64,000 nucleotides of DNA, from NCBI GenBank assembly GCA_028712475.1, contig JAQTQB010000007.1, forward strand, positions 1-64,000, written 5' to 3'. Source of the stretch: Verrucomicrobiales bacterium. Its GTDB lineage: Bacteria > Verrucomicrobiota > Verrucomicrobiia > Limisphaerales > UBA11358. The translations under genes and the position numbers were made by a program. Shown here in pieces: positions 1-64,000 of the stretch (its first letter is position 1; every line of letters begins with the position of its first letter). The notes under the pieces were generated by a model. It was not told the origin of the DNA, did not search any database, and saw only the letters and a list, made by a program, of their open reading frames with translations.

Positions 1-241
1 GGCCGCCCGCATGATTGTATTTTATAAACATTTGCCGTGGGTGACTTGCAACAGGATTGCCCATTTTATTCAGTCCGTCAATGAAGAAATGCCATTTTAT
101 CATATTTTATGTTCGTATTATATGAACGGAAGTTGCGGCAGCGTATCGAAGAATCTCTTTCGTCGCTTAACAGAGGTTGTTCCGAAAGCGATTTGGTGAA
201 AGTGCGGGATTGCTAGGAAGACTTGATAGTTCGGTGGCGGC
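1..241. other. AT-rich left edge, no supported gene
   Basis: The first 200 bases are visibly richer in A+T than the rest of the window. A 62-codon frame at 11-199 on the plus strand has no recognisable motif and no ribosome binding site, so I do not call it a gene. I see no RNA gene here. Confidence 0.4.
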
Positions 242-847
242 TCATTTTTCATTGGACAGTTCCAATTCCAACTGTCGCCATTGCAAACCGTCCAGCAACG
301 CGGTTTCCGGCGGCGTATCCAGCCAGGTCATTGTGCGTAGCAACACCGCGCTGTCCATCCATAAACTCATCTGCCAGATCAGGCGCAGGCTGTTGAAAAA
401 CATTTAGCCCCAAACCCAATTGGTTTTTCTCGAAGGACTGGGCGGGTTCAATCCACGAACGGACTTGCTGTAATAATCGTTGGGCCACGTGGCTGGCCAG
501 CGGCAATAATCCAAAAAGCGTCTCGTCCCGCCCGGCAGCATAACCGAAGTGGCGCGGACATCTGGAGGCTGCCCAACAGTGCGCACAGAGTCCGGTTGGG
601 CGGGTGCCCGGAACCACTGTTGCCCGGTCGCGAGTTCATACTCCCACCACTCCAACCGCTGACCCTGCGGGCATTCCACCTGCGCCGCGCTTACATGGCT
701 GCATTTACAAGTTGTCGCACCTGGCCGCCATCATTTGCAGGCGGCGGTGGACGACCACCAGTTCAATCCCGGTTCCGCTGGGGAGACATTCGTCTGGCCC
801 TTTCTTGCGTCCCAGACGAACACATCAAATGTCCCGGAAAAGTGAAG
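242..847 (-). pseudogene. Decayed gene, two in-frame stops, family unknown
   Basis: One minus-strand frame is protein-like from 847 down to 242 but is interrupted by TGA at 731-733 and TAA at 404-406. The pieces read in order as a segment with FDVFVWDARKGQ, a middle segment with RLEWWEYELATGQQWFRAP, and a C-terminal segment starting MFFNSLRLIWQM and ending SNEK before a final TGA at 242-244. Between about 410 and 540 a neighbouring frame (with IEPAQSFEKNQLGL) looks more protein-like, so one or two frameshifts are also likely. I do not recognise the family. The conserved Trp-rich pieces and the broken frame suggest a recently inactivated gene, possibly from a mobile element. Confidence 0.5.
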
Positions 848-937
848 TCACGCCGTAATCAACTGTGAACTGAACTTGAAGTGTGTGTTAGTAATAAATG
901 AACAAACAATTTTTGTTGTCGTCATCTGAATGGAACT

Positions 938-960
938 GTTATTATTCTGACAATAATCAC
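938..960. promoter_or_regulatory. Imperfect palindrome, possible operator of the sugar locus
   Basis: A 23-bp near-symmetric sequence has half sites GTTATTATT and AATAATCAC around a CTGAC centre; 19 of 23 positions are self-complementary. It ends 67 bases before the first gene of the sugar-use locus and lies in an AT-rich gap typical of promoters. A transcription factor binding site is an inference. No regulator gene is adjacent; the nearest is the LacI-type regulator at 24995. Confidence 0.3.
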
Positions 961-1027
961 CTGTTCAATGTTCATAAAAGATAATCGGAAGCTTGGTGCC
1001 GTTGGACTGACGGATTGCTGACAAAAA

Positions 1028-2014
1028 ATGAACGTAATCCAAAAACTCATCCTGCTCTCGCTTCTTGCCGTCGCACCAGTGCGCGCCGCCGACTGCCAAA
1101 TCTTCGCCCGCTCCAATCTGGTTGCCTGGTGCATCGTGCCGTTCGATGCCAAGCAACGCGGGCCGGAAGCACGGGCACAGATGCTCGAACGCCTTGGTTT
1201 CAAAAACCTGGCCTACGACCGGCGGGCCAGAGACATCCCTGCCTTCGACGCGGAAGTGGCGGCGTTGAAGCAGCATGGCGTGGAAATGACCGCCTGGTGG
1301 TTTCCGGGAGCACTCGACGCCGATGCGCACACCATTTTGGACTGCATCAAGCGCAATAAAATCCACCCGCAACTGTGGATGAAGATCGAAAGCGGGCCGC
1401 ACCTGCGGCTGGACAAGGCTTTTGAAAAAACTCCCGAAGCGCAGGCGGCGCACGTCGAACGCATGGTCGCCAGCGTGAAACCCATTGCCGCCGAAGCCGC
1501 GAAACTCGGCTGCCAAGTCGGCCTCTACAATCACGGCGGCTGGTTTGGCGTGCCGGAAAACCAGATTGAAATCGTCAAGCGCCTCAAGCAGGACGGCGTG
1601 AACAACGCCGGCATCGTCTATACCCAGCATCACGGCTATGGCGAGATTGACCGCTTCGCCGAGTTGTTCCCCAACATGCAGCCTTACCTGCTCGCCATCT
1701 CGCTCCACGGCCTGACCAAGGACGGTGATTTGCAAAAAAACAGTCTGCGCAAAGCCCCGCTGGGCCAGGGCGAGGAAGACCTCCGGCTGCTGCGCATCGT
1801 CAAGGACAGTGGCTGGAGCGGCCCGGTCTGCATGCTTGGCGAAATGCCCAGCGCCGATGTCGAACTGCGCCTGCAGGATCATCTCGACGGCCTCGACTGG
1901 CTCGTGCCGCAGCTGGAAGGCAAACCGCCCGGCCCGCAGCCCGTGCCGCGTGCTTGGGAAAAACCCGCCGCGCCCCACGCCCCGCGCGAAGCTTCCGTTT
2001 CGGCAAGACTTTGA
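1028..2014 (+). CDS. Secreted sugar phosphate isomerase/epimerase-like TIM barrel protein
   Basis: The protein has 328 residues. Residues 1-20 form a signal peptide (hydrophobic LILLSLLAVAPV, then Ala-rich cleavage site), so it probably acts in the periplasm. The rest looks like a xylose isomerase-like (AP endonuclease 2 superfamily) barrel: beta strands end in acidic or His residues such as LWMKIESG, GLYNHGGWFG and CMLGEMPS, the usual places of metal ligands. A proline-rich tail after residue 300 is extra to the fold. It is the first gene of a run of same-strand sugar genes, with 58 bases to the next. Proteins of this class in Verrucomicrobiota and Planctomycetes are often secreted and uncharacterised, so the substrate is unknown. 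An epimerase or 3-keto-sugar role is possible. Confidence 0.6.
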   Translation: MNVIQKLILLSLLAVAPVRAADCQIFARSNLVAWCIVPFDAKQRGPEARAQMLERLGFKNLAYDRRARDIPAFDAEVAALKQHGVEMTAWWFPGALDADAHTILDCIKRNKIHPQLWMKIESGPHLRLDKAFEKTPEAQAAHVERMVASVKPIAAEAAKLGCQVGLYNHGGWFGVPENQIEIVKRLKQDGVNNAGIVYTQHHGYGEIDRFAELFPNMQPYLLAISLHGLTKDGDLQKNSLRKAPLGQGEEDLRLLRIVKDSGWSGPVCMLGEMPSADVELRLQDHLDGLDWLVPQLEGKPPGPQPVPRAWEKPAAPHAPREASVSARL

Positions 2015-2072
2015 ACAGCAGCATAAACGTTGTTTCATGAAGATAAAACCAACAAAAACATACTGATCATCA

Positions 2073-4652
2073 ATGAAAATAGATTTTTTAAGCGGACAGC
2101 GGTGGGCGTGGATGGTTGTGGCCGGCGGTCTCTGGGCGAGCACCGTTCAGGCGCGTCTGGACGTGCCGGTAGCCTACCCGGCGGCGGCCACAGAGAAGAC
2201 GATTTTATATGATCGCGTAACCTTGGAGATGAGCCTCAAGCCTTTTCGCTCCATGGAACCCAAAGCGGTGCGGGCGGTTTGCGCCGACCTTTTCCGGCAA
2301 TGGGAACCTTTGATCCGCCGCGCCAATGGCTGTGCGGTGATGCTCTGGACCGCTGACGGCAGCGAAATTCTGGATTACCAGGGCAGCCTCGATGGTGAAA
2401 TCCAGGCCGCCCAATATGTTGGGATCGGCAATCCGACCCAGAAGGCGCTGCAAAATGGCCCGCAAGGCAAAAGTCTCCATGAATGTCCGTGGCTCTATAT
2501 GGAAAACCCGCCGCGCGTCACCTACCGCTCGCTGAAAATGATTGTTGCCACGCTCAAAGAAGTTGGTCGGGAGATGACCGGCAAACCGGTGATTGTGGGT
2601 GCGACGTTTGATCCCGGTCCGGAGTTTGCGCCCTCCGACTTCAAATACAAACGGCATCCGGAAATCGCGATGGGCGACACCATGGGTTCAAAACAATGGG
2701 TTTCCTGCACCGCACGGCTCAAGGCGGATACGCGTCCTTATGCCGGTTTCCCCAAAGGCATTCCGGAAAACACGGCCTTCGGCACATTTCTCGGCCGGCA
2801 AAGCCAGCATTTCTTGAAAGACCTGGGATTTGATTACCTGTGGCTTTCCAACGGGTTTGGTTTCCTGCTTAACGGGTGGGACGTAAAAGGCATTTTATTC
2901 GACGGCAAACATTTTGACGCCGCCAGGGCCGGCGCCGCCCGTGAAGAAATTCTTTCCTTCTGGCGGGACTTCCGCAAGGAATGTCCGGACATACCGCTGG
3001 AGACGCGCGGCAGCAACCTCTCCACCGGTTCGGATTTGGCGAGCGGGGCTTCACCACTGGCCAGTATCTACCACGATGGATTCAAGGCGTCGCCGCCGCC
3101 GAACTCGCCGTGGGCGGCGCTGGATGGTGATTACGGTTTGGAACTTGTGGGCTGGCTCTCGCACATCGCCGACCTGCCGCCGGGAGATAAATTTCCGTTC
3201 CGCTTTTACACGCATGATCCCTGGTGGCTGAACAGCCCCTGGTTCGACCGCTACGGCCGCGAGCCGCACGACCTCTATCTGCCGCTGGCCCTGGCGCGCA
3301 TTAACGGCCGCGCCGAAGTCACTCCGCCAACCACTTTCAACGTGCTGACGGTGGATAATTCCTTTGGCCAGATGCCGGATCAATGTCCGCTGGAAGTGAT
3401 CCCCCATGTCCTGACCGCGATGCGTGATTACTCCGACGAACCGGGCCTGATGACGTGGATCTATCCGTTCAACGAAAATCACAAACTGGTCTTCGGCCCG
3501 GATCCGCGCCCGGCCGAACCTTTCTTCGACGATTGGTTCATGCGCAACGCGATGAACGCCGGCCTGCCGCTGAACGGGGTCGTCTCCACCGAAAACTTCC
3601 TTGGCTCCCTGGCCAGGAACGGCGAATTCTTTCGTCACACCGTTCTCATTTCGCCGGTGCCGGCGGCGGGGAGCGCGCTCGAAACCGCGCTGTTGAACTG
3701 CGTAAAAGACGGCCACCAGGTATTGCTTTATGGCCCCGTGAATCACGGCGGCAACCGGCTGCTGGATCTCCTGAATCTGAAAACCACCACGCCACTCGCC
3801 GGCAAATTAAACCTGACCTCGCCACTGGCGGGGGATGCTTACCGGCAAGGAACCCTCGCAACCACGCTGAACCATCGGGAAGTATTATCGGCCGGCGGCG
3901 TGGACACCGTGCTGGCGGAACCCGGCCGGACCGGTTGTGTTGTCGGCGCGACGGTTTCCGACGGCCAGCAAGAACGGGTTTATGCCGTGATGGCAAACCA
4001 GCCGCTCGGTGCCGACAGCGGCCGCATCGCGTGGGTGCGCGGGAGTTTTTCATGTTCCATCGGCAATGACCGGTTGCCCGTGCCGGACAATCCCGGACAA
4101 TTCTTCCCCTCGGAACTGCTGCTGCGGTGGATGCTGAACGGATTCGGATATGATTTTTACTGGGATAAATCCACGCCCCAAACCCGCAACCCCCTGGTCT
4201 TGGTGGCGCGGAGCGACAACGGCTTTTACTTCTCCGGCTACTGTCCCTCAACCGCCGTCAAATTGCGTCTGCGTTTTCCCCAAGGCGCACCCCTCATGAC
4301 GGGCTGCGAAACCCTGTTGGAAGACGGCCGCGCCACGTATTATATGCCGCGCGCCTGGCATCATGAAGCGCGGTGCTTTGTGGAGGGACAGACGGACGGC
4401 GAAATTTCCTGCACGGAGCGTCATTCGGGCGAGGTTGGCATTGAGCGGCGGCTGCAGTTAAACGGGCTGAAAAACGCCACGGTGAACTTTTATCCGCCGG
4501 CTCATGCAAAAGGGAAAAAAGTCACCATGATGGGAACGAACATGACGGTGTCGGCAGCACACGGCGAGAAATTATTGCCCTACGAAATCACGGATGCTGG
4601 CCGCTGCCTGACCATCCGGAACGTCACCGGCGCGCTTCTTATCTCCTGGTAA
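2073..4652 (+). CDS. Large secreted protein, possible glycoside hydrolase of unknown family
   Basis: This is an 859-residue protein with a signal peptide (hydrophobic WAWMVVAGGLWAS, cleavage near VQA-R). I do not recognise a named family. The first 500 residues are rich in aromatic and acidic residues (DPGPEF, FYTHDPWWLNSPWFDRYG, WIYPFNENHK), as in a TIM-barrel glycosidase. A middle part (HTVLISPVPAAG, then DGHQVLLYGPVNHGG) resembles the GATase-like domain that follows the barrel in GH42-type enzymes. The C-terminus (from about residue 680) looks like beta-sandwich. It sits between a secreted sugar isomerase-like gene and a GH5-like hydrolase, which supports a role in polysaccharide breakdown. 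Catalytic residues cannot be assigned by eye. Confidence 0.5.
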   Translation: MKIDFLSGQRWAWMVVAGGLWASTVQARLDVPVAYPAAATEKTILYDRVTLEMSLKPFRSMEPKAVRAVCADLFRQWEPLIRRANGCAVMLWTADGSEILDYQGSLDGEIQAAQYVGIGNPTQKALQNGPQGKSLHECPWLYMENPPRVTYRSLKMIVATLKEVGREMTGKPVIVGATFDPGPEFAPSDFKYKRHPEIAMGDTMGSKQWVSCTARLKADTRPYAGFPKGIPENTAFGTFLGRQSQHFLKDLGFDYLWLSNGFGFLLNGWDVKGILFDGKHFDAARAGAAREEILSFWRDFRKECPDIPLETRGSNLSTGSDLASGASPLASIYHDGFKASPPPNSPWAALDGDYGLELVGWLSHIADLPPGDKFPFRFYTHDPWWLNSPWFDRYGREPHDLYLPLALARINGRAEVTPPTTFNVLTVDNSFGQMPDQCPLEVIPHVLTAMRDYSDEPGLMTWIYPFNENHKLVFGPDPRPAEPFFDDWFMRNAMNAGLPLNGVVSTENFLGSLARNGEFFRHTVLISPVPAAGSALETALLNCVKDGHQVLLYGPVNHGGNRLLDLLNLKTTTPLAGKLNLTSPLAGDAYRQGTLATTLNHREVLSAGGVDTVLAEPGRTGCVVGATVSDGQQERVYAVMANQPLGADSGRIAWVRGSFSCSIGNDRLPVPDNPGQFFPSELLLRWMLNGFGYDFYWDKSTPQTRNPLVLVARSDNGFYFSGYCPSTAVKLRLRFPQGAPLMTGCETLLEDGRATYYMPRAWHHEARCFVEGQTDGEISCTERHSGEVGIERRLQLNGLKNATVNFYPPAHAKGKKVTMMGTNMTVSAAHGEKLLPYEITDAGRCLTIRNVTGALLISW

Positions 4653-4802
4653 GAAGCGTGTTTGCAGCTTGCATGGCGAAACCAGCCATAATCAGCGGCG
4701 CAACGAGCGCACTGTTTGACCCGCTGCCGCCGCGCCCGTGCCGTTGGCTGCATTGTAACGCGGTGAACAGGACGGAATCATAATCCGTCAACTTGCAAAA
4801 CT

Positions 4803-5999
4803 ATGAACCGTCGAAAATTTATTTCAACGACTTCCGCGGCGCTGGCGGCGGGCGCGGTGCTGCCGGGAATTGCCTTGGGCGCCAATCCCGACGACCGGCT
4901 GATGCGGCATCGCTTCGGTCTCAACTACGTTCCTTCGAAAAACTGGGCGTTTTCCTGGAATGACTGGAAGCCGGGGGACATCGCGCGCGACTTCGACTCC
5001 ATCGCCGCGATCGGCGCAGACCATATTCGCATGACGCTCATCTGGCCGTGGTTCCAGCCCAATCCAATTATCGTCAGCCCCGCCCATCTCGACCGCTTGG
5101 AAGAACTGATGCGCCTGGCCAACGAGCGAAAACTGGATGTCCTGGTGACACTCTATACCGGATGGCTGAGCGGTTACGCCTTCAAGCCGCCTTATCTTGA
5201 GGCGGCGGATTTTTACAGCGACCCCAAATGGAAGCCCGTTCGGGATTTGCTTCTATTGGAAGTTAGCAAACGGTTGAAACCGCATCCCAACTTCCTCGGC
5301 TTTGACTTGGGGAACGAGATCAACTGTTGCTGGAAAGGCTCCCCAACGGCGGCGGGGGACGCTTGGATGGATGACGTTTTCAAGCAGATGCACGATCAGG
5401 CTCCGGACCGCATCCATGTGAACGGGGTGGATCACGGCCCCTTCTTCCGGGTGGATACGTTCTCACCCGAGGCATTGGTGGCCCAGCAGGACATCGTTGC
5501 CCTGCATTGCTGGCCCCAATGGACGGGCGCAAAGAAGTATGGCTCCTACATGGACACGCCCTCCATTCAATTGCAGTCTGCGATGGCCGCTCTGGCGCGC
5601 AGTTATGGCAACGCGCCCGCCAAGCCCGTCTGGGTTCAGGAGTTCGGACTTAGCCCCAATCCCGACGTGGCTGATTTTCCCAAGTGGCTGGAGCTGGTGG
5701 TCACCAGCGGCATTGCAGGCGGAGTCAGTTGGTTCACCTGGTGGAAAAGTCATGATGTGGAAAGACAATTCCAATTCAGCTCCGAACAATACACCCGCGG
5801 GCTGATAACCGTGGAAAACAAGATCAAGGAGCAGGGCTTCATGTTCAAGCGTCTGGCGGACGCCTACCGTGGCAAGGCGGTGAATATTCCAAAAAAATCG
5901 CCGCCGCCGCCGCCCGCCCGGCGCACCGATGAAACCACCTGGCAATGGATGCTGGACTGGATGGAATGGAAGGCAAATAATCTGCCCACCCGGAAATAA
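4803..5999 (+). CDS. TAT-exported GH5-like glycoside hydrolase (cellulase/mannanase superfamily)
   Basis: A twin-arginine leader (MNRRKFISTTSAALAAGA) starts this 398-residue protein. The body is a clan GH-A TIM barrel: the acid/base is expected at Glu172 in DLGNEIN and the nucleophile at Glu280 in VWVQEFG, at the ends of strands 4 and 7. FTWWKS near residue 310 gives the usual strand-8 Trp. The protein ends with a proline stretch and a Trp-rich tail. The family acts on beta-mannans, cellulose or related glycans. The neighbouring mannose-6-phosphate isomerase gene makes a mannoside substrate attractive, but that is inference. The gap to the upstream gene is 150 bases, so it may have its own promoter. 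Confidence 0.75.
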   Translation: MNRRKFISTTSAALAAGAVLPGIALGANPDDRLMRHRFGLNYVPSKNWAFSWNDWKPGDIARDFDSIAAIGADHIRMTLIWPWFQPNPIIVSPAHLDRLEELMRLANERKLDVLVTLYTGWLSGYAFKPPYLEAADFYSDPKWKPVRDLLLLEVSKRLKPHPNFLGFDLGNEINCCWKGSPTAAGDAWMDDVFKQMHDQAPDRIHVNGVDHGPFFRVDTFSPEALVAQQDIVALHCWPQWTGAKKYGSYMDTPSIQLQSAMAALARSYGNAPAKPVWVQEFGLSPNPDVADFPKWLELVVTSGIAGGVSWFTWWKSHDVERQFQFSSEQYTRGLITVENKIKEQGFMFKRLADAYRGKAVNIPKKSPPPPPARRTDETTWQWMLDWMEWKANNLPTRK

Positions 6000-6020
6000 C
6001 CGCAGGCAAAACACTATCAA

Positions 6021-7355
6021 ATGATCGCAGATAAAACACAAACACTCTCTATTTCCACCCCGCCGGCGGTGGTCTCGCAAACGGTCGGACGTTTCCGCTG
6101 GGCCATTCTCGGCGTGCTGTTTTGCGCGACCACCATCAACTACATGGACCGGTTTCTCCTCGGCGTGCTCAAGCCGACGATTGTTCAGGATTTGCACTGG
6201 ACCGAGACCGATTACGCCAACGTCGTCTTTTGTTTTCAGCTCGCCTACGCCATCGGCCTCATCACGGTGAGCCGCGTGGTGGATCGCATCGGTGTGCGCT
6301 GGGGCATGGCGTTGGTGGTCGGCATGTGCGCCATCGCCGCCGCGAGCCACAGCTTTGTGAGTTCGGTCATGGGCTTTTGTCTCGCGCGTTTTGCGCTGGG
6401 CATCGGCGAGTCCGGCACCTGGCCGGGCTGCGCGAAAACGGTGAGCGAATGGTTTCCGCGCAAGGAACGCGCCGTGGGCATGGGCGTGGTGAACGCCGGC
6501 TCTTCCGTGGGCGCCACCATAACGCCGCTGGTCGTGCCGCTCATCTTGAAACTGGTCGCGTGGCCGTTTGTTTTTCTGTTCACGGCGACGCTGGACTTGA
6601 TCTGGCTTTGCGTCTGGCTGCTGGGTTATCGCAGTCCCGACCGGCATCCGTGGCTGAAGACATCGGAACTCGCCTACATCCACAGCGATCCGAATCCGCC
6701 TCAAGGGAAAGTCTCCTGGCTTCAATTATTTCGTCATCGTCAGACGTGGGCCTTCCTGCTCGCCAAGGGGTTGAGCGACCCGATCTGGTGGTTCTATCTG
6801 TTTTGGGTGCCCGGCTTTCTGGCGAAGCAATACAACCTCACTGCCGCGTCCGCCGCATCGTCCGCAGCGGCGATGGCGCTGCCCGTCATGGTCATCTACA
6901 TCATGGCGGACACCGGCAGCATCACGGGCGGCTGGCTCTCAATGCGGCTGATCGGCCGGGGCTGGAGCATCAACGCGGCCCGCAAGACGGTGATGCTCGG
7001 CTGCGCGCTGTGCGTCACTCCGGTCTTTCTGGTCTCACGGCAAATTGGTTTGTGGCCGTCGGTTTTTCTCATCGGACTGGCGGCGGCGGCGCATCTTGGT
7101 TTTTCAGCCAACCTGTTCACCGTGGCGACCGACACCGTGCCCAGGCACGCGGTCAGTTCCGTGGCGGGCATCGGCGGCATGGCGGCGGCGGTCGGCGGAA
7201 TGTTCATTGCCAAGCTCGTCGGCTACGTGCTCGACACCACGCACAGCTATGTGATTCCGTTCGCCATCGCCTCGTGTGTGTATCTCGTGGCGCTGGGAAT
7301 TCTGCATCTGCTGCTGCCGCAACTCGAGCCGATGAAACTGGAGGAGGCCGAATGA
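6021..7355 (+). CDS. MFS transporter, ACS (hexuronate/sugar acid) type
   Basis: The 444-residue protein has about 12 hydrophobic segments. The first loop carries NYMDRFLLGVLKP, the usual N-terminal signature of the anion:cation symporter (ExuT/GudP-like) branch of the major facilitator superfamily. GIGESGTWPGCAKTVSEW is the typical helix 4-5 motif with the conserved Arg/Trp context. It acts in the inner membrane, importing a sugar acid or small glycoside. It starts 21 bases after the GH5-like gene, and its stop overlaps the mannose-6-phosphate isomerase start (ATGA), so it is translated within the same operon. Confidence 0.85.
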   Translation: MIADKTQTLSISTPPAVVSQTVGRFRWAILGVLFCATTINYMDRFLLGVLKPTIVQDLHWTETDYANVVFCFQLAYAIGLITVSRVVDRIGVRWGMALVVGMCAIAAASHSFVSSVMGFCLARFALGIGESGTWPGCAKTVSEWFPRKERAVGMGVVNAGSSVGATITPLVVPLILKLVAWPFVFLFTATLDLIWLCVWLLGYRSPDRHPWLKTSELAYIHSDPNPPQGKVSWLQLFRHRQTWAFLLAKGLSDPIWWFYLFWVPGFLAKQYNLTAASAASSAAAMALPVMVIYIMADTGSITGGWLSMRLIGRGWSINAARKTVMLGCALCVTPVFLVSRQIGLWPSVFLIGLAAAAHLGFSANLFTVATDTVPRHAVSSVAGIGGMAAAVGGMFIAKLVGYVLDTTHSYVIPFAIASCVYLVALGILHLLLPQLEPMKLEEAE

Positions 7356-8476
7356 ACGCGCATCGGGGAAAAATTCTCCGTCTGCCGCCGAACCGTGTCT
7401 GGCGCACTTACTCCGGCGGATTCATGCTGGACCGCATGGAAGGCCGCACCGCGCCCGCCGACGGGCCGTTTCCCGAAGACTGGCTTGGCTCGACCGTGCG
7501 CGCGATCAACCCCGACCGCGACGCGAAGGAAGAGGGGCTGGCGCGCGTGATTTTCTCCGGCGGCGAAGCGGTGCTGGCCGATCTGGTTGCCGCCGACCCG
7601 GAATATTTTCTCGGCGCGGCGCACGTCAAGCGTTTCGGCACGAACCCGATGGTGCTGGTAAAGTATCTGGACTCGGCGGTGCGCCTGCCGTTTCAAGTGC
7701 ATCCCACCGTGGAATTTTCCCGCAAGCATCTCAACGCCGAAAGCGGCAAGACCGAGGCCTATTACATCCTGAGCACCCGGCCGGAAGTGACCGAACCATT
7801 TATCTATCTCGGTTTTCAACGGCCACCGGGCCGTCAGGAGCTGCGGCGCATGATCGTGGAGCAGGACATCACCGCGATGGAACAGTGCTTTGACAAAATC
7901 CCCGTAAAGCCCGGCGACGTGTATGTGGTTCCAGGCGGACTGCCGCACGCCATCGGCGGCGGCGTGCTCATGGTGGAGGTGATGGAGCCGACGGATTTCG
8001 TGGCGCGGGTGGAATTCAACGTCGCCGGCCGGATCATCCCGGAGTCCGCGCGGTTCATGGGTCGGGGCTTGGATTTTTGTCTGGATTTATTTTCGTTTGA
8101 GCCGCTGCCGGTTTCCGCCGTGCAAGCGCGCTGGCGCTGCCAGCCGCGCGTTTTTGCGGAAAGCCCCGGCGTGCGCCGTGAGGCGTTGGTGGATGCATGC
8201 GTGACCGACCGATTCAAGGTGTTCCGGACTGTCCTGACCGGCAACTCACCGTGGCAAGCCATGGGTTTTACCATATTACTTGTCGTGGACGGCGCCTGCA
8301 CGGTTGCAACTCCCCAGGAGGAAATCCATCTGTCGCGGTTCGACCGGATTTTAATTCCTCATGGGATGACTCAACTGCACCTTAGTCCCACCGAGCCTAC
8401 GGTATTGCTTGAATGTTTGCCGCCGGAAAACAGCAAAGTATATTCGGATAAAGTCCCCGGGGTGCCGGCGAGTTGA
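7352..8476 (+). CDS. manA: Class I mannose-6-phosphate isomerase
   Basis: The start is the ATG at 7352, which overlaps the transporter stop by four bases; the same frame is open far upstream but only as antisense-free filler inside the transporter gene. The 374-residue cupin protein shows the type I phosphomannose isomerase zinc ligands: Gln115 and His117 in PFQVHP, Glu135 in GKTEAYY, and His199 in VPGGLPHAIGGG. It interconverts mannose 6-phosphate and fructose 6-phosphate in the cytoplasm. In this operon it would feed imported sugar into glycolysis. The N-terminus (VWRTYSGG) is characteristic of short bacterial homologues rather than E. coli ManA, so a related sugar phosphate cannot be excluded. 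Confidence 0.8.
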   Translation: MNAHRGKILRLPPNRVWRTYSGGFMLDRMEGRTAPADGPFPEDWLGSTVRAINPDRDAKEEGLARVIFSGGEAVLADLVAADPEYFLGAAHVKRFGTNPMVLVKYLDSAVRLPFQVHPTVEFSRKHLNAESGKTEAYYILSTRPEVTEPFIYLGFQRPPGRQELRRMIVEQDITAMEQCFDKIPVKPGDVYVVPGGLPHAIGGGVLMVEVMEPTDFVARVEFNVAGRIIPESARFMGRGLDFCLDLFSFEPLPVSAVQARWRCQPRVFAESPGVRREALVDACVTDRFKVFRTVLTGNSPWQAMGFTILLVVDGACTVATPQEEIHLSRFDRILIPHGMTQLHLSPTEPTVLLECLPPENSKVYSDKVPGVPAS

Positions 8477-8832
8477 TGAAAATATTCATCCAGATTGATC
8501 TCATGAGCATGAATCAAAAAAGAGACAATGCAGTCATCGCTGATCCAAGAATCCCGACCCGTCGCACGGCGCTAAAGCTGTCGGCGGTTGATCGGTCTGC
8601 AGTTCAAATATTACGCGCCCTCGACGATAGCTGGCGCAGCATCCAGAATATCACCTTTCGCAAGATTGTTTACGACGGCACCAAGGACTCGCTGATAGCA
8701 GGCAAGGGCCCCGACCAAATGATGCAGGGCGTGGTCGTCGAAGGACTGAAGCTCAACGGCAAACCGGTCCTGAAGGCCGAAGACGAGAACATCGTCATCG
8801 GCAAGTTTGTGTCCGGGGTTGAGTTCAAATAA
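8476..8832 (+). CDS. Short protein resembling the C-terminus of a beta-helix glycosidase, probably a remnant
   Basis: The ATG at 8476 overlaps the last base of the isomerase gene. The second half (NITFRKIVYDGTKDSLIAGK, then GVVVEGLKLNGKPV and NIVIGKFVSGVEFK) has the spacing of the last coils of a right-handed beta-helix as found at the end of secreted GH28-like proteins. The first 45 residues do not fit that pattern and there is no signal peptide. A complete beta-helix enzyme would need several hundred more residues upstream. I read this as a 3' fragment of a lost polysaccharide-degrading enzyme, which may still be translated by coupling. Confidence 0.5.
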   Translation: MKIFIQIDLMSMNQKRDNAVIADPRIPTRRTALKLSAVDRSAVQILRALDDSWRSIQNITFRKIVYDGTKDSLIAGKGPDQMMQGVVVEGLKLNGKPVLKAEDENIVIGKFVSGVEFK

Positions 8833-8843
8833 CATCTGGCATC

Positions 8844-9569
8844 ATGCAACACTTACTCCCGATAAATAATGCTCTGGGGCAGCCGATTGGTTTCCCGCTG
8901 CCCAATTGGAAGCCGCCTGAAACACCCTCGCGCGAGCCGATGGCGGGGCGCTTTTGCCGCGTGGAACCGCTCAATCCAAACCTCCATGCGGCATCCCTGC
9001 ACGATGCCTGCGCGCTGGATGCCGAAGGACGGATGTGGACTTACCTCCCCTACGGTCCGTTCGCCACGCCAGACAGTTATCAGGCGTGGGCCGAGGAGAT
9101 ATGTCGCCGCGGCGATCTTTTATTTTACGCGATTATTGACCGGGCGACAGACCGGGCGGTCGGTGTCGCCAGCTATCTGCGGATTGATCCGGCGAATGGC
9201 TCGATTGAGGTGGGACACATTGCCTACTCGCCCCTGCTCCAACGCACGCCGGCGGCGACAGAGGCGATGTTTCTCATGATGGAGCGGGCCTTCACGCTCG
9301 GCTACCGCCGGTATGAATGGAAATGCGACGCGCTCAACGGCCCGTCCTGCGCCGCCGCCCGGCGTTTGGGTTTTTCGTTCGAGGGCGTTTTTCGCCAGGC
9401 TGCCATTTACAGAGGACGCAATCGCGACACGGCCTGGTTCTCGGTGATTGACCGGGAATGGCCCGCGTTGAGGGACGCCTTCCAACGCTGGCTTCACCCA
9501 ACGAATTTCGACGAACACGGAAAACAACGCGCACGCCTGTCGGCCATGACCACCAGCAATCTGTCATAA
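8844..9569 (+). CDS. GNAT family N-acetyltransferase (RimJ/RimL-like)
   Basis: This 241-residue protein has the fold order of RimJ-type acetyltransferases: an N-terminal strand with EPLNP, a substrate lobe with WTYLPYGPF, the strand VGVASYLRIDPANGSIEVGH, a helix with AMFLMMERAF, and the C-terminal RRLGFSFEGVFRQAAIYRGRNRDTAWFSV, typical of this branch. It would transfer acetyl from acetyl-CoA to a protein N-terminus or a small amine. It follows the beta-helix remnant by 11 bases, so it may be co-transcribed with the sugar locus although the link in function is not clear. Confidence 0.85.
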   Translation: MQHLLPINNALGQPIGFPLPNWKPPETPSREPMAGRFCRVEPLNPNLHAASLHDACALDAEGRMWTYLPYGPFATPDSYQAWAEEICRRGDLLFYAIIDRATDRAVGVASYLRIDPANGSIEVGHIAYSPLLQRTPAATEAMFLMMERAFTLGYRRYEWKCDALNGPSCAAARRLGFSFEGVFRQAAIYRGRNRDTAWFSVIDREWPALRDAFQRWLHPTNFDEHGKQRARLSAMTTSNLS

Positions 9570-9594
9570 AAAATCCGCCGGTGCCCATGAACCT

Positions 9595-10701
9595 ATGAAA
9601 CACATTTTACTCGTCACACTTCTGCTCTCGCTGCCGGCCTTTGCCAAGCCGGTCATTTCGCCCGAGGTTCAGGCCGATGGGCACGTTACCTTTCGCCTGT
9701 CAGCACCCCATGCCACGAATGTCCAACTGCATTGCGAAGGCATCACAAATTCAGCCATGCAAAAAGACGCGCAGGGCGTGTGGACGTTCGCCTCGGAACC
9801 GCTGGCGCCGGACATTTACGGCTATTCCTTCAGCCTGGACGGCCTGCGCCTGATTGACCCGGCCAACCCGCTCCTGAAATACAACCTGTTAAACACTGAA
9901 AGCCTGGTCCATGTGCCCGGTCCGAAATCGCTGCCGTGGGAAATCAACGACGTGCCGCGCGGACAATTGCATCACCACTTCTATAAATCCACCGTGGCTG
10001 AAGACGAGCGTGATTTCATCGTCTATACGCCGCCGGGGTATGACCCGTCGGCGCGGAAGCGATACCCGGTGCTGTATTTGTTGCATGGTTACAGCGATGA
10101 CGCGTCCGCATGGTCCGCCGTCGGTCGTGCCAACGTCATTCTCGACAACCTCATCGCGCGCGGCCAGGCGAAGCCCATGATCGTCGTCATGCCGCTGGGT
10201 TACGGCACCATGGACATCGTCAAACCCGGGTCGGGGGGGATGCGCAGAAAAGACCTCTGGCAACGCAGCCTGACCAAATTTACCGATGCGTTGCTCGGCG
10301 AGGTGATGCCCCAGGTTGAAAAGGGTTACCGGGTTTCAAAGGATCGCCAGGCCCACGCCATCGCCGGTCTTTCCATGGGCGGGGCGGAATCGTTGGTGGC
10401 GGGGTTGAACCATCTTGACCGGTTCGCGTGGATTGGCGCCTTCAGTTCCGGCGGGGTGAGCACAAATTACGCGGTGCAGTTTCCGGCGCTGAACGCCAAG
10501 GCCAATGACCAGTTGCGTTTGCTATGGATCGGATGCGGCCAGGAAGACGGACTCATCAAAGGCAACAGACAATTTTGCAACTGGCTCGCATCCCAAAACG
10601 TCCGCTACACTTGGGTGGAATCCCCCGGCGCACACAACTTCCGGGTCTGGCGGCGTTATCTTGCTGAATTTGCCCCGCTGCTTTTTCAGGAAAAAAAGTA
10701 G
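9595..10701 (+). CDS. Secreted esterase with N-terminal E-set domain (feruloyl/acetyl esterase-like)
   Basis: Residues 1-17 are a signal peptide ending LPAFAK. Residues 20-110 form an early-set (CBM48-like) beta-sandwich (VTFRLSAPHATNVQL, then GVWTF and YGYSFSLDGL). The rest is an alpha/beta hydrolase of the Esterase D/enterochelin esterase family, with the nucleophile Ser260 in AGLSMGG, the oxyanion segment YLLHGYSDD and the catalytic His347 in SPGAHNF. Total length is 368. Relatives include the XynZ-type feruloyl esterases that remove acyl groups from hemicellulose, so it fits the upstream glycan-degrading genes. The spacing from the acetyltransferase gene is 25 bases. Confidence 0.85.
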   Translation: MKHILLVTLLLSLPAFAKPVISPEVQADGHVTFRLSAPHATNVQLHCEGITNSAMQKDAQGVWTFASEPLAPDIYGYSFSLDGLRLIDPANPLLKYNLLNTESLVHVPGPKSLPWEINDVPRGQLHHHFYKSTVAEDERDFIVYTPPGYDPSARKRYPVLYLLHGYSDDASAWSAVGRANVILDNLIARGQAKPMIVVMPLGYGTMDIVKPGSGGMRRKDLWQRSLTKFTDALLGEVMPQVEKGYRVSKDRQAHAIAGLSMGGAESLVAGLNHLDRFAWIGAFSSGGVSTNYAVQFPALNAKANDQLRLLWIGCGQEDGLIKGNRQFCNWLASQNVRYTWVESPGAHNFRVWRRYLAEFAPLLFQEKK

Positions 10702-11051
10702 GATCCAACCTCACCGGCAATGCCTCTATCAATAGTGGCTTCCATATCCAGGCAAAACAGCCGCAGCAACAGACGGAATTTCCGCGCCGAAATGCGCGAC
10801 CGGCGAAAATAACAGCCTGGCCCCGCCATCGTTGCTAGGACTGCGTGGCCATCCCCGCCGAGACGCGGAAAATTTTTGAACGCGTCAGCCGCCGCGTAGC
10901 GCAACTGGAAAACCAGCTTCGCCGGCTTCTTGATTGTGCTGGAAGAATTTTGCCGGTGGGGCGAGCGTCCCCGCGAGCCGCGAACGGTTTGAGGCAAAGC
11001 CCGGCCCGACGGCTCATCAGGCGCGTCGCCCCATCAACTACAGGCGAAAAT
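10702..11051. other. Intergenic region between convergent genes, carries a 97-bp repeat
   Basis: This 350-base gap lies between the esterase and larE, whose 3' ends face each other. It contains the 97-bp dispersed repeat at 10738-10834. I see no gene or clear terminator. Confidence 0.6.
10738..10834 (+). repeat. 97-bp dispersed repeat, copy 1
   Basis: The sequence from GCTTCCATATCCAGG to GCCATCGTTG recurs at 18982-19078 in the same orientation, with the same length and about nine mismatches (about 91 percent identity). Both copies share the block GCGCGACCGGCGAAAATAAC. It is outside genes in both places and has no coding signs. Confidence 0.85.
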
Positions 11052-11879
11052 CTATTTTTTGCCCAGGACTTCGTTCGTGCTGCCGCGCCGGTAGCCCTGC
11101 AAATCCAGCGTGACGTGCGCGTAGCCGATTTGTTTTAGCGCTCCGGCAATATTGTCCGCCATGCCTTCGGCCAGGAATTTCTGCAACTCCGCCGGTCCGA
11201 CTTCAATGCGCGCGAGATTTTGCTTTTGCATTTCATGGTGCCGCACGCGCACGTCATGGAAGTCGAGATCGCGCAGCGCGTATTCAGCCAGCTCAATCAT
11301 CCGCAGTTTTTCCGGCGTCACGGTTTCACCGTAGGGCACGCGCGAACTCAGGCACGCCATCTGCGGCTTGTCCGCCGTCGGCAGGCCGATCTGCGCGGAC
11401 AGCTCGCGGATTTCCGCCTTGGTCAAGCCGGCTTCCTTGAGCGGCGCCCGCACCTGAAACTCCGCCGCCGCCTGCGCACCGGGGCGGAAATCGCCCGCGT
11501 CGCTCGCGTTTTCGCCATAGGCGATCACCGTGAAATTTTCCGCGCGGGCCAGCGGCGTCAGTTCCTCGAACAGCTCGTGCTTGCAGAAATAGCAGCGGTT
11601 CGCCGGATTCGCCGTGTAATTTTCATTGGCGAATTCCCGGGTCTGGAGGACGCGGACGGGAAAGGCGAACTTCGCCGCGATGTCGAGAGCCTCCGCGAGT
11701 TCGCGCCGTGGTAAACTCGGCGAATCGGCAATGGCCGCCAGTGTCCGGGCGCCCAGCACCGCGTGCGCGACGTGCGCGAGAAACACCGAGTCCACGCCGC
11801 CGGAATACGCGACGAGACAGGAGCCGTAGCTTTTCAGCAAGGCCCGCAATTTCTCCAGTTTGTCAGTCGCTTCGCTCAT
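11052..11879 (-). CDS. larE: ATP-dependent sacrificial sulfur transferase LarE
   Basis: LarE converts the dicarboxylated pyridinium intermediate to the dithiocarboxylate form of the nickel-pincer nucleotide, giving up its own cysteine sulfur. The 275-residue protein has the PP-loop SGGVDS at residues 26-31 for ATP binding, a RCYFCK motif at 95-100, and KPQMACLSSR with Cys at position 176, the same number as the sacrificial Cys of the Lactobacillus plantarum enzyme. Its ATG overlaps the larC stop by four bases, so larB, larC and larE form one translationally coupled operon. No LarA-type racemase gene lies in this window. Confidence 0.95.
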   Translation of the reverse strand: MSEATDKLEKLRALLKSYGSCLVAYSGGVDSVFLAHVAHAVLGARTLAAIADSPSLPRRELAEALDIAAKFAFPVRVLQTREFANENYTANPANRCYFCKHELFEELTPLARAENFTVIAYGENASDAGDFRPGAQAAAEFQVRAPLKEAGLTKAEIRELSAQIGLPTADKPQMACLSSRVPYGETVTPEKLRMIELAEYALRDLDFHDVRVRHHEMQKQNLARIEVGPAELQKFLAEGMADNIAGALKQIGYAHVTLDLQGYRRGSTNEVLGKK

Positions 11880-13213
11880 CGCTTCAGTTGTTTCGCACTT
11901 TTCTCCACGGCCTCGTAAATCTGCTTCACCGGCATTTTGGCTTTGGCCGCCAGTTTCCTGGCCGCTTCAAACTCCGGCGCAGCTTGAACCACCTTACCAC
12001 CAAGCCGGCCAAGTTTCACCATGACATTTCCCAACGGCGTTTTCACTTCGGCGAACTCGCGTTGCAGCTTGCGGCGCTCGGCTGTCGTCTTGCGCACGCC
12101 GAACGCCGTCGTTTCGCGCAGCATCAATTCACTGAACTTGTCCGCGTCCGTTTCCGCGCACAAAACCGTCAGCAGCACTCCGGGCCGGTTCTTCTTCATC
12201 TGGATCGGCGTGTGAAAAACATCCAGCGCGCCGGCGGCCAGGGCCGTTTCGACAAAGTTGCCGAGGATTTCGCCGGTGCAATCGTCGAGGTTGGTTTCCA
12301 GCACGGCGACGCGGTCGGTTTCCCAATCCAGGCCGGTTGAGGGTTGAGAGTTGAGGGTTGATTGCTTGCGTGTGGAACCGACTTTGCTTTGCGATCCAAG
12401 CACTGCGCGCAAAACATTGGGTCGCGTTTTGTTGTCGCGCACGCCGAGGCCGAAGCCGATTTTTCCGGCGACCAGATTTTCCATCGCGCCGAAGCTCTCG
12501 ACAAATTCAGCCAGCAGCGCCGCGCCGGTGGGCGTGACGAGTTCGTGCGGCTCGTCGCATTGCGTGATGCCGATGCCGCGCGCGCCGAGAATCGCCAGCG
12601 TGGCCGGCACGGGAACGGGAAACCGCCCGTGCGCGCAGCGAACCCAGCCGGTGCCTTCGACCACCGGCGAGGCGAAGACGCGCGGTTTGCCGAGCAGTTC
12701 CAACGCGATGGCCGCGCCGACGATGTCCACGATGGAATCCACCGCGCCGACTTCATGGAAGTGGACTTCCGCCGGCGGCAGGCCGTGGATCTTCCCCTCG
12801 GCTTCGGCAATGCGCTGGAAAACCGAGACGGACTTTTTTTTCACCCACGCCGACAGTTTGCTGCGCGAAATGAGCTGTTTGATGTCGGAAAAATTCCGCT
12901 GGTCTTGGTGATCGTGATCCTCATGCGCATGGTGGTGATGAGGCTCATGCTGGTGTTCGTGCGCATGATCGCCGTGCTCCTGGGCGCAATCATGCGTATG
13001 TTCGTGGTCATGCTCATGCGCGAGGTGAACGTCAAACTTCACCCCGGCGATGGCGGATTTCCGGCCGCGCGCAATGTGCAGGTGATAGCCGCCGAGCTTG
13101 AGTTTTTTCAGCTCCCGTTCAAGTTTGGCGGCATCCACGCCGAGGTCGAGCAGCGCGCCGATAAACATGTCGCCAGCGATGCCGCTGAAAATGTCGAGGT
13201 AAAGCATTTTCAT
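11876..13213 (-). CDS. larC: Nickel-pincer cofactor cyclometallase LarC
   Basis: LarC inserts nickel into the organic pincer ligand in a CTP-dependent reaction. The N-terminus YLDIFSGIAGDMFIGALLDLG is the hallmark of this family (DUF111). A His/Asp/Glu-rich stretch follows at about residues 68-107 (repeated HEHDH-type words), a probable nickel-binding loop. FHEVGAVDSIVDIVG and GTGWV follow as expected. At 445 residues it is slightly longer than usual. Part of the excess is a segment reading STLNSQPST, coded by a 7-bp repeat tract at 12335-12362. It overlaps larB and larE by four bases each. In some bacteria LarC is split by a frameshift; here it is one frame. Confidence 0.95.
   Translation of the reverse strand: MKMLYLDIFSGIAGDMFIGALLDLGVDAAKLERELKKLKLGGYHLHIARGRKSAIAGVKFDVHLAHEHDHEHTHDCAQEHGDHAHEHQHEPHHHHAHEDHDHQDQRNFSDIKQLISRSKLSAWVKKKSVSVFQRIAEAEGKIHGLPPAEVHFHEVGAVDSIVDIVGAAIALELLGKPRVFASPVVEGTGWVRCAHGRFPVPVPATLAILGARGIGITQCDEPHELVTPTGAALLAEFVESFGAMENLVAGKIGFGLGVRDNKTRPNVLRAVLGSQSKVGSTRKQSTLNSQPSTGLDWETDRVAVLETNLDDCTGEILGNFVETALAAGALDVFHTPIQMKKNRPGVLLTVLCAETDADKFSELMLRETTAFGVRKTTAERRKLQREFAEVKTPLGNVMVKLGRLGGKVVQAAPEFEAARKLAAKAKMPVKQIYEAVEKSAKQLKR
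12335..12362. repeat. 7-bp tandem repeat tract inside larC
   Basis: Four units of the word GGTTGAG/AGTTGAG follow each other inside the coding frame of larC. They encode a low-complexity STLNSQPST stretch in a linker. The same word makes up a tract inside the methyltransferase gene at 19946-19979. Confidence 0.85.
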
Positions 13214-13968
13214 GATTGAGAAACCAGGGCGTTGATCTGGCTTGCGGCGTAGCCCGCGCCGAAGCCGTTGTCAATGTTCACCACCGTCACGCCGCTGGCG
13301 CAACTATTCAGCATGGCCAGCAGCGCGGCGATGCCGCCGAAGCTCGCGCCGTAACCGACGCTTGTCGGCACGGCGATCACCGGTTTGGCGACCAGTCCGG
13401 CCAGCACGCCCGGCAGCGCGCCTTCCATGCCGGCCACGGCGACGATGACGTTCGCTTTTTGGAGCGTCTCCATCCGCGCCAGCATCCGGTGCAGCCCGGC
13501 CACGCCAACGTCGTGAATGCGTTCGACGCAATTCCCCATGATTTCGGCGGTGATGGCCGCTTCCTCGGCCACCGGCAGATCGCTCGTGCCCGCGCAGACG
13601 ACAGCAATGAATCCGGCGCGCTTCGGCAATGGATTTTTCCCGATGGTCACGCAGCGGGCGACGGGATGATGGACGGCCGGCTTGAATTTTTTCCGCAGCG
13701 CGCGGGCGTGCGCGGCGGTGATGCGCGTGGCCAGCACCGGCTGGCCGTGCTCCAACAGCTTGGCGGCGATTTTGACGACCTGATCCGGGGTTTTGCCGGC
13801 GCCGAAGATCACCTCGGGGAAATTTTTCCGCAGCGCCCGGTGCATGTCCACCTGGGCAAAACCAAGATCGGCGACGGGTGCGGCCTGAAAGGCGCGCAAA
13901 ACTTTTTCACGGGAAATCTTTCCCGCGCGGAATTCCTCCAGCAGACGGGCGGCTTCGGTCGTTGACAT
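13210..13968 (-). CDS. larB: LarB, nicotinate adenine dinucleotide carboxylase/hydrolase
   Basis: LarB carboxylates nicotinic acid adenine dinucleotide and cleaves it to pyridinium dicarboxylic acid mononucleotide, the first step of nickel-pincer synthesis. The 252-residue protein starts MSTTEAARLLEEFRAG, which matches the usual LarB N-terminus. A longer start at 13986 or 14055 is possible but adds an unconserved leader. The C-terminal half is related to PurE: AGTSDLPVAEEAAITAE, GMEGALPGVLAGLV, and PTSVGYGASFGGIAALL near the end, which build the nucleotide site. It is the first gene of the larBCE operon, with its stop overlapping the larC start (ATGA). Confidence 0.93.
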   Translation of the reverse strand: MSTTEAARLLEEFRAGKISREKVLRAFQAAPVADLGFAQVDMHRALRKNFPEVIFGAGKTPDQVVKIAAKLLEHGQPVLATRITAAHARALRKKFKPAVHHPVARCVTIGKNPLPKRAGFIAVVCAGTSDLPVAEEAAITAEIMGNCVERIHDVGVAGLHRMLARMETLQKANVIVAVAGMEGALPGVLAGLVAKPVIAVPTSVGYGASFGGIAALLAMLNSCASGVTVVNIDNGFGAGYAASQINALVSQS

Positions 13969-14046
13969 CGCCGAAAAATGCCCCATGTAACGAGGGCTGT
14001 CACGCGGGAATTCCGACCGCCCCCGGCTTGTGTCCAATTGCACTGA

Positions 14047-14090
14047 TAAAACCAAAACACCGCCACCGAATTCTCATCCAGTGACGGCGC
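14047..14090 (-). terminator. Intrinsic terminator downstream of peroxiredoxin gene
   Basis: On the minus strand the arms GCGCCGTCAC and GTGGCGGTG pair around a short loop and are followed by TTTTGGTTTT. It lies 19 bases after the peroxiredoxin stop and before larB, so it separates the two transcripts. Confidence 0.65.
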
Positions 14091-14109
14091 TTTAAGATTA
14101 CAACGCGAT

Positions 14110-14583
14110 TTACTTCAACTTCGCCAGCACGGCCTTGACGGCTTCGAAGTTCGGCAAATCCTTGGGCGTGGACGTCTGTTCGCTGTATTGAATCACGCCG
14201 GCTTTATCAATCACGAACGCCGCGCGCGCCGCGGTGTCGCCAACGCCGGCGAGCATCGGAAACACCACGTCGTATTGCTTGATGACCACCTTGTTGAGAT
14301 CGCTGGCAAGCTTGACCTGGATGTTGTTCGTCTTGGCCCATGCTTCCTGTGTGAACGGGCTGTCCACGCTGACGGCGATGAAGTCAGCGCCCGGAAATGC
14401 CTTGAGGCCGTTGGTCACGTCACACAACTCCGCCGTGCAAACGCTCGTGTAGGCGAGCGGGAAAAACAGCAGAACGGTGTTGGTCTTGCCGAAGTTGTCG
14501 CTCAACTTCACATCCACGAGGCCGGTCGCGGTCTTGGATTTGAGCGTGAAGTCAGGGGCTTTGGAACCGATGGGAAGGGGCAT
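14110..14583 (-). CDS. Peroxiredoxin (AhpC/TSA family, redoxin domain)
   Basis: This 157-residue cytoplasmic enzyme reduces hydroperoxides. The thioredoxin fold starts with the GSKAPDFTL segment. The peroxidatic Cys is expected at residue 49 in FFPLAYTSVCTAELC, with a second Cys at 54, which could resolve it as an atypical 2-Cys enzyme. FIAVSVDSPFTQEAWA is the conserved second motif. A C-terminal resolving Cys is absent. An intrinsic terminator follows. It has no close partner gene; a second peroxiredoxin of the Bcp type lies at 16569. Confidence 0.9.
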   Translation of the reverse strand: MPLPIGSKAPDFTLKSKTATGLVDVKLSDNFGKTNTVLLFFPLAYTSVCTAELCDVTNGLKAFPGADFIAVSVDSPFTQEAWAKTNNIQVKLASDLNKVVIKQYDVVFPMLAGVGDTAARAAFVIDKAGVIQYSEQTSTPKDLPNFEAVKAVLAKLK

Positions 14584-14778
14584 AATTATTATTTGGTTTC
14601 GAGTTATGTTGTTAAATCTACTGCCGGGAATTTTGGGAGTTCAGCGCGTGCGTGTCAATTTGTTTAGCCGGCTGGCTTTGTCCTGATTCGAATGGCGGCT
14701 GTGCGCGCAGCGCCAGCCGCAGAAACGTTCAAACTGCTGCGGCTGGTCTGCGACACAGCCACGCCCCAAAAAATGTCA

Positions 14779-14802
14779 GAGCCTCCTCACGTCGGTTCTT
14801 AC
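14779..14802. repeat. Single arm of the GTAGCAGCCGAGG palindromic family
   Basis: GAGCCTCCTCACGTCGG and the following TTCTTAC match the right arm of the inverted repeat at 16483-16563. It sits just beyond the 3' end of the pyrophosphatase gene. Confidence 0.6.
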
Positions 14803-14811
14803 GTTTTACGA

Positions 14812-16470
14812 TCAGCCGCCGCTCTTCATCCACTGCAAACAATGCGTAAGATAGGGCAGCAGTTGTTTCTTGCGCGAGACCACGTCGCGCAATTCAAACA
14901 CGCCAGGCTGCGGCTCGGGATAATCAATGCGGTCAACGAACCGCTTTTCCCCGGCGACGAGCATGAGTGATTGCTGGCTGGTCACGTCCGTCACCATGAG
15001 CGCGGAGAAGATGTAATTCCGTTTGCGTCGGTAATCCTCCAGCGCCGCGAGCAGTTCGTCCTGGCGCTTCCAGAACTGGTCGAACCCGACCTCCTCAATC
15101 TGCGCCACGCTGAAGGTGTGGCCGTTTTCGCGGTATTCCTTGGCGTCGGTCGTGATGGCCTGCGGCGCGGGCTTGAGCGTCAGCAGCGAGCCGGACGCAA
15201 AGAGTTTCTCCGTGAATTCACGAGCATTGACGCCGGCGATCTTTTCCAGGCGCGGGAGAATTTCCACATCACGCGCGGTGGTCGTGGGCGAGGTGAGATT
15301 CAAGGTGTCGGAAACCAGGCCGGCCAGCAGCAGACCGGCTATGGCTTTTGGCAGTTCCACGCCGTGCCGGAAAAAACAGTCCGCAACAATCGTGCTGGTC
15401 GAGCCGACAGGCTCGTTGCGGAATAAAATCGGCTGCGGCGTCGTCAGCGCGCCGAGGCGGTGATGGTCAATGATCTCAATGATCTCCACTTCGTCCGCGC
15501 CCTGCACTGCCTGCGAGATTTCGTTGTGATCCACAAGAATCAACTTGCGCTCGACCGGCTTGAGAAAGTCGGCCTTGGACAAAATGCCGACCGTTCGGCC
15601 TTCCGCATCCGTGACGGGAAACGCGGCGTAGCCCGATGCTCCCGCCTCGGCCCGGACGGCGCTCAACGGCGCGTCTTCGCGGAAGGAGAGAAATTCCTCG
15701 TTGATCATGTGGCGGATGGCGACGGCCGAGCGGCACAGCGACGCCGTGGTCAACGTGTCGTGCGGCGAAGTGATGATGCTCACGCGATTTTGTCTGGCGA
15801 CCTCAATAATCTGCGGCTCGATGGGTTCCTCGCCCGTCACGATCAAAACGCGCACGCCTTTGCCAACCGCGACTTCCTGGACATTTGTGCGGTCGCCGAT
15901 GACCACCGCCAGTTTGTCGAGTGGGAAAAGCTCCATCCGTTGCGTAAAAGTTTCAATCCGCATTGCGCTGATCATCAGGATCAATTCCTCCTCGCGCCGG
16001 GCTTCATGGCCGACAACCAGCCGCCCGCCGAGCGTCTTCGCCAGAGTGTCCAGCGACGACAGCACGCGCCGCGAATCAATGATCCGGTTCGCCGCCGGGA
16101 AAAGGAACTTGCTCAACTTGAACAGCGAGAGCAGCCCGCGACAGCGCCGGTCCGCGTCCAGCACCGGCAGCACTCGGATGTCGTGTTCATCCATCAGACC
16201 CAGCGCCTCGGCGGCGGTCGCGTCCGGCGTCACGCTCAAAACTTCCGCCTGCATCACGTCGCGAACCTTGGGCGAAACGTCGGCGATGAACCGCGGCGAG
16301 GGCACGCCGAAAGTCTCCAGCACAAAATCAATGCGGTCGTTCGTGTCGCCGCAGCGCGCGGCCACGGCTTCGGGCATGCCCGTGCGCCGCTTGAATTCCG
16401 CGTAGCCGATGGCCGAGCAGATCGCGTCCGTGTCCGGGTTGCGGTGGCCGATGACAAAAATTTCGCTCAT
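14812..16470 (-). CDS. ppaC: Manganese-dependent inorganic pyrophosphatase (family II) with CBS-DRTGG insert
   Basis: This DHH-family enzyme hydrolyses pyrophosphate in the cytoplasm. The N-terminus GHRNPDTDAIC carries metal ligands His9, Asp13 and Asp15. LVDHNEISQ and IIDHHRLGAL give the second acid and the DHH motif. Between residues 70 and 300 there is an insert with two CBS domains (VMQAEVLSVTPDATAAEAL; FREDAPLSAVRAEAG) around a DRTGG domain. In regulated family II enzymes these bind adenine nucleotides and control activity. The length of 552 residues fits that subclass. C-terminal DHHA2 begins around residue 420. It stands alone, with a repeat at each end. Confidence 0.9.
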   Translation of the reverse strand: MSEIFVIGHRNPDTDAICSAIGYAEFKRRTGMPEAVAARCGDTNDRIDFVLETFGVPSPRFIADVSPKVRDVMQAEVLSVTPDATAAEALGLMDEHDIRVLPVLDADRRCRGLLSLFKLSKFLFPAANRIIDSRRVLSSLDTLAKTLGGRLVVGHEARREEELILMISAMRIETFTQRMELFPLDKLAVVIGDRTNVQEVAVGKGVRVLIVTGEEPIEPQIIEVARQNRVSIITSPHDTLTTASLCRSAVAIRHMINEEFLSFREDAPLSAVRAEAGASGYAAFPVTDAEGRTVGILSKADFLKPVERKLILVDHNEISQAVQGADEVEIIEIIDHHRLGALTTPQPILFRNEPVGSTSTIVADCFFRHGVELPKAIAGLLLAGLVSDTLNLTSPTTTARDVEILPRLEKIAGVNAREFTEKLFASGSLLTLKPAPQAITTDAKEYRENGHTFSVAQIEEVGFDQFWKRQDELLAALEDYRRKRNYIFSALMVTDVTSQQSLMLVAGEKRFVDRIDYPEPQPGVFELRDVVSRKKQLLPYLTHCLQWMKSGG

Positions 16471-16482
16471 AAATTAAACTTC

Positions 16483-16563
16483 GTAGGCGACGAGGTAACG
16501 GGGCTCAAACCTTTTGGCAAGATTCGTTCAAATTAAAATGAGCCTCCTCACTTCGGCTGCTAC
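16483..16563. repeat. Inverted repeat, GTAGCAGCCGAGG family, intergenic
   Basis: The left arm GTAGGCGACGAGGTAACG-GGGCTCA and the right arm TGAGCCTCCTCACTTCGG-CTGCTAC are near complements separated by about 30 bases. It lies between the pyrophosphatase and bcp genes, both on the minus strand, and could act as a transcription attenuator. Related arms occur at 14779, 29886 and, in frame, inside lpxB at 56022. Confidence 0.75.
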
Positions 16564-16568
16564 ATTTT

Positions 16569-17042
16569 TCACAGCACCGCCAGCACTTCCGCCGCATGTT
16601 CCTCCGGCTTCACTTCCGGCCAGATTTTTTTGATCCGTCCGTCCGGCCCGATGAGAAACGTCACGCGGAACACGCCCAGATATTTCCGGCCCATGAAGCT
16701 TTTCTCGCCCCAGACGCCGTAAGCCTGGACAATCTGTTTGTCCTCGTCGGCGAGCAGCGTGAACGGCAGCTTGAATTTCGCCACGAACTTGTCGTGCGAC
16801 TTCACCGCGTCGGGGCTGACGCCGAGAACGACCGCGCCCGCCTTTTTGAAACCGGCGAAATGATCGCGGAAAGCGCACGCTTCCTTAGTGCAGCCGGGTG
16901 TGTCGTCCTTGGGATAAAAATAAAGGATGACGTTCTGACCCTTGAAATCCGCGAGTGAAATTTTCCCGCCGCCGTTCGTCGCCACCGTGAACGCCGGCGC
17001 GACATCGCCCTCCTTCAATTTCAGTTCAATCGCTTTTGCCAT
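16569..17042 (-). CDS. bcp: Thioredoxin-dependent thiol peroxidase Bcp
   Basis: This 157-residue peroxiredoxin Q/Bcp enzyme reduces organic hydroperoxides using thioredoxin. The motif YPKDDTPGCTKEACAFRD has peroxidatic Cys51 and resolving Cys56 five residues later, the spacing of E. coli Bcp. VVLGVSPDAVKSHDKF and YGVWGEKSFMGRKYLGVFRVTFLI are the other family blocks. The start gives the common MAKAIELKLKEGD leader. It is not obviously in an operon; repeats flank it on both sides. Confidence 0.93.
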   Translation of the reverse strand: MAKAIELKLKEGDVAPAFTVATNGGGKISLADFKGQNVILYFYPKDDTPGCTKEACAFRDHFAGFKKAGAVVLGVSPDAVKSHDKFVAKFKLPFTLLADEDKQIVQAYGVWGEKSFMGRKYLGVFRVTFLIGPDGRIKKIWPEVKPEEHAAEVLAVL

Positions 17043-17044
17043 AA

Positions 17045-17278
17045 GTTTTCAACCACAGATAAACACGGATGCACACGGATGAAAATCAATTATTGAGAAT
17101 CGTAAAGTTGAGTGGCACTCATTTGGCGCAAAGGAGCGCGGCGTTTACGTCGCTTCAACACACGCATTGAAAGCTGGCCGGACAGTTCCCGCATCGCTCA
17201 ATTATCGGGCGTTGAAGCGGGCTGAAGCCCGCGCTCCGTCTGCAAATTCGTGTTTATTCGTGTTCATTCGTGGTTTTA
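17045..17278. repeat. Intergenic repeat block with complementary ends
   Basis: The block starts with the repeated word CACGGATG (17050-17080) and ends with the complementary word TTCGTG repeated (17249-17275). The ends could pair with each other. The middle carries GCGTTGAAGCGGGCTGAAGC, another hairpin. No gene is seen between bcp and pgsA. Confidence 0.55.
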
Positions 17279-17862
17279 GTATTCGCGGAACTGGTCGGAT
17301 GCGAGCCAAGCTGTTTCACGCCGTCCCACACATAAAGCACGCCTGACATAGCGGTGAACACCGCCGCGCCGAGTGCGCAATACAGGAATCCCTGCGCGCC
17401 GCGGCCTTCGTCCCATTTCAGCAAAATCCAGATGACGGCGGCCATTTGCAGCACCGTGGCGATTTTGCCGGTGAAACGCGGACGCACACCGACTTTGCCC
17501 ACGGTCATTTGGATGACAACCATGCCGGTCAGGATCAAAAGGTCGCGCCCGATGATCGTGCCGGTGAGCCACAACGGAATCTGGCCGAGAAACGGGCCGT
17601 GATTAAAACTCAACGCCACCACGCCCGACACCAGCAGCAATTTGTCCGCGAGCGGATCCAGGATTTTTCCCAGCTCGCTGATCTGGTTGTAACGCCGCGC
17701 GATGTAGCCGTCCACGCCGTCCAGGATCGCGGCGACGGCGAAGCACAGCAACGCCGCCAGCCGGTGCGCCTCGTTGCCGGAGCGGACGTAGTAAATCAGT
17801 TCCACGACGAAAAACGGAATCAGCAGGATGCGCAGAATCGTGATTTTGTTGGCGGTCGTCAT
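17254..17862 (-). CDS. pgsA: CDP-diacylglycerol-glycerol-3-phosphate 3-phosphatidyltransferase
   Basis: PgsA makes phosphatidylglycerol phosphate at the inner membrane. The CDP-alcohol phosphotransferase signature is complete: Asp48 and Asp51, Gly52, Ala55-Arg56, Gly65, Asp69 and Asp73 in LDGVDGYIARRYNQISELG and DPLADK. I chose the ATG at 17862 (MTTANKITILRILLIPFF), the standard start; the frame runs 40 codons further upstream through repeat-like sequence. That gives 202 residues with about five to six membrane segments. The tail contains PTSSANTKTTNEHE, coded by the Ty-like CGTG repeat that overlaps the stop codon region. Confidence 0.92.
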   Translation of the reverse strand: MTTANKITILRILLIPFFVVELIYYVRSGNEAHRLAALLCFAVAAILDGVDGYIARRYNQISELGKILDPLADKLLLVSGVVALSFNHGPFLGQIPLWLTGTIIGRDLLILTGMVVIQMTVGKVGVRPRFTGKIATVLQMAAVIWILLKWDEGRGAQGFLYCALGAAVFTAMSGVLYVWDGVKQLGSHPTSSANTKTTNEHE

Positions 17863-18053
17863 CACCGGAAAAGATTGGCACGGATGGCGCGGATTGGCAC
17901 GAACGGATTGTCGCGCCGTAAAAAACAACCCCTCTCCGCCTCGAATGAGGAGATGCCCTTCTCCGCGCTGGAGAAAAAGCACAACCCCGCTCGGAACATC
18001 AATCGAAGCAGTTTGCCCGCCCGGTTTTTGGAATCAAGGCAAAGCGTTACTGG

Positions 18054-18135
18054 CCGCACCGTGCGCCGCTGGTTTGACCGGTTGAAACATTCCAGACGGT
18101 TCAAGCCGATCAAGCCGACGAGCGGCACGGTGCGG
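18054..18135. repeat. Long inverted repeat, possible structured element
   Basis: The left arm CCGCACCGTGCGCCGCT (18054-18070) pairs with the right arm AGCGGCACGGTGCGG (18121-18135). The 50-base loop has its own half-complementary words (GGTTGAAAC, GGTTCAAGCC). It could be a hairpin of a mobile repeat or a non-coding RNA; nothing shows that it is transcribed. Confidence 0.5.
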
Positions 18136-18318
18136 TTTACAGCCATCCAATGCGTCTTGCTGGAAAAACATCGGACGCGTCGGCTGATGGAAACGAACCA
18201 GATGCCGGACGCCGGTTACGCTCCGGTTCCGCCTAAAAACCACGCCAAAAAGGACGGGGAGAATCAAACCTGTGATTTGGCCGTCCGCCGGAAAAGTGTC
18301 CAAAAACGTCCACTTCCC

Positions 18319-18347
18319 TTGACACAGGCTAAAAAAGGGCCAAATTC
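18319..18347 (+). promoter_or_regulatory. Possible promoter of the toxin-antitoxin pair
   Basis: TTGACA at 18319-18324 is a perfect -35 box. A 17-base gap leads to AAATTC, only a weak -10 match, five bases before the antitoxin ATG. The short leader would leave little room for a ribosome binding site, so the exact start is uncertain. Confidence 0.3.
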
Positions 18348-18352
18348 AGACC

Positions 18353-18589
18353 ATGACTGTTTTAATGACCAGCGACTTGAAGACTCGCGCCGGCGAAATT
18401 CTGGACGCGGCCAAAAACGAACCGCAGTTCATCTTCCGGGATGGACAGATTTACATGCTATCGCCGGTATATCCGTCCAGTGTGCCCACCCAACCCGACG
18501 GGTTCTTTGCTGACGCCTACGGTGAAGCGGCGGGAGAGCGGCGGCAGTTGAGGAACGCGGCGGCTCCCGTCCAAAACACACGCCGATGA
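18353..18589 (+). CDS. Antitoxin, Phd/YefM-like
   Basis: The 78-residue protein begins MTVLMTSDLKTRAGEILDAAKNE and continues FIFRDGQIYMLSPV, which has the pattern of Phd/YefM antitoxins (helix, then strand with a 'G-x-P/Y-x-x-L' turn). It would bind DNA at its N-terminus and neutralise the downstream toxin with its C-terminal tail, which here is polar and probably disordered. Its stop overlaps the toxin start by four bases, the usual arrangement. The family call is by pattern only. Confidence 0.6.
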   Translation: MTVLMTSDLKTRAGEILDAAKNEPQFIFRDGQIYMLSPVYPSSVPTQPDGFFADAYGEAAGERRQLRNAAAPVQNTRR

Positions 18590-18915
18590 ACCCCAGGCAA
18601 TTCGACATATGGAAGGCCCAGCCGGCGGGATTTGAAAAGCCTCATTGGTTTGTGATTTTAAGCGGCAGCGAACTTTGCGCGGACGAACGGGAAACAGCGG
18701 TCAACGGACTTGCCTGTTTTACGCTGCGGGGAGAACCGCTGAAAACCGACGTGCGGCTGAACGGCGCGGACGGCTTCGATCATGCGACGGTCTGCGCGTG
18801 TGATTTTTTCTTTCACCTGAAAAAATCCGAACTGCGCGCCGGGCTGGGTTCAGTGACAGTGGAACGGCGCGACCAGATCAGGAAAAAAATCCGCGAGGTG
18901 CTGCGGCTGGGTTAA
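18586..18915 (+). CDS. Toxin, PemK/MazF-like
   Basis: This 109-residue protein starts MNPRQFDIWKAQPAGFEKPHWFVILSG, similar to the G-D-I-W...R-P-vvils opening strands of MazF/PemK ribonucleases. VNGLACFTLRG and THV-like strands with HATVCACDFFFHLKKSEL and RRDQIRKKIREVLRLG at the end also fit the family. Members cut mRNA and are blocked by the upstream-encoded antitoxin. The start overlaps the antitoxin stop (ATGA). The conserved Arg of the active site is not obvious, so activity is uncertain. Confidence 0.6.
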   Translation: MNPRQFDIWKAQPAGFEKPHWFVILSGSELCADERETAVNGLACFTLRGEPLKTDVRLNGADGFDHATVCACDFFFHLKKSELRAGLGSVTVERRDQIRKKIREVLRLG

Positions 18916-18981
18916 AACACCCGCCCGGACAGTGACGCGCCGGAAATGCGGTTCAACCCGGTCAATTGGGCGATTTTAGCA

Positions 18982-19078
18982 GCTTCCATATCCAGACAAA
19001 ACAGCCGCAGCAACAGCCGGAATTTGCGCCCCGAAAGGCGCGACCGGCGAAAATAACAGTTTGGCCCCGTCATCATTG
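18982..19078 (+). repeat. 97-bp dispersed repeat, copy 2
   Basis: This has the same length as the copy at 10738-10834, with about nine mismatches and the same orientation. As with copy 1, it lies between the 3' ends of convergent genes. Confidence 0.85.
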
Positions 19079-19182
19079 GCTTTATACAGCTTTCTCATGG
19101 GCTTAACTAGTCTTGAACCTAACTTTATTACGATGTGGTTTGTGCTTCAATTGTAATCAGGAGCGCCCCTGTCCCGGTTGCC

Positions 19183-19256
19183 GTTTTCGGCGTCGCGCCG
19201 AAAACCCGTCAACCAACTGATTTGTCCAACGCGGTTTCGGGCGCGACGCCCGAAAC
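19183..19256. repeat. Two sequence-related perfect hairpins in tandem
   Basis: The first hairpin (19183-19205) has arms GTTTTCGGCG and CGCCGAAAAC with loop TCG. The second (19234-19256) has arms GTTTCGGGCG and CGCCCGAAAC with loop CGA. They are variants of one element and end 33 bases before the stop of the methyltransferase gene. They could terminate transcription or be a REP-like pair. Confidence 0.75.
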
Positions 19257-19288
19257 GGCACGCGCGACGCGTGCGCTCCCCCCATGCG

Positions 19289-20419
<1,131 letters not shown>

Positions 20420-20448
20420 TAGCTAGTGTGCAGCCAGCGAAAGGAACT

Positions 20449-21546
20449 ATGGCGAAAATAGATGCATTTTTCAATTTGATGTTTGAGCAGAAAGCGTCCG
20501 ACCTGCACATGGCTTCGGGCAATCCGCCCATGCTGCGCATCAACGGCGAACTTCAACGCGTGGATTATCCGCCGCTGGAAAGCGACGCGCTCAAGACGAT
20601 GCTTTACGAAATCGCGCCGGATTACAAAATCAAACTGTTCGAGGAGACAGGTGACGTGGACTTCGGCTATGAAATCCCGAAAATCTCGCGCTTCCGTGTC
20701 AATTTTTTCAACCAGAAGAACGGCATCGGCGCGGTGTTCCGGCAGATCCCCAGCCGCGTGCTGTCATTTGAAGATTTTGAAAAGTTCGAGGCGCCCCTGC
20801 CCGCCGTGCTGAAAAAGTTCTGCACGCTCAACCGCGGACTTGTCGTCGTGACCGGGCCGACCGGTTCGGGCAAATCCACGACGCTTGCGGCAATGGTGGA
20901 TTACTGCAATAAGAACCGCAAAGACCACATCATCACGGTGGAAGACCCGATTGAATTTGTCCACGAAAGCAAGAGCAGCCTCGTGAACCACCGCGAAGTC
21001 GGAATCCATACGAAATCGTTTGCCGCCGCCTTGCGCGGGGCGTTGCGCGAAGACCCGGACATTTTGCTCGTCGGGGAAATGCGCGATCTGGAGACGATTG
21101 AACTGGCGATCACCGCCGCCGCGACGGGGCATCTGGTTTTCGGCACGTTGCACACGCAAAGCGCGGCCAAGACGGTTGACCGTATCATTGACGTTTTTCC
21201 CGCCGACCAGCAGAACAAGATCCGCCAGACGCTTTCTGAAGCGTTGAAGGGCGTCGTCGCGCAGACATTATTTAAGCGGAGCGACAAGAAAGGCCGGATA
21301 GCCGCGTTTGAAATTTTGGTCTTTAACACCGCCATCGCCAACCTCGTGCGCGAAGGCAAGACGCACCAGATCGCGGGCATGATCCAAGTCGGCAAAAAAC
21401 AGGGCAACCAGCCGCTGGACGATCATATCATGGAACACGTCCGCATGAAGCGGATCACGCCGGAGGACGCCTACGACAAGGCGCTGGACAAGAAAAAATT
21501 CCGCGGGATGCTCGCGCACCCGCCGGAGGATGAAGACTCCATTTGA
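20449..21546 (+). CDS. pilT: PilT-type twitching motility ATPase
   Basis: PilT powers type IV pilus retraction. The start is the ATG at 20449, which has a ribosome binding site GAAAGGA four bases upstream; a GTG 21 bases earlier is less likely. The 365-residue protein has the N-terminal PAS-like part (KASDLHMASGNPPMLRINGEL), Walker A GPTGSGKST near residue 134, the Asp box EDPIEFVHE near 165, Walker B ILLVGEMRDLET near 207 and the His box FGTLHTQSAAKTVDRIIDVF. It is followed by a second pilT-like gene four bases later. Such PilT/PilU-like pairs work on the same pilus machine. Confidence 0.93.
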   Translation: MAKIDAFFNLMFEQKASDLHMASGNPPMLRINGELQRVDYPPLESDALKTMLYEIAPDYKIKLFEETGDVDFGYEIPKISRFRVNFFNQKNGIGAVFRQIPSRVLSFEDFEKFEAPLPAVLKKFCTLNRGLVVVTGPTGSGKSTTLAAMVDYCNKNRKDHIITVEDPIEFVHESKSSLVNHREVGIHTKSFAAALRGALREDPDILLVGEMRDLETIELAITAAATGHLVFGTLHTQSAAKTVDRIIDVFPADQQNKIRQTLSEALKGVVAQTLFKRSDKKGRIAAFEILVFNTAIANLVREGKTHQIAGMIQVGKKQGNQPLDDHIMEHVRMKRITPEDAYDKALDKKKFRGMLAHPPEDEDSI

Positions 21547-21549
21547 ATT

Positions 21550-22782
21550 ATGCGGAGACCAGAATTAGACCAGATTTTGATGACGATGCTGGCGTCGCAG
21601 CCGGAAGTCTCCGACGTTTTGTTCACCGTGGGACGCCCGCCACAGGTCGAAGCCTACGGCGAGCTAAAACCTGTCACCTTTGATCCGCCGATTGAAAAGC
21701 TCTCGCCCTTCCAGATTGAAACCATCGCGCAGAACATCATCGGCGACAACCTCTGGCAGATCGAGGATCTGCTGCGCCACGGTTCGTGCGACGCTTCCTA
21801 CGCGCTTTCGGACAAGGCGCGTTTCCGCGTCAATGTTTTTGCCCAACGCGGAAATTATTCCATCGTCTGCCGCCAGCTCAACACGAGCATCCCGACGTTG
21901 GAAAAATTAAAGATGCCGGAAATCATGCGGGAGATTCCCCGGGAAAAAACCGGGTTGATCCTCGTCACTGGCGCGACCGGCTCCGGCAAGTCCACCACCC
22001 TGGCCGCCGTTCTGGATCAGATCAACGGAACCAAGCCGGTTCACATCGTCACGCTTGAAGACCCGATTGAATACATCCACCAGCACAAGACCGCCACGTT
22101 CAACCAGCGCGAACTCGGCACGGATTTTGACAGCTACGCCAACGGCCTGCGGGCCGCGTTGCGCCAGGCGCCGAAGGTCATCCTTGTCGGTGAAATGCGC
22201 GACCGCGACACGGTAAAAATAGCCTTGAGCGCGGCGGAAACCGGCCACCTTGTATTGAGCACGCTGCACACCATCAACGCCGGCGACACCATCAACCGCA
22301 TCCTTGGCATGTTTGAGCCGGAAGAGCAGGAGCAGGTCCGCCTGCGCCTGGCGGACACGTTGCGCTGGGTGGTCAGCCAGCGGCTCGCGCCAAAGGTTGG
22401 CGGAGGGCGCTGTGCGCTGCTCGAAATCATGGGCTCCAACCTCCGCACGCAGGAATCCATCCGGCTGGGCGAAAGCGAAGGAAGGACTTTTTACGAGATC
22501 ATTGAGTCCAGTTATCCGTTTGGCTGGCGAACGTTTGACAACGCATGCCTTGAAGCCTACGAACAAGGTATCATCACCGAGGAAATCGCCCTGCACTACT
22601 GCACCAAGCGCAGCGCCGTCGCCCGCGGCATTGACAACATCAAAAAGACACGCGGCGAACTCACCGAAACCGCCGGTTCGTTGCGGATGAAGGCCCCCAT
22701 CGTCACCCATACGGCCAGCAAATCCTCCAGCAAATCCGGCGACACCGCTGCGGCCCCGCCGCCGCTGCTCAAAACCAAATAA
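21550..22782 (+). CDS. Second PilT/PilU-type ATPase
   Basis: This 410-residue hexameric secretion ATPase is related to the preceding gene: Walker A GATGSGKST near residue 140, Asp box EDPIEYIHQ near 170, Walker B ILVGEMRDRDTV near 213 and His box LSTLHTINAGDTINRIL. The N-terminus (QPEVSDVLFTVGRPPQVEAYGEL) and a longer, Lys/Ser/Pro-rich C-terminal tail after residue 370 distinguish it from canonical PilT. The tail is probably disordered. The two ATPases and the small receiver-like gene behind them (2 bases gap) form one operon. Confidence 0.9.
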   Translation: MRRPELDQILMTMLASQPEVSDVLFTVGRPPQVEAYGELKPVTFDPPIEKLSPFQIETIAQNIIGDNLWQIEDLLRHGSCDASYALSDKARFRVNVFAQRGNYSIVCRQLNTSIPTLEKLKMPEIMREIPREKTGLILVTGATGSGKSTTLAAVLDQINGTKPVHIVTLEDPIEYIHQHKTATFNQRELGTDFDSYANGLRAALRQAPKVILVGEMRDRDTVKIALSAAETGHLVLSTLHTINAGDTINRILGMFEPEEQEQVRLRLADTLRWVVSQRLAPKVGGGRCALLEIMGSNLRTQESIRLGESEGRTFYEIIESSYPFGWRTFDNACLEAYEQGIITEEIALHYCTKRSAVARGIDNIKKTRGELTETAGSLRMKAPIVTHTASKSSSKSGDTAAAPPPLLKTK

Positions 22783-22784
22783 TT

Positions 22785-23258
22785 ATGACTGGTTCATTCG
22801 ATTTCGTCAGCACCGAGGACAAACCGGCCTTGATCGCCTTTTCCACGCCGGAGTGGCTGGAGGCCGCCAAGACCGCGCTCCGCGAACTGGGATACAAAGT
22901 CCACACCGCCGCCACGCACAGCGATTTTCTCGTGCGGTTCGGCCAGGTGCATTATCAGGTCGTCATCATCGAGGAACTTTTTGCGGCGAACACGATTGAG
23001 GAGAACCTCACCCTTCAGGCGTTGCAAGCCATGCCAGTCAACCAGCGCCGCCACGCCACCATTTTTCTGCTCGGCGAATCGTTCCAGACCTTCACGCCCA
23101 TGGAAGCCTTCAAGCACAGCGTCCACGCCGTCATCAGCAGCTCCGAGATGTTCCTGGTCAAGCAACTGATCGAAAAAGCCGTGGCCGACAACAATCTTTT
23201 CCTCCAAAGCTTCCGCGAAGTCCAGAACCGCGTTTACACCAGCGCCACCCGCGTGTGA
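22785..23258 (+). CDS. Degenerate receiver-like protein behind the PilT pair
   Basis: The 157-residue protein has alternating strands and helices like a response regulator receiver: PALIAFS, YKVHTAATHSDFLVRF, YQVVIIEELF, HATIFLLG and VHAVISSSEMFLVKQLIEKAV. The phospho-acceptor position after the third strand reads EEL instead of a lone Asp, and the conserved Lys is not evident, so it is probably a pseudo-receiver that works by protein contact. The start is two bases after the second pilT gene. A role in controlling pilus retraction is an inference from position. Confidence 0.55.
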   Translation: MTGSFDFVSTEDKPALIAFSTPEWLEAAKTALRELGYKVHTAATHSDFLVRFGQVHYQVVIIEELFAANTIEENLTLQALQAMPVNQRRHATIFLLGESFQTFTPMEAFKHSVHAVISSSEMFLVKQLIEKAVADNNLFLQSFREVQNRVYTSATRV

Positions 23259-23289
23259 CGCCGGTCTCCCCTGCAGTTTTTTAAACGGC

Positions 23290-24033
23290 ATGATTCGGCT
23301 CGATCAAGCCCTGGTTGAACGCGGCCTTTGTGAAAGCCGTGAAAAGGCCAGACGCGCCATCCTTGCCGGCCAGGTCCGCATCAATGCCCAGCCCGCGCGC
23401 AAGGCGAGCGATTCCGTGAAGCCCGATGACACGCTGACGTTGGACGCGCCGGAAAAATATGTCAGCCGGGGCGGCCACAAACTCGAACACGCCCTGCTCC
23501 ACTTCAAACTCGATGTCGCCGGACTCACCGTGCTTGACCTCGGCGCGTCCACCGGCGGTTTCACCGACTGCCTGCTGCAGCACGGCGCGGCCAGGGTATT
23601 TGCCGTGGATGTCGGGCAGGGCCAGCTTGCCTGGAAACTACGGGGCGACCCGCGCGTCGTCGTCATGGAAAAAACCAACGCCCGCCATCTGAAAATCGGG
23701 CAGATGCCACAACCGTTCGCGCCTGCCGACCTGGCCGTGATTGACTGCTCGTTCATCTCGTTGAAAAAAATCTTGCCGACCGCGATTGCATTATTGAAAA
23801 CAGACGGCAAAATTGTCGCGCTGGTCAAACCGCAGTTCGAGGCGGGCAAAACGGAAGTGGACAAGGGCCGCGGCGTCATCAGCGATCCGGCCATCCACGA
23901 ACGCGTGTTGAAGGAACTGGAAGAATTCATCGCCGCGCAGCCGGATCTGGACTGGCGCGGCACAACGGAATCGCCGCTCCTCGGCCCGGCTGGCAACAAA
24001 GAATTTTTGGTGTTGATTGAAAAAAAACGCTGA
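23290..24033 (+). CDS. tlyA: TlyA family rRNA 2'-O-methyltransferase
   Basis: Relatives methylate cytidine 2'-OH in 16S and/or 23S rRNA and were once called hemolysins. An S4 RNA-binding domain (IRLDQALVERGLCESREKARRAI) fills residues 1-60. The FtsJ-like domain follows, with the SAM loop VLDLGASTGGFTDCLL at about 83, ADLAVIDCSFISLKKIL at about 150 and VALVKPQFEAG at about 176. The full length of 247 residues is typical. The 3' end overlaps nadK by 17 bases; this tlyA-nadK pairing is common in many bacteria. Confidence 0.93.
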   Translation: MIRLDQALVERGLCESREKARRAILAGQVRINAQPARKASDSVKPDDTLTLDAPEKYVSRGGHKLEHALLHFKLDVAGLTVLDLGASTGGFTDCLLQHGAARVFAVDVGQGQLAWKLRGDPRVVVMEKTNARHLKIGQMPQPFAPADLAVIDCSFISLKKILPTAIALLKTDGKIVALVKPQFEAGKTEVDKGRGVISDPAIHERVLKELEEFIAAQPDLDWRGTTESPLLGPAGNKEFLVLIEKKR

Positions 24034-24901
24034 CCAAATCAGGCGCATCGGGCTCATCGGCAATTCCGAGAAGTCCTCGCGCGCCGATGTCCTCCGCCGC
24101 GCCGCGCAGCTTATCCAGCGCGCCGGCCGCAAGGTTTTCTGCGACGTTGAAACCGCCCGGCTCGCCAGGCTGAAAGTCCCCACGTTTGCCGACGCCGCCA
24201 CGCTGGCGCGCGAAGTGGATCTGCTGCTGGTTTTCGGCGGCGACGGCACCATGCTCCATGTCGCCCGTGCCATCGCCGGTTCGTCCACGCCCATGCTCGG
24301 CGTCAATATCGGCGGGCTGGGGTTTCTCACCGGCGTGCCCTCGGATGAACTGGCGGGCGCGTTGAAATGCGTGTGGAACGGTGAATTCAGATACGAGTCG
24401 CGCGCCCTGATCGAGACGAGCGGACGTTGCAACGGCAAAAAAATTGTCGAGTCGGCGCTCAACGACATCGTCGTCAGCCGCGGCGCTGTTTCCCGGCTCA
24501 TCAGCCTGGACGTGAGCGTGGACGGCGAACTCATCACCCGCTACCGCTGCGACGGTCTCATCATCAGTTCGCCCACCGGTTCGACCGCCTATTCACTGTC
24601 AGCGGGCGGCGCGGTGGTTTTGCCCACGGCGGAAGTGTTTGCCATGACGCCGATCTGCCCGCACGCGCTCTCGAACCGTTCCATCATTTTGCCGCTGTCT
24701 TCAAAAATCCGCGTCAAGGCCATCAGTCCGCTGCCCTCGACCATCTTGAGCGTGGATGGACAGTTCGTCGGCGAACTGGACGCGGGCGATGAAGTCATCA
24801 TCCGCCGCAGCCGGCGCACCATCCGGCTGGTGCATCTGGCGGACAATTCATTTCTGGAAGCCTTGCGCCGCAAATTGCAATGGCGCGGAACGTATCTCTG
24901 A
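24017..24901 (+). CDS. nadK: NAD kinase
   Basis: This enzyme phosphorylates NAD to NADP. The motif LLVFGGDGTMLHVAR near residue 72 has the catalytic GGDG. NIGGLGFLTG follows, and SALNDIVVSRGAVSRLI contains the NE/D motif in the form ALND. DGLIISSPTGSTAYSLSAGG completes the active site. The length of 294 is normal. It starts inside the end of tlyA and a hairpin repeat follows its stop. Confidence 0.95.
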   Translation: MKKNADQIRRIGLIGNSEKSSRADVLRRAAQLIQRAGRKVFCDVETARLARLKVPTFADAATLAREVDLLLVFGGDGTMLHVARAIAGSSTPMLGVNIGGLGFLTGVPSDELAGALKCVWNGEFRYESRALIETSGRCNGKKIVESALNDIVVSRGAVSRLISLDVSVDGELITRYRCDGLIISSPTGSTAYSLSAGGAVVLPTAEVFAMTPICPHALSNRSIILPLSSKIRVKAISPLPSTILSVDGQFVGELDAGDEVIIRRSRRTIRLVHLADNSFLEALRRKLQWRGTYL

Positions 24902-24902
24902 A

Positions 24903-24989
24903 AGGATGAAGTTTGAATTATGAAGGATGAAATAGATTTTATTTGCCGGGCTTCAAAATTTCATCCTTCATCATTCATCCTTCATCATT
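24903..24989. repeat. Inverted array of 7-bp words after nadK
   Basis: GGATGAA/TGAAGGATGAAAT words on the left are complementary to ATTTCATCCTTCATC on the right, and the right side repeats CATCCTT/CATCATT at 7-bp spacing. The pair can fold into a stem of 14 or more base pairs between nadK and the LacI gene, perhaps acting as a terminator. Confidence 0.8.
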
Positions 24990-24994
24990 AAAAA

Positions 24995-26020
24995 ATGGTC
25001 CGCCTTAAAGACATCGCCCAGCACGTTGGCGTTTCGATCATGACGGTATCGAAGGCGTTGCGCGACGCGCCGGATGTTTCCGCCGCCACGAAGGCCAGCA
25101 TCAAGAGCGTCGCCCGGCAGATGGGCTACGTCCCGGATTCCAGCGCGCAAGGCCTCCGCACCAAGACCACCAAGCTGTTCGGCCTGCTCATACCGGCCGT
25201 CGCCAACCCGGTTTATGCTCGCATGGTCATGGCCATTGAAGAGCGCGCCCACGAACTTGGCTACGATATTTTGTTCGCGCATTCGCTCAACAAGCCGGAA
25301 CGCGAGGAACTTTGCCTGCGCCGTTTTCTGTCACGCCGCGTGGACGGGCTGTTCGTCTCGCCGGTTTATCGTTTTGAAGCCGAGGCGCGAATTTACCAGG
25401 AAGTGCTGGCAAGCAAAACGCCGGTGGTGCTGCTCGGCCCGCCCGCCCCTTTTTGCAAATTGTTCGTCAGCGTGGAAATCGAGGAACTCATCGCGAGCTA
25501 CACCGCCACGCAACATCTGCTGAAGCTCGGCCACAAACACATCGCCTATCTCACCGGCCCGCCGACCGCGCCGTGGGCGCACGAGCGTTTTGAAGGATAC
25601 CGCCGCGCCTTGCGTGAAGCGGGGCTGGACGTGGACGACAAGCTGGTGTTTCAATCCGGCAGCACGATTGAAGACGGGACGAAAGCCGCGCTGCAGATGC
25701 TCAATGAAGGCTGCCGCGCGACCGCCGTGCAGGCCGTCAGCGACCTCGTGGCCATCGGCTGCGCGAGCGCCCTGCTCTCCCAGGGCCTGAAAATCCCCGA
25801 GGATATTTCGCTGGTCGGCTTCGGCAACATTCTGACGGCGGAATATTTTCACGTGCCGCTGACAACCATCCGCCAGCCGAAATTCCGGCTTGGAACAGCG
25901 GCGGTGGATATGATGATGAGTTTGATCCGCGGCGAGAAAGTTCAATCCAAACGGCTGCCCGCCGAATTGATCGAACGCAAAAGCACGGCGGCCCCCCGCG
26001 CGACAAGCCAGTCGAAATAA
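24995..26020 (+). CDS. LacI family transcriptional regulator
   Basis: The N-terminal helix-turn-helix VRLKDIAQHVGVSIMTVSKALRDAPDVS is the LacI signature and the hinge helix follows near residue 50. Residues 60-341 form the periplasmic-binding-protein-like effector domain (LFGLLIPAVANPVYARMV, AYLTGPPTAPWAHERFEGYR, ISLVGFGN). It would repress a sugar gene set and respond to a sugar. The target is unknown; none of its neighbours is a sugar gene. The palindrome at 938 does not have the usual CG centre of LacI operators, so I do not link the two. Confidence 0.9.
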   Translation: MVRLKDIAQHVGVSIMTVSKALRDAPDVSAATKASIKSVARQMGYVPDSSAQGLRTKTTKLFGLLIPAVANPVYARMVMAIEERAHELGYDILFAHSLNKPEREELCLRRFLSRRVDGLFVSPVYRFEAEARIYQEVLASKTPVVLLGPPAPFCKLFVSVEIEELIASYTATQHLLKLGHKHIAYLTGPPTAPWAHERFEGYRRALREAGLDVDDKLVFQSGSTIEDGTKAALQMLNEGCRATAVQAVSDLVAIGCASALLSQGLKIPEDISLVGFGNILTAEYFHVPLTTIRQPKFRLGTAAVDMMMSLIRGEKVQSKRLPAELIERKSTAAPRATSQSK

Positions 26021-26075
26021 TTTCCGTTCTTGCGATTCTGCACGCGGACTTTAAGCTTTCCGCCGTTTCTATTTT

Positions 26076-27251
26076 ATGAATTACAAAATCTCCAAACGCG
26101 CCGCGTCACTTGCACCGTCTCTCACCCTGGCCATTGATTCCAAGGCCAAGGCGATGAAGGCCGCCGGCGAGGACGTCGTCGGCTTCGGCGCGGGCGAACC
26201 GGATTTCGACACGCCGCAGCACATCAAGGACGCCTGCGCCAAGGCGCTCGCCGCCGGGTTCACCAAATACACGCCCAGCGCGGGCATCCCTGAATTGCGC
26301 GAAGCCATCGCCGCCAAATTCAAACGCGAGAACGGCCTGACTTACAAACCATCGCAGATCATCGTGAGCTGCGGCGGCAAACATTCCTGCTACAACGTCA
26401 TCCTCGCGACCTGCGAAGAGGGCGATGAAGTCATCATCCCTGCCCCGTATTGGTTGAGCTATCCGGAAATGGTGAAGCTGGCAGGCGCGAAGCCGGTCAT
26501 CCTGCAAACGACGGACAAAACTGAATTCAAAGTCACACCGGAGCAGCTCCGGGCCGCCATCACGCCAAACACGCGGCTGTTCATCCTCAATTCGCCGAGC
26601 AATCCGACCGGCTCGGTTTACACACCGGAAGAAACCAAGGCGCTCGGCGACATTTGCGTGGAGAAAAACGTCCTCATCATGAGCGACGAGATTTATGAAC
26701 ACCTGCTTTACGACGGCGCGAAGGTGAAGAGCGTCGCGAGTTTCTCGCCGGCGCATTACGACCACACCATCATCGTTCACGGCTTGGCGAAGGCATATTC
26801 CATGACCGGTTGGCGTTTGGGTTTCCTTGCCGCGCCCGAACCGATTGCCAAGGCGATTGACGCCGTGCAAAGCCACAGCACGAGCAATCCGACTTCGTTC
26901 GCGCAAAAGGGCGGCGTCGAGGCGCTCAACGGCTCACAAGAACATTTGCCCGTGTGGCTGGCGGAATACGACAAGCGCCGCCGCTACGCGCACGCGAAGT
27001 TGAATTCCATTCCCGGCCTTACCTGCGTGAACGCCAAAGGCGCATTCTATCTGTTCCCGAACATCTCGAAGACCGGCCTCAAGTCCGCCGAGTTCTGCGC
27101 AAAATTATTGGAACAGGAAAAGGTCGCCGCCGTGCCTGGCATCGCGTTCGGGGCTGACGATTACATCCGCTTGAGCTATGCTACCAGCATGGCGAACATC
27201 GAAAAAGGTTTGGCGCGCCTCGAAAAGTTTTGTAAAAGCCTTGTGAAATAA
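26076..27251 (+). CDS. Class I PLP-dependent aminotransferase (aspartate aminotransferase type)
   Basis: The 391-residue enzyme moves an amino group between aspartate (or a related amino acid) and 2-oxoglutarate. FGAGEPDFDTP and TKYTPSAGIPELREAI are typical of the bacterial AspC-I gamma branch. NSPSNPTGSVY contains the Asn that contacts PLP, SDEIYEHLLYDGAKV carries the Asp/Tyr pair, and HGLAKAYSMTGWRLGF holds the PLP lysine Lys239 and the following Arg. It lies 55 bases after the LacI gene; co-regulation is not evident. Confidence 0.9.
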   Translation: MNYKISKRAASLAPSLTLAIDSKAKAMKAAGEDVVGFGAGEPDFDTPQHIKDACAKALAAGFTKYTPSAGIPELREAIAAKFKRENGLTYKPSQIIVSCGGKHSCYNVILATCEEGDEVIIPAPYWLSYPEMVKLAGAKPVILQTTDKTEFKVTPEQLRAAITPNTRLFILNSPSNPTGSVYTPEETKALGDICVEKNVLIMSDEIYEHLLYDGAKVKSVASFSPAHYDHTIIVHGLAKAYSMTGWRLGFLAAPEPIAKAIDAVQSHSTSNPTSFAQKGGVEALNGSQEHLPVWLAEYDKRRRYAHAKLNSIPGLTCVNAKGAFYLFPNISKTGLKSAEFCAKLLEQEKVAAVPGIAFGADDYIRLSYATSMANIEKGLARLEKFCKSLVK

Positions 27252-27262
27252 CCGGTGGCCCC

Positions 27263-27586
27263 ATGAGCAATTTCAGCATCGGCGACAAAGTGGTCTGCGT
27301 GGATGACAAATTCCCTCCGGACATCAGCAAGCTCTACGACGCCTTGCCGGTGAAGGACTCCACCTACGTGGTGCGCGACATCCGGCTGGGCATCAATCTC
27401 ACGCTGGAAGGCGACGTGTCGGTGCTGCTCATCGGCCTCGTCAATCCAAAGGCCGATTCCAAGGCGAACCTGGAACGCGGTTTTCGCGCCGACCGTTTCC
27501 GTCCACTGGAAGAACTGCGCAGCGAAAAGACGGAAAGCACGACGGTCGAAGAAAAGAAGAAACTGCTTCAGCCGGTTGAAGTGTAA
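27263..27586 (+). CDS. Small conserved protein with SH3-like fold, function unknown
   Basis: The 107-residue protein begins SIGDKVVCVDDKFPP and ends its fold with ERGFRADRFRPLEELR. The pattern 'G-D-x-V-x-C-V-D-D ... F-R-x-x-R-F-R-P' occurs in short hypothetical proteins of phages and environmental bacteria and suggests a small beta-barrel. A charged tail of about 20 residues follows. It starts 11 bases after the aminotransferase stop and is likely co-transcribed. Confidence 0.55.
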   Translation: MSNFSIGDKVVCVDDKFPPDISKLYDALPVKDSTYVVRDIRLGINLTLEGDVSVLLIGLVNPKADSKANLERGFRADRFRPLEELRSEKTESTTVEEKKKLLQPVEV

Positions 27587-27620
27587 GTGCGCCTCGAAGC
27601 GCGACGTGTTCTTAAAATCA

Positions 27621-27822
27621 AGCTGCGGAGCAGCGAAAGATAACAGCCCACGGTGAAACCTGAAACCGTATGAATAGACCGGAACGGTCATCAGCCCCGG
27701 ATGGGGCGAAAGATTCACTCGAAATCCGCCATCTTTCTGTCGCCCCTGCCGGGGCTTCTTAATGTTGGTGTTTAATCCCACGGCTAAACGCCGTGGGCTA
27801 CTGTCTTTCGCCGTTCCACGGC
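27621..27822. repeat. MITE-like composite of hairpins, copy E1
   Basis: The left end AGCTGCGGAGCAGCGAAAGA and the right end TCTTTCGCCGTTCCACGGC are near-inverted repeats. In between are the small hairpins GCCCCGGATGGGGC, GCCCCTGCCGGGGC and CCCACGGC-TAAAC-GCCGTGGG. The same ends and hairpin order occur in the elements near lpxB at 54103, 54414 and 55270. There is no coding content. It fills the gap between two convergent genes. Confidence 0.75.
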
Positions 27823-27852
27823 CACCGTTTCAAACTTTGGAACGCGATTCTG

Positions 27853-28386
27853 CTATTTTAGAAAATCCCGCTGAAGCTGCCGCATCAATTCATCAACGGC
27901 AAGCATCAGTTCGCCGCGCCGTTCAGAATCGGTTTCGTGGTCAGACAGATCAATCGGCGCGCTCATCGCCTGCGCATAACGCTTCGTCATGGCCAGCAGC
28001 TCATCATTTTGTCCAAGTTGACGGAGAATGACGCGCACTTTTTCCACCTGACGTTTGGTCTGGGCAATGATTGTCAACGCTGTGTCCGCGTCAAGTTCAT
28101 CGGTTTGAACACGCTTCAACAAACCGCATTCAAACGTCCGGCATCGCTTTGGCCGGTCGGCGTAAATCTGACAAAGTTTTCCATCAAAACACGCACACGG
28201 CTGGGCGAACGCCAGCTTGCCTCCCTTCATGCCCAACGCCAATCCCAGTTCCGCGAGCCGCCCGGCGTCATCGCCTGCGCGCAATTCCACGTCCGCGAAC
28301 AGCACGCCGTTGCAGCACAGCCCGCAGTTCGGGCAGAGATGGTCAACACCGCTGCTTGAAGAAATTTTATTCACGTCCGCCTTCAT
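27853..28386 (-). CDS. YkgJ family cysteine cluster protein
   Basis: The family probably binds an iron-sulfur cluster or zinc. The Cys pattern is complete: HLCPNCGLCCNG near the N-terminus, CACFDGKLCQIY in the middle and RPKRCRTFECGLL after it. The C-terminal half is helical (QTKRQVEKVRVILRQLGQ; a final MLAVDELMRQLQRDFL). I chose the ATG at 28386 (MKADVNKIS); a GTG start at 28425 adds 13 residues. Function is unknown. It has no operon partner. Confidence 0.8.
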   Translation of the reverse strand: MKADVNKISSSSGVDHLCPNCGLCCNGVLFADVELRAGDDAGRLAELGLALGMKGGKLAFAQPCACFDGKLCQIYADRPKRCRTFECGLLKRVQTDELDADTALTIIAQTKRQVEKVRVILRQLGQNDELLAMTKRYAQAMSAPIDLSDHETDSERRGELMLAVDELMRQLQRDFLK

Positions 28387-28970
28387 CCTAGCCGTCTCTC
28401 CCGGGGGAAGGAACAGCTTTTGCACGTTTCCGTTTTCTCGGCTGGTCGTCCGGCCGGTCCAGTCGCGCGGATTTTCAACGGGACGGCGAACGATTCTCCC
28501 TTTCCCTGGGGGGGAGGGTGCCGGGGTGAGGGCGGGCGTTGGTCAAATCAATTTGGCGGCGAGGCGCGAAAGAATGCCCGGCGTTCGGTGGATAAAAAAT
28601 GTCGCGGCGCGACAACGGAAATTAGCCAGCTACGAAGTGGCTGGAACAATGGTTAAATAACATCATCCGTCCCGCAAGGGACGAGGGGAAATTTCCGATG
28701 TCCCTTCAGGACACGATTTCATTTTACAATTCACCAGACACGATGTGTCTGGCTAATTTCCAGTTGTCCCTTTGGGACGATTCGCGGCGTTTGGCGGACT
28801 TGTCGCGCCGTAGCCTTGGCGAAGGCGGATGAAATGAATTGAAATTCCCCAAAAATTCTCGACTCGGTTCGGAAATGGGCGTATTCAGCTAATTAAGAGA
28901 TGTCGCAATCGATCCATTACCATTTGCAACCTCGTCTCAATTTGACGCAGTGATAGTTTAAGCCGAAACG
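28387..28970. other. Intergenic region with arrays of small hairpins
   Basis: This 584-base gap between divergent genes contains a CCCTCTCCC/GGGGTGAGG-type repeat (28492-28535) and a run of short hairpins: CCAGCTAC-GAA-GTGGCTGG (28628), GTCCC-GCAA-GGGAC (28669), TGTCC-CTTCA-GGACA (28699), CCAGACAC-GAT-GTGTCTGG (28735) and GTCCC-TTTG-GGAC (28766). The promoter of the ABC permease gene must lie after about 28850; no clear boxes are visible. Confidence 0.6.
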
Positions 28971-29768
28971 ATGAACCTTAAACGCTACCTCACCATTTAC
29001 GCCGCGCTGTGGAAAAATTCCGTGGCGCGCGAGATGTCGTTCAAGGGCAATTTCATTCTCTGGATCATCGTCGAACTGCTCTGGTTCGGATTGCAGTTGT
29101 GCTTCGTCAGCGTCGTTTTCTCGCAGACCAAAACCGTCGGCACCTGGTCGCAATGGCAGATGGTGCTGCTGGTCGGCGCGAGCAATTTCATCCAGCAGGT
29201 GTATCAGGCGTTCTTCCTCGTGAACTGCACGAACCTCTCCGAACTCGTCCGCACGGGCAAGATGGATTTCCTGCTGCTGCTGCCCATCAACACGCGCTTC
29301 ATCGTCTCGCTGCGGCAGGTGGACCTCGGCGCGTTCGTCAATGCGCTATTCGCCGTGGCCGTCATGCTTTTCGCGGCAGGGAAACTAAACCTGCAACCGA
29401 CCTTCATGCAACTCGCCGGCTTCAGCGCGTTGTGCGTGGTGGGGATTTTGATCCATTACTCGCTGATGTTCATGCTGGCGGCCATCAGCTTCTGGACGGT
29501 GCGCGCGCAGGGCATCGTGTATGGCTACTACAACCTGTTCAACATCGCGCGGATGCCAGACGATGCGTTTCGCGGCGCGTTCAAGGCGATGTTCACCTTC
29601 GCGCTGCCGGTGCTGTTGGTCTCCAACGTGCCGGTGCGCGTGCTGGGGAACATGGCGACTTCGCTCTGGAGCCTGCTGGTGTTGCTCGGCCTGGGCGTGG
29701 TCTGGGCTTTGATTTCCGAATGGTTCTGGCGGATCTCCGTGCGCCGCTATACGAGCGCCAGTTCGTGA
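28971..29768 (+). CDS. ABC-2 type transporter permease (DUF990-like)
   Basis: The 265-residue integral membrane protein has about six hydrophobic segments (FILWIIVELLWFGLQLCFVSVVF first, then LFAVAVMLFAAG and others). The N-terminal MNLKRYLTIYAALWKNSVAREMSFKGNF amphipathic lead and the G-x-M-D-F-L-L-L-x-P block are typical of the ABC-2 permeases that come in pairs with an ATPase. Neither the ATPase nor the second permease is in the window, so either the partners are elsewhere or the gene is an orphan. The substrate is unknown. Confidence 0.8.
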   Translation: MNLKRYLTIYAALWKNSVAREMSFKGNFILWIIVELLWFGLQLCFVSVVFSQTKTVGTWSQWQMVLLVGASNFIQQVYQAFFLVNCTNLSELVRTGKMDFLLLLPINTRFIVSLRQVDLGAFVNALFAVAVMLFAAGKLNLQPTFMQLAGFSALCVVGILIHYSLMFMLAAISFWTVRAQGIVYGYYNLFNIARMPDDAFRGAFKAMFTFALPVLLVSNVPVRVLGNMATSLWSLLVLLGLGVVWALISEWFWRISVRRYTSASS

Positions 29769-29774
29769 TTTTCT

Positions 29775-29846
29775 GTTCCGAAGGAACAACTGACAATAGC
29801 CCGGCGTTTTAACGCCGGGCTGCTTTCAAATGTCCCTGCGGGACGC
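29775..29846. repeat. Three hairpins after the ABC permease gene
   Basis: TGTTCC-GAA-GGAACA (29775), an 11-bp stem AGCCCGGCGTT/AACGCCGGGCT with a two-base loop (29798-29821) and GTCCC-TGC-GGGAC (29832) follow each other. They resemble the hairpin arrays at 28628-28780. The strong middle stem may stop transcription. Confidence 0.7.
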
Positions 29847-29885
29847 GGGATTTTTGCTTGTCAGAAAATTGATCTGCGCTTCACT

Positions 29886-29908
29886 GGCCTCGTCACCTCG
29901 GCTCCTAC
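29886..29908. repeat. Single arm of the GTAGCAGCCGAGG palindromic family
   Basis: GGCCTCGTCACCTCGGCTCC plus TAC is the reverse complement of the family arm GTAGGAGCCGAGGTGACGAGG. It lies 18 bases after the DUF1501 stop codon. Confidence 0.65.
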
Positions 29909-29926
29909 GCAAAGGTTACGATTTGG

Positions 29927-31252
29927 TCACACCAATGGCAGCGGCTCGAACTGTTTGCCGAGAACCGGCGCGCTCTTGGTCTTGAGCCAGTTTTCCAGCA
30001 CGGCGGCATAGACATTGCGGAAATCCACGTTGTATTTGATGTCGCCTTGAAACAAATCTTCGGGCGCAAGGCTCGGATATTTGCCGAGCAACCCGGCCTT
30101 CACCTTGTTGCCGACGATGAACATCGGCGCCGCCGCGCCGTGATCCGTGCCACCATTGGCATTTTCCGAAACGCGCCGGCCAAATTCGCTGAACGTCATC
30201 ACCAGAACGCGCTGCATGTTGGCCTGCGCCTTCATGTCTTCCACGAACGCCTTGGTCGAATCGCCGAGGTCTTGCAGCAGACGCGTCTGCGTGTTGACCT
30301 GGTTCGTGTGCGTGTCGTAGCCGCCCTGCGAAACGTAATAAACGCGCGTGGGCAATCCGCCGCCGATAAGTTTGGCGACGAGCTTGAGCGAATTGCCAAG
30401 CTGCGAACCGGGATACGTCGCCTGATTCTGCGCCTTCGCCGCGATATCGCGGACCTTGTCGGAACTCATCTGCGCGTCGAGCGCTGTGCGTGAAATAAAA
30501 TCCACCGCCGAGCCGCCCTGCATCGGCATTCCCGCCGCGAGCGAACCGATGGTGCCGCCGGAATTGCTGTCGTCCGGCGCGGGGCTGGCCATTTCCATCT
30601 CGTTCAATTTTTTATAGGACTCCTCCGTCGCGCTGCCATTGGCCATGAAGCGGTAATTCTGCGGGTTGTTCAGGCAGATGCCCTTGGGCTGCTTGGCGAA
30701 AAACGCCTGCGGCAACTGGCTCCCAATCGTGACGCCCACCGTCGGATCCGCGCCGGAACAGGCATTGTCAAAATAACGTCCGAGCCAGCCGTATTTTTCA
30801 ACTCGATCCGAGGCGCTGGCTGTCTGCCAGATTTCCGTCGAACGGAAATGCGAGCGGTTCGGGTTCGGATAACCGACGCCCTGCACGACGGCGAGATTGC
30901 CGGAGTCGTAAAGATTCTTGAACCCGGCCAGCGCGGAATTGAAGCCGATTTCGCCGTTCAAACTCAAAACCTGCTGCGCCGACAGCCCGATTTTCGGACG
31001 CGCCTTGTGATAAAAATCGTTGGTGAACGGCACGACGGTGTTGAGGCCGTCATTGCCCCCGGCCATCTGCAACACGACAAGAATGGTCGAGTCCTTGCCG
31101 GTCACGATTTGCGTGCCGGAATCTGCCGCCTCGCTTTGCAGCGCCGTCAGGGTGTTGGCGAGAAACGCCGGAACCGTCCACGACAACGCGCTGCCGAGCA
31201 CGGTTGTCCGCAAAAATTCCCGCCGCGTCTGTAGTGTGATTTCATTCTTCAT
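29927..31252 (-). CDS. DUF1501 domain secreted protein (sulfatase-like fold)
   Basis: The 441-residue protein has a twin-arginine leader (RREFLRTTVLGSALSWTVPAFL). ILVVLQMAGGNDGLNTVVPFTNDFYHKARP is the family's first block, NRSHFRSTEIWQTAS the second, YYVSQGGYDTHTNQ and LVMTFSEFGRRVSENANGGTDHGAAAPMFIVG the next, with putative metal-binding Asp and His residues as in alkaline phosphatase-like enzymes. Members are abundant in Planctomycetes and Verrucomicrobiota and occur next to DUF1800 genes; no function is established. Here the DUF1800 gene is directly upstream on the same strand, 291 bases away. Confidence 0.93.
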   Translation of the reverse strand: MKNEITLQTRREFLRTTVLGSALSWTVPAFLANTLTALQSEAADSGTQIVTGKDSTILVVLQMAGGNDGLNTVVPFTNDFYHKARPKIGLSAQQVLSLNGEIGFNSALAGFKNLYDSGNLAVVQGVGYPNPNRSHFRSTEIWQTASASDRVEKYGWLGRYFDNACSGADPTVGVTIGSQLPQAFFAKQPKGICLNNPQNYRFMANGSATEESYKKLNEMEMASPAPDDSNSGGTIGSLAAGMPMQGGSAVDFISRTALDAQMSSDKVRDIAAKAQNQATYPGSQLGNSLKLVAKLIGGGLPTRVYYVSQGGYDTHTNQVNTQTRLLQDLGDSTKAFVEDMKAQANMQRVLVMTFSEFGRRVSENANGGTDHGAAAPMFIVGNKVKAGLLGKYPSLAPEDLFQGDIKYNVDFRNVYAAVLENWLKTKSAPVLGKQFEPLPLV

Positions 31253-31543
31253 AGTGATGAGTGATAAGCTATAAGTGACGAGTTACGGGCGACCGGTGGC
31301 AAGATGGTGCATTCGCATGGGCGTTGCATTTTTCGTGGAGCGCGTCCGCGCATTGCCCGCGTTTTCCCCCTCTCCTCCTGCGAGGGAGGAGAGGGCCGGG
31401 GTGAGGAGGCACAATTGTTCCCAGATCAAATCCCCTCTCCCCATCCCTCTCCCCACTTGGGCGGAGAGAGGAAGCCGGGGGGCAGTGCGCGGATGCGCCC
31501 TTTTTCTTGTCACTCGTCACCCGCCACATGTCACATTTTTGGT
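31253..31543. other. Spacer between DUF1800 and DUF1501 genes, packed with repeats
   Basis: The spacer holds 7-bp words (GTGACGAGTTACGGG-type at 31257-31290 and CTCGTCACCCGCCACATGTC at 31511-31535) and two pieces of the CCCTCTCC/GGGGTGAGG hairpin family (31367-31406 and 31433-31482). The two ends are roughly complementary. No gene is present. Confidence 0.6.
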
Positions 31544-33025
31544 TCATGTCACTTGATATTCCGGCGTGGACATCATCAGGCGGATGGCCGTGAGAATATC
31601 CGCGTTGTTCAACTTGGTCTTGGAACCGAGAAATTCGCGCAGCGCTTTTTCCTGCTCGCCCTTGAGCGGCGATTGCAACAGCCGGCGTTCCAGCGACGCC
31701 ACGATTGCGGCCTTGTCCGCGCGTTCTTCGGGCGTAAGAATCTTTTCAACATCCACGCCGCCCATGCGGACGCGCTGCAACATCTTCATCGCCTTTTCGC
31801 CCCCTGCCCCGCCCGGTTTGCCTGCAAAATCCCCGGCACCCAGCGGCGGCAGCGTGCCTTCGACCAGCGCCTGTGCGTCGTTGTAGCGCGTGAGCAATGT
31901 GTTCGTCGTGATCCAGGTCACGCCGCCATCCCAGCCTTTCACGTTAGGCGGCGCAAACAGATCCTGTCCCAACTGGCGCGTCATGCCCCAACTGACGAGC
32001 GTTGGCGGCAGATCACATTCCAGCACGCGCACGCTGCCCACGAGCCATTGCACCGGGCTTTTCACCTGGTTGCGGACGACCGGCGCGCGGTAAAACTCCT
32101 CGCTGCGGAACATCACGCGCAGGAACGGCTTGAAATTATTTCCATTCGCGCGGAAAACCGCTGCGAGCGCGGTGTTCATTTCGTCGGTCGGATATTGCCC
32201 GGCAAAATAATTCCACAGCTTGGCGGTGATGAACCGCGCCGCCTGCGGTTGCGCGACAATCTGGGCGATCACGTCATCGCCGTTGAGGTTGCCTGTGCGT
32301 CCGAGAAAGGTTTTTTCGCCGTCATCATGGGCGCGCGGCCGGTAAACATATTTTTCATTGGCGCGATCCAGCGACCAGCCGGTCAGCGCCCGCGCGCCCT
32401 CGGTGATGTCCTTCTCCGTGTAATGCCCCTCGCCCAGCGCGAAGAGTTCCATGACCTCGCGCGCAAAATTTTCGTTCGGGTGATCCTTGCGGCTTTGCGC
32501 CTGATCCAGCCAGACGAGCATGGCCGGGTCTTTGCCCGCCTCGGTGAGCAGTTGCTGCCAGTTGCCCGTGGCGAGACGGCGGAACAGTTCATTCTGCCGC
32601 CACATGAAATAGGCGCTGCGGACTTTTTCCACGCTCGTCGCAAAATGTCCGTGCCAGAACAGAACCATTTTTTCCTGGAACGGCCGCGGCCCTTTGGCCA
32701 TGCGGGCAAGCCACCACCCGCGCAGTTCCATCATGTGCCGGCGTTGAAGCTGCTGCTCCTCCTGCTGCAGCTTTCTCTTCTCCTCCGGGCTGGCATTTTG
32801 GGCGGCGCGAAACTTTTCCGCCCGCGCCGGATCGGGCTTTGCCCATTCGGGATTGGTCGTGGCATCGGGAATTTTTTCGTAATCAATCAGGAAAGCAACC
32901 GCCTTGTCCGGGCCGAGATCAGCGAGCTTTTGAATTTCCACCGGCGTGCCGCCAAAACCGGCGCGGTTCAACAAATGCGCCGCCGTGGAATAATTCCAGT
33001 TCTTCTCTGCAAGCGGCTTGAGCAT
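31544..33025 (-). CDS. DUF1800 domain protein
   Basis: The 493-residue protein starts WNYSTAAHLLNRAGFGGTPVEIQKLADLG, the family signature. MVLFWHGHFATSVEKV, ENFAREVMELFALGEGHYTEKDITEGARALTGW (the most conserved block), FLGRTGNLNGDDVI and RSEEFYRAPVVRNQVKSPVQWLVG follow. Usual members are secreted, but this one has no visible signal peptide at this start. The partner DUF1501 gene follows. The pair is thought to act together at the cell surface; the biochemical role is unknown. Confidence 0.93.
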   Translation of the reverse strand: MLKPLAEKNWNYSTAAHLLNRAGFGGTPVEIQKLADLGPDKAVAFLIDYEKIPDATTNPEWAKPDPARAEKFRAAQNASPEEKRKLQQEEQQLQRRHMMELRGWWLARMAKGPRPFQEKMVLFWHGHFATSVEKVRSAYFMWRQNELFRRLATGNWQQLLTEAGKDPAMLVWLDQAQSRKDHPNENFAREVMELFALGEGHYTEKDITEGARALTGWSLDRANEKYVYRPRAHDDGEKTFLGRTGNLNGDDVIAQIVAQPQAARFITAKLWNYFAGQYPTDEMNTALAAVFRANGNNFKPFLRVMFRSEEFYRAPVVRNQVKSPVQWLVGSVRVLECDLPPTLVSWGMTRQLGQDLFAPPNVKGWDGGVTWITTNTLLTRYNDAQALVEGTLPPLGAGDFAGKPGGAGGEKAMKMLQRVRMGGVDVEKILTPEERADKAAIVASLERRLLQSPLKGEQEKALREFLGSKTKLNNADILTAIRLMMSTPEYQVT

Positions 33026-33090
33026 ACAGGTTCAAAGACGCGACGACCGTCTCATAGGTTTCAAGCCCGGCAGGAAATTTTTCCGACACG

Positions 33091-33714
33091 CTATTTGTCA
33101 GCCAAGCGTGGCAAAGCCATCGCCAGCGGGCACGACGCCAGCGGCGTGTGCATGGCTCCGGTGGACGTGAGTTCGCTGCGGACAATCTCCACCGCCCCGG
33201 CCAGCCAGCCGCCAAAGTGCCGGTCGCGAAGAACCGTGGCGCGTTCGAGTAATTTTTCAACTGACCCGTGACGCCCCGGCTTGAACCGTCCCAAGGTGAT
33301 GTGGCCGGTGAATCTTTCCGGCTTCTCCGCTGGCGCGAACGGGCGCACCGCCGCGTCAATCTGCCGGTGCAGTTCCGCCAATTGCCCGCTGTCGTCCCCG
33401 GCTCCCGCCCAAAGCACGCGCGGCCTTTGCGCACTGGGGAAAAACCCGACACCGTGCGCCTTCATTTGCAGAACCGGGCAGCTGGCACAAGCTGCGGACA
33501 CGGATTTTTCCAGCGCCGCAACCTGTGGCAACGGCACGTCGCCGACATATTTCAGCGTGACATGAAATTGATCCGGGCGCGTCCAGCGGATCGCGCTTGG
33601 CGGGGAGTGACGCCGCAACCGGCCTTGGGCGCGTCCGATTTCCTTCCGCACGTCCGGCGGGATGGCAATGGCGATGAACAGTCGCAGAAACGCTGATGTG
33701 TTGTCGTCGGGCAT
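33091..33714 (-). CDS. thpR: RNA 2',3'-cyclic phosphodiesterase
   Basis: ThpR (LigT family) opens 2',3'-cyclic phosphate ends of RNA. The two catalytic HxT motifs are His51/Thr53 in QFHVTLKYVG and His138/Thr140 in FTGHITLGRF. RLFIAIAIPPDVRKEI opens the fold. I start at the ATG at 33714 (MPDDNTSAF), giving 207 residues; the frame is open for 22 more codons that do not look conserved. The gene is alone between DUF1800 and the mobile region. Confidence 0.9.
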   Translation of the reverse strand: MPDDNTSAFLRLFIAIAIPPDVRKEIGRAQGRLRRHSPPSAIRWTRPDQFHVTLKYVGDVPLPQVAALEKSVSAACASCPVLQMKAHGVGFFPSAQRPRVLWAGAGDDSGQLAELHRQIDAAVRPFAPAEKPERFTGHITLGRFKPGRHGSVEKLLERATVLRDRHFGGWLAGAVEIVRSELTSTGAMHTPLASCPLAMALPRLADK

Positions 33715-33793
33715 CGGGTTCACTTTTGCCGTTCTCCGCCGATGATTCAACACTTGAAACTCTGGCCATGCAGTTCCCAAAGCATGATCGTGG

Positions 33794-33804
33794 TCTAACC
33801 AGCT
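33794..33804 (+). other. Possible truncated attC end (R-box-like)
   Basis: GCATGATCG-TGGTCTAACCAG here is almost the same as GCATGATCGAATCGTGGCCTAACCAG at 34497-34521, the start of the attC-like hairpin. The rest of the hairpin is missing; an IS110 remnant begins 38 bases later. This may be a recombination site interrupted by the element. Confidence 0.35.
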
Positions 33805-33841
33805 TCGGGGCTGGTGTCAATACTGGGACTGACCCGTTTAC

Positions 33842-34220
33842 GATGATCCCGTAACGCCGCACTTCGGTTGAACCGGACGGCGCGAGGCTGACCGCGATGG
33901 AATCGTTATGCACGTCCAGGCCAATGAACAGGGCCGGGCCTTTCGTGGGCGCACCGGGTCGTGGCCGCAGGTGGGCGGCGGTCACGCCAGCCGCCGGTTT
34001 GAGCCGGGGCGGGCGCGGTGATTTTTGCGGCTGGACAGGCTGGGGTTGGCGCAGTATGTATGGCTTCATGGTGTTTGCTTTTCGTTTCAGTGTTGTTACG
34101 GACGCGAGTCCCACAACGGGTGGCCCGGCGCCGCTCACGCGGCGCAACCCACGTTTGCTCCGGAGAGCAGACACCGCTTTCGCTTTCATCGCCAGCCATA
34201 CTGTCTAGGCCACTTCACAC
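33842..34220 (-). mobile_element. IS110-family remnant, copy A (left end plus transposase start)
   Basis: This 379-bp block is almost identical to 35180-35558. On the minus strand it has a 151-bp non-coding leader (34220-34070) and then the first 76 codons of an IS110-family transposase (MKPYILRQPQPVQPQ..., then ALFIGLDVHNDSIAVSLAPSG with the first Asp of the DEDD catalytic set). The frame is lost at about 33842, so the copy is dead. The leader contains hairpins TGCTC-TCCG-GAGCA and GCGCCGC-GTGA-GCGGCGC, as expected for a bridge RNA region. Confidence 0.75.
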
Positions 34221-34496
34221 ATGCGTAAGTTTCAGACTCATTCATGCCTCTCGCTTTCGATCTCGTTGGTGATATTTATTATCCTTTGGTTCATACCCAT
34301 GTTTGGCACAGCCGACGCGCACAGCGCGCATTATCCAGCATGGAAGTTGTGGCAGATTCTTTTTTCAGGGCCGGACGAGCTCGGCAAGACGGTGGCCTAT
34401 TTGGCTTTTGTGTCATTCATTTTTGCTTTGCCCGCATTTGTGGTTGGCTGGGTGATTCACTGTTTCATTGTGATGGCGAAAGGTTATCGCAAGTAG
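34221..34496 (+). CDS. Small membrane protein, cassette-like
   Basis: The 91-residue protein has two hydrophobic segments (SLSISLVIFIILWFIPMF and VAYLAFVSFIFALPAFVVGWVIHCFIV) and a basic tail. I do not recognise it. Its ATG is the first base after the IS110 remnant, and an attC-like hairpin starts 15 bases after its stop, the layout of an integron gene cassette. Its base composition is lower in GC than the surrounding genes. Confidence 0.6.
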   Translation: MRKFQTHSCLSLSISLVIFIILWFIPMFGTADAHSAHYPAWKLWQILFSGPDELGKTVAYLAFVSFIFALPAFVVGWVIHCFIVMAKGYRK

Positions 34497-34510
34497 CATG
34501 ATCGAATCGT

Positions 34511-34636
34511 GGCCTAACCAGAGCGCTGCAGCGAACCGCCGCCCCGCTGGGCAGGCGGACGGTTCAGGTAATTTGTTCGCGCCTGTTGCAGCCGACCGGG
34601 CGTTTCCGGCGGCGGTCGCTGAGCTTGGTCGTTGAT
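34511..34636 (+). other. attC-like integron recombination site
   Basis: The site opens with GGCCTAAC (an R-box RYYYAAC), followed by GAGCGCTGCAGCGAACCGCC. About 65 bases later comes the complementary GGCGGCGGTCGCTGAGC, then TTGG and GTTGATA, which keeps the GTT core of the second R-box. The two long L-type arms pair with one extra base on one side, as in attC sites. The total length is about 125 bases, like large attC sites. The second R-box is a weak match beyond GTT. No integrase gene is visible. Confidence 0.5.
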
Positions 34637-34839
34637 ATGGCTTAATAATGTCAAGCGGGCAATAGTCTGCTTTCCGAAAATTCTTTTTCATTTTTCCGGT
34701 GGGTCACACCACGAACTGTCCTGAGTCAGCCGCCGGGACGCCATGACTGCGGTTTCAAGGCTGAGATGCGTGAGTCCACTCGCCGGCTTGCACCGGGCGA
34801 AGTTATCACAGGTCACGGTCCGAGGCGGCGCGTGTCTCC
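34637..34839. other. Gap between attC-like site and IS110 copy B
   Basis: If the site at 34511 is an attC, this would be the body of a second cassette, but no convincing frame is present. I see no other signal. Confidence 0.35.
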
Positions 34840-35558
34840 GTCTAGGCTCAAGGATTGCCAGAGGCACCTTTCAACGACGAACGAGCGTCACGCCTGACCG
34901 GGTCCCGGCCGCTGGTTCAGAACAGGTTCATGGGCGCTGTCATTTCTTTTCTTTCGGTTTTTTTATTAAAAGCCGTCCTGATTTTGCCTTTGCTTCAGAG
35001 CTGCGCCGCCACGGGTTTGACCTGGCGCGCGATGGCCCACACAAACCCCGCCAGTTCACGGGCCAGCGGCCCAGGGCAAAGCCGCGCGGCCCGGCCTCGT
35101 AGCAGAATTTCAACGTCGTGCCGGGATGGGCGGCCTGGAGTTTATGGGCGAGTTTGAGCACGTCGTCGTGCTCGCCGCCGATGATGCCGTAACGCCGCAC
35201 TTCGGCAGAACCGGACGGCGCGAGGCTGACCGCGATGGAATCGTTATGCACGTCCAGGCCAATGAACAGGGCCGGGCCTTTCGTGGGCGCACCGGGGCGT
35301 GGCCGCAGGTGGGCGGCGGCCACGCCAGCCGCCGGTTTGAGCCGGGGCGGGCGGATTGATTTTTGCGGCTGGACAGGCTGGGGTTGGCGCAGTATGTATG
35401 GCTTCATGGTGTTTGCTTTTCGTTTCAGTGTTGTTACGGACGCGAGTCCCACAACTGGTGGCCCGGCGCCGCTCCCGCGGCGCAACCCACGTTTGCTCCG
35501 GAGAGCAGTCACCGCTTTCGCTTTCATCGCCAGCCATACTGTCTAGGCCACTTCACAC
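34840..35558 (-). mobile_element. IS110-family remnant, copy B (internally deleted)
   Basis: The outer 379 bp (35558-35180) match copy A, including the 151-bp leader. The transposase frame starts at 35407 and continues further than in copy A (GEHDDVLKLAHKLQAAHPGTT, FCYEAGP) to about 35080. It then joins, in another frame, to LARELAGFVWAIARQVKPVAAQL and a stop at 34995-34997, the usual end of an IS110 transposase. The central catalytic part is deleted. Both ends carry a GCCTAGAC word (34839-34848 region and 35540 region), which probably marks the element ends. Confidence 0.7.
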
Positions 35559-35561
35559 GCT

Positions 35562-35915
35562 ATGCCAGAACACAGCACACCGAAGCAGCGAGTCGAGTTT
35601 GGTCTTGAGACGATTCCGCCCGACAGGACGGTGACCGTGTCATTGCGCGACTTGATGTTCGTCCATCAGACTTTGGCGGAGTTCGTCCAGTTCTTTCACC
35701 AGCCGATGCACTACCCAGACCTTCACGCCGTCGAGCGGTTTCTCGGCACGCGAGGTTCAGGCGACGCCTTCGATGTTTTGAGCGAGTCAGTTTACAAGCG
35801 GATGCACGACATGTTGCCTCCCGATATTCACGAGGCGTTTGGCGAGGGCGAGCGTTTTGAGCATCCTCTACCTCCGAGTTATTATGATTCAGATGATGAC
35901 AACGTGGCCTCCTGA
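35562..35915 (+). CDS. Hypothetical protein, cassette-like
   Basis: The 117-residue acidic protein has no recognisable domain. It contains TVTVSLRDLMFVHQTLAEFVQFFHQPMHY, probably helical, and ends in an acidic, disordered tail (SDDDN). Its ATG comes three bases after the IS110 remnant end, just as the gene at 34221 starts at the end of copy A. The codon use is less GC-biased than in the neighbours, a sign of transfer. Confidence 0.5.
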   Translation: MPEHSTPKQRVEFGLETIPPDRTVTVSLRDLMFVHQTLAEFVQFFHQPMHYPDLHAVERFLGTRGSGDAFDVLSESVYKRMHDMLPPDIHEAFGEGERFEHPLPPSYYDSDDDNVAS

Positions 35916-36112
35916 TAAGCTAACCATTCGCGAGCCCGTGTGAAAACCATTTACCGGCGGATGAGTTGAAGACGGGGAGCGGGAAAGTTTGTCTTGGCGG
36001 GAAAGTTTTGCCGGAACGGCTTGGTTCGATTCCGATGGTGAGGGGAGCGATCACCACTCTTATCAGGACGGGCTGACCCGCTTGTTTGCGGGCAGGCGTC
36101 GCCGCCGGGCTT
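35916..36112. other. Short non-coding stretch after cassette-like gene
   Basis: GCTAACCATTCG shortly after the stop resembles the start of an attC R-box, but no complementary arm follows. Nothing else is seen. Confidence 0.3.
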
Positions 36113-36300
36113 TCAACCCACCGCCGCCATCAGTTTCTGGAAGCTCACCAGGTTCAGCACCCGTTTGAGGTTGCAGGCCAGCGTCGTCAGGCTCCATTCG
36201 CACTGCACCTTGGCCAGCCCCTTCAGCAAAAAGTGCGTGCAGCCGAACCACCACTTGGCCCGCGAACCAGTCCAGCCGGTTTCGTTCTGGCCACATTCAC
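36113..36300 (-). pseudogene. C-terminal fragment of a DDE transposase (IS1182/IS4-like)
   Basis: Read on the minus strand, the frame ending with the TGA at 36113-36115 gives FLLKGLAKVQCEWSLTTLACNLKRVLNLVSFQKLM, the typical last 60 residues of an IS1182-type transposase. The rest of the gene is absent. The fragment directly abuts the 3' end of galK, so an insertion or deletion event occurred here. Confidence 0.7.
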
Positions 36301-36314
36301 GCTTCTGAAAAGAT

Positions 36315-37490
36315 TCACGCCTGAATCACCGTGGCGCCCGCCGCCGGACGCGAGACAAAAATCGTCGCTTCAATCCGGGTTTTCTCTTTGTAGCCGGCGG
36401 CGATCTGCCGGGAGATGGCTTCGACCATTTCCGTTTTCACCAGCGCCACGGCGCAGCCGCCAAAGCCGCCGCCGGTCATGCGGCAGCCGTAAACCCCGCC
36501 TTTGCTGCCAATGCCTTCCGCGATTTCCACCACCGCATCCAGTTCCGTGCAGCTCACATCGTAATCGTCGCGCAACGAATCGTGGCTGGCATACATGAGC
36601 TGGCCGACGGACGGCCAGTTCGAGGCGCGAACGCCCTCCGCCGCATGGACGGTGCGTTCGATCTCGCCGATGACGTGGCGGGCGCGGCGGAAAACCACCT
36701 CGTCCATCCGGCCTTGGGCGCGTTCAAGCATTTCAGGGGTGGCGTCGCGCAAGGAAGGCACGCCCAGATTTTTGGCGGCAGTTTCGCATTGCTGACGGCG
36801 CCGGGCATAGCCGCCGCCGGTCAGTTCGTGCTTCACGTTGGTGTTGACGATGAGCAGCGAGACGGAGGCGTCGCTCATCGGCACAAGCTCGGTCTGGCGC
36901 GAACGGCAGTCGAGCAGGAGCAGATGATCCTGCCGCCCCATCACGGAGATGAACTGGTCCATGATGCCGCACGGCATCCCGGCGAAGTCATGTTCCGCCT
37001 TCTGGCACAGCAAGGCTTTCTCGACCGGATCCATTGTTTTGCCGGTCACGGTTTCAATCAGGGTCGCAGTGGAAACTTCCAACGCCGCGCTGCTGCTCAA
37101 TCCGCCGCCGATCGGCACGGTGGAATGCAGCAGCACGTCAAGACCGCCGGGGTTCATGCCGCGCGCCAGGCAGCCGGCGATGACTCCGCGCGGATAATTC
37201 CCCCACTTCGGCTCGCCGGGCTGGACGGGAGCGGACAAGTCCACCAGCACCGGCCCGACGCCGGCATTGGTGTCGCGGATCTGGAAAATATTTTTCCCGC
37301 CGCTTGAGCGGTCGGCGGCCATGACGGCGTAATGTTCAATGGCCATCGGCAGCACGAAGCCGTCGTTGTAATCGGTATGTTCGCCGATGACGTTGACGCG
37401 GCCGGGCGCGGCGACGATCCAGCGCGGCGGACGTCCGTAGCTTTTTTGAAATTCAGCGGCGACGATGGCGGAGAGTTCCTGGAGGTTCAT
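36315..37490 (-). CDS. galK: Galactokinase
   Basis: GalK phosphorylates galactose at C1 in the Leloir pathway. The GHMP kinase signatures are complete in this 391-residue protein: VAAPGRVNVIGEHTDYNDGFVLP near residues 27-50, GGGLSSSAALEVSTATL near 128, CGIMDQFISVMGR near 175 (with the catalytic Asp) and TGGGFGGCAVALV near 345. A sodium:solute symporter lies upstream on the same strand with a small membrane protein in between, suggesting galactose uptake and phosphorylation as a unit. No galT or galE is in the window. Confidence 0.95.
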   Translation of the reverse strand: MNLQELSAIVAAEFQKSYGRPPRWIVAAPGRVNVIGEHTDYNDGFVLPMAIEHYAVMAADRSSGGKNIFQIRDTNAGVGPVLVDLSAPVQPGEPKWGNYPRGVIAGCLARGMNPGGLDVLLHSTVPIGGGLSSSAALEVSTATLIETVTGKTMDPVEKALLCQKAEHDFAGMPCGIMDQFISVMGRQDHLLLLDCRSRQTELVPMSDASVSLLIVNTNVKHELTGGGYARRRQQCETAAKNLGVPSLRDATPEMLERAQGRMDEVVFRRARHVIGEIERTVHAAEGVRASNWPSVGQLMYASHDSLRDDYDVSCTELDAVVEIAEGIGSKGGVYGCRMTGGGFGGCAVALVKTEMVEAISRQIAAGYKEKTRIEATIFVSRPAAGATVIQA

Positions 37491-37509
37491 GGCAAATCAA
37501 ACTAAAACA

Positions 37510-37588
37510 AGGATGGAGGATTGCAGATGGAGGATGGAAAAAAGCGGCGCACCCCGCAGCCATCTTCCATCTTCCACCCCCGCCTTCA
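37510..37588. repeat. Inverted 7-bp word array upstream of galK
   Basis: GGATGGA-GGATTGC-AGATGGA-GGATGGA on the left and CATCTTC-CATCTTC-CACC on the right are complementary and spaced in sevens. It lies between the small membrane gene and galK and could attenuate or terminate transcription of galK. Confidence 0.75.
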
Positions 37589-37590
37589 AG

Positions 37591-37794
37591 TCATGCGGAC
37601 GGCGGATTTTTGGTTCCACGCGAGGCGCCAAGCAGCATCAGCACGCCGAACACCAGCAGCACGACGCCCCAGATGAGGTTGATGTTGATGTCGAGCGAGA
37701 CCGAACCTGCGCGGTTGACCACGCCATAGCCGGTGAGCAGCACGCCGATGAGGGTGAACATGAGGCCAATCGGCCAGCGAATATCGAGTCCCAT
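37591..37794 (-). CDS. Small two-helix membrane protein
   Basis: The 67-residue protein has two hydrophobic segments (WPIGLMFTLIGVLLTGYGVV and INLIWGVVLLVFGVLMLLGA) separated by a short polar loop, and a short basic tail. It is 29 bases downstream of the symporter gene on the same strand. Similar short proteins often accompany sodium:solute symporters in this phylum; it could be an accessory subunit. No function is known to me. Confidence 0.65.
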   Translation of the reverse strand: MGLDIRWPIGLMFTLIGVLLTGYGVVNRAGSVSLDININLIWGVVLLVFGVLMLLGASRGTKNPPSA

Positions 37795-37823
37795 AAATTT
37801 AATTTCCTTTCAGTTGGTTTGGT

Positions 37824-40010
37824 TCACCAGAAAATAAAGTTCAAGATGACGCACACGATGAGCAGCACCACGCCGACGACGGCGGGCTTTTGATAAATCG
37901 GAATGTTGTGGTCCACGATTTTCGGCGTGAGCGAATAGACGAGGCCTTTCAATTCTGCGTCGGTCTTCGTCCGCTTTGTCACCAACGAAATCACCAGCGT
38001 AAGCACAAAGCAGGCGGTGAACGCAAAGGAGGCGAGCCAGAAGTTCTGCGCCATTTCGCTTGGAAACTCCTTCAAGACATGCATGTAACCACCCTTTACA
38101 CCCGGAATGTTACCCTCGGTTATTGTTAAGGCATGGAAAATTGCTGAACCTGTAATGCCGCCGAATAGTCCAACAAATGCACCAGTTGCGGTGGTGCGTT
38201 TCCAGAACATACCCAGCAGGAACGTCGCGAAGAGCGGCGCGTTCACGAAGCCGAACACAAGTTGGATGATGTCCATCGCGTTATTATACATTGAGGCGAA
38301 ATAGGCCGCACAAATGCTAAGCAGAATGCCAACAACTGTGACTACACGTCCCATCCACAAGAAGTGGAAGTCTTTCGGCTCTTTTGGAGTAATCACCGCA
38401 TCTTCAGTTTTTCCAACGCGTTCAATAGTGACTTCGCGTGAAGTATCCACGAAACCGCGACGGACGCTCTGATAAAGGTCGTAAGTAAACACGGTGTTGA
38501 AAGCCGTCACATTGCCCGCCATGCCAGACATAAAAGACGCCAGCAGCGCAGTAAGAGCCAGACCGAGCAGACCGGGTGGACAATAGCGTTTTACAAGCGA
38601 CAAAATCACACCGTCGTAGTCATTTGCCATCACCGCGTCACGCAACTGCTCATTCAAAGCAGATGATGTCTGTTTTAATTTCGTTTCCGCTGCGCTCAAA
38701 GAATTCTTCGCATCAGCGACTTTGCTTTCCGCTGCGGCAATGTCGCTGCTGGATGCCGTGCCGCCACGTTTCAATTGTTTTAATGCCGTCCGAGTGGTTT
38801 GCGCTTCGGCCTGCGCCTGCTCATCTTGAGCAATAACAGATCCAAGCGACAGGACTGCATCAGATTTAACAAGGGCTTCGACTTTTTCCTTGCTCATCTT
38901 AATCCCAATAGCCTTGCTGATCTCGCTGTATGTCACTTCAAAATCTTGTGATGGCGACTTGGCCAAAACTTGAACCGCTATCGTGAATTTATCTGAATCA
39001 ATCGGAGGCGGAGGAAGGCGATAGTTTTTTCCGGGATTCACGGCGAGTGCAGCGGCAATCATGCCCGGCAGAATAACCAGCAATGGGAAAAACATCTTCG
39101 GCACGGCAGCGACGAGCGGCGTATTGCGGGCGGCAGTCATGTTCTTCGCAGCCATCGCGCGCTGGACGACAAGGAAGTTTGTGCACCAATATCCGAAGCT
39201 CAAAACGAAGCCGAGGCCGAAAATCATGGCGAACCAGTCCACGCCCATCGGGTTGCTTTCCGGCCCTGCAAGCACCGGTTGCCATGCACTCGTCCAAGCG
39301 TGAGCCGTATAGATTTCTCCGGCGGGCTTTAACAGAAGAGCAGACGGATTTGAGGCCACTGTTTGCAACGATTGATTCATCGCGTGCCAACCGCCGACAT
39401 CTTTCAAACCGAGATAAACAACCGGGGCGAAACCGAGCACGATCATGAAGAATTGCAACACTTCGGTGTAGATCGCCGAGGTCAGGCCACCCTTCAAAAC
39501 GTAAAGCAGCACGACGCCAGAGCAGATCCAGAGCGCGGCGTTGTAATTCCAGCCAAGCAACTGGTTGAGCAGTTTTGCCAGCGCGTTCATGGAAATGCCG
39601 GAGGCGAAAATCGTCATCACGGCGAACGCGACGGAGTTCAAAGCACGGACGCGTTCATCAAAACGCATCTTCAAATATTCCGGCACAGACCGCGCCTTGG
39701 AGCCGTAGTAAAACGGCATCATGAACACGGCGAGGAAGATCATGGCCGGAATCGCGCCGACCCAGTAAAAGTGCGCGGTGGAGATGCCGTATTTCGCGCC
39801 GCTCGCGGCCATGCCGACGAGTTCGAGCGCGCCAAGGTTGGCGGAAATGAAGGCCAGGCCGGTGACCCATGTTGGAATCGAACGGGCGGACGTGAGGAAG
39901 TCCGACGAGGTTTTCATGTAGCGCGCCAGCGTCCAGCCGATGCCGATGACGAAGGCCACATATGCCAGTAAAATGGCGTAATCTATCCAGGCGAGGTGAA
40001 TTGGTTGCAT
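37824..40010 (-). CDS. Sodium:solute symporter family protein (sugar type) with coiled-coil insert
   Basis: This SSS/SGLT-type carrier has 728 residues, about 150 more than usual. The N-terminus WIDYAILLAYVAFVIGIGWTLARYMKTSSDFLTS and WVTGLAFISANLGALELVGMAASG are standard. Around residues 335-485 there is an insert with a predicted coiled coil (repeated Ala/Glu/Lys/Ser, e.g. TALKQLKRGG and AAAESKVADAKNSLSAAETK), followed by GLLGLALTALLASFMSGMAGNVTAFNTVF, the conserved sodium-site region. The coding DNA from about 38080 to 39000 is less GC-rich than the rest, suggesting a mosaic origin. Association with galK points to galactose import. Confidence 0.88.
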   Translation of the reverse strand: MQPIHLAWIDYAILLAYVAFVIGIGWTLARYMKTSSDFLTSARSIPTWVTGLAFISANLGALELVGMAASGAKYGISTAHFYWVGAIPAMIFLAVFMMPFYYGSKARSVPEYLKMRFDERVRALNSVAFAVMTIFASGISMNALAKLLNQLLGWNYNAALWICSGVVLLYVLKGGLTSAIYTEVLQFFMIVLGFAPVVYLGLKDVGGWHAMNQSLQTVASNPSALLLKPAGEIYTAHAWTSAWQPVLAGPESNPMGVDWFAMIFGLGFVLSFGYWCTNFLVVQRAMAAKNMTAARNTPLVAAVPKMFFPLLVILPGMIAAALAVNPGKNYRLPPPPIDSDKFTIAVQVLAKSPSQDFEVTYSEISKAIGIKMSKEKVEALVKSDAVLSLGSVIAQDEQAQAEAQTTRTALKQLKRGGTASSSDIAAAESKVADAKNSLSAAETKLKQTSSALNEQLRDAVMANDYDGVILSLVKRYCPPGLLGLALTALLASFMSGMAGNVTAFNTVFTYDLYQSVRRGFVDTSREVTIERVGKTEDAVITPKEPKDFHFLWMGRVVTVVGILLSICAAYFASMYNNAMDIIQLVFGFVNAPLFATFLLGMFWKRTTATGAFVGLFGGITGSAIFHALTITEGNIPGVKGGYMHVLKEFPSEMAQNFWLASFAFTACFVLTLVISLVTKRTKTDAELKGLVYSLTPKIVDHNIPIYQKPAVVGVVLLIVCVILNFIFW

Positions 40011-40104
40011 AGAATGGACGATGATTTAATGATTTACGCGGCGGGTGTCAATCCAATTGCTTTCAAAGTGAGAATGTGTTTTATTGCCGGCGCAAATTAT
40101 TTTT

Positions 40105-40500
40105 ATGACTACAAAAATCCAGGAAAAGACGCAGGAGCTTTGCGAGGCCATCATCCTCCAGCCGGAAATGATCGCCATCCGCAAGCGCATTGACACGTTC
40201 ATGGCCGATGACAGCGCGCGCACCCAGTATGAATCGCTGATGAGCAAAGGCCAGGCGCTCCAGGAAAAACAGCACCACGGCCAGGCGCTGGAACCGGCGG
40301 AGATCTCCGACTTTGAAAAAAACCGCGAATCGTTGCTGGGCAATCCCGTGGCGCGCGGCTTCCTCGACGCGCAGGAAGAACTGCACGCCATCCAAAGCTC
40401 CATCCAGAAGCATATTTCCAAGACGATTGAACTGGGCCGACTGCCGGTTGCCGCCGACCTGGAAGAAGGCTCCTGCGGCAGCGGCTGCGGCTGCCATTGA
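40105..40500 (+). CDS. YlbF family protein with Cys-rich tail
   Basis: The 131-residue helical protein begins MTTKIQEKTQELCEAIILQPEM; residues 15-110 match the YlbF/YmcA family (IRKRIDTFMADDSARTQYESLMSKGQALQ...). In Bacillus such proteins form a complex with YaaT that controls RNase Y and biofilm genes and carries iron-sulfur clusters. The last ten residues, [10 protein letters not shown], look like a metal-binding tail. I start at the ATG at 40105; an earlier ATG in the same frame at 40084 adds seven residues. The next gene overlaps its stop by four bases. Confidence 0.75.
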   Translation: MTTKIQEKTQELCEAIILQPEMIAIRKRIDTFMADDSARTQYESLMSKGQALQEKQHHGQALEPAEISDFEKNRESLLGNPVARGFLDAQEELHAIQSSIQKHISKTIELGRLPVAADLEEGSCGSGCGCH

Positions 40501-41129
40501 AACGGCTGGACGAATCTTCAAAAAACCCGCGCGTGCCTGAAAATTTTCAACCGCGCGATGCGCAAAAGTTTGAAGCCGCCTTGCGCCGTTTCGACGAGGA
40601 AAATTCCCGCGACCCGAATCTTGAAAATTCGCAGCCGCGCGAACTGCTTTACGCGCAACGGCTGACCGGCTGGGTTTTGCGGCTCGCGCCCGACGCCTCG
40701 GAAGCCTTGCGCCTCGCCGCGCGCTGCCAGCACATCTGCCGCTGGGAAAGCCCGCGCAATTCCTATCCCATGACCCGCGCCGGTTATTTGAAATGGCGCG
40801 CCGACCTGAAAAAATTCCACGCGCAGAAAGCCGGCGAAATTCTCCGCGAAGCCGGCTACGACGAGGAAACCATCCACCGCGTGCAGGATTTGAACCTCAA
40901 GAAACATTTCCCCGCCGACGCCGAGACCCGCACGCTCGAAGACGCGCTCTGCCTCGTGTTCCTGGAATTTCAATTAGTCGGCCTTGCCGCCAGGACCGCC
41001 GAGGATAAAACCGTCAACGCCCTTCAGAAAAGCTGGGGCAAGATGACCGAAGCCGCCCGCGCAGAGGCGCTGAAGTTGAATTACGGCGAACGCGAAACCG
41101 CCCTGCTCCACCGCGCGCTCAACGGCTGA
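40497..41129 (+). CDS. DUF4202 family protein
   Basis: The 210-residue protein shows [85 protein letters not shown] and [12 protein letters not shown], the typical DUF4202 blocks with conserved His and Asp/Glu residues that suggest a metal-dependent hydrolase of HD-like fold. The function is unknown. Its start codon overlaps the ylbF-like stop, and the thiG start lies 60 bases later. Confidence 0.85.
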
Positions 41130-41188
41130 ATGACGTCCGCCCGCCTTCGCTGCTCGACAAACCGGCGCAATTTTCTAAAGTGTCCGCG

Positions 41189-41977
41189 ATGTCTTTTGCC
41201 AATCAGCCGCTTATCATCGCCGGACGGACTTTTCATTCGCGCCTCATCTTGGGCACGGGAAAATTTCCGTCGCCGGAAGCCATGCGCGATGCGCTCGCCG
41301 CCAGCGGCACGGAAATTGTCACCGTCGCATTGCGCCGCGCGGATTTGAGCGGGAAGAAAGACCCGTTCGCGAACATCCTCGAATTCATTGACCCGAAAAA
41401 ATATCTGCTCCTGCCCAACACCAGCGGCGCGATGAACGCGGAGGAAGCTGTCCGCCTCGCGCGCCTCGCGGTCGCCGCCGGATTGCCGAAATGGGTGAAG
41501 CTCGAAATCCATCCCGACCCACGCTACCTGCTGCCCGACCCGATTGAGACGTTCAAGGCGGCGGAGATTCTCGTGAACGAAGGTTTCGTCGTGCTGCCAT
41601 ACATTAACGCCGATCCGGTGCTGGCGAAACGCTTGCAGGAAGTCGGCTGCGCCACAGTGATGCCGCTCGGTTCGCCCATCGGCTCGAATCGCGGCATCCA
41701 GACGCGCGACCAAATCCGCATCATCATCGAGCAGGCGACTGTTCCCGTGGTCGTAGATGCAGGCATCGGCGCGCCGAGCCACGCGGCGGAGGCGATGGAA
41801 CTCGGGGCGGACGCCGTGCTGGTGAACACCGCCATCGCCGTGGCGAACGACCCGAACCGCATGGGCATCGCGTTCAAGCTGGCCGTGGAAGCCGGCCGCA
41901 GCGCGTATGAAATCGGCCTGGGCGCGCAAAGCGAAACGGCGAGCGCGACGAGTCCGTTGACGGCTTTTTTGAATTGA
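41189..41977 (+). CDS. thiG: Thiazole synthase ThiG
   Basis: ThiG builds the thiazole ring of thiamine from deoxyxylulose phosphate, dehydroglycine and ThiS-thiocarboxylate. The 262-residue barrel has [14 protein letters not shown] at the N-terminus, the Schiff-base Lys104 in [30 protein letters not shown] and [30 protein letters not shown] for phosphate binding. I start at the ATG at 41189; a GTG nine bases upstream is possible. No thiS, thiH or thiO lies nearby, so the pathway genes are dispersed. No TPP riboswitch is visible upstream. Confidence 0.95.
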
Positions 41978-41989
41978 ACATCATAAAAA

Positions 41990-42068
41990 GACAAAACACA
42001 TCGACACGAATTGCACTAATCAACACGAATTGAATTAGTGAAAATTCGTGAAATTCGTGTCCAACAAA
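41990..42068. repeat. Intergenic repeat with CACGAATT words
   Basis: CACGAATT occurs at 42006 and 42021 and its complement AATTCGTG at 42043 and 42053, so the block can fold on itself. It fills the space between thiG and the heptose kinase gene. Confidence 0.65.
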
Positions 42069-42070
42069 AT

Positions 42071-43084
42071 ATGAATGGCAAAACTTTATCCGCATCCCGC
42101 GCCCGGCAGATTCTTTCCGCTGCGCAAAAGACCCGTGTGCTTGTCGTCGGCGACGTGATGCTCGACCAGTTTATCTGGGGCGGCGTGTCGCGCATCTCGC
42201 CGGAAGCGCCGGTGCCGGTGGTGGATTTTGCCCGCGAAAGCTTCATGCCCGGCGGCGCGGCCAACGTCGCGCGCAATCTCGTTTCCCTTGCCACGCCGGC
42301 GGAACTGTTCGGGGCCATCGGCAATGACGATGCCGCGCGCAAGCTGCTGAAACTTTTGTCGGAACAAAACATCGGCTGCACCGGCCTCGTCAAAAGTTCC
42401 GCGCGGCACACGAGCATCAAGACGCGCATCGTGGCGCACCAGCAGCAGGTCGTGCGCATTGACCGCGAGACGCGCGACGGCCTGGACGGAAAAACCACCG
42501 CGCGATTGCTCGTGGAAATCAAAGATAAAATTCCCAAGGCCGACGCCGTCATCGTCGGCGATTACGGCAAAGGCGTGGTCACACAGCCATTGCTGAATGA
42601 AATCAGATCGCTTTGCCGTGAACGTGGCGTGTGGTTGAGCCTGGATCCAAAGCCGGTGCACCACCTGAATTTGAGCAACCTGTCGCTCATCACGCCGAAC
42701 CGCAAGGAGGCGTTCGAACTCGCGGCCTTGCCGGACGAAACCAGAAATGCCAATCCGCTCGTGGACAAAAATCTGATGCTGGTCGCGGAACGATTACTGA
42801 ACGAACTGCGCCCGGCGCTGCTGCTCATCACGCTCGGCGAACTCGGCATGTTGCTGTGCCAGCGCGGACAGAAGCCGTTTCACATCCCGACGGTCGCGCA
42901 GGAGGTGTTCGATGTTTCCGGCGCAGGCGACACGGTCATCGCCACGTTCACACTGGCGATCGCGGCGGGCGCATCGCCGATTGAAGCGGCGATTCTTTCC
43001 AATCACGCGGCGGGCATCGTCGTCGGCAAAGTCGGCACGGCAACGGCCACGCCGGAGGAACTGGTGAAAAGTTTTAAGAAATAA
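42071..43084 (+). CDS. hldA: D-glycero-beta-D-manno-heptose-7-phosphate kinase
   Basis: This enzyme phosphorylates heptose 7-phosphate at C1 for the lipopolysaccharide inner core. The 337-residue PfkB-type kinase starts at the ATG at 42071. VLVVGDVMLDQFIWGGVSRISPEAPVPVV is the RfaE-domain-1 signature, FMPGGAANVARNLVSL follows, and FDVSGAGDTVIATFTLAIAAG holds the catalytic Asp and anion hole. It lacks the adenylyltransferase domain of E. coli HldE, so the cytidylyl/adenylyl step must be coded elsewhere. Together with lpxB it shows an outer membrane with lipopolysaccharide. Confidence 0.9.
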   Translation: MNGKTLSASRARQILSAAQKTRVLVVGDVMLDQFIWGGVSRISPEAPVPVVDFARESFMPGGAANVARNLVSLATPAELFGAIGNDDAARKLLKLLSEQNIGCTGLVKSSARHTSIKTRIVAHQQQVVRIDRETRDGLDGKTTARLLVEIKDKIPKADAVIVGDYGKGVVTQPLLNEIRSLCRERGVWLSLDPKPVHHLNLSNLSLITPNRKEAFELAALPDETRNANPLVDKNLMLVAERLLNELRPALLLITLGELGMLLCQRGQKPFHIPTVAQEVFDVSGAGDTVIATFTLAIAAGASPIEAAILSNHAAGIVVGKVGTATATPEELVKSFKK

Positions 43085-43167
43085 ATTTTCCCGCAGATGG
43101 CGCAGATTTACGCCGATAAAAAAACACATTTATCCCATCTGCGTTAATCGGCTTAATCTGCGGGTAA
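43084..43167. repeat. Inverted repeat between hldA and panB
   Basis: CCCGCAGAT on the left (43090) pairs with ATCTGCGGG on the right (43155). In between, CATTTATCCCATCTGCG and AGATTTACGCCGATAAAA words recur. It ends three bases before panB and could affect its translation. Confidence 0.7.
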
Positions 43168-43170
43168 AAA

Positions 43171-43944
43171 ATGAATTCTAAAATCACAGTTGAAACCATC
43201 CGCGCCATGAAAGCGCGCGGCGAGAAGATCGCCGCGCTCACGGCGTATGATTATCCAATGGCGAAGCTGCTCGACGAGGCGGGCGTCCCATTTCTATTGG
43301 TCGGCGATTCGCTCGGCATGGTGGTGCTGGGTTATCCCGACACGACCCATGTGACGATGGCGGAGATGGAACATCACGTCCGCGCCGCCGCCCGCGCGAA
43401 GCCGAATGCGCTGCTCGGAGCGGATTTGCCTTATCACAGTTACGAAACGGTTGAGACGGCAGTTGCGGATGCGAAACGTCTCATTGCCGCCGGCGCGGAG
43501 TTTGTGAAGGCGGAAGGCGGGCGGGAAATTTTGCCGCAGGTCAAAGCCATCATCACGGCGGGAATTCCATTCTGCGGCCACCTGGGGATGTTGCCGCAGC
43601 ACGTTTTGGAAGAAGGCGGTTATCACATCAAAGGCAAAAAGGACGCGGAGCATCAGGCGCTGCTCGACGACGCGAAGGCGCTGGCTGACCTGGGCGCATT
43701 CGCCATCGTGCTGGAACTCGTGACGCCGCCGGTGGCGAAGGAGATTTCGCAGGCGATTTTAATTCCGACCATCGGCATTGGCAGCGGGCCGGATTGCGAC
43801 GGGCAGATTTTGGTGACGAATGATTTGATCGGCACGTTCCCGTGGTTCACGCCGCGCTTCGTTAAACCGATGGCGGACTGCGCGGGGGAAATAAAGTCCG
43901 CCGTGGCCGCGTGGAAAAACAATTTGCAAACGCCGGACAAATAA
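43171..43944 (+). CDS. panB: 3-methyl-2-oxobutanoate hydroxymethyltransferase
   Basis: PanB makes ketopantoate from ketoisovalerate and methylene-tetrahydrofolate for pantothenate synthesis. The 257-residue barrel shows KIAALTAYDYPMAKLLDEAG, FLLVGDSLGMVVLGY with metal ligands Asp and Ser, AEGGREILPQVKAI, GHLGMLPQHVLEEGGY and the ELV-TPPVAKEISQAILIPTIGIGSGP block with the catalytic Glu. The length is standard. No panC or panD is adjacent. Confidence 0.95.
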   Translation: MNSKITVETIRAMKARGEKIAALTAYDYPMAKLLDEAGVPFLLVGDSLGMVVLGYPDTTHVTMAEMEHHVRAAARAKPNALLGADLPYHSYETVETAVADAKRLIAAGAEFVKAEGGREILPQVKAIITAGIPFCGHLGMLPQHVLEEGGYHIKGKKDAEHQALLDDAKALADLGAFAIVLELVTPPVAKEISQAILIPTIGIGSGPDCDGQILVTNDLIGTFPWFTPRFVKPMADCAGEIKSAVAAWKNNLQTPDK

Positions 43945-43987
43945 TTTCTGCGCAACATTTCATTTACGAACGGTGTTTGAATTTCAG

Positions 43988-44350
43988 ATGAAGATTTTGA
44001 TCGCCCTTTTACTTTTGTCCCTGACCGTCAGCGGTTGCGTCACCAAATCCAAGGCCAGGGCGGATGCGCGCGCCGCCTATATCGCCGGACAGAGGGACGC
44101 GTTCGCCACCATCGCCGCCACCCAACGCACCGGCATCAGAGTCTTCGGCCCGGTGCAAAATCCTGAAGTTCCATGGGTGGAAGGCCTGACGCTCGCACAG
44201 GCGATTGCCACGGCAACTTACACCGCCCATGGCAATCCCAAGGAAATCATCCTGCTGCGGCGTGGTGAAAGCGCCGCGATTGACCCAAAGGATTTGCTGA
44301 ACGGCCGCGACGTGCCGCTGGAACCGGGCGACACAATCACGCTGCGCTAA
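43988..44350 (+). CDS. Lipoprotein with SLBB-like domain
   Basis: The 120-residue protein starts MKILIALLLLSLTVSGCV, a lipoprotein signal with Cys17 as the lipid anchor. After an Ala-rich helical part, the C-terminal 60 residues (GIRVFGPVQNPEVPWVEGLTLAQAIATA, KEIILLRRGE, LEPGDTITLR) match the SLBB fold of polysaccharide export proteins. It lacks the export-channel domain, so it may be an accessory or ligand-binding protein. I use the ATG at 43988; the frame opens at 43973. Confidence 0.75.
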   Translation: MKILIALLLLSLTVSGCVTKSKARADARAAYIAGQRDAFATIAATQRTGIRVFGPVQNPEVPWVEGLTLAQAIATATYTAHGNPKEIILLRRGESAAIDPKDLLNGRDVPLEPGDTITLR

Positions 44351-44359
44351 GTCCAAGAA

Positions 44360-44430
44360 CTTCCAACATCGAACGCACAACATCCAATATGTGCATTGGG
44401 TGTCAGATGTTCGGTGTTCGATGTTTTCCT
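44360..44430. repeat. Inverted repeat of ACATCGAAC words
   Basis: CAACATCGAACGCACAACATCC on the left is complementary in part to TCAGATGTTCGGTGTTCGATG on the right. It follows the lipoprotein gene directly and may terminate its transcript. Confidence 0.7.
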
Positions 44431-44518
44431 CCCCCAAAACTTTTTTCAATTAATTTTTGCTTGGACGGCATTTGTCCTACCCCGTCTGCGAAAGTGGAGC
44501 CGTAATTAAAACAAAATT

Positions 44519-44740
44519 ATGACAACCACGAACGCAAACAACGAACAACTCGAACTCGGCTTCAGCGGTTTGCCGCCGAAGACAATCTCCAGCAGGCGCG
44601 AAGGCCGCATCGTCCGGGCGAACTGGTGGTTCACCAAAATGCGCGAGGCCGTAGAGAACGCGATGGACTGGCAGGCCGCCAGCCAGCCGCGCCCGGAACA
44701 GATCTGGATGCCCGGCGCGAACCGCGAAGTGAAGATTTGA
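44519..44740 (+). CDS. Small hypothetical protein
   Basis: The 73-residue hydrophilic protein has TISSRREGRIVRANWWFTKMREAVENAMDW in the middle, a pattern I have no family for. The reading frame has coding-like composition and starts 168 bases after the lipoprotein gene with no repeat directly before it. The Trp-rich core and the helix suggest a folded protein; no signal or membrane segment is present. Confidence 0.5.
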   Translation: MTTTNANNEQLELGFSGLPPKTISSRREGRIVRANWWFTKMREAVENAMDWQAASQPRPEQIWMPGANREVKI

Positions 44741-44741
44741 G

Positions 44742-44843
44742 AGAAATGCAGAATGAAGAATTAAGAATAAAAAAACAACATGGCGCACTGCGCGCGGAAA
44801 AAATTCTTCAATCATCCTTCTTCATTCGTCATTTTCCAAATAG
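44742..44843. repeat. Repeat with GAATGAA/GAATTAA heptamers and complement
   Basis: AGAATGA-AGAATTA-AGAATAA words on the left and AATTCTTCAATCATCCTTCTTCATTC on the right are partly complementary. It lies between the small gene and the end of the convergent esterase gene, overlapping the last codons of that esterase (from 44822). Confidence 0.65.
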
Positions 44844-45454
44844 CCGGCGCGCACGAAATTGCGGATGACGGCCATCTCGGTTTCTCCTTGGATGGTGTGC
44901 ACCTTGGGGAATTCGCGCCATTCCACATTGAGGCCGGCGGCTTTGAGCGGCGGTATCTGCGGGCGCACTTTTTCAATGGGAACCATCGGATCTTCCGTGC
45001 CGTGGGTCAGGAGCAACCGCTGCTGACGCGCGACAGGGCCGGGGCTCTTGACCAGGTGATCGAGGTCAAACACCCAGCCGCTGATGCCAACCAGCCCCGC
45101 GAACCGGTGCGGATAGCGCAGGCCGACATCCACAGTCAACAGGCAGCCCTGCGAAAATCCGCCGAGCGTGGTCTGCCCCGTCGGAAAACCTTTGGCGCGC
45201 AAATCATCAAGCAGTTCAAACAGCAGTTTGCGGCTGCGCAACACGCCGGGCTTGATGTTGTCGGGATAATCAAACCACGAATAGCCGCCGTAGTAATCGT
45301 CGGGCGCGTTGACGAGCAGATGATTCATCCACGGCAGTCCCAGCGCCTCCGGCCACCAGCGATAGCCTTCAATGCTGTCGCCCAGGCCGTGCAACATCAC
45401 CATCAACCGCTTGGAGTTTTTATCGGCGGCGGGAATCAATTCTGTGTGCAGCAT
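44822..45454 (-). CDS. Phospholipase/carboxylesterase family alpha/beta hydrolase
   Basis: The 210-residue cytoplasmic hydrolase has MVMLHGLGDS as oxyanion segment, the nucleophile Ser in LGGFSQGCLL, the acid in THGTEDPMVPIEK and a late His in FPKVHTIQGET. It resembles YpfH and other acyl-protein thioesterase-like enzymes that cleave short acyl esters. Its substrate is unknown. Its last codons (AGYLENDE) lie in a repeat. The upstream heme-binding gene ends four bases before its start on the same strand. Confidence 0.85.
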   Translation of the reverse strand: MLHTELIPAADKNSKRLMVMLHGLGDSIEGYRWWPEALGLPWMNHLLVNAPDDYYGGYSWFDYPDNIKPGVLRSRKLLFELLDDLRAKGFPTGQTTLGGFSQGCLLTVDVGLRYPHRFAGLVGISGWVFDLDHLVKSPGPVARQQRLLLTHGTEDPMVPIEKVRPQIPPLKAAGLNVEWREFPKVHTIQGETEMAVIRNFVRAGYLENDE

Positions 45455-45458
45455 AAAA

Positions 45459-45923
45459 TTATTTTACCGTCGCCCGTAAACGCTCCGCTTCCGCGTCCAG
45501 CCAGGAGGTCAATTCCTTGCGGTCGGCGTCCGTGAGCCGGGCTTCGGGATGGAGGAGCGTATATTTCTTCGGCGGCATTTCGCGGTAACCAATTCTCTCG
45601 CTCATGTTGCCAAGCCGTCTTGCCGCGCGGTCGGGCTGGTTGGTCGGCCAGTTGGAAAAGTTCAAATGCTCGCGGCCTTCATTCACGTCGCCCGCCACCA
45701 GCCACGAGGCCGGCGCGACGCGGCTATACCACGGCCACTTCGTTTCATGGGAATGACAATCGTAGCAGGCCGCGTGCAGCAGCGCGGCGACGGGCGGCGG
45801 CGGCGCGGTGGTGGCAATCAAATCATTCACGACCGGCGGGTTGGTGCGCGCCGGATTGGTGAGCTGCAACAACCCGGACACCCCGACCAGCGCTACGAAA
45901 ATCCACTTCAATTTTTTCTTCAT
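45459..45923 (-). CDS. Heme-binding domain protein (Haem_bd), c-type cytochrome-like
   Basis: The protein starts MKKKLKWIFVALVGVSGLLQL, an uncleaved or cleavable signal, and has one CxxCH heme site (ACYDCHSHETKWPWYS) and REMPPKKYTLLHPEARLTDADRKEL with the distal Met and the end of the fold. This is the pattern of the Haem_bd family, small periplasmic monoheme proteins common in Bacteroidota and Verrucomicrobiota. The length is 154 from the ATG at 45923; the frame runs 31 codons further upstream. It is in one operon with the esterase. Confidence 0.85.
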   Translation of the reverse strand: MKKKLKWIFVALVGVSGLLQLTNPARTNPPVVNDLIATTAPPPPVAALLHAACYDCHSHETKWPWYSRVAPASWLVAGDVNEGREHLNFSNWPTNQPDRAARRLGNMSERIGYREMPPKKYTLLHPEARLTDADRKELTSWLDAEAERLRATVK

Positions 45924-46084
45924 GACAATAAGAAGCGCCAGCATGAGGAGAAGTTCCCGTGCGAAGCAATCTTGAATTGATTCCGGCAGCGGACTTTTAG
46001 ATCGCCGCCTGGACACCGCAGCGCGATGACCCTGCCGTAATGCACAGCCGGAATGAGAAATCGTTCCGGCTGTTTTTTATCTGG

Positions 46085-46126
46085 ATGAAAACTTGAAACT
46101 TCCGACCAGAAACTTGAAACTCCCCG
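46085..46126. repeat. GAAACTT heptamer repeats before the PHP gene
   Basis: The word AAACTTG/AAACTTC occurs four times at multiples of seven bases. It ends three bases before the ATG at 46129, which is one reason to prefer this start over the ATG at 46093 that lies inside the repeat. Confidence 0.75.
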
Positions 46127-46128
46127 CC

Positions 46129-46929
46129 ATGTCGTTGCCCGCCGATTATCACATGCACACGCCGCTCTGCCGCCACGCGACCGGCGAGCCGTGCGATTAT
46201 GCCCGCCGCGCCGTGGAACTGGGCCTGACGGAAATTGGTTTTTCCGACCATTCGCCGATGCAACAGGACAATTTTGACAACTGGCGGATGAACAACGGCC
46301 AGCTAGATGAATACGTCGCCAATGTCCGGCTCGCGCAAAAGGAATTTCCGCAGCTCACCATCCGCCTCGCGCTGGAAGTGGATTACCTGCCCGGCCACGA
46401 GGACTGGATCCGCGACCTCGCCGCGCGGCAGCCGTGGGATTATTTCATCGGCAGCGTGCATTACATTTCCGATTCGTGGGACATTGACAATCCGGCCAAA
46501 CTTTCCGAGTGGAAAAAGCGCGATCCCTTCGAGGTGTGGTCGGCTTATTTTGAGCGGCTCACGCTCGCGGCGGAGTCGAAGCTGTTCGAGATCATCGGCC
46601 ACGCGGATTTGCCAAAGAAATTCGGCATCCGCCCGGCAAAGGATTGCACGCCGCTTTACGAAAAATTTCTCGCCGCCGCCGCCAAGTCCGGCTGCGCCAT
46701 CGAACTGAACACCGCCGGGTTGCGGAAAGATTGCAAAGAAATTTATCCCAGCCGCGACCTTCTCCAGCTCGCGTTTGAAAACCGTGTGCCGGTCACCTTT
46801 GGCTCCGACGCCCATGCGCCGGGCGAAGTGGGAATGAATTTCGCCGGGGCCATCGCGCTTGCCCGCAGCGTCGGCTACACGGAGGCCTGTCGTTTCAACC
46901 GGCGGCAGCGTGAATCGGTCCGGTTCTGA
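46129..46929 (+). CDS. Histidinol-phosphatase, PHP family (HisJ/HisK-like)
   Basis: The 266-residue protein has ADYHMHTPLCRHATGEPCDYARRAVELGLTEIGFSDH, the first PHP metal-binding block, then LALEVDYLPGHED, DYFIGSVHYISDSWDID, LFEIIGHADLPKKFG and TFGSDAHAPGEVG, all as in HisK-type histidinol phosphate phosphatases. It would give histidinol for histidine synthesis. The start is the ATG at 46129, after the repeat. It is followed 3 bases after its stop by a glycosyltransferase-like gene. Confidence 0.88.
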   Translation: MSLPADYHMHTPLCRHATGEPCDYARRAVELGLTEIGFSDHSPMQQDNFDNWRMNNGQLDEYVANVRLAQKEFPQLTIRLALEVDYLPGHEDWIRDLAARQPWDYFIGSVHYISDSWDIDNPAKLSEWKKRDPFEVWSAYFERLTLAAESKLFEIIGHADLPKKFGIRPAKDCTPLYEKFLAAAAKSGCAIELNTAGLRKDCKEIYPSRDLLQLAFENRVPVTFGSDAHAPGEVGMNFAGAIALARSVGYTEACRFNRRQRESVRF

Positions 46930-46932
46930 TGT

Positions 46933-48588
46933 ATGACTGAAGCCCGCCCGAAAAATTATTTTGCGCTCATCTGCCTCGTCCTCGCGCTGGGAACGGCGGC
47001 GCTTTACTGGCCCATCACCAGTCATCCGTTCATCCTTTATGACGACGAGGCATACGTCACGGGCAACACGCATGTCACCACTGGATTAAGCCGGACGAAT
47101 TTTGCCTGGGCGTTCACGAGCGGCGAGGCGGCGAACTGGCATCCGCTCACCTGGCTTTCGCATCAACTGGATTGCAGCTTGTCCGGCCTGAAGGCGGGCA
47201 GACATCACCTGGTCAACGTCCTTTTTCACGTCGTAAACACATTGTTGTTGTTCATTTTTCTGCGCGGCGCGACGGGCGCGGTCTGGCGCAGCGCGCTGGT
47301 GGCGGCGCTGTTCGCATGGCACCCGTTACACGTTGAATCTGTCGCATGGGTTTCCGAGCGCAAAGACGTGTTGAGCACCTTTTTCTGGCTGCTGACGTTG
47401 ATGGCGTATGTAAAATATGTGACAAGTGACAAGTGGCGGGTGACGCGTAGCGCGGCCCCCGCCCCATCACCCGTCACCCGTCACCCGTCACTTTTTTATT
47501 TCGCCGCGCTGTTTTTCTTCGCGTGCGGCCTGATGAGCAAACCCATGGTCGTCACGCTGCCATGTGTCCTGTTGCTGCTGGACTGGTGGCCGCTGGGGCG
47601 AGTGGGGAATGCAGAGTGCGGAGTGCGGAGTTTCAAATTTCTGATTCTGGAGAAAATCCCGTTCTTCGTCCTCGCGGCTGCGGGCAGCGCGGTGACGTAT
47701 CTCGTCCAAGCCAGCGGGGGCGCGATCTGGCAGACGCCGCTGGCCGAGCGCTTCGCAAACGCGGCCATCGCCTACGCGCGTTATGTCGCAAAAACATTCT
47801 GGCCGAGCGATCTCGCCATCATTTACGCCCATCCCGAGCACTGGCCGGCGGCCATGTCGCTCGGCGCAACCCTGGTGCTTGTGGCCTGGACAGTTTTATG
47901 CGTGCGCCAATGGCGCCAGAAACCGTATCTCGCGGTGGGCTGGTTCTGGTTTCTCGGCACGCTGGTTCCCACGATTGGCATCATTCAAGTCGGCGGACAA
48001 TACATGGCCGACCGCTACACATACATCCCCAGCATCGGCCTGTTCGTCGTGCTGGTTTGGGGCGCGGCGGATTGGGTAATGATCCAGCCCCGTTGGAAAA
48101 ACATGGTTCTGATCGCTACCGGCGGAGCGCTAGCTGGCTGCTTGGTGGTGACATCCATCCAGATTTTCTACTGGCGTGACAATGTCCGCCTCTTCCGGCA
48201 TGCGCTGGAAGTGACCCAGGACAATTACATCGCCGCCAACTGCCTTGGCACCGCCTACGATAAAATTGGCGACCACACGCGCGCGCTTTTCTTTTACCGC
48301 GCATCAGTGGAATCCCGCGCGCGCTTCCCGCAAAGCCAGTATAACTACGGCATGTGCCTCATGGCTTTTGGCCAAAAAGAAGAGGGATTGAAGCATCTGG
48401 AGATCGCCGCAACGCTGACCCAGCACGACCCGGACATTCAGTGCGACCTTGGCGATATCTTTGTGCTGAGCGAAAGCTGGACGAACGCCATGATCTGCTA
48501 CCAACACGCGCTTCAAGCGCGTCCGAATTTTCTCCGCGCCCAAAAACAGCTGCGGCAGTTGCTGGCCAACCATCCCGAAGTTCACTGA
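46933..48588 (+). CDS. TMTC-like membrane glycosyltransferase with C-terminal TPR repeats
   Basis: The 551-residue protein has about 10 membrane segments. YDDEAYVTGN carries the DD motif of GT-C fold enzymes in the first outside loop, and WHPLTWLSHQLDC and AWHPLHVESVAWVSERKDVLSTFFWLL are the signature of the protein O-mannosyl transferase TMTC branch. Residues after 420 form TPR-like helices. Two loops (YVTSDKWRVTRSAAPAPSPV; VGNAECGVRSF) are coded by 7-bp repeats at 47419-47491 and 47600-47631. The sugar and protein acceptor are unknown. Confidence 0.8.
   Translation: MTEARPKNYFALICLVLALGTAALYWPITSHPFILYDDEAYVTGNTHVTTGLSRTNFAWAFTSGEAANWHPLTWLSHQLDCSLSGLKAGRHHLVNVLFHVVNTLLLFIFLRGATGAVWRSALVAALFAWHPLHVESVAWVSERKDVLSTFFWLLTLMAYVKYVTSDKWRVTRSAAPAPSPVTRHPSLFYFAALFFFACGLMSKPMVVTLPCVLLLLDWWPLGRVGNAECGVRSFKFLILEKIPFFVLAAAGSAVTYLVQASGGAIWQTPLAERFANAAIAYARYVAKTFWPSDLAIIYAHPEHWPAAMSLGATLVLVAWTVLCVRQWRQKPYLAVGWFWFLGTLVPTIGIIQVGGQYMADRYTYIPSIGLFVVLVWGAADWVMIQPRWKNMVLIATGGALAGCLVVTSIQIFYWRDNVRLFRHALEVTQDNYIAANCLGTAYDKIGDHTRALFFYRASVESRARFPQSQYNYGMCLMAFGQKEEGLKHLEIAATLTQHDPDIQCDLGDIFVLSESWTNAMICYQHALQARPNFLRAQKQLRQLLANHPEVH
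47419..47491. repeat. Inverted pair of 7-bp arrays inside TMTC-like gene
   Basis: GTGACAA-GTGACAA-GTGGCGG-GTGAC on the left and CACCCGT repeated three times on the right are complementary. The insert is in frame and encodes a hydrophilic loop between membrane segments. Confidence 0.85.
47600..47631. repeat. 7-bp tract GAGTGCG inside TMTC-like gene
   Basis: Four 7-bp units (GAGTGGG, GAATGCA, GAGTGCG, GAGTGCG) are in frame and encode VGNAECGVRS. The same word occurs at 50155 and 50600 around the four-helix gene. Confidence 0.85.
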
Positions 48589-48652
48589 AATCAGCGCCGA
48601 AAGACCGTCTGAAGCTCGACACGACCATCCCAATTTGAAAAACTCCGCGAAC

Positions 48653-49255
48653 GTGAAACAATCAATCGTAACCCTCGACATGGAAGGCGTGCTGACGCCG
48701 GAGATCTGGATCGCCGTCGCGGAGAAAACCAAAATCCCGGAACTGCGCCGCACCACGCGCGACGAGCCGGATTATGACAAGCTCATGCGCTACCGCATCG
48801 AGATTCTTGACCGGCACGGCATCAAACTTTCGCACATCCAGGAAGTCATCGGCACGCTCAAGCCGCTGCCCGGCGGAAAGGAATTTCTCGATGAACTGCG
48901 CTCGCTCGTGCAGGTCATCATTTTGTCCGACACGTTCGAGCAGTTCGCGCAGCCGCTGATGAAGCAGTTGAACTGGCCGACGCTGTTCTGCCACCGGCTC
49001 ATCGTGGAGAACGACCGCATCGCCGGTTATCAGTTGCGCCAGCCGAACCAGAAGCAGAAATCCGTGGCCGCGCTGAAGTCATTGAATTATCACGTCGTTT
49101 CCGCCGGCGATTCCTACAACGACACCGCGATGCTGATTGAGGCGAACGTCGGCTTCCTGATCCACGCGCCGGAAAAAGTGAAGCAGGAATTTCCGCAGTT
49201 CCAGGCCGTCGAGAGCCACGCCGAACTGCTCAAGCTCATCAAAGGAGCGCTGTAA
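48653..49255 (+). CDS. thrH: Bifunctional phosphoserine phosphatase/homoserine phosphotransferase ThrH
   Basis: ThrH is a HAD enzyme that removes phosphate from phosphoserine and can pass it to homoserine. The N-terminus VTLDMEGVLTPEIWIAVAEKT closely matches Pseudomonas ThrH, with DxEG in place of DxDG as expected. LPGGKEFLDELR, VIILSDTFEQFAQPLMKQLNWPTLFCH and VVSAGDSYNDTAMLIEANVGFLIHAPE complete the motifs. I choose the GTG at 48653 (200 residues), which fits the Pseudomonas start; a TTG at 48635 is an alternative. The stop is directly followed by the ATG of the peptidase gene. Confidence 0.92.
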   Translation: MKQSIVTLDMEGVLTPEIWIAVAEKTKIPELRRTTRDEPDYDKLMRYRIEILDRHGIKLSHIQEVIGTLKPLPGGKEFLDELRSLVQVIILSDTFEQFAQPLMKQLNWPTLFCHRLIVENDRIAGYQLRQPNQKQKSVAALKSLNYHVVSAGDSYNDTAMLIEANVGFLIHAPEKVKQEFPQFQAVESHAELLKLIKGAL

Positions 49256-50176
49256 ATGCCGACGAACAAAGGTTCATTCAAGATTTTTACGCTGGCCGGG
49301 ATTGACGTGTATGTTCACTGGTCCTGGTTTCTGGCGTTCTGGTATTTCAGCAGCCGGCCGAACCAGTATTCCAATTACGGCTGGAGCGCGCTGGAGATCG
49401 TGGCGCTCTTCGGCATCGTGCTGACTCACGAATTCGGCCACCAACTGGCATGCCGGCAGGTCGGCGGGCAGACGCATGACATCGTCCTCTGGCCGCTTGG
49501 CGGCGTGGCCTACGTCACGCCGCCGCAGCGCCCCGGCGCGCAGCTCTGGAGCATCGCCGCCGGGCCGCTGGTGAACGTGTTTCTCATTCCAATCCTGTCA
49601 GTGTTGGTGTCGGCGAGTTCGCATCTGCATTGGTATGACACATATCCCAACGCGTATGAGCTGATTCATAATATTTGGACAATCAATTTTGTGCTTCTGA
49701 TCTTCAACATGATGCCGGTCTATCCGCTTGATGGCGGACAAATTTTACGTTCGCTGCTGTGGTTCCCGTTCGGGCGGGCAAACAGTTTGCTGGCGGCCAG
49801 CGTCATCGGTTTCATCGGCGTGGCCGCGTTGGTCTTGCTGGCAGTTTTGTCACGTTCCATTTGGATCGGCATCATGGCGGCGTTCATCTTGATGAACTGC
49901 TGGGGCGGTTTGAAACAGGCGGGAGCGTTGGCGCGCATCGCGAAGCTTCCGCGCCGCGAAGGTTTTGCCTGTCCGTCCTGCAAAACCGCGCCGCCGCTCG
50001 GCGAACTCTGGCGCTGCGGACAATGCGGCAAGGCTTTCGACACGTTCATAACCCTGGGAGCCTGCCCGCACTGCGGAACGCAATTCAACTCAACCCAATG
50101 CCTGGACTGCGGAACTTCGCGTCCGATGGAGGAATGGCGATCAAGTGCGGAAGGCGGGGTGCGGAGTGCGGAGTGA
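49256..50176 (+). CDS. M50 family intramembrane zinc metallopeptidase with C-terminal Cys pairs
   Basis: The 306-residue membrane protein has HEFGH at residues 58-62 (zinc ligands His58, His62, catalytic Glu59) and NMMPVYPLDGGQIL with the third ligand Asp159, the site-2 protease pattern of the SpoIVFB/Rip type. Hydrophobic segments cover residues 17-215. After residue 236 come four CxxC pairs (Cys239/242, 254/257, 270/273, 282/285), probably two zinc ribbons. The last residues SSAEGGVRSAE are coded by the 7-bp repeat that begins at 50155. The ATG follows the thrH stop with no gap. Confidence 0.85.
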   Translation: MPTNKGSFKIFTLAGIDVYVHWSWFLAFWYFSSRPNQYSNYGWSALEIVALFGIVLTHEFGHQLACRQVGGQTHDIVLWPLGGVAYVTPPQRPGAQLWSIAAGPLVNVFLIPILSVLVSASSHLHWYDTYPNAYELIHNIWTINFVLLIFNMMPVYPLDGGQILRSLLWFPFGRANSLLAASVIGFIGVAALVLLAVLSRSIWIGIMAAFILMNCWGGLKQAGALARIAKLPRREGFACPSCKTAPPLGELWRCGQCGKAFDTFITLGACPHCGTQFNSTQCLDCGTSRPMEEWRSSAEGGVRSAE

Positions 50177-50178
50177 AG
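50155..50178. repeat. GAGTGCG repeat spanning the peptidase stop codon
   Basis: GGGTGCG-GAGTGCG-GAGTGAA contributes the last codons and the TGA of the M50 gene. The reverse complement of the word flanks the other side of the four-helix gene at 50600-50636. Confidence 0.8.
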
Positions 50179-50190
50179 AAAACGAGGTCA

Positions 50191-50553
50191 TCACTGGCGA
50201 CCGCCAGATTTTCTGGCGGTGTTGATTGAAGCAACAGCAATGGCAGTGAGTTCTCCCGCCTCCTTAAGCAGCGCCGACACACCAGAAACTTTGACCTTTC
50301 CCGAATCCGCGAGCAGTTCCAGCCAATACCCGGATTCGTCCGCTTCCTCCTCCACCGTTCCCATTTTTGAAATGAAGTCCGCGGTGGATTTCGCCCGGCA
50401 AACTGCGCGATAATTTGCCCCCACTGATGTTCCCGAGCGCAGGAGTTGATTGCCAAGAATTTTACAAGTCTGGCCGGGCGGCAAGCTCTCGGCCAGTTTG
50501 ATAACCCCCAGTGCAAACAGCTTTGTCCGTTGTTTCAAATTTTCGTTATTCAT
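50191..50553 (-). CDS. Four-helix bundle protein (23S rRNA intervening sequence family)
   Basis: The 120-residue protein begins MNNENLKQRTKLFALGVIKLAESL and contains LLRSGTSVGANYRAVCRAKSTADFISKMGTVEEEADESGYWLELL, the diagnostic core of this family, which is related to diversity-generating retroelement Avd proteins. I use the ATG at 50553. An upstream start at 50628 would add 25 residues that include repeat-coded sequence (MRSAKCGVRN). The gene is bracketed by inverted copies of the 7-bp GAGTGCG word. The function is unknown; the family may bind nucleic acid. Confidence 0.85.
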   Translation of the reverse strand: MNNENLKQRTKLFALGVIKLAESLPPGQTCKILGNQLLRSGTSVGANYRAVCRAKSTADFISKMGTVEEEADESGYWLELLADSGKVKVSGVSALLKEAGELTAIAVASINTARKSGGRQ

Positions 50554-50596
50554 AATCACCCTTGGTATTCCAAAAGCACACACGCGTGCTGTCTGA

Positions 50597-50636
50597 TCAT
50601 TCCGCACTCCGCACTTCGCACTCCGCATTCTGATCA
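50597..50636. repeat. CGCACTC repeat upstream of the four-helix gene
   Basis: ATTCCGCACTCCGCACTTCG and CACTCCGCATTC contain about four 7-bp units, the reverse complement of the array at 50155. It ends near the gpsA stop. Confidence 0.8.
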
Positions 50637-51614
50637 GTCCTCGGCCTTTGACTCGCGCGTGGTCAAATCTTGCAACGCTTTTTTCACGTCCTTGCCTTCG
50701 TAGATCATCGCATGGACTTCATCAATGATGGGCGTCTCAATGTTGTGCCTGCGCGCAAGTTCGCAGGCCGAGCGCGCCGTCGGATGACCTTCCGCCACGG
50801 AATTGGTGCTGCTCAAAATCGCATCCACCTTTTCGCCGCGACCGAGCCGTTCGCCGAAACCACGGTTGCGGCTCAACTTGGAAAAGCACGTCACCATCAA
50901 ATCGCCGATGCCGCTCAAGCCAGCAAACGTCTCCGCCTGCGCGCCTGCCGCTACGCCAAGCTTGCGGATTTCCGCCAGCCCGCGCGTGACCAGCGCCGCC
51001 TTGGAATTGTCGCCAAAACCCAGGCCGTCGCACGCGCCAGCCGCGATCGCGATGACATTCTTCAACGCGCCGCCAATTTCCACGCCCAGCCGGTCGCTGC
51101 TCGTGTAAACGCGAAACGCCGGACGATGAAATAATTTTTGCACCACGCCCGCCGCCGCCGTATCGCCACTGGCCGCAACAATCGCCGTCGGGATTCCCCG
51201 CGCCACTTCCAGCGCCAGCGACGGCCCGGACAATGCGACCGCTTTCGCGCGCGGTGCTGTTTCGGCCAGCACGCCGCACATCGTCAGGCCGCTTGAATGC
51301 TCGATTCCCTTGGTGACGCTGACGGCGATGCCGGAAAAATTCGCGAGTGATTCCGTGACTTCGCGAAACACTTTCGACGGCACGGCCACGACAATCAACT
51401 CCGCATCGGCAACCGCGCGCGGCAGATCATTTTCCAATTTCAATTCCACCGGCAGCGTGATGCCCGGCAGGTAACGCTCGTTGCGTCCGGCTTTACGGAT
51501 TTCTTGCAAATGCGCCGCGTCGTGTCCCCACAACGTCACGATATTTTTGCCATCGCCCAGAAGCCGGGCAAGCACGGTTCCCCATGCACCCGCGCCCATC
51601 ACGGTGATTTTCAT
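50634..51614 (-). CDS. gpsA: Glycerol-3-phosphate dehydrogenase (NAD(P)+)
   Basis: GpsA makes sn-glycerol 3-phosphate for phospholipids. The 326-residue protein has the dinucleotide loop VMGAGAWGTVLARLLGDG at the N-terminus, VAVPSKVFREV, SVTKGIEH, ALSGPSLALEVARGIPTAIVAAS and GGALKNVIAIAAGACDGLGFGDNSKAALVTRGLAEI with the catalytic Lys, and ETFAGLSGIGDLMVTCFS. It overlaps plsY by four bases at its start, so the two genes of early phospholipid synthesis are coupled. Confidence 0.96.
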   Translation of the reverse strand: MKITVMGAGAWGTVLARLLGDGKNIVTLWGHDAAHLQEIRKAGRNERYLPGITLPVELKLENDLPRAVADAELIVVAVPSKVFREVTESLANFSGIAVSVTKGIEHSSGLTMCGVLAETAPRAKAVALSGPSLALEVARGIPTAIVAASGDTAAAGVVQKLFHRPAFRVYTSSDRLGVEIGGALKNVIAIAAGACDGLGFGDNSKAALVTRGLAEIRKLGVAAGAQAETFAGLSGIGDLMVTCFSKLSRNRGFGERLGRGEKVDAILSSTNSVAEGHPTARSACELARRHNIETPIIDEVHAMIYEGKDVKKALQDLTTRESKAED

Positions 51615-52255
51615 TTAGCGCCCTCCGACGTTGAAGACTTTTTGCCGATGCGGTTTTCCGTTCCGGCCATGAGCCGTTGGATGTTGGATTTGTGTTTAAA
51701 GATCGCCAGCGCTCCGAGTGCCGTCGTGACGATGCCAAGAAATAAATTGTGTGGCGACATGATCCAGACCGTGGCGGGCAATGCGATGGCTGCCGCGATG
51801 GAACCGACCGAAACATATCTGGTGATCAGCACCGCGAGGATGAAAACGACCAAGCCAACCAGCAATGCCCACGGCGCGAGCGCCAGATAAACTCCCGCTG
51901 TCGTCGCGATGCCTTTGCCGCCTTTGAACTTCAGCCAGCAGGTGTAATTGTGGCCGAGCACCGCGAAAATGCCGGCGAGAATCCGGGCAGTTTCGATTTC
52001 AGTTTCCGCGCCGCCAAAATTCTTTGCGATGAAATAACCGAGGCCGACGGCAAAAAATCCCTTTGCCGCGTCCATGAGCAGCACAAAAATTCCCGCCGGT
52101 TTGCCGAGCACGCGCATGGCGTTCGTCGCGCCGATATTCCCACTGCCCACGCTGCGGATATCAATGCCCTTCGCTTTTGCGACAAGGAAGCCCGTCGGGA
52201 TCGAGCCGAGCAGATACGCGCCGAGCGCGGTCAGGATGTAAGCAAGAACTGGCAC
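51611..52255 (-). CDS. plsY: Glycerol-3-phosphate acyltransferase PlsY
   Basis: PlsY transfers acyl from acyl-phosphate to glycerol 3-phosphate in the inner membrane. The 214-residue protein has about five membrane segments and the conserved blocks YLLGSIPTGFLVAKA, SVGSGNIGATNAMRVLG, LGHNYTCWLKFKGGKGIATTAGVYLALAPWA and RYVSVGSIAAAIALP. It is the first gene of a plsY-gpsA operon. The C-terminus is slightly extended (SNIQRLMAGTENRIGKKS is standard; the last residues are not). Confidence 0.95.
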   Translation of the reverse strand: MPVLAYILTALGAYLLGSIPTGFLVAKAKGIDIRSVGSGNIGATNAMRVLGKPAGIFVLLMDAAKGFFAVGLGYFIAKNFGGAETEIETARILAGIFAVLGHNYTCWLKFKGGKGIATTAGVYLALAPWALLVGLVVFILAVLITRYVSVGSIAAAIALPATVWIMSPHNLFLGIVTTALGALAIFKHKSNIQRLMAGTENRIGKKSSTSEGAK

Positions 52256-52267
52256 GGCGGTAATCTA

Positions 52268-52306
52268 ACGGTTGAAGGTTGCTCGTTGAAAGTTGAAAGT
52301 TGAACC
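52268..52306. repeat. GAAAGTT heptamer repeat
   Basis: GGTTGAA-GGTTGCT-CGTTGAA-AGTTGAA-AGTTGAA lies upstream of plsY in the divergent gap with the oxidoreductase gene. It is not obviously part of a promoter. Confidence 0.75.
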
Positions 52307-52435
52307 AGTGTCGCGCGAAGAACGCGAAGGCGGCGAAGTTTTCCCAGATTCAATCCCATTTCCCATCGCAATCTTCGCGTCCCTCGCGCGACATTTCTGA
52401 TTTCAGTTTCAGGCCGTTGCTGGCACACTCCGCCC

Positions 52436-53470
52436 ATGGCAAAAGTCAAAGTCGCCGTCCTCGGCACCGGCTCGCTCGGTCAACATCACGCCCGCATCTA
52501 CTCCGAACTCCACGCCGCCGGCCAGGTGGAACTCACCGGCATTTACGATGCGCACGCCGAAACCGCCCGCAAAATCGCGGAGAAACACCAGTTGCGCGTC
52601 TTTGCTTCCATCGCCGAGGCTGCCGCCGCCAGCGATGCGCTGAACATCGTCACGCCCACCACGACGCATTTTGACATCGCCAAACAACTGCTCGCGCAGG
52701 GCAAACACGTCCTCGTTGAGAAACCGATGACCGACAATTCCGAGCAGGCCGCCGAGCTTTGCGAACTCGCGCAGAAAAAGAACTGCGTTCTGCAAGTCGG
52801 CCACGTTGAGCGGTTCAATCCCGTTTTTAAATTTCTCCAAGAGGTTGCCACCCAGCCGCGCTTTATTGAATGCCATCGCCTCTCGCCCTTCCCTGCCCGC
52901 TCGACGGACATCGGCGTGGTGCTGGATTTGATGATCCACGATCTCGACGTGATTCTCGCGTTCGTAAAATCGCCCGTGACCAGCATCGACGCCGTAGGCA
53001 TTCCCGTGTTGAGCAAGAGCGAGGACATCGCCAACGTGCGCCTGCGCTTCGCCAACGGCTGCGTGGCCAACCTCACCGCCAGCCGCGTCAGCCCGGAGCG
53101 GATGCGCAAAATCCGCGTCTTCAGCGGCCCGACTAATCCCTGCTACATCTCGCTCGATTATCGCGTGCAGGAAGGCTTTATCTACCGCGTCGCCCGCGAC
53201 GGCGAGGAAGAGAGTTCGCTGCTGAAAAAAATCATGGCCGCCAAGCTCGGCATCGGTAAGGACTCCGCCATCGTCAGCCAGTTTGCCGGCAAAAAAATCG
53301 TGCGCGAACCCGTGCCGATCACCAAGGACGAACCGCTCAAGCTCGAACTGCAACATTTCGTCGAATGTGTCCACCAGAAGCAAACCCCGATGGTCAGCGG
53401 CGAATCCGCCAAACTTGCGCTGGACCTGGCGTTTGAAATCACACGGCAGATTCAGAACCAAAAAGCCTGA
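52436..53470 (+). CDS. Gfo/Idh/MocA family oxidoreductase
   Basis: The 344-residue NAD(P)-dependent enzyme opens with VAVLGTGSLGQHHARIYSEL (Rossmann fold), LNIVTPTTTHFDIAKQLLAQGKHVLVEKPMTD (with the EKP catalytic Lys) and LQVGHVERFNPVFKFL. LMIHDLDVILAFV is the conserved site of the C-terminal domain. In several Gram-negative groups such a gene lies beside lipid A genes, and the enzyme GnnA oxidises UDP-GlcNAc for amide-linked lipid A. Here lpxB is 2 kb downstream on the same strand, separated by repeats, so that role is possible. A matching aminotransferase (GnnB) is not adjacent. Confidence 0.88.
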   Translation: MAKVKVAVLGTGSLGQHHARIYSELHAAGQVELTGIYDAHAETARKIAEKHQLRVFASIAEAAAASDALNIVTPTTTHFDIAKQLLAQGKHVLVEKPMTDNSEQAAELCELAQKKNCVLQVGHVERFNPVFKFLQEVATQPRFIECHRLSPFPARSTDIGVVLDLMIHDLDVILAFVKSPVTSIDAVGIPVLSKSEDIANVRLRFANGCVANLTASRVSPERMRKIRVFSGPTNPCYISLDYRVQEGFIYRVARDGEEESSLLKKIMAAKLGIGKDSAIVSQFAGKKIVREPVPITKDEPLKLELQHFVECVHQKQTPMVSGESAKLALDLAFEITRQIQNQKA

Positions 53471-53485
53471 CCATATTAAGTCGCA

Positions 53486-54061
53486 ATGAAAGCGTTCACC
53501 ATATTCGTTTTGCTTACAATAACAGGATTGACTTGTTTCGGTGATGACACCAATCAGATTTTTACGGGTAACTGGTCTGAAACCGTTGGTGGATTGCGCA
53601 TGCGGTTTATTGTTTCTTCAAAACAAGAAAGGGCAGATTTCTGCCGAGCGGCCGTTTATCTTGAAATGCAAAATGTTTCAAACGTCATTAATCCGATAGA
53701 GTTCAATTCAAGTTTTTCGTTGAATTGCACACTCACGAACTCAGCGGGAAATCCGCCTCCTAGCGCCATGTGTTTTGGGAGTGGTTTTGTTTGTCCGCCT
53801 TATTGGATTTACGTTCCGTTTGATTCAACCTTGAAACTGCGGGTTGATGACATGAATTCTTGGTCTGTCGGACTCAAGGGACAAACCGGCGTGTCAATGG
53901 CGGTTGGAACAGGTTGTTGGCTTGTTCCAGATAACACAACCAACGAATATTTTCTGACAGGTGTTTTCAAGGAAGAGCGAATTCGTCAACCTGAAGATCA
54001 TATCCATGCTTGGGACGGCACGATTCAATTACCAAGGGTTAAAATCCATTTTCAAAAGTAA
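53486..54061 (+). CDS. Secreted hypothetical protein, AT-richer than its neighbours
   Basis: The 191-residue protein has a signal peptide (FTIFVLLTITGLTCFG). The mature part is beta-rich with a pattern typical of small secreted sandwich proteins (IFTGNWSETVGGLRMRFIVSS, AAVYLEMQNVSNV, LKLRVDDMNSWSVGL). It has an odd number of cysteines (CRAA, LNC, MCFG, FVCPP, GCW). Its DNA is clearly less GC-rich than the flanking genes, suggesting recent transfer. It lies 15 bases after the oxidoreductase stop. The family is unknown to me. Confidence 0.5.
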   Translation: MKAFTIFVLLTITGLTCFGDDTNQIFTGNWSETVGGLRMRFIVSSKQERADFCRAAVYLEMQNVSNVINPIEFNSSFSLNCTLTNSAGNPPPSAMCFGSGFVCPPYWIYVPFDSTLKLRVDDMNSWSVGLKGQTGVSMAVGTGCWLVPDNTTNEYFLTGVFKEERIRQPEDHIHAWDGTIQLPRVKIHFQK

Positions 54062-54069
54062 CCATATAA

Positions 54070-54102
54070 TTGAAACCAAAAACCTTCATGCTCATCGCCG
54101 GT
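54070..54102 (+). repeat. Copy 1 of the lpxB 5' end
   Basis: The 33 bases match the first 33 bases of lpxB (55425-55457) with four differences, including TTG in place of the GTG start and A in place of G in the third codon. The match stops abruptly where element E2 begins (CTTTAGCCGCGG). Confidence 0.85.
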
Positions 54103-54307
54103 GCTTTAGCCGCGGAGCTGCGCACGGCAGTAGCCCATAGCGCCAGCTATGGGAATCAATGCCATCGAATTTCACAAGCTCCGGCAGGAGCGATGGAAAT
54201 CCACCACTCAATCACCCGTTTCGTCCGCCCCGTCCGGGGCTTGAATCATTTTGGCACTCGTTCCCACGGTTGTCATCGTGGGCTACTGTCGCGCGCCACT
54301 CCGTGGC
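54103..54307. repeat. MITE-like composite of hairpins, copy E2
   Basis: The left end AGCCGCGGAGCTGCGCACGG and the right end GCGCGCCACTCCGTGGC are roughly inverted. Inside are CCCATAGC-GCCA-GCTATGGG, GCTCC-GGCA-GGAGC, GCCCC-GTCC-GGGGC and CCCACGGT-TGTC-ATCGTGGG, the same order as in E3. Confidence 0.8.
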
Positions 54308-54380
54308 AAAACAACGACAATTTGTTTTTCACATTTTTCTGTGTCTCCGCGCCTTTGCGTCTTTGCGTTGAAATAATCCC

Positions 54381-54413
54381 GTGAAACCAAAAACCTTCAT
54401 GCTCATCGCCGGT
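54381..54413 (+). repeat. Copy 2 of the lpxB 5' end
   Basis: GTGAAACCAAAAACCTTCAT and the next 13 bases match the lpxB start; upstream, CGCGCCTTTGCGTCTTTGCG also matches the sequence before the real lpxB, so about 70 bases are shared with copy 3. Confidence 0.88.
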
Positions 54414-54751
54414 GCTTTAGCTGCGGAGCAGCGCGCGGTAGTAGCCCATAGCGCCAGCTATTGGAAACCACGCCGTCGTATTTCACAAGCTCCGGCAGGA
54501 GCGGAAGAAAATTATTCCAGAGCCACGCAAATTTTCTGCCGCGCCATCCGGCGCTTAAAAATTTTGGTGCCTTGTTCCCATGGCGCCAGCTATGGGTCTG
54601 GCCACCCGCAAATTTCCAAAGCCCCGGCAGGGACGGCAGAAAGCCACCGTTCAACAACCCATTTCTTCCGCCCCATCAGGGGCTTGAATTATTTTGGCAC
54701 TCGTTCCCACGGTTGTCACCGTGGGCCACTATCGCGCGCTGCTCCGCAGCT
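54414..54751. repeat. MITE-like composite of hairpins, copy E3
   Basis: The left terminal AGCTGCGGAGCAGCGCGCGG is an almost perfect inverted repeat of the right terminal CGCGCGCTGCTCCGCAGCT. It contains seven internal hairpins of the CCCATAGC, GCTCC, GCCCC and CCCACGG types. The terminal repeats and the lack of genes are as in miniature transposable elements. Confidence 0.85.
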
Positions 54752-54814
54752 TCAAATCTCGCACGCGCACGGTTGCCGCGAAATTGAACACCGACAATTA
54801 ACCACACGAAAGAC

Positions 54815-55267
54815 ATGGCGCACACGTTCACCCATTTGCTGACGCACATCATATTCAGCACGAAAGACCGGCTGCCATTGCTGGACGCGGATTTGAAATC
54901 GCGTCTTTTTCCGTATCTCGGCGGCATCATCCGCGCGCACGACGGCAAGTCGCTCATCATCAACGGCCCGGCGGATCACGTCCACATTCTGGCATCGCTC
55001 GCGGCTAAACATTCTTTGTCCGATTTGATGCGTGAATTAAAAGCGGATTCGTCCGGCTGGATCCATAAAAGTTTTCCAAACCAAAAAGAATTCGCGTGGC
55101 AAATCGGTTATGGCGCGTTCAGCGTAAGCCATTCCAATTTGGTCGAGGTTGAAAAATACATCGCCAACCAGGAGGAGCATCATCGGAAGGTTTCGTTTCA
55201 AGAGGAATTTGTGGCCTTCCTCAAGCGACATGAAATTGAATATGACGAAAGGTTTTTGTGGGAATGA
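54815..55267 (+). mobile_element. Y1 (HUH) transposase, IS200/IS605-like or REP-associated
   Basis: The 150-residue protein has HIIFSTKDRLPLL, the HUH motif His55-Val-His57 in NGPADHVHILASL, QIGYGAFSVS and the catalytic Tyr115 in EVEKYIANQEEHHRKVSFQEEF. The gene is whole. It is flanked by MITE-like hairpin elements E3 (upstream) and E4 (downstream) and by copies of the lpxB start, so it may mobilise these palindromic repeats, as known for RAYT enzymes and REP sequences. No TnpB is present. Confidence 0.88.
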
Positions 55268-55269
55268 AA

Positions 55270-55363
55270 TTTCTTTCGCCCCTGCCGGGGCTTCGGTTTT
55301 TGTTGAATACTTTCCCACAGCTATCGCTGTGGGCTACTATCGTGCGCCACTCCGTGGCTAAAA
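55270..55363. repeat. MITE-like element E4, right half
   Basis: GCCCC-TGCC-GGGGC, CCCACAGC-TATC-GCTGTGGG and the right end GCGCCACTCCGTGGC repeat the right half of E2. The left half is absent or replaced by the transposase gene. Confidence 0.75.
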
Positions 55364-55424
55364 CGACGGCAACGCGTTTTCATAATTGCTTCGCGCCTTT
55401 GCGTCTTTGCGTTAAAACAAGCTC

Positions 55425-56654
55425 GTGAAACCGAAAACCTTCATGCTCATCGCCGGCGAGGCGAGCGGGGATTTGCTCGCGGCGGAACTGGTGGCCGCAC
55501 TGCGTGAGCAATCCGCCATCCTCCATCCTCCATCCTCGCCGCAGTTCTTCGGCGCGGGCGGCCCGAAGATGTCCGCCGCCGGCGTGGATCTGGCTTTCGA
55601 CATGACGCAGCACTCGGTCATCGGCATCACGGACGTGCTGAAAAATATTTTGAAGTTCCGGCGGCTGTTCAACCAACTGCTCGCGCTGGCGATTGAGCGC
55701 AAACCGGACGTGGTCATCGGGGTAGATTACGGCGGGTTCAACCTGCGCTTCGGCCAGGCGGTCAAAGCCTACATCCGCGACAATCCGTTCTCGAAATGGA
55801 ATCCGAAGATCGTCCAGTTCGTTTCGCCACAGGTCTGGGCGTCGCGTCCGGGCCGCGCGGACAAGCTGGCGCGCGATTATGATCTGCTGTTGAGCATTTT
55901 CCCGTTCGAGAAAGCCTGGTATGCGCAGCGCGTGCCGCAGTTGCGCGTGGAATTTGTCGGACATCCGATGATCGGGAGATTTGCGAATGACGATCTGCTT
56001 TCAACGCGACGCGCATCGGAAGCTCGTAGCAGCCGAGGTGACGAGGCTCAAACCAAAGACAAGTTAGAGACTCCTCACGTCGTCTCCTACGAGCCAAAGA
56101 TTTTATTGCTGCCCGGCAGCCGTAAGAGCGAATTGCAACGGCATTTGCCAGTGATGCTGGCGGCGCTGAAAACGATTCAAGAAAAACTGCCGGCGGCGAA
56201 GGCGAAAATAGTTTTGCCAAATCCAGCGCTGATGCAACTGGCGAAATCACCCGGTGCGAATGTAGAAATCCAAATCGGCGAACTGCCGTGGGCCTTGGCC
56301 GAGACGGATGTCGCCCTCGCCTCGACGGGCACGGTGACGATGGAGTGCGCGTTCTTCGGCGTGCCGACGGTGACGCTCTACAAAACCTCGTGGCTCACCT
56401 ACCAGATCGCCCGGCGCATCATCACGGTAAAGTCGCTGACGATGCCGAACCTGCTGGCAGGCGAGACGGTTTATCCTGAATTCGTCCAGAAGGACGCCAC
56501 GCCGGAGAATCTTTCGCGCGCGGCGCTGGAGCTGTTGCAGGACGAATCGCGCCGGGCGAAAATCAAGGCGCAGCTTGGCAAAATCATTGCCTCGCTCGGC
56601 GAACCCGGCGCGGCGGGACGCGCGGCGGAAGCGGTGTTAAGTTTGTTTCCATGA
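55425..56654 (+). CDS. lpxB: Lipid-A-disaccharide synthase
   Basis: LpxB joins UDP-diacylglucosamine and lipid X in lipid A synthesis at the inner membrane. The GTG start gives MKPKTFMLIAGEASGDLLAAELVAAL. IGVDYGGFNLRFGQAVK, YYVSPQVWAS-like FVSPQVWASRPGRADKLA, LSIFPFEKAWYA, VEFVGHP and LLLPGSRKSELQRHLPVML follow, then TGTVTMECAFFGVPTVTLYKTSWLTY. The 409 residues include two in-frame repeat inserts: LHPPSSP coded at 55516-55536 and RSSRGDEAQTKDKLETPHVV coded by an inverted repeat at 56022-56094. The 33-base start is copied twice upstream. Confidence 0.95.
   Translation: MKPKTFMLIAGEASGDLLAAELVAALREQSAILHPPSSPQFFGAGGPKMSAAGVDLAFDMTQHSVIGITDVLKNILKFRRLFNQLLALAIERKPDVVIGVDYGGFNLRFGQAVKAYIRDNPFSKWNPKIVQFVSPQVWASRPGRADKLARDYDLLLSIFPFEKAWYAQRVPQLRVEFVGHPMIGRFANDDLLSTRRASEARSSRGDEAQTKDKLETPHVVSYEPKILLLPGSRKSELQRHLPVMLAALKTIQEKLPAAKAKIVLPNPALMQLAKSPGANVEIQIGELPWALAETDVALASTGTVTMECAFFGVPTVTLYKTSWLTYQIARRIITVKSLTMPNLLAGETVYPEFVQKDATPENLSRAALELLQDESRRAKIKAQLGKIIASLGEPGAAGRAAEAVLSLFP
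55516..55536. repeat. CCATCCT tract, three perfect units, inside lpxB
   Basis: Three exact 7-bp units make 21 bases, that is seven codons, so the insert leaves the frame unchanged. It encodes part of ILHPPSSPQF. Confidence 0.9.
56022..56094. repeat. Inverted repeat, GTAGCAGCCGAGG family, in frame inside lpxB
   Basis: The left arm GCTCGTAGCAGCCGAGGTGA and the right arm CGTCGTCTCCTACGAGC are near complements. The 73-bp hairpin is read through in the lpxB frame and encodes a charged loop. Intergenic relatives are at 14779, 16483 and 29886. Confidence 0.85.
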
Positions 56655-56905
56655 AAGACCTGTCGAATCCGTTTTGGATAAAATTTAAAGGGCTGCTGTT
56701 CCTGTGCATCGGAATTGTCGCCGTCGTCTTGATTTTCCTCGACAGCCCGACGTTGAAGACCGCCGGGCTGCTGGCGGTGGCGACGTGGAGTTTTTGCCGG
56801 GCTTACTATTTTGCGTTCTATGTCATCGAGAAATACGTTGACCCAAGTTACAAATTTTCCGGGCTGATTTCCTTTGCGCGGTATTTTGTCAGCCGGCGGC
56901 GGTGA
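56651..56905 (+). CDS. Small membrane protein after lpxB
   Basis: The 84-residue protein has two hydrophobic segments (GLLFLCIGIVAVVLIFL and TAGLLAVATWSFCRAYYFAFYV) and a basic C-terminus. The ATG overlaps the lpxB stop (ATGA), so they are co-translated. The gene's 3' end overlaps the end of the convergent transglutaminase by 17 bases. The family is common next to lpxB in Verrucomicrobiota; the function is not known to me. Confidence 0.75.
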   Translation: MKDLSNPFWIKFKGLLFLCIGIVAVVLIFLDSPTLKTAGLLAVATWSFCRAYYFAFYVIEKYVDPSYKFSGLISFARYFVSRRR

Positions 56906-57719
56906 TTTTTACTTCGACTTCCATGGTGCGTTCGAGCGTGCCGCGATAGTTGCCGCTGATGGGCGACACGTCGGCGTAATCGCGTCCGTGTCCGATCTTC
57001 ACATAAGTTTCATCAATCTGGCGGTTGTGCGTGGGATCAAGGGCGCGCCAGCCGACGCCGGGAATGAACGCCTCCACCCAGGCGTGCGTGGCGCTGGCGG
57101 TTTCCGTGGCCAGATAACCGCTGATGTAGCGCGCCGGAATCTTGATGCTGCGGCACAGACCGATCATCAGGTGCGCGAAGTCCTGGCAGACGCCGCGCTT
57201 GTCTTTGATCACATCGCTCATATGGGTGTGAACGTGCGTGGAGTTGGATTCGTATTTCAAAAAACCACTGGTAAACCGCATGATGGCGAGCACGGCCTGC
57301 CACACGTCGGTCTGGCCGTCGGTGGCATCCAGCGCGAGCCGCCACGCGTCGGCCTCCATCTCAATGAAACGGCTGGACTGCAAATAATCAAAGCAGCGTT
57401 CGATGTGCGCAACCTCCCCGATTTTTCCGAGCGGACACAACTTCGCATCCTCGGCGATGGGCTGGGGCCAATGGGTGATCACACGGGACTGGCTTTCGAT
57501 GAGCAGATAGCCGTGCGCCTCCGGAATCTCGAAGTGATGGATCCAGTTGCCGTAAAAATCCGTGTAATGCTTCATCCGCACGGCCGGCAGCACGCGGAGC
57601 AGAAACGATTCGACGGTCTGTTCGGGGATCGAAGGAGGCTCGAGGCGGACGTTGTTGAAACTGTCGCGCACAGGTGTGGCATAGACATAACGAGTGCGGT
57701 GCAAAATATCAAATTTCAT
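56889..57719 (-). CDS. Transglutaminase-like protein 1 (bacterial Transglut_N plus core)
   Basis: The 276-residue protein has the N-terminal beta domain (FDILHRTRYVYATPVRDSFNNVRLEPP) and the papain-like core with Cys178 in KRGVCQDFAHLMIG, His212 in SATHAWVEAF and Asp228 in ALDPTHNR. No signal peptide is seen. Such proteins come in sets with circularly permuted ATP-grasp and alpha-E proteins; the group is thought to make and cut peptide bonds on an unknown peptide. It is the last gene of the operon, one base from the second transglutaminase. Confidence 0.92.
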   Translation of the reverse strand: MKFDILHRTRYVYATPVRDSFNNVRLEPPSIPEQTVESFLLRVLPAVRMKHYTDFYGNWIHHFEIPEAHGYLLIESQSRVITHWPQPIAEDAKLCPLGKIGEVAHIERCFDYLQSSRFIEMEADAWRLALDATDGQTDVWQAVLAIMRFTSGFLKYESNSTHVHTHMSDVIKDKRGVCQDFAHLMIGLCRSIKIPARYISGYLATETASATHAWVEAFIPGVGWRALDPTHNRQIDETYVKIGHGRDYADVSPISGNYRGTLERTMEVEVKITAAG

Positions 57720-58604
57720 TCAAAAATTTCCAGACAACGGATTGACGTCCACCGACACTTTGACTTCGTGATCGCCACCGCCGGTAAGAATTCCAGCCAC
57801 CGGGCTGACATCGCCGAAGTCACGGCCATATGCCACGGTGATGTGTTCTTCCGCCGGTTGAACGTCATTGGTCGGATCAAAATCCACCCAGCCGATGCCG
57901 GGACAGAAAACGGCGAACCACGCGTGCGACGCATCCGCGCCGACGAGCCGCGGCCGGCCTTCCGGCGGGCGCGTGCGCAAATAACCGCTGACGTAGCGCG
58001 CAGGCAGGCCAAGGGAACGCAGGCACGCGATGCCCAGATGCGCGAAGTCCTGGCAGACGCCACGGCGCTTTTCCCAGACTTCCTCCAGCGGCGTCGCCAC
58101 GGTCGTGGCCTTTGGGTCGAATTTGAAATCCTTGCATATCCGCCGCGTCAATTCACGCGCCCCGGCAAGCAGCGGCGCATCTTCCGCAAAACTTTCCCTG
58201 GCGTAATCAGCCAGTTCAAACGACGCGCGCACCTGCGGTGAATCAAAAATAAATTCATACGGCTCGACCACCTCCGGCGACACCGGATCGCGGAACAGCC
58301 GTTTGACATCCTCCCATGCGGGCGAACTTTCAAGCATGACCGGTTGTCCCGCGCTGACCGAGACGCGGCTGGTCGTGGTTATTTCCAGCCGCCTGTGAAC
58401 TTCCTGGATGCTGAAAAAGCAAAGCTCGTTGCCGAAATAATCGGTGCGCGCCTTCCGCAGCGCCGGCATGGGGAAAATTTCCAGCGCATAGTCCTGCCGC
58501 ACCTGCGTGCCAGTGCCGCGCGGCTCGAGCCGCGCGACATGATGCGACACTGTCACCGGCGCGGCGTAATCGTAAAGCGTGCGATGGGTGATCTGATAGT
58601 TCAT
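57720..58604 (-). CDS. Transglutaminase-like protein 2
   Basis: The start is the ATG at 58604 ([23 protein letters not shown]), overlapping the preceding ATP-grasp stop by four bases; the frame is open further upstream only as a shadow. The 294-residue protein has catalytic Cys184 in RRGVCQDFAHLGI, His227 in DASHAWFAVF and Asp243 in DFDPTNDVQP. It is related to, but clearly different from, the next gene (about 280 residues, same domain order). Two paralogues in a row suggest different substrates or a heteromer. Confidence 0.92.
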   Translation of the reverse strand: MNYQITHRTLYDYAAPVTVSHHVARLEPRGTGTQVRQDYALEIFPMPALRKARTDYFGNELCFFSIQEVHRRLEITTTSRVSVSAGQPVMLESSPAWEDVKRLFRDPVSPEVVEPYEFIFDSPQVRASFELADYARESFAEDAPLLAGARELTRRICKDFKFDPKATTVATPLEEVWEKRRGVCQDFAHLGIACLRSLGLPARYVSGYLRTRPPEGRPRLVGADASHAWFAVFCPGIGWVDFDPTNDVQPAEEHITVAYGRDFGDVSPVAGILTGGGDHEVKVSVDVNPLSGNF

Positions 58605-61228
58605 GGCGCGTTCTCCCGGCCCGTGCGCGAAATCGCCGAGTGCGCGAAGCAGCCGGCGGCGATGGTGTCGGAAAACTTCGGCAGGTCGCGCAACGTCTGC
58701 TGGATCGCCCCGCCAATCTTGCTGGCGTGCCAGCCCGCTTGCAGCCCGGCCAGTTCGCGCGCATCGGCCTGATTCAAGCGCGTGATGCATTCCTGCAAAA
58801 TCTTCTGGCTTGAACCCGCGCCGTCCTTTTCGCGTTCGCGCGGCAAACGCTCGACGTGTTTGAGCAGCTGGTTCAATTGAAACAGGACCGAGCGCGGATT
58901 TTTGTCGTCGAGCAGCACGAGATCATAAACCGCCGAGATGTGCGGCAGGAGGCTGTAACGCGAGCGATAAGTGATGGAACTGTCGTCCACTTCCAAGATG
59001 GTTTCGAGCACGCTGGAATTGTCAGCTTCAGCCGAGTGCAGCTTGGAATCGAGCAGCGTGCAAAGATAGATGGCGCGCTCGATCCTCATGCCGATGTCGA
59101 GAAAACGCCACGCCTGCGCGCGGGTCATGTTCTCGCGCGCGAGGCCGTGAAACGCCGCGACGGCGAGCAAGGTTTGATTCAACACGCCCACCGCATCGCC
59201 CGCGAGCATCACGCGACGGGCCGGCGGCGCGGCGAGCCGTTCGTTGATCTGGCTGATGACGCGCCACATGTCGTTCGACGTGCGGTCACGCACCTGCACG
59301 GCGAGCCGGTGCAGATTGTCCACGGTGCTCCGCAAACTTCCGGGACGCGACGAATCAAAGATGGCCGCGAGCAGTTCCGCCTCGAACGCCTCGGCATTTT
59401 GACGCAGCTCCGGCCTTTCGGAAATGCCCGGTAATTGTCCCTGCACTTCCAGCGTTTTCAACAAGGGCGCGAGCAACTGGGTGGAACTGCCGGCGCGTTC
59501 GGGATTGAAGCGCAGCAGCGCAGTCCGCAGCAGACGCGCCGTGGCGTCGGCGCGTTCCGAGTAGCGGCCCAGCCAGAAAAAATTATCCGCGAGGCGCGAA
59601 GGCAGATTGTTTCCGGTGCGCCGCAGCTCGATGTTTTCGCCCGCTGAATGAAGCAACGTGACTTCTTCCACCGGAGTTTCGGAACTGATCCATGTGTCCT
59701 TGCTGCTGCCGCCAAGCTGCATCGAGATGGACCGCCCGCCGCTGTCCGGCGAAACGCGCGTGAGTCCGCCGGGCATGACGTGATAACCATCGCCGCCTGC
59801 GACAAGATAAACGCGCAGGCTGACGGGCTGCGCCACCAGGCCGCTCCCGTCCCATGACGGCGCGGTGGAAAGCTGCACGCGCTCCTGTGCGACGAACAGG
59901 TCGGGATCAAATTCGATGTGACGTTGAAGAGCGTCGCGCTCCTTTGCGTTCAGCGGTTTTTCGGCATCGGGCGCGCGGAAGTGGGTGCGGAACGCCGGTT
60001 TCAAAACCAGTCTGTCGAGATGTTCGAGCACATATTTGCGGGCGGTTTCCTGACCGCACCACCACGTCGCGACGGACGGCAATTTTAATTTTTCACCAAG
60101 CAGATGCTTGCACAGTCCCGGCAAAAAAGACATGAACGCGGGACTTTGCAGCAGCCCGCTGCCGAGCGCATTGGCGACAACGACGTTGCCGGCCCGCAAC
60201 GCTTCAACCAGCCCGGGCACGCCGAGAATTGAGTCGTTGCGCAGTTCCAGCGGGTCGCAGAAATCATCGTCCACCCGGCGCAGAATCACGTCCACCGGTT
60301 CGAGGCCGCTCAAGGTTTTGAGGAAGACGCGGTCGTCGCGCACGGTCAAATCCTGCCCCTCAACCAGCATGTAACCCAGATAACGCGCGAGATATGCCTG
60401 CTCAAAATAAGTTTCGTTGTGCGGGCCGGGCGTGAGCATGACCACGCGCGCCTCGCCCGCCGGACGCGGAGCCAGTTGCACGAGCGTGTTGCGCACGGCG
60501 CGGAAAAATCCCGCAAGCCGGTGGATCTGGTTGTCACGAAACGGCTCCGGCAGAATGCGCGACGTGACCAGACGGTTCGCCAGCGCGTAGCCCGCGCCGG
60601 TGGGAATCTGGGTGCGGTCGGAAACCACCCACCACTGCCCATCCCGTGACCGGGCAAGGTCGGCGGAATAAAAGTTCAAAAAATTTCCCTGCGGCGGACG
60701 GATGCCGTGGCACGGGCGCAGAAAATCCGGCTGTCCAAAAACCATTGCCGGCGATAGCCAGCGCGATCGGATGAGTTCCTGCGCGCCGTAGCAGTCAGCG
60801 AGAATCTTATTCAGCAGCGTGGCGCGTTGAATCAATCCCGCTTCAAGCGAACGCCATTCATCCGGCGCGATGACAAAGGGAATTGGGTCGAGCTGCCACG
60901 GGCGTTCCATGCCGCGCGGATCGCCATAGACATTATAAGTGATGCCCTGCTCGTGAACCAGCCGCTGGCAGGTTTCCTGGCGGCGCTTGAGTTCCGCCGG
61001 GCCGAGATCCTGCAGCGCCGCGAGCAGGCCGGCGTAATGCGCACGGGGCGGCCCGTCGTCAGCCAGAAATTCGTCGAACACCGACGCGCCCGGCTTGTAG
61101 CCAGACAACAAACCGCCCGCCGGCACCGCCTTTTCGGCGGCGCTGGCTTCACCTGTCGCTGATTGGGATTGCGATTGAGACATTTGCGGCTGATTGCGGC
61201 TTTGCCCTTTGTTATCCGCGTCAGACAT
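58601..61228 (-). CDS. Fusion of circularly permuted ATP-grasp and alpha-E domain protein
   Basis: The 875-residue protein joins two proteins that are often separate. Residues 40-500 are a circularly permuted ATP-grasp ([116 protein letters not shown]), which probably ligates peptides or amino acids with ATP. Residues 560-875 are an alpha-E domain ([41 protein letters not shown]), all helical. It overlaps the upstream transglutaminase/DUF2126 stop by eight bases and the next gene by four. A polar, Gln/Ser-rich N-terminal tail of 30 residues is extra. Confidence 0.92.
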
Positions 61229-64000
61229 TGCGCAAATCCAGCGTAAAAGGAAAGTCGCTGTTCAAATTTTCCGGCGGCGGCGTGAACTTGCCCTGCTGAT
61301 GGCCGTGCCGGAAAAACCTCGCCAGACGACGGCTTTCCGCTTCGTAAGAATTCACCGGGAACGTGTCGTAGCTTCTGCCGCCCGGATGCGCGACGTGATA
61401 GGTGCAGCCGCCGAGCGAACGCTGGTTCCATGCGTCGTAAAGATCGAAGCGCAGCGGCGCGTGCGATTTGATGGTGGGCTGCAGGCAGACCGGCGGCTGC
61501 CACGCGCGATAACGCACGCCGGCGACGCTTTCGCCGTTGGTGCCGGTCGGATGCAGCGGCACGCGATGGCCGTTGCACGTGATGGCGAAGCGGTCGCCCG
61601 CAAGGCCGCGCGCCTTGATTTGCAAGCGCTCCACCGAACTGTCAACGTAACGCACCGTGCCGCCGCCGCCGGGCTCTTCGCCGAGGACATGCCACGGTTC
61701 AAGCGCGGTGCGGAGTTCGATCTGCAAATCGCGCTGCACCAGATCGCCGATGCGTGGAAAACGAAACTCAAAGTGCGGCGCGAACCATTCGGCCTGGAAC
61801 GGATAACCCGATGCGCGCAGATCGTTGATGACATCTTTGAAATCCGTTTCGCAGAAATGCGGCAGCATCCAGCGGTCGTGGATGTCCGTGCCCCAGCGCA
61901 CGAAATTATTTCTGTATGGCTCCTTCCAGAACTTCGAGACAAGTCCGCGCAGAAGCAGATGTTGCGCAAGGCTCATGCGCGCGTCCGGCGGCATTTCAAA
62001 GGCGCGCATCTCCACGAGACCGAGCCGGCCGGTGCTGCTTTCGGGCGCGAACAATTTATCAATGCTGAACTCGGCGCGATGCGTATTGCCGCTCGAATCA
62101 ATCAGCAGGTTGCGGAACAAACGATCCACCATCCACGGCGGCGTCTGGCCATGCATGCCTATTTGCTTGTCCATTTCCTTGAATGCGACGTCGAGCTCAT
62201 AAAGCGAATCGTTGCGCGCCTCGTCAATGCGCGGCGCCTGCGACGTCGGGCCGATGAACAAGCCGCTGAACAGCCAGCTCAAGGACGGATGATTCTGCCA
62301 ATATGAAAGCAGCGAGCGCAGCAAATCGGGCCGGCGCAACACCGGCGAATCCTGCGGTGTTTCGCCGCCGATGATGATGTGGTTGCCGCCGCCGGTGCCG
62401 GTGTGTCGTCCGTCCACCATGAATTTTTCCGTGCCGAGCCGCGTCTGTCGCGCCTCGTCGTAAAGCGTCGTCGTGCGTTCGACGAGTTCGTCCCACGATT
62501 TGCTCGGGTGCATGTTGACCTCGATCACACCGGGGTCGGGCGTGACGGCGAGCTTGTTCAGGCGCGGATCTTTCGGCGGCGTTTCGCCTTCGATGACCAC
62601 GGGCAAACCAGTTTCGGCAGCGCTCGTTTCAATGCCCGCGATGAGATCCAAATAATCTTCCGTCTTCTCGACGGGTGGCATAAAGACATGCAGACGGCCA
62701 TCCCGCGGCTCGACGCAGAGCGCAGTGCGGATGACCCACGGCGCGCTCTCCCCCTGTGCTGGACGGCGATTTGGATCTTCGTCTGGTTCAGGTTTGCCGA
62801 GTTTTTGAGCTCGCTGGCCCGGGCCGTAACCGGGTGGCAACGGCGCATTGCGGCGTCCCACGATTTGTTGCCGATACGGAAATTCCTTCGGCAATTCCTG
62901 CAAATCCGGCTCCGAAGGGTCTTGCGGCCGCAGCCACGGATAATCTTTTTCGGCAACCCACGGCACGGAATCCAGCGGCAGGCGCAGGCCCATGGCGGAA
63001 TCGCCGGGAATGAGCCAGAGCGTGTCGTCATCGCGCAAAAACCACGAGCCGGACATCCAGCCCTGCTGATTGCCATGCCACGCGCGTTTGATCGGCAACG
63101 TGTAGCCGACAACCGAGCCGAGGCCCTGTTGAAAAATCCGCGCGATGCGTTCGCGCTCCTGTTTGTCTTTGAGGTTGGATTTTTCGGGCGTGATGTTCGC
63201 CGGAAAGCGCCGTTCCTTCCACGAATAATAAAAAGCGTCCTCATACGCGGGGATGAGGTGTTTCGGGTTCACACCAATTGTCTTTGCGAGGCGTGCCGCG
63301 AGTTCCTTCGCCTCCTTCGCGCCGTGCCCGTAATTTTTTGACTCGTCGGCGATGAGCGAATCATCCTTCCATACCGGCACGCCGTCCTTGCGCCAATACG
63401 CCGCGAGCGCGTAACGCGGCAGCGGTTCGCCGGGATACCATTTGCCCTGGCCGTAATGCAGCAGCGCGCCGGGCGCAAATTTTCCGCGCAACCGCCGGAT
63501 GAGTTCGCCGGAGAGAATGCGCTTCTTGTGCGACATGGCGGTGAAGTTCCATTCCGGCCCGTCGGGATCGTCCACGGAAACAAACGTCGGCTCGCCGCCC
63601 ATCGTGAGGCGCACGTCGTTCTTTTTCAGATCCACATCAATCGCGTGGCCGAGCTTCCCGATGTCCGTCCATTGTTCCTCCGTGTAAGGCTTGGTGACGC
63701 GCGGCGATTCATAGACGCGCTTCACGGTCATGTCGAATTCGAACTCGGTTTTGCATTCATCCACGCCGCCGGAAATGGGCGCGGCGCTGGAAGGATCGGG
63801 CGTGCAGGCAAGTGGAATATGGCCTTCGCCCGCGAGCAGACCGGAAGTCGGGTCGAGACCAATCCAGCCGGCGCCGGGCAGATACACTTCCGTCCACGCG
63901 TGCAGGTCGGTGAAATCCTTTTCCGCGCCGCTCGGGCCGTCGAGCGATTTCACGTCGGGCTTGAGCTGGATCAAATAGCCGCTGACAAAGCGCGCCGCCA
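61221..64000 (-). CDS. Transglutaminase-DUF2126 protein, 5' end beyond the window
   Basis: The gene continues past the right edge, so only the last 926 or so residues are seen. The visible N-terminal part is the end of a transglutaminase core ([35 protein letters not shown]) with its His and Asp; the active Cys lies outside. DUF2126 follows ([133 protein letters not shown]). The latter resembles amidoligase-type (glutamine synthetase-like) sites. It is the first known gene of this operon. Confidence 0.92.

Follow-up and report, generated by a model that had tools for sequence, protein, structure and literature searches.

The window, a 64,000-nt stretch of DNA from a Verrucomicrobiales bacterium, carries between a predicted oxidoreductase gene (idh) and lpxB a series of small features among which the start of lpxB recurs. 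The features, with the two border genes, are as follows.

52436..53470, forward strand: Gfo/Idh/MocA oxidoreductase gene ('idh'), left border of the hot spot (Pfam PF01408, E 1e-29)
53486..54061, forward strand: 191-aa ORF between idh and the first lpxB-start copy (no family match)
54070..54101, forward strand: lpxB-start stub 1, TTG (30/32 nt identical to the live start)
54102..54320, forward strand: REP-like hairpin element without transposase (inverted repeats; right edge approximate)
54345..54380, forward strand: CTTTGCG-heptamer repeat before stub 2 (sequence repeat)
54381..54412, forward strand: lpxB-start stub 2, GTG (31/32 nt identical to the live start)
54413..54754, forward strand: REP-like hairpin element left of the transposase (edges approximate)
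54815..55267, forward strand: Y1/IS200-type transposase gene, 150 aa (Pfam PF01797, Y1_Tnp, E 3e-24; NCBIfam NF033573, transpos_IS200, over cut-off)
55270..55362, forward strand: REP-like hairpin element right of the transposase (repeat family D1)
55389..55424, forward strand: CTTTGCG-heptamer repeat before live lpxB (sequence repeat)
55425..56654, forward strand: live lpxB, 409 aa, GTG start (Pfam PF02684, E 5e-74)

The first 32 nt of lpxB (GTGAAACCGAAAACCTTCATGCTCATCGCCGG, 55425-55456) recur at 54070-54101 (copy 1, two differences) and at 54381-54412 (copy 2, one difference), and three copies of this 32-nt start are far beyond chance. The first-pass annotation had placed lpxB starts at 54070, 54381 and 55425, and sequence alignment bore this out, as it did the upstream sequence claimed to be common to copies 2 and 3: these share 68 nt at 91% (54345-54412 and 55389-55456), including about 36 nt upstream of the start. 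It was likewise right that both upstream copies stop where a hairpin element begins. Copies 1 and 2 end at one shared junction, where ATCGCCGG meets TGCTTTAGC (GCCGG followed directly by TGCTTTAGC), with the REP-like element beyond, and they stay alike and in register into that element (129 nt at 90%, 54071-54199 and 54382-54510). A single junction common to both stubs makes it most likely that they go back to one structure that amplified. The repeated insertion that had been proposed for this locus is therefore not favoured, since both the junction and the sequence beyond it are common to the two stubs, and one insertion followed by amplification fits better.

The upstream part shared by copies 2 and 3 is the CTTTGCG-heptamer repeat, which is dispersed elsewhere in the genome. 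Its full palindromic form lies between two genes at G000:C9:393375-393455 (L003:1450-1530; G000 is the genome of the window), and further copies are found on contigs C12 and C17. The heptamer was considered as the cause of the lpxB copies and rejected, because it is dispersed and also precedes lpxB in relatives that have no cassette (G002). A second type of hairpin (GAGACTCCTCACGTCGTCTCCTAC) lies in frame within lpxB itself (window 56014-56090, RRASEARSSRGDEAQTKDKLETPHVVSYEP); it is also present in G004, G016, G020 and G023, and is absent from many relatives. The 191-aa ORF may have short flanks of its own (window 53471-54075), with TGACCATATTAAG behind idh and TAACCATATAATTG before stub 1, and has distant homologues in five other genomes.

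We compared the idh-lpxB region in 49 genomes of the genus, in which the window corresponds to G000:C18. The idh stop and the lpxB start touch or overlap in eight of them (G011, G022, G023, G031, G032, G034, G059 and G060), and by comparison with these empty sites the 191-aa ORF is a further insertion. Elsewhere in the genus, non-empty regions are filled with up to several kb. Truncated extra copies of the lpxB start, which break off after about 30, 46 or 60 nt, were seen in at least 13 of the 49 genomes (G000, G004, G008, G009, G015, G025, G026, G027, G028, G061, G066, G069 and G071), and G003 has a decayed copy. On this sequence comparison, the idh/lpxB junction is an insertion hot spot across the genus. 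The window's stub/element junction is also present in G026, G028 and G071, and in G027 with one base changed. Because these relatives were assembled separately, an assembly artefact is very unlikely. A plain tandem duplication of the lpxB start is, together with such an artefact, a reading that we find scarcely credible, given this recurrence of the junction, the unrelated cargo that lies between the copies and the roughly 20 additional loci described below. What does stand of it is that the similarity of units 1 and 2, in register over 129 nt, makes one tandem step within the locus likely.

The inserts at this junction vary. In G027, G028 and G071 the IS200-like unit of the window lies between the stub and lpxB. 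Five other genomes (G004, G008, G009, G015 and G025) have a unit with a different hairpin and a transposase of REP-associated type (NCBIfam NF047646, below cut-off). In G069 and G003, a UPF0175/DUF3368 toxin-antitoxin pair lies between the lpxB-start copies, with neither hairpin nor transposase. G026 has an array of four lpxB-start units behind idh (L097:1604-4921, G026:C36), with what appear by eye to be restriction-modification genes between them; its lpxB is on another contig, so either lpxB has moved away or there has been a rearrangement. A 268-aa gene with an HNH match (EVE only below cut-off) lies between idh and the lpxB stub in G028 (L141:2050-2925) and G027 (L140:1410-2290). In G028, inverted heptamer repeats flank it immediately ahead of the start codon and just past the stop, and it looks like another small cassette.

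The window's transposase has 81-87% DNA identity to the transposases found at the same locus in other genomes, about equal to the values for idh and lpxB. All three have thus diverged to the same degree from genome to genome, which gives no hint of recent jumps; the transposase is either an old resident or travels together with its neighbours.

Could the hairpin or IS200-type element itself have transposed into the 5′ end of lpxB, repeatedly or with template copying of the gene start? The element begins exactly at the end of both stubs, a Y1 transposase is present in the window, and repeats flank two other transposase genes: for one of the three others in this genome the flanking repeat is 90 nt long and comes from an epimerase gene's 3′ end, and outside the genus (L086) a 62-nt gene-start repeat surrounds a related transposase. 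The dispersed copies of the hairpin element tell against it. The stretch 54102..54320 plus flank has 36 BLAST matches in the genome, and among 15 hairpin copies elsewhere none has a flanking low-copy repeat of ≥30 nt, by which transposition of the hairpin is largely refuted. The expectation that other copies of the element would also sit beside duplicated gene starts thus failed for the hairpins (0/15) and was borne out for only one of three transposases. Moreover, the toxin-antitoxin inserts, from which the Y1 transposase is absent, show the same pattern as the hairpin/transposase insert, according to PMC2817692 the IS200/IS605 family does not produce larger target duplications, and the equal divergence of transposase, idh and lpxB gives no evidence of recent jumps. 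We therefore hold this reading to be very improbable. Of the earlier proposal of insertion into the lpxB 5′ end, it remains that DNA went in and that one good lpxB was left, but the hairpin element as the cause is not supported, given the unflanked dispersed copies and the G069 and G003 inserts. Template copying is not needed either, since stub and live copies at other loci differ as separate alleles do, mostly at third codon positions. The hairpin/transposase unit is best explained as cargo and not as the engine.

The pattern extends beyond lpxB. In 1,664 kb (1.66 Mb) of this genome we looked for direct repeats of low copy number, 30-140 nt long and 0.3-3.5 kb apart; genes were called by simple rules, and gene names other than lpxB were read by us from the sequence. 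The scan returned 46 repeats, 27 of them at a gene terminus by an automatic rule. Five of the 27 were dropped because they were internal protein repeats, had doubtful frames or were doubles, leaving about 20 further gene-end cases besides lpxB. Homing specific to lpxB was rejected, as these other genes of the same genome show the pattern. The same search of 300 kb of Escherichia coli K-12 found no repeats, where about eight would be expected at the same rate. Besides this one, the few controls comprised 400 kb from further genomes in the order; the 120 kb of it that came from one genus member contained no such repeats.

Copies of gene starts were found for LysR, mtnA, rnr, lpxB, a 302-aa gene and possibly ruvB, and copies of gene 3′ ends for purL, purQ, purC, purD, guaA, murA, sufB, hisF, ahcY, moxR and others. 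The stubs, by which we mean the second copy of a gene end across the cassette, are 30-105 nt long, and the inserts are mostly 0.5-1.5 kb (2.6-2.8 kb at ruvB and luxR). The cargo is in many cases a toxin-antitoxin module or a REP/IS200-type transposase; by Pfam it includes PIN, PIN_3, DUF5615 (with DUF433), ParE with Unstab_antitox, BrnT, HicA, HicB, DUF2283 and RibD_C, and some inserts match no recognised family. Three carry Y1/REP-type transposases; most cases have no transposase. At G000:C9:669701-671022, three copies of the end of a glycosyltransferase-like gene lie 565 and 697 nt apart, with no difference over 60 nt; this looks like the youngest array found.

Two properties of these repeats bear on how they arose. 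The first is where they end. With the offset left unlimited, 15 of 17 gene-end repeats stop within 10 nt of the stop codon, and the others at 22 and 42 nt. (An earlier count of 20/21 within 10 nt was dropped as circular, the offset having been limited beforehand.) The gene-start case at C17:38846 extends 44 nt outside its gene. The second is how the copies differ. Mismatches between stub and live gene fall at codon positions 1, 2 and 3 in the numbers 20, 25 and 68, a third-position bias with p = 5e-9 against equal thirds and p = 0.005 against 0.475, our rough expectation for one live and one dying copy. The purL pair, which is outside this sum, adds 2/1/12, and ten lpxB pairs give 4/6/17; the window's own lpxB stubs, with one or two differences, are too short for this test. 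The sufB stub has 11 differences from the live copy and encodes an unchanged 32-aa end, with no close relative to tell which copy is native, and the stubs of purQ and purD each run on into an in-frame tail and stop of their own. Among the repeats, those with 94-100% identity have too few differences to distinguish alleles from copies. Taken together, most stub/live pairs would appear to be different alleles joined by recombination, and not a fresh duplication with one dying copy.

A rival reading is insertion with a long target duplication, in which a staggered cut of tens of bases is filled in so that the target is copied on both sides, and later recombination between strains makes the copies diverge. 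Selection would then keep only insertions in which the copied stretch covers the gene end, so that the core gene survives. Long variable direct repeats around small selfish modules without a transposase are known from Helicobacter restriction-modification genes, and the 94-100% identical repeats, the private bases shared by the two purL ends of G016 (see below) and the reach of C17:38846 to 44 nt beyond its gene all suit such a process. However, target duplication predicts repeats with random ends outside the gene, and the observed edges lie at stop or start codons. A dying copy should also change at all codon positions, whereas the bias is to the third, by eye also between the stubs of two genomes. 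As the differences are allele-like and mainly at the third position, they argue against duplication with one dying copy, and we regard this reading as unlikely overall, albeit one to be taken seriously.

Empty and filled sites at purL, and a mixed case at lpxB, suggest where stubs come from. The purL site is empty in G012 and filled in G016, and downstream of the G016 stub comes the same gene as downstream of purL in G012 (77% over 280 aligned nt; G008 is alike by eye). The G016 stub is therefore in its native place. The two purL ends of G016 share private bases and are 98% alike, and this sequence comparison points to a true duplicate or to gene conversion. In G069, by comparison, the lpxB stub matches the G031 allele at 29 of 30 positions, while idh and live lpxB are closest to G007; this stub arrived with the cassette. 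An assignment of G069 as a native stub beside a foreign live gene proved wrong on the same matches. Both outcomes, a native and a foreign stub, are expected if gene-end/cassette/gene-end structures are exchanged by recombination within the repeats.

The purL site has been used by different cassettes, in G000 and G067, in G016 and G005, and in G026. G000 and G067 have a common BrnTA cassette junction, and the sequence after the stub differs between them. The use of the same purL and lpxB sites by several cassettes, and a geometry like that of islands that restore a gene 3′ end, would suit site-specific integration by an integrase that acts from elsewhere in the genome and uses gene ends as attachment sites. 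Yet no integrase was present among the cargo ORFs examined, about 20 unrelated sequences in one genome would have to serve as targets, and stub length varies at a single site (about 30, 46 or 60 nt at lpxB). This makes such integration very unlikely.

We consider it probable that the lpxB stubs exemplify a genome-wide pattern: homologous recombination moves small foreign cassettes at the ends of core genes and leaves the core gene intact. In these structures a cassette (a toxin-antitoxin module, a REP/IS200-type transposase unit or, in some cases, a single gene) adjoins a core gene immediately at its start or stop codon. Incoming DNA carrying the cassette with its own allele of the gene end would recombine by homology with the resident gene, which is left whole, and one of the two gene ends would be stranded as a stub beyond the cassette. 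The far side would first be joined illegitimately, by homology-facilitated illegitimate recombination. The resulting gene-end/cassette/gene-end structure could then spread, be exchanged, amplify in tandem or be cleanly lost through its repeats. Since the same core-gene end is present in nearly every relative, such a structure can move by ordinary homologous recombination, and selection would account for the fact that all observed insertions leave both neighbours whole. In the window, one such structure was probably amplified once, giving units 54070-54380 and 54381-55424.

A homologous anchor on one side was present in every case, with the core gene itself as the shared stretch. The genome has a ComEC match. 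It has no match to the Ku gene (PF02735) at 98% completeness, and end joining by Ku was rejected on that ground. Two observations count against recombination of this kind. The purL cassettes end 0-24 nt from the toxin-antitoxin stop codon, which is tidier than random illegitimate joins would give, and the private bases of the G016 purL ends fit a true duplication or gene conversion. It is also conceivable, if rather doubtful, that we are looking at a dedicated mobility strategy, in which each selfish module bears a duplicate of some core-gene terminus that serves as its address label, and homologous recombination, aided by a cellular or module-encoded factor, inserts and removes such modules at that gene harmlessly in any relative.

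How toxin-antitoxin modules and other small genes without a transposase move between genomes is an old open question. The footprint described here (a gene-end stub, an edge at the start or stop codon, and third-position differences) can be read from sequence and makes a recombination route testable in any genome collection. The pattern would also explain how insertions survive in tightly packed operons of important genes such as lpxB and purL. Our search of the literature, of incomplete coverage, found no report of gene-end stubs at core genes, and four known systems come close in part.

The window's cargo, in which hairpin repeats enclose a Y1 transposase and other copies of the hairpin are dispersed, resembles the REP-associated and IS200/IS605 tyrosine transposases (PMC2817692), as does the tendency of close homologues to keep to one locus. 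However, that family is without larger target duplications, the dispersed copies here have none, and the lpxB copies are left unexplained by it. As far as the descriptions in PMC1643837 and PMC3031569 go, the insertion with long target duplication of Helicobacter pylori (Nobusato et al. 2000) likewise places one to a few, often selfish, toxin/antidote-like genes between long variable direct repeats without a transposase, with an empty site in a relative (here eight genomes at lpxB, and G012 against G016 at purL). In contrast to that description, the repeats here run up to a core gene's start or stop codon and are mostly allele-like and not exact target copies, the cargo consists of toxin-antitoxin modules and REP-type transposases, and the host belongs to the Verrucomicrobiota.

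There is also a likeness to homology-facilitated illegitimate recombination (PMC3240628), which needs a homology anchor on one side of the incoming DNA and none on the other, and accounts for foreign DNA beside a partly replaced gene. It is known mainly from selection experiments, where it is rare, whereas we propose a recurrent natural route with later spread by homology on both sides. The same process has also been suggested as the origin of type VI secretion effector/immunity arrays and of orphan Rhs ends (PMC5361080), where, much as here, the constant part of a gene anchors a new module, the old end is pushed downstream and arrays of old ends build up. In those systems the anchoring gene is itself the toxin, whereas here the address would be any housekeeping gene, unrelated to the cassette.
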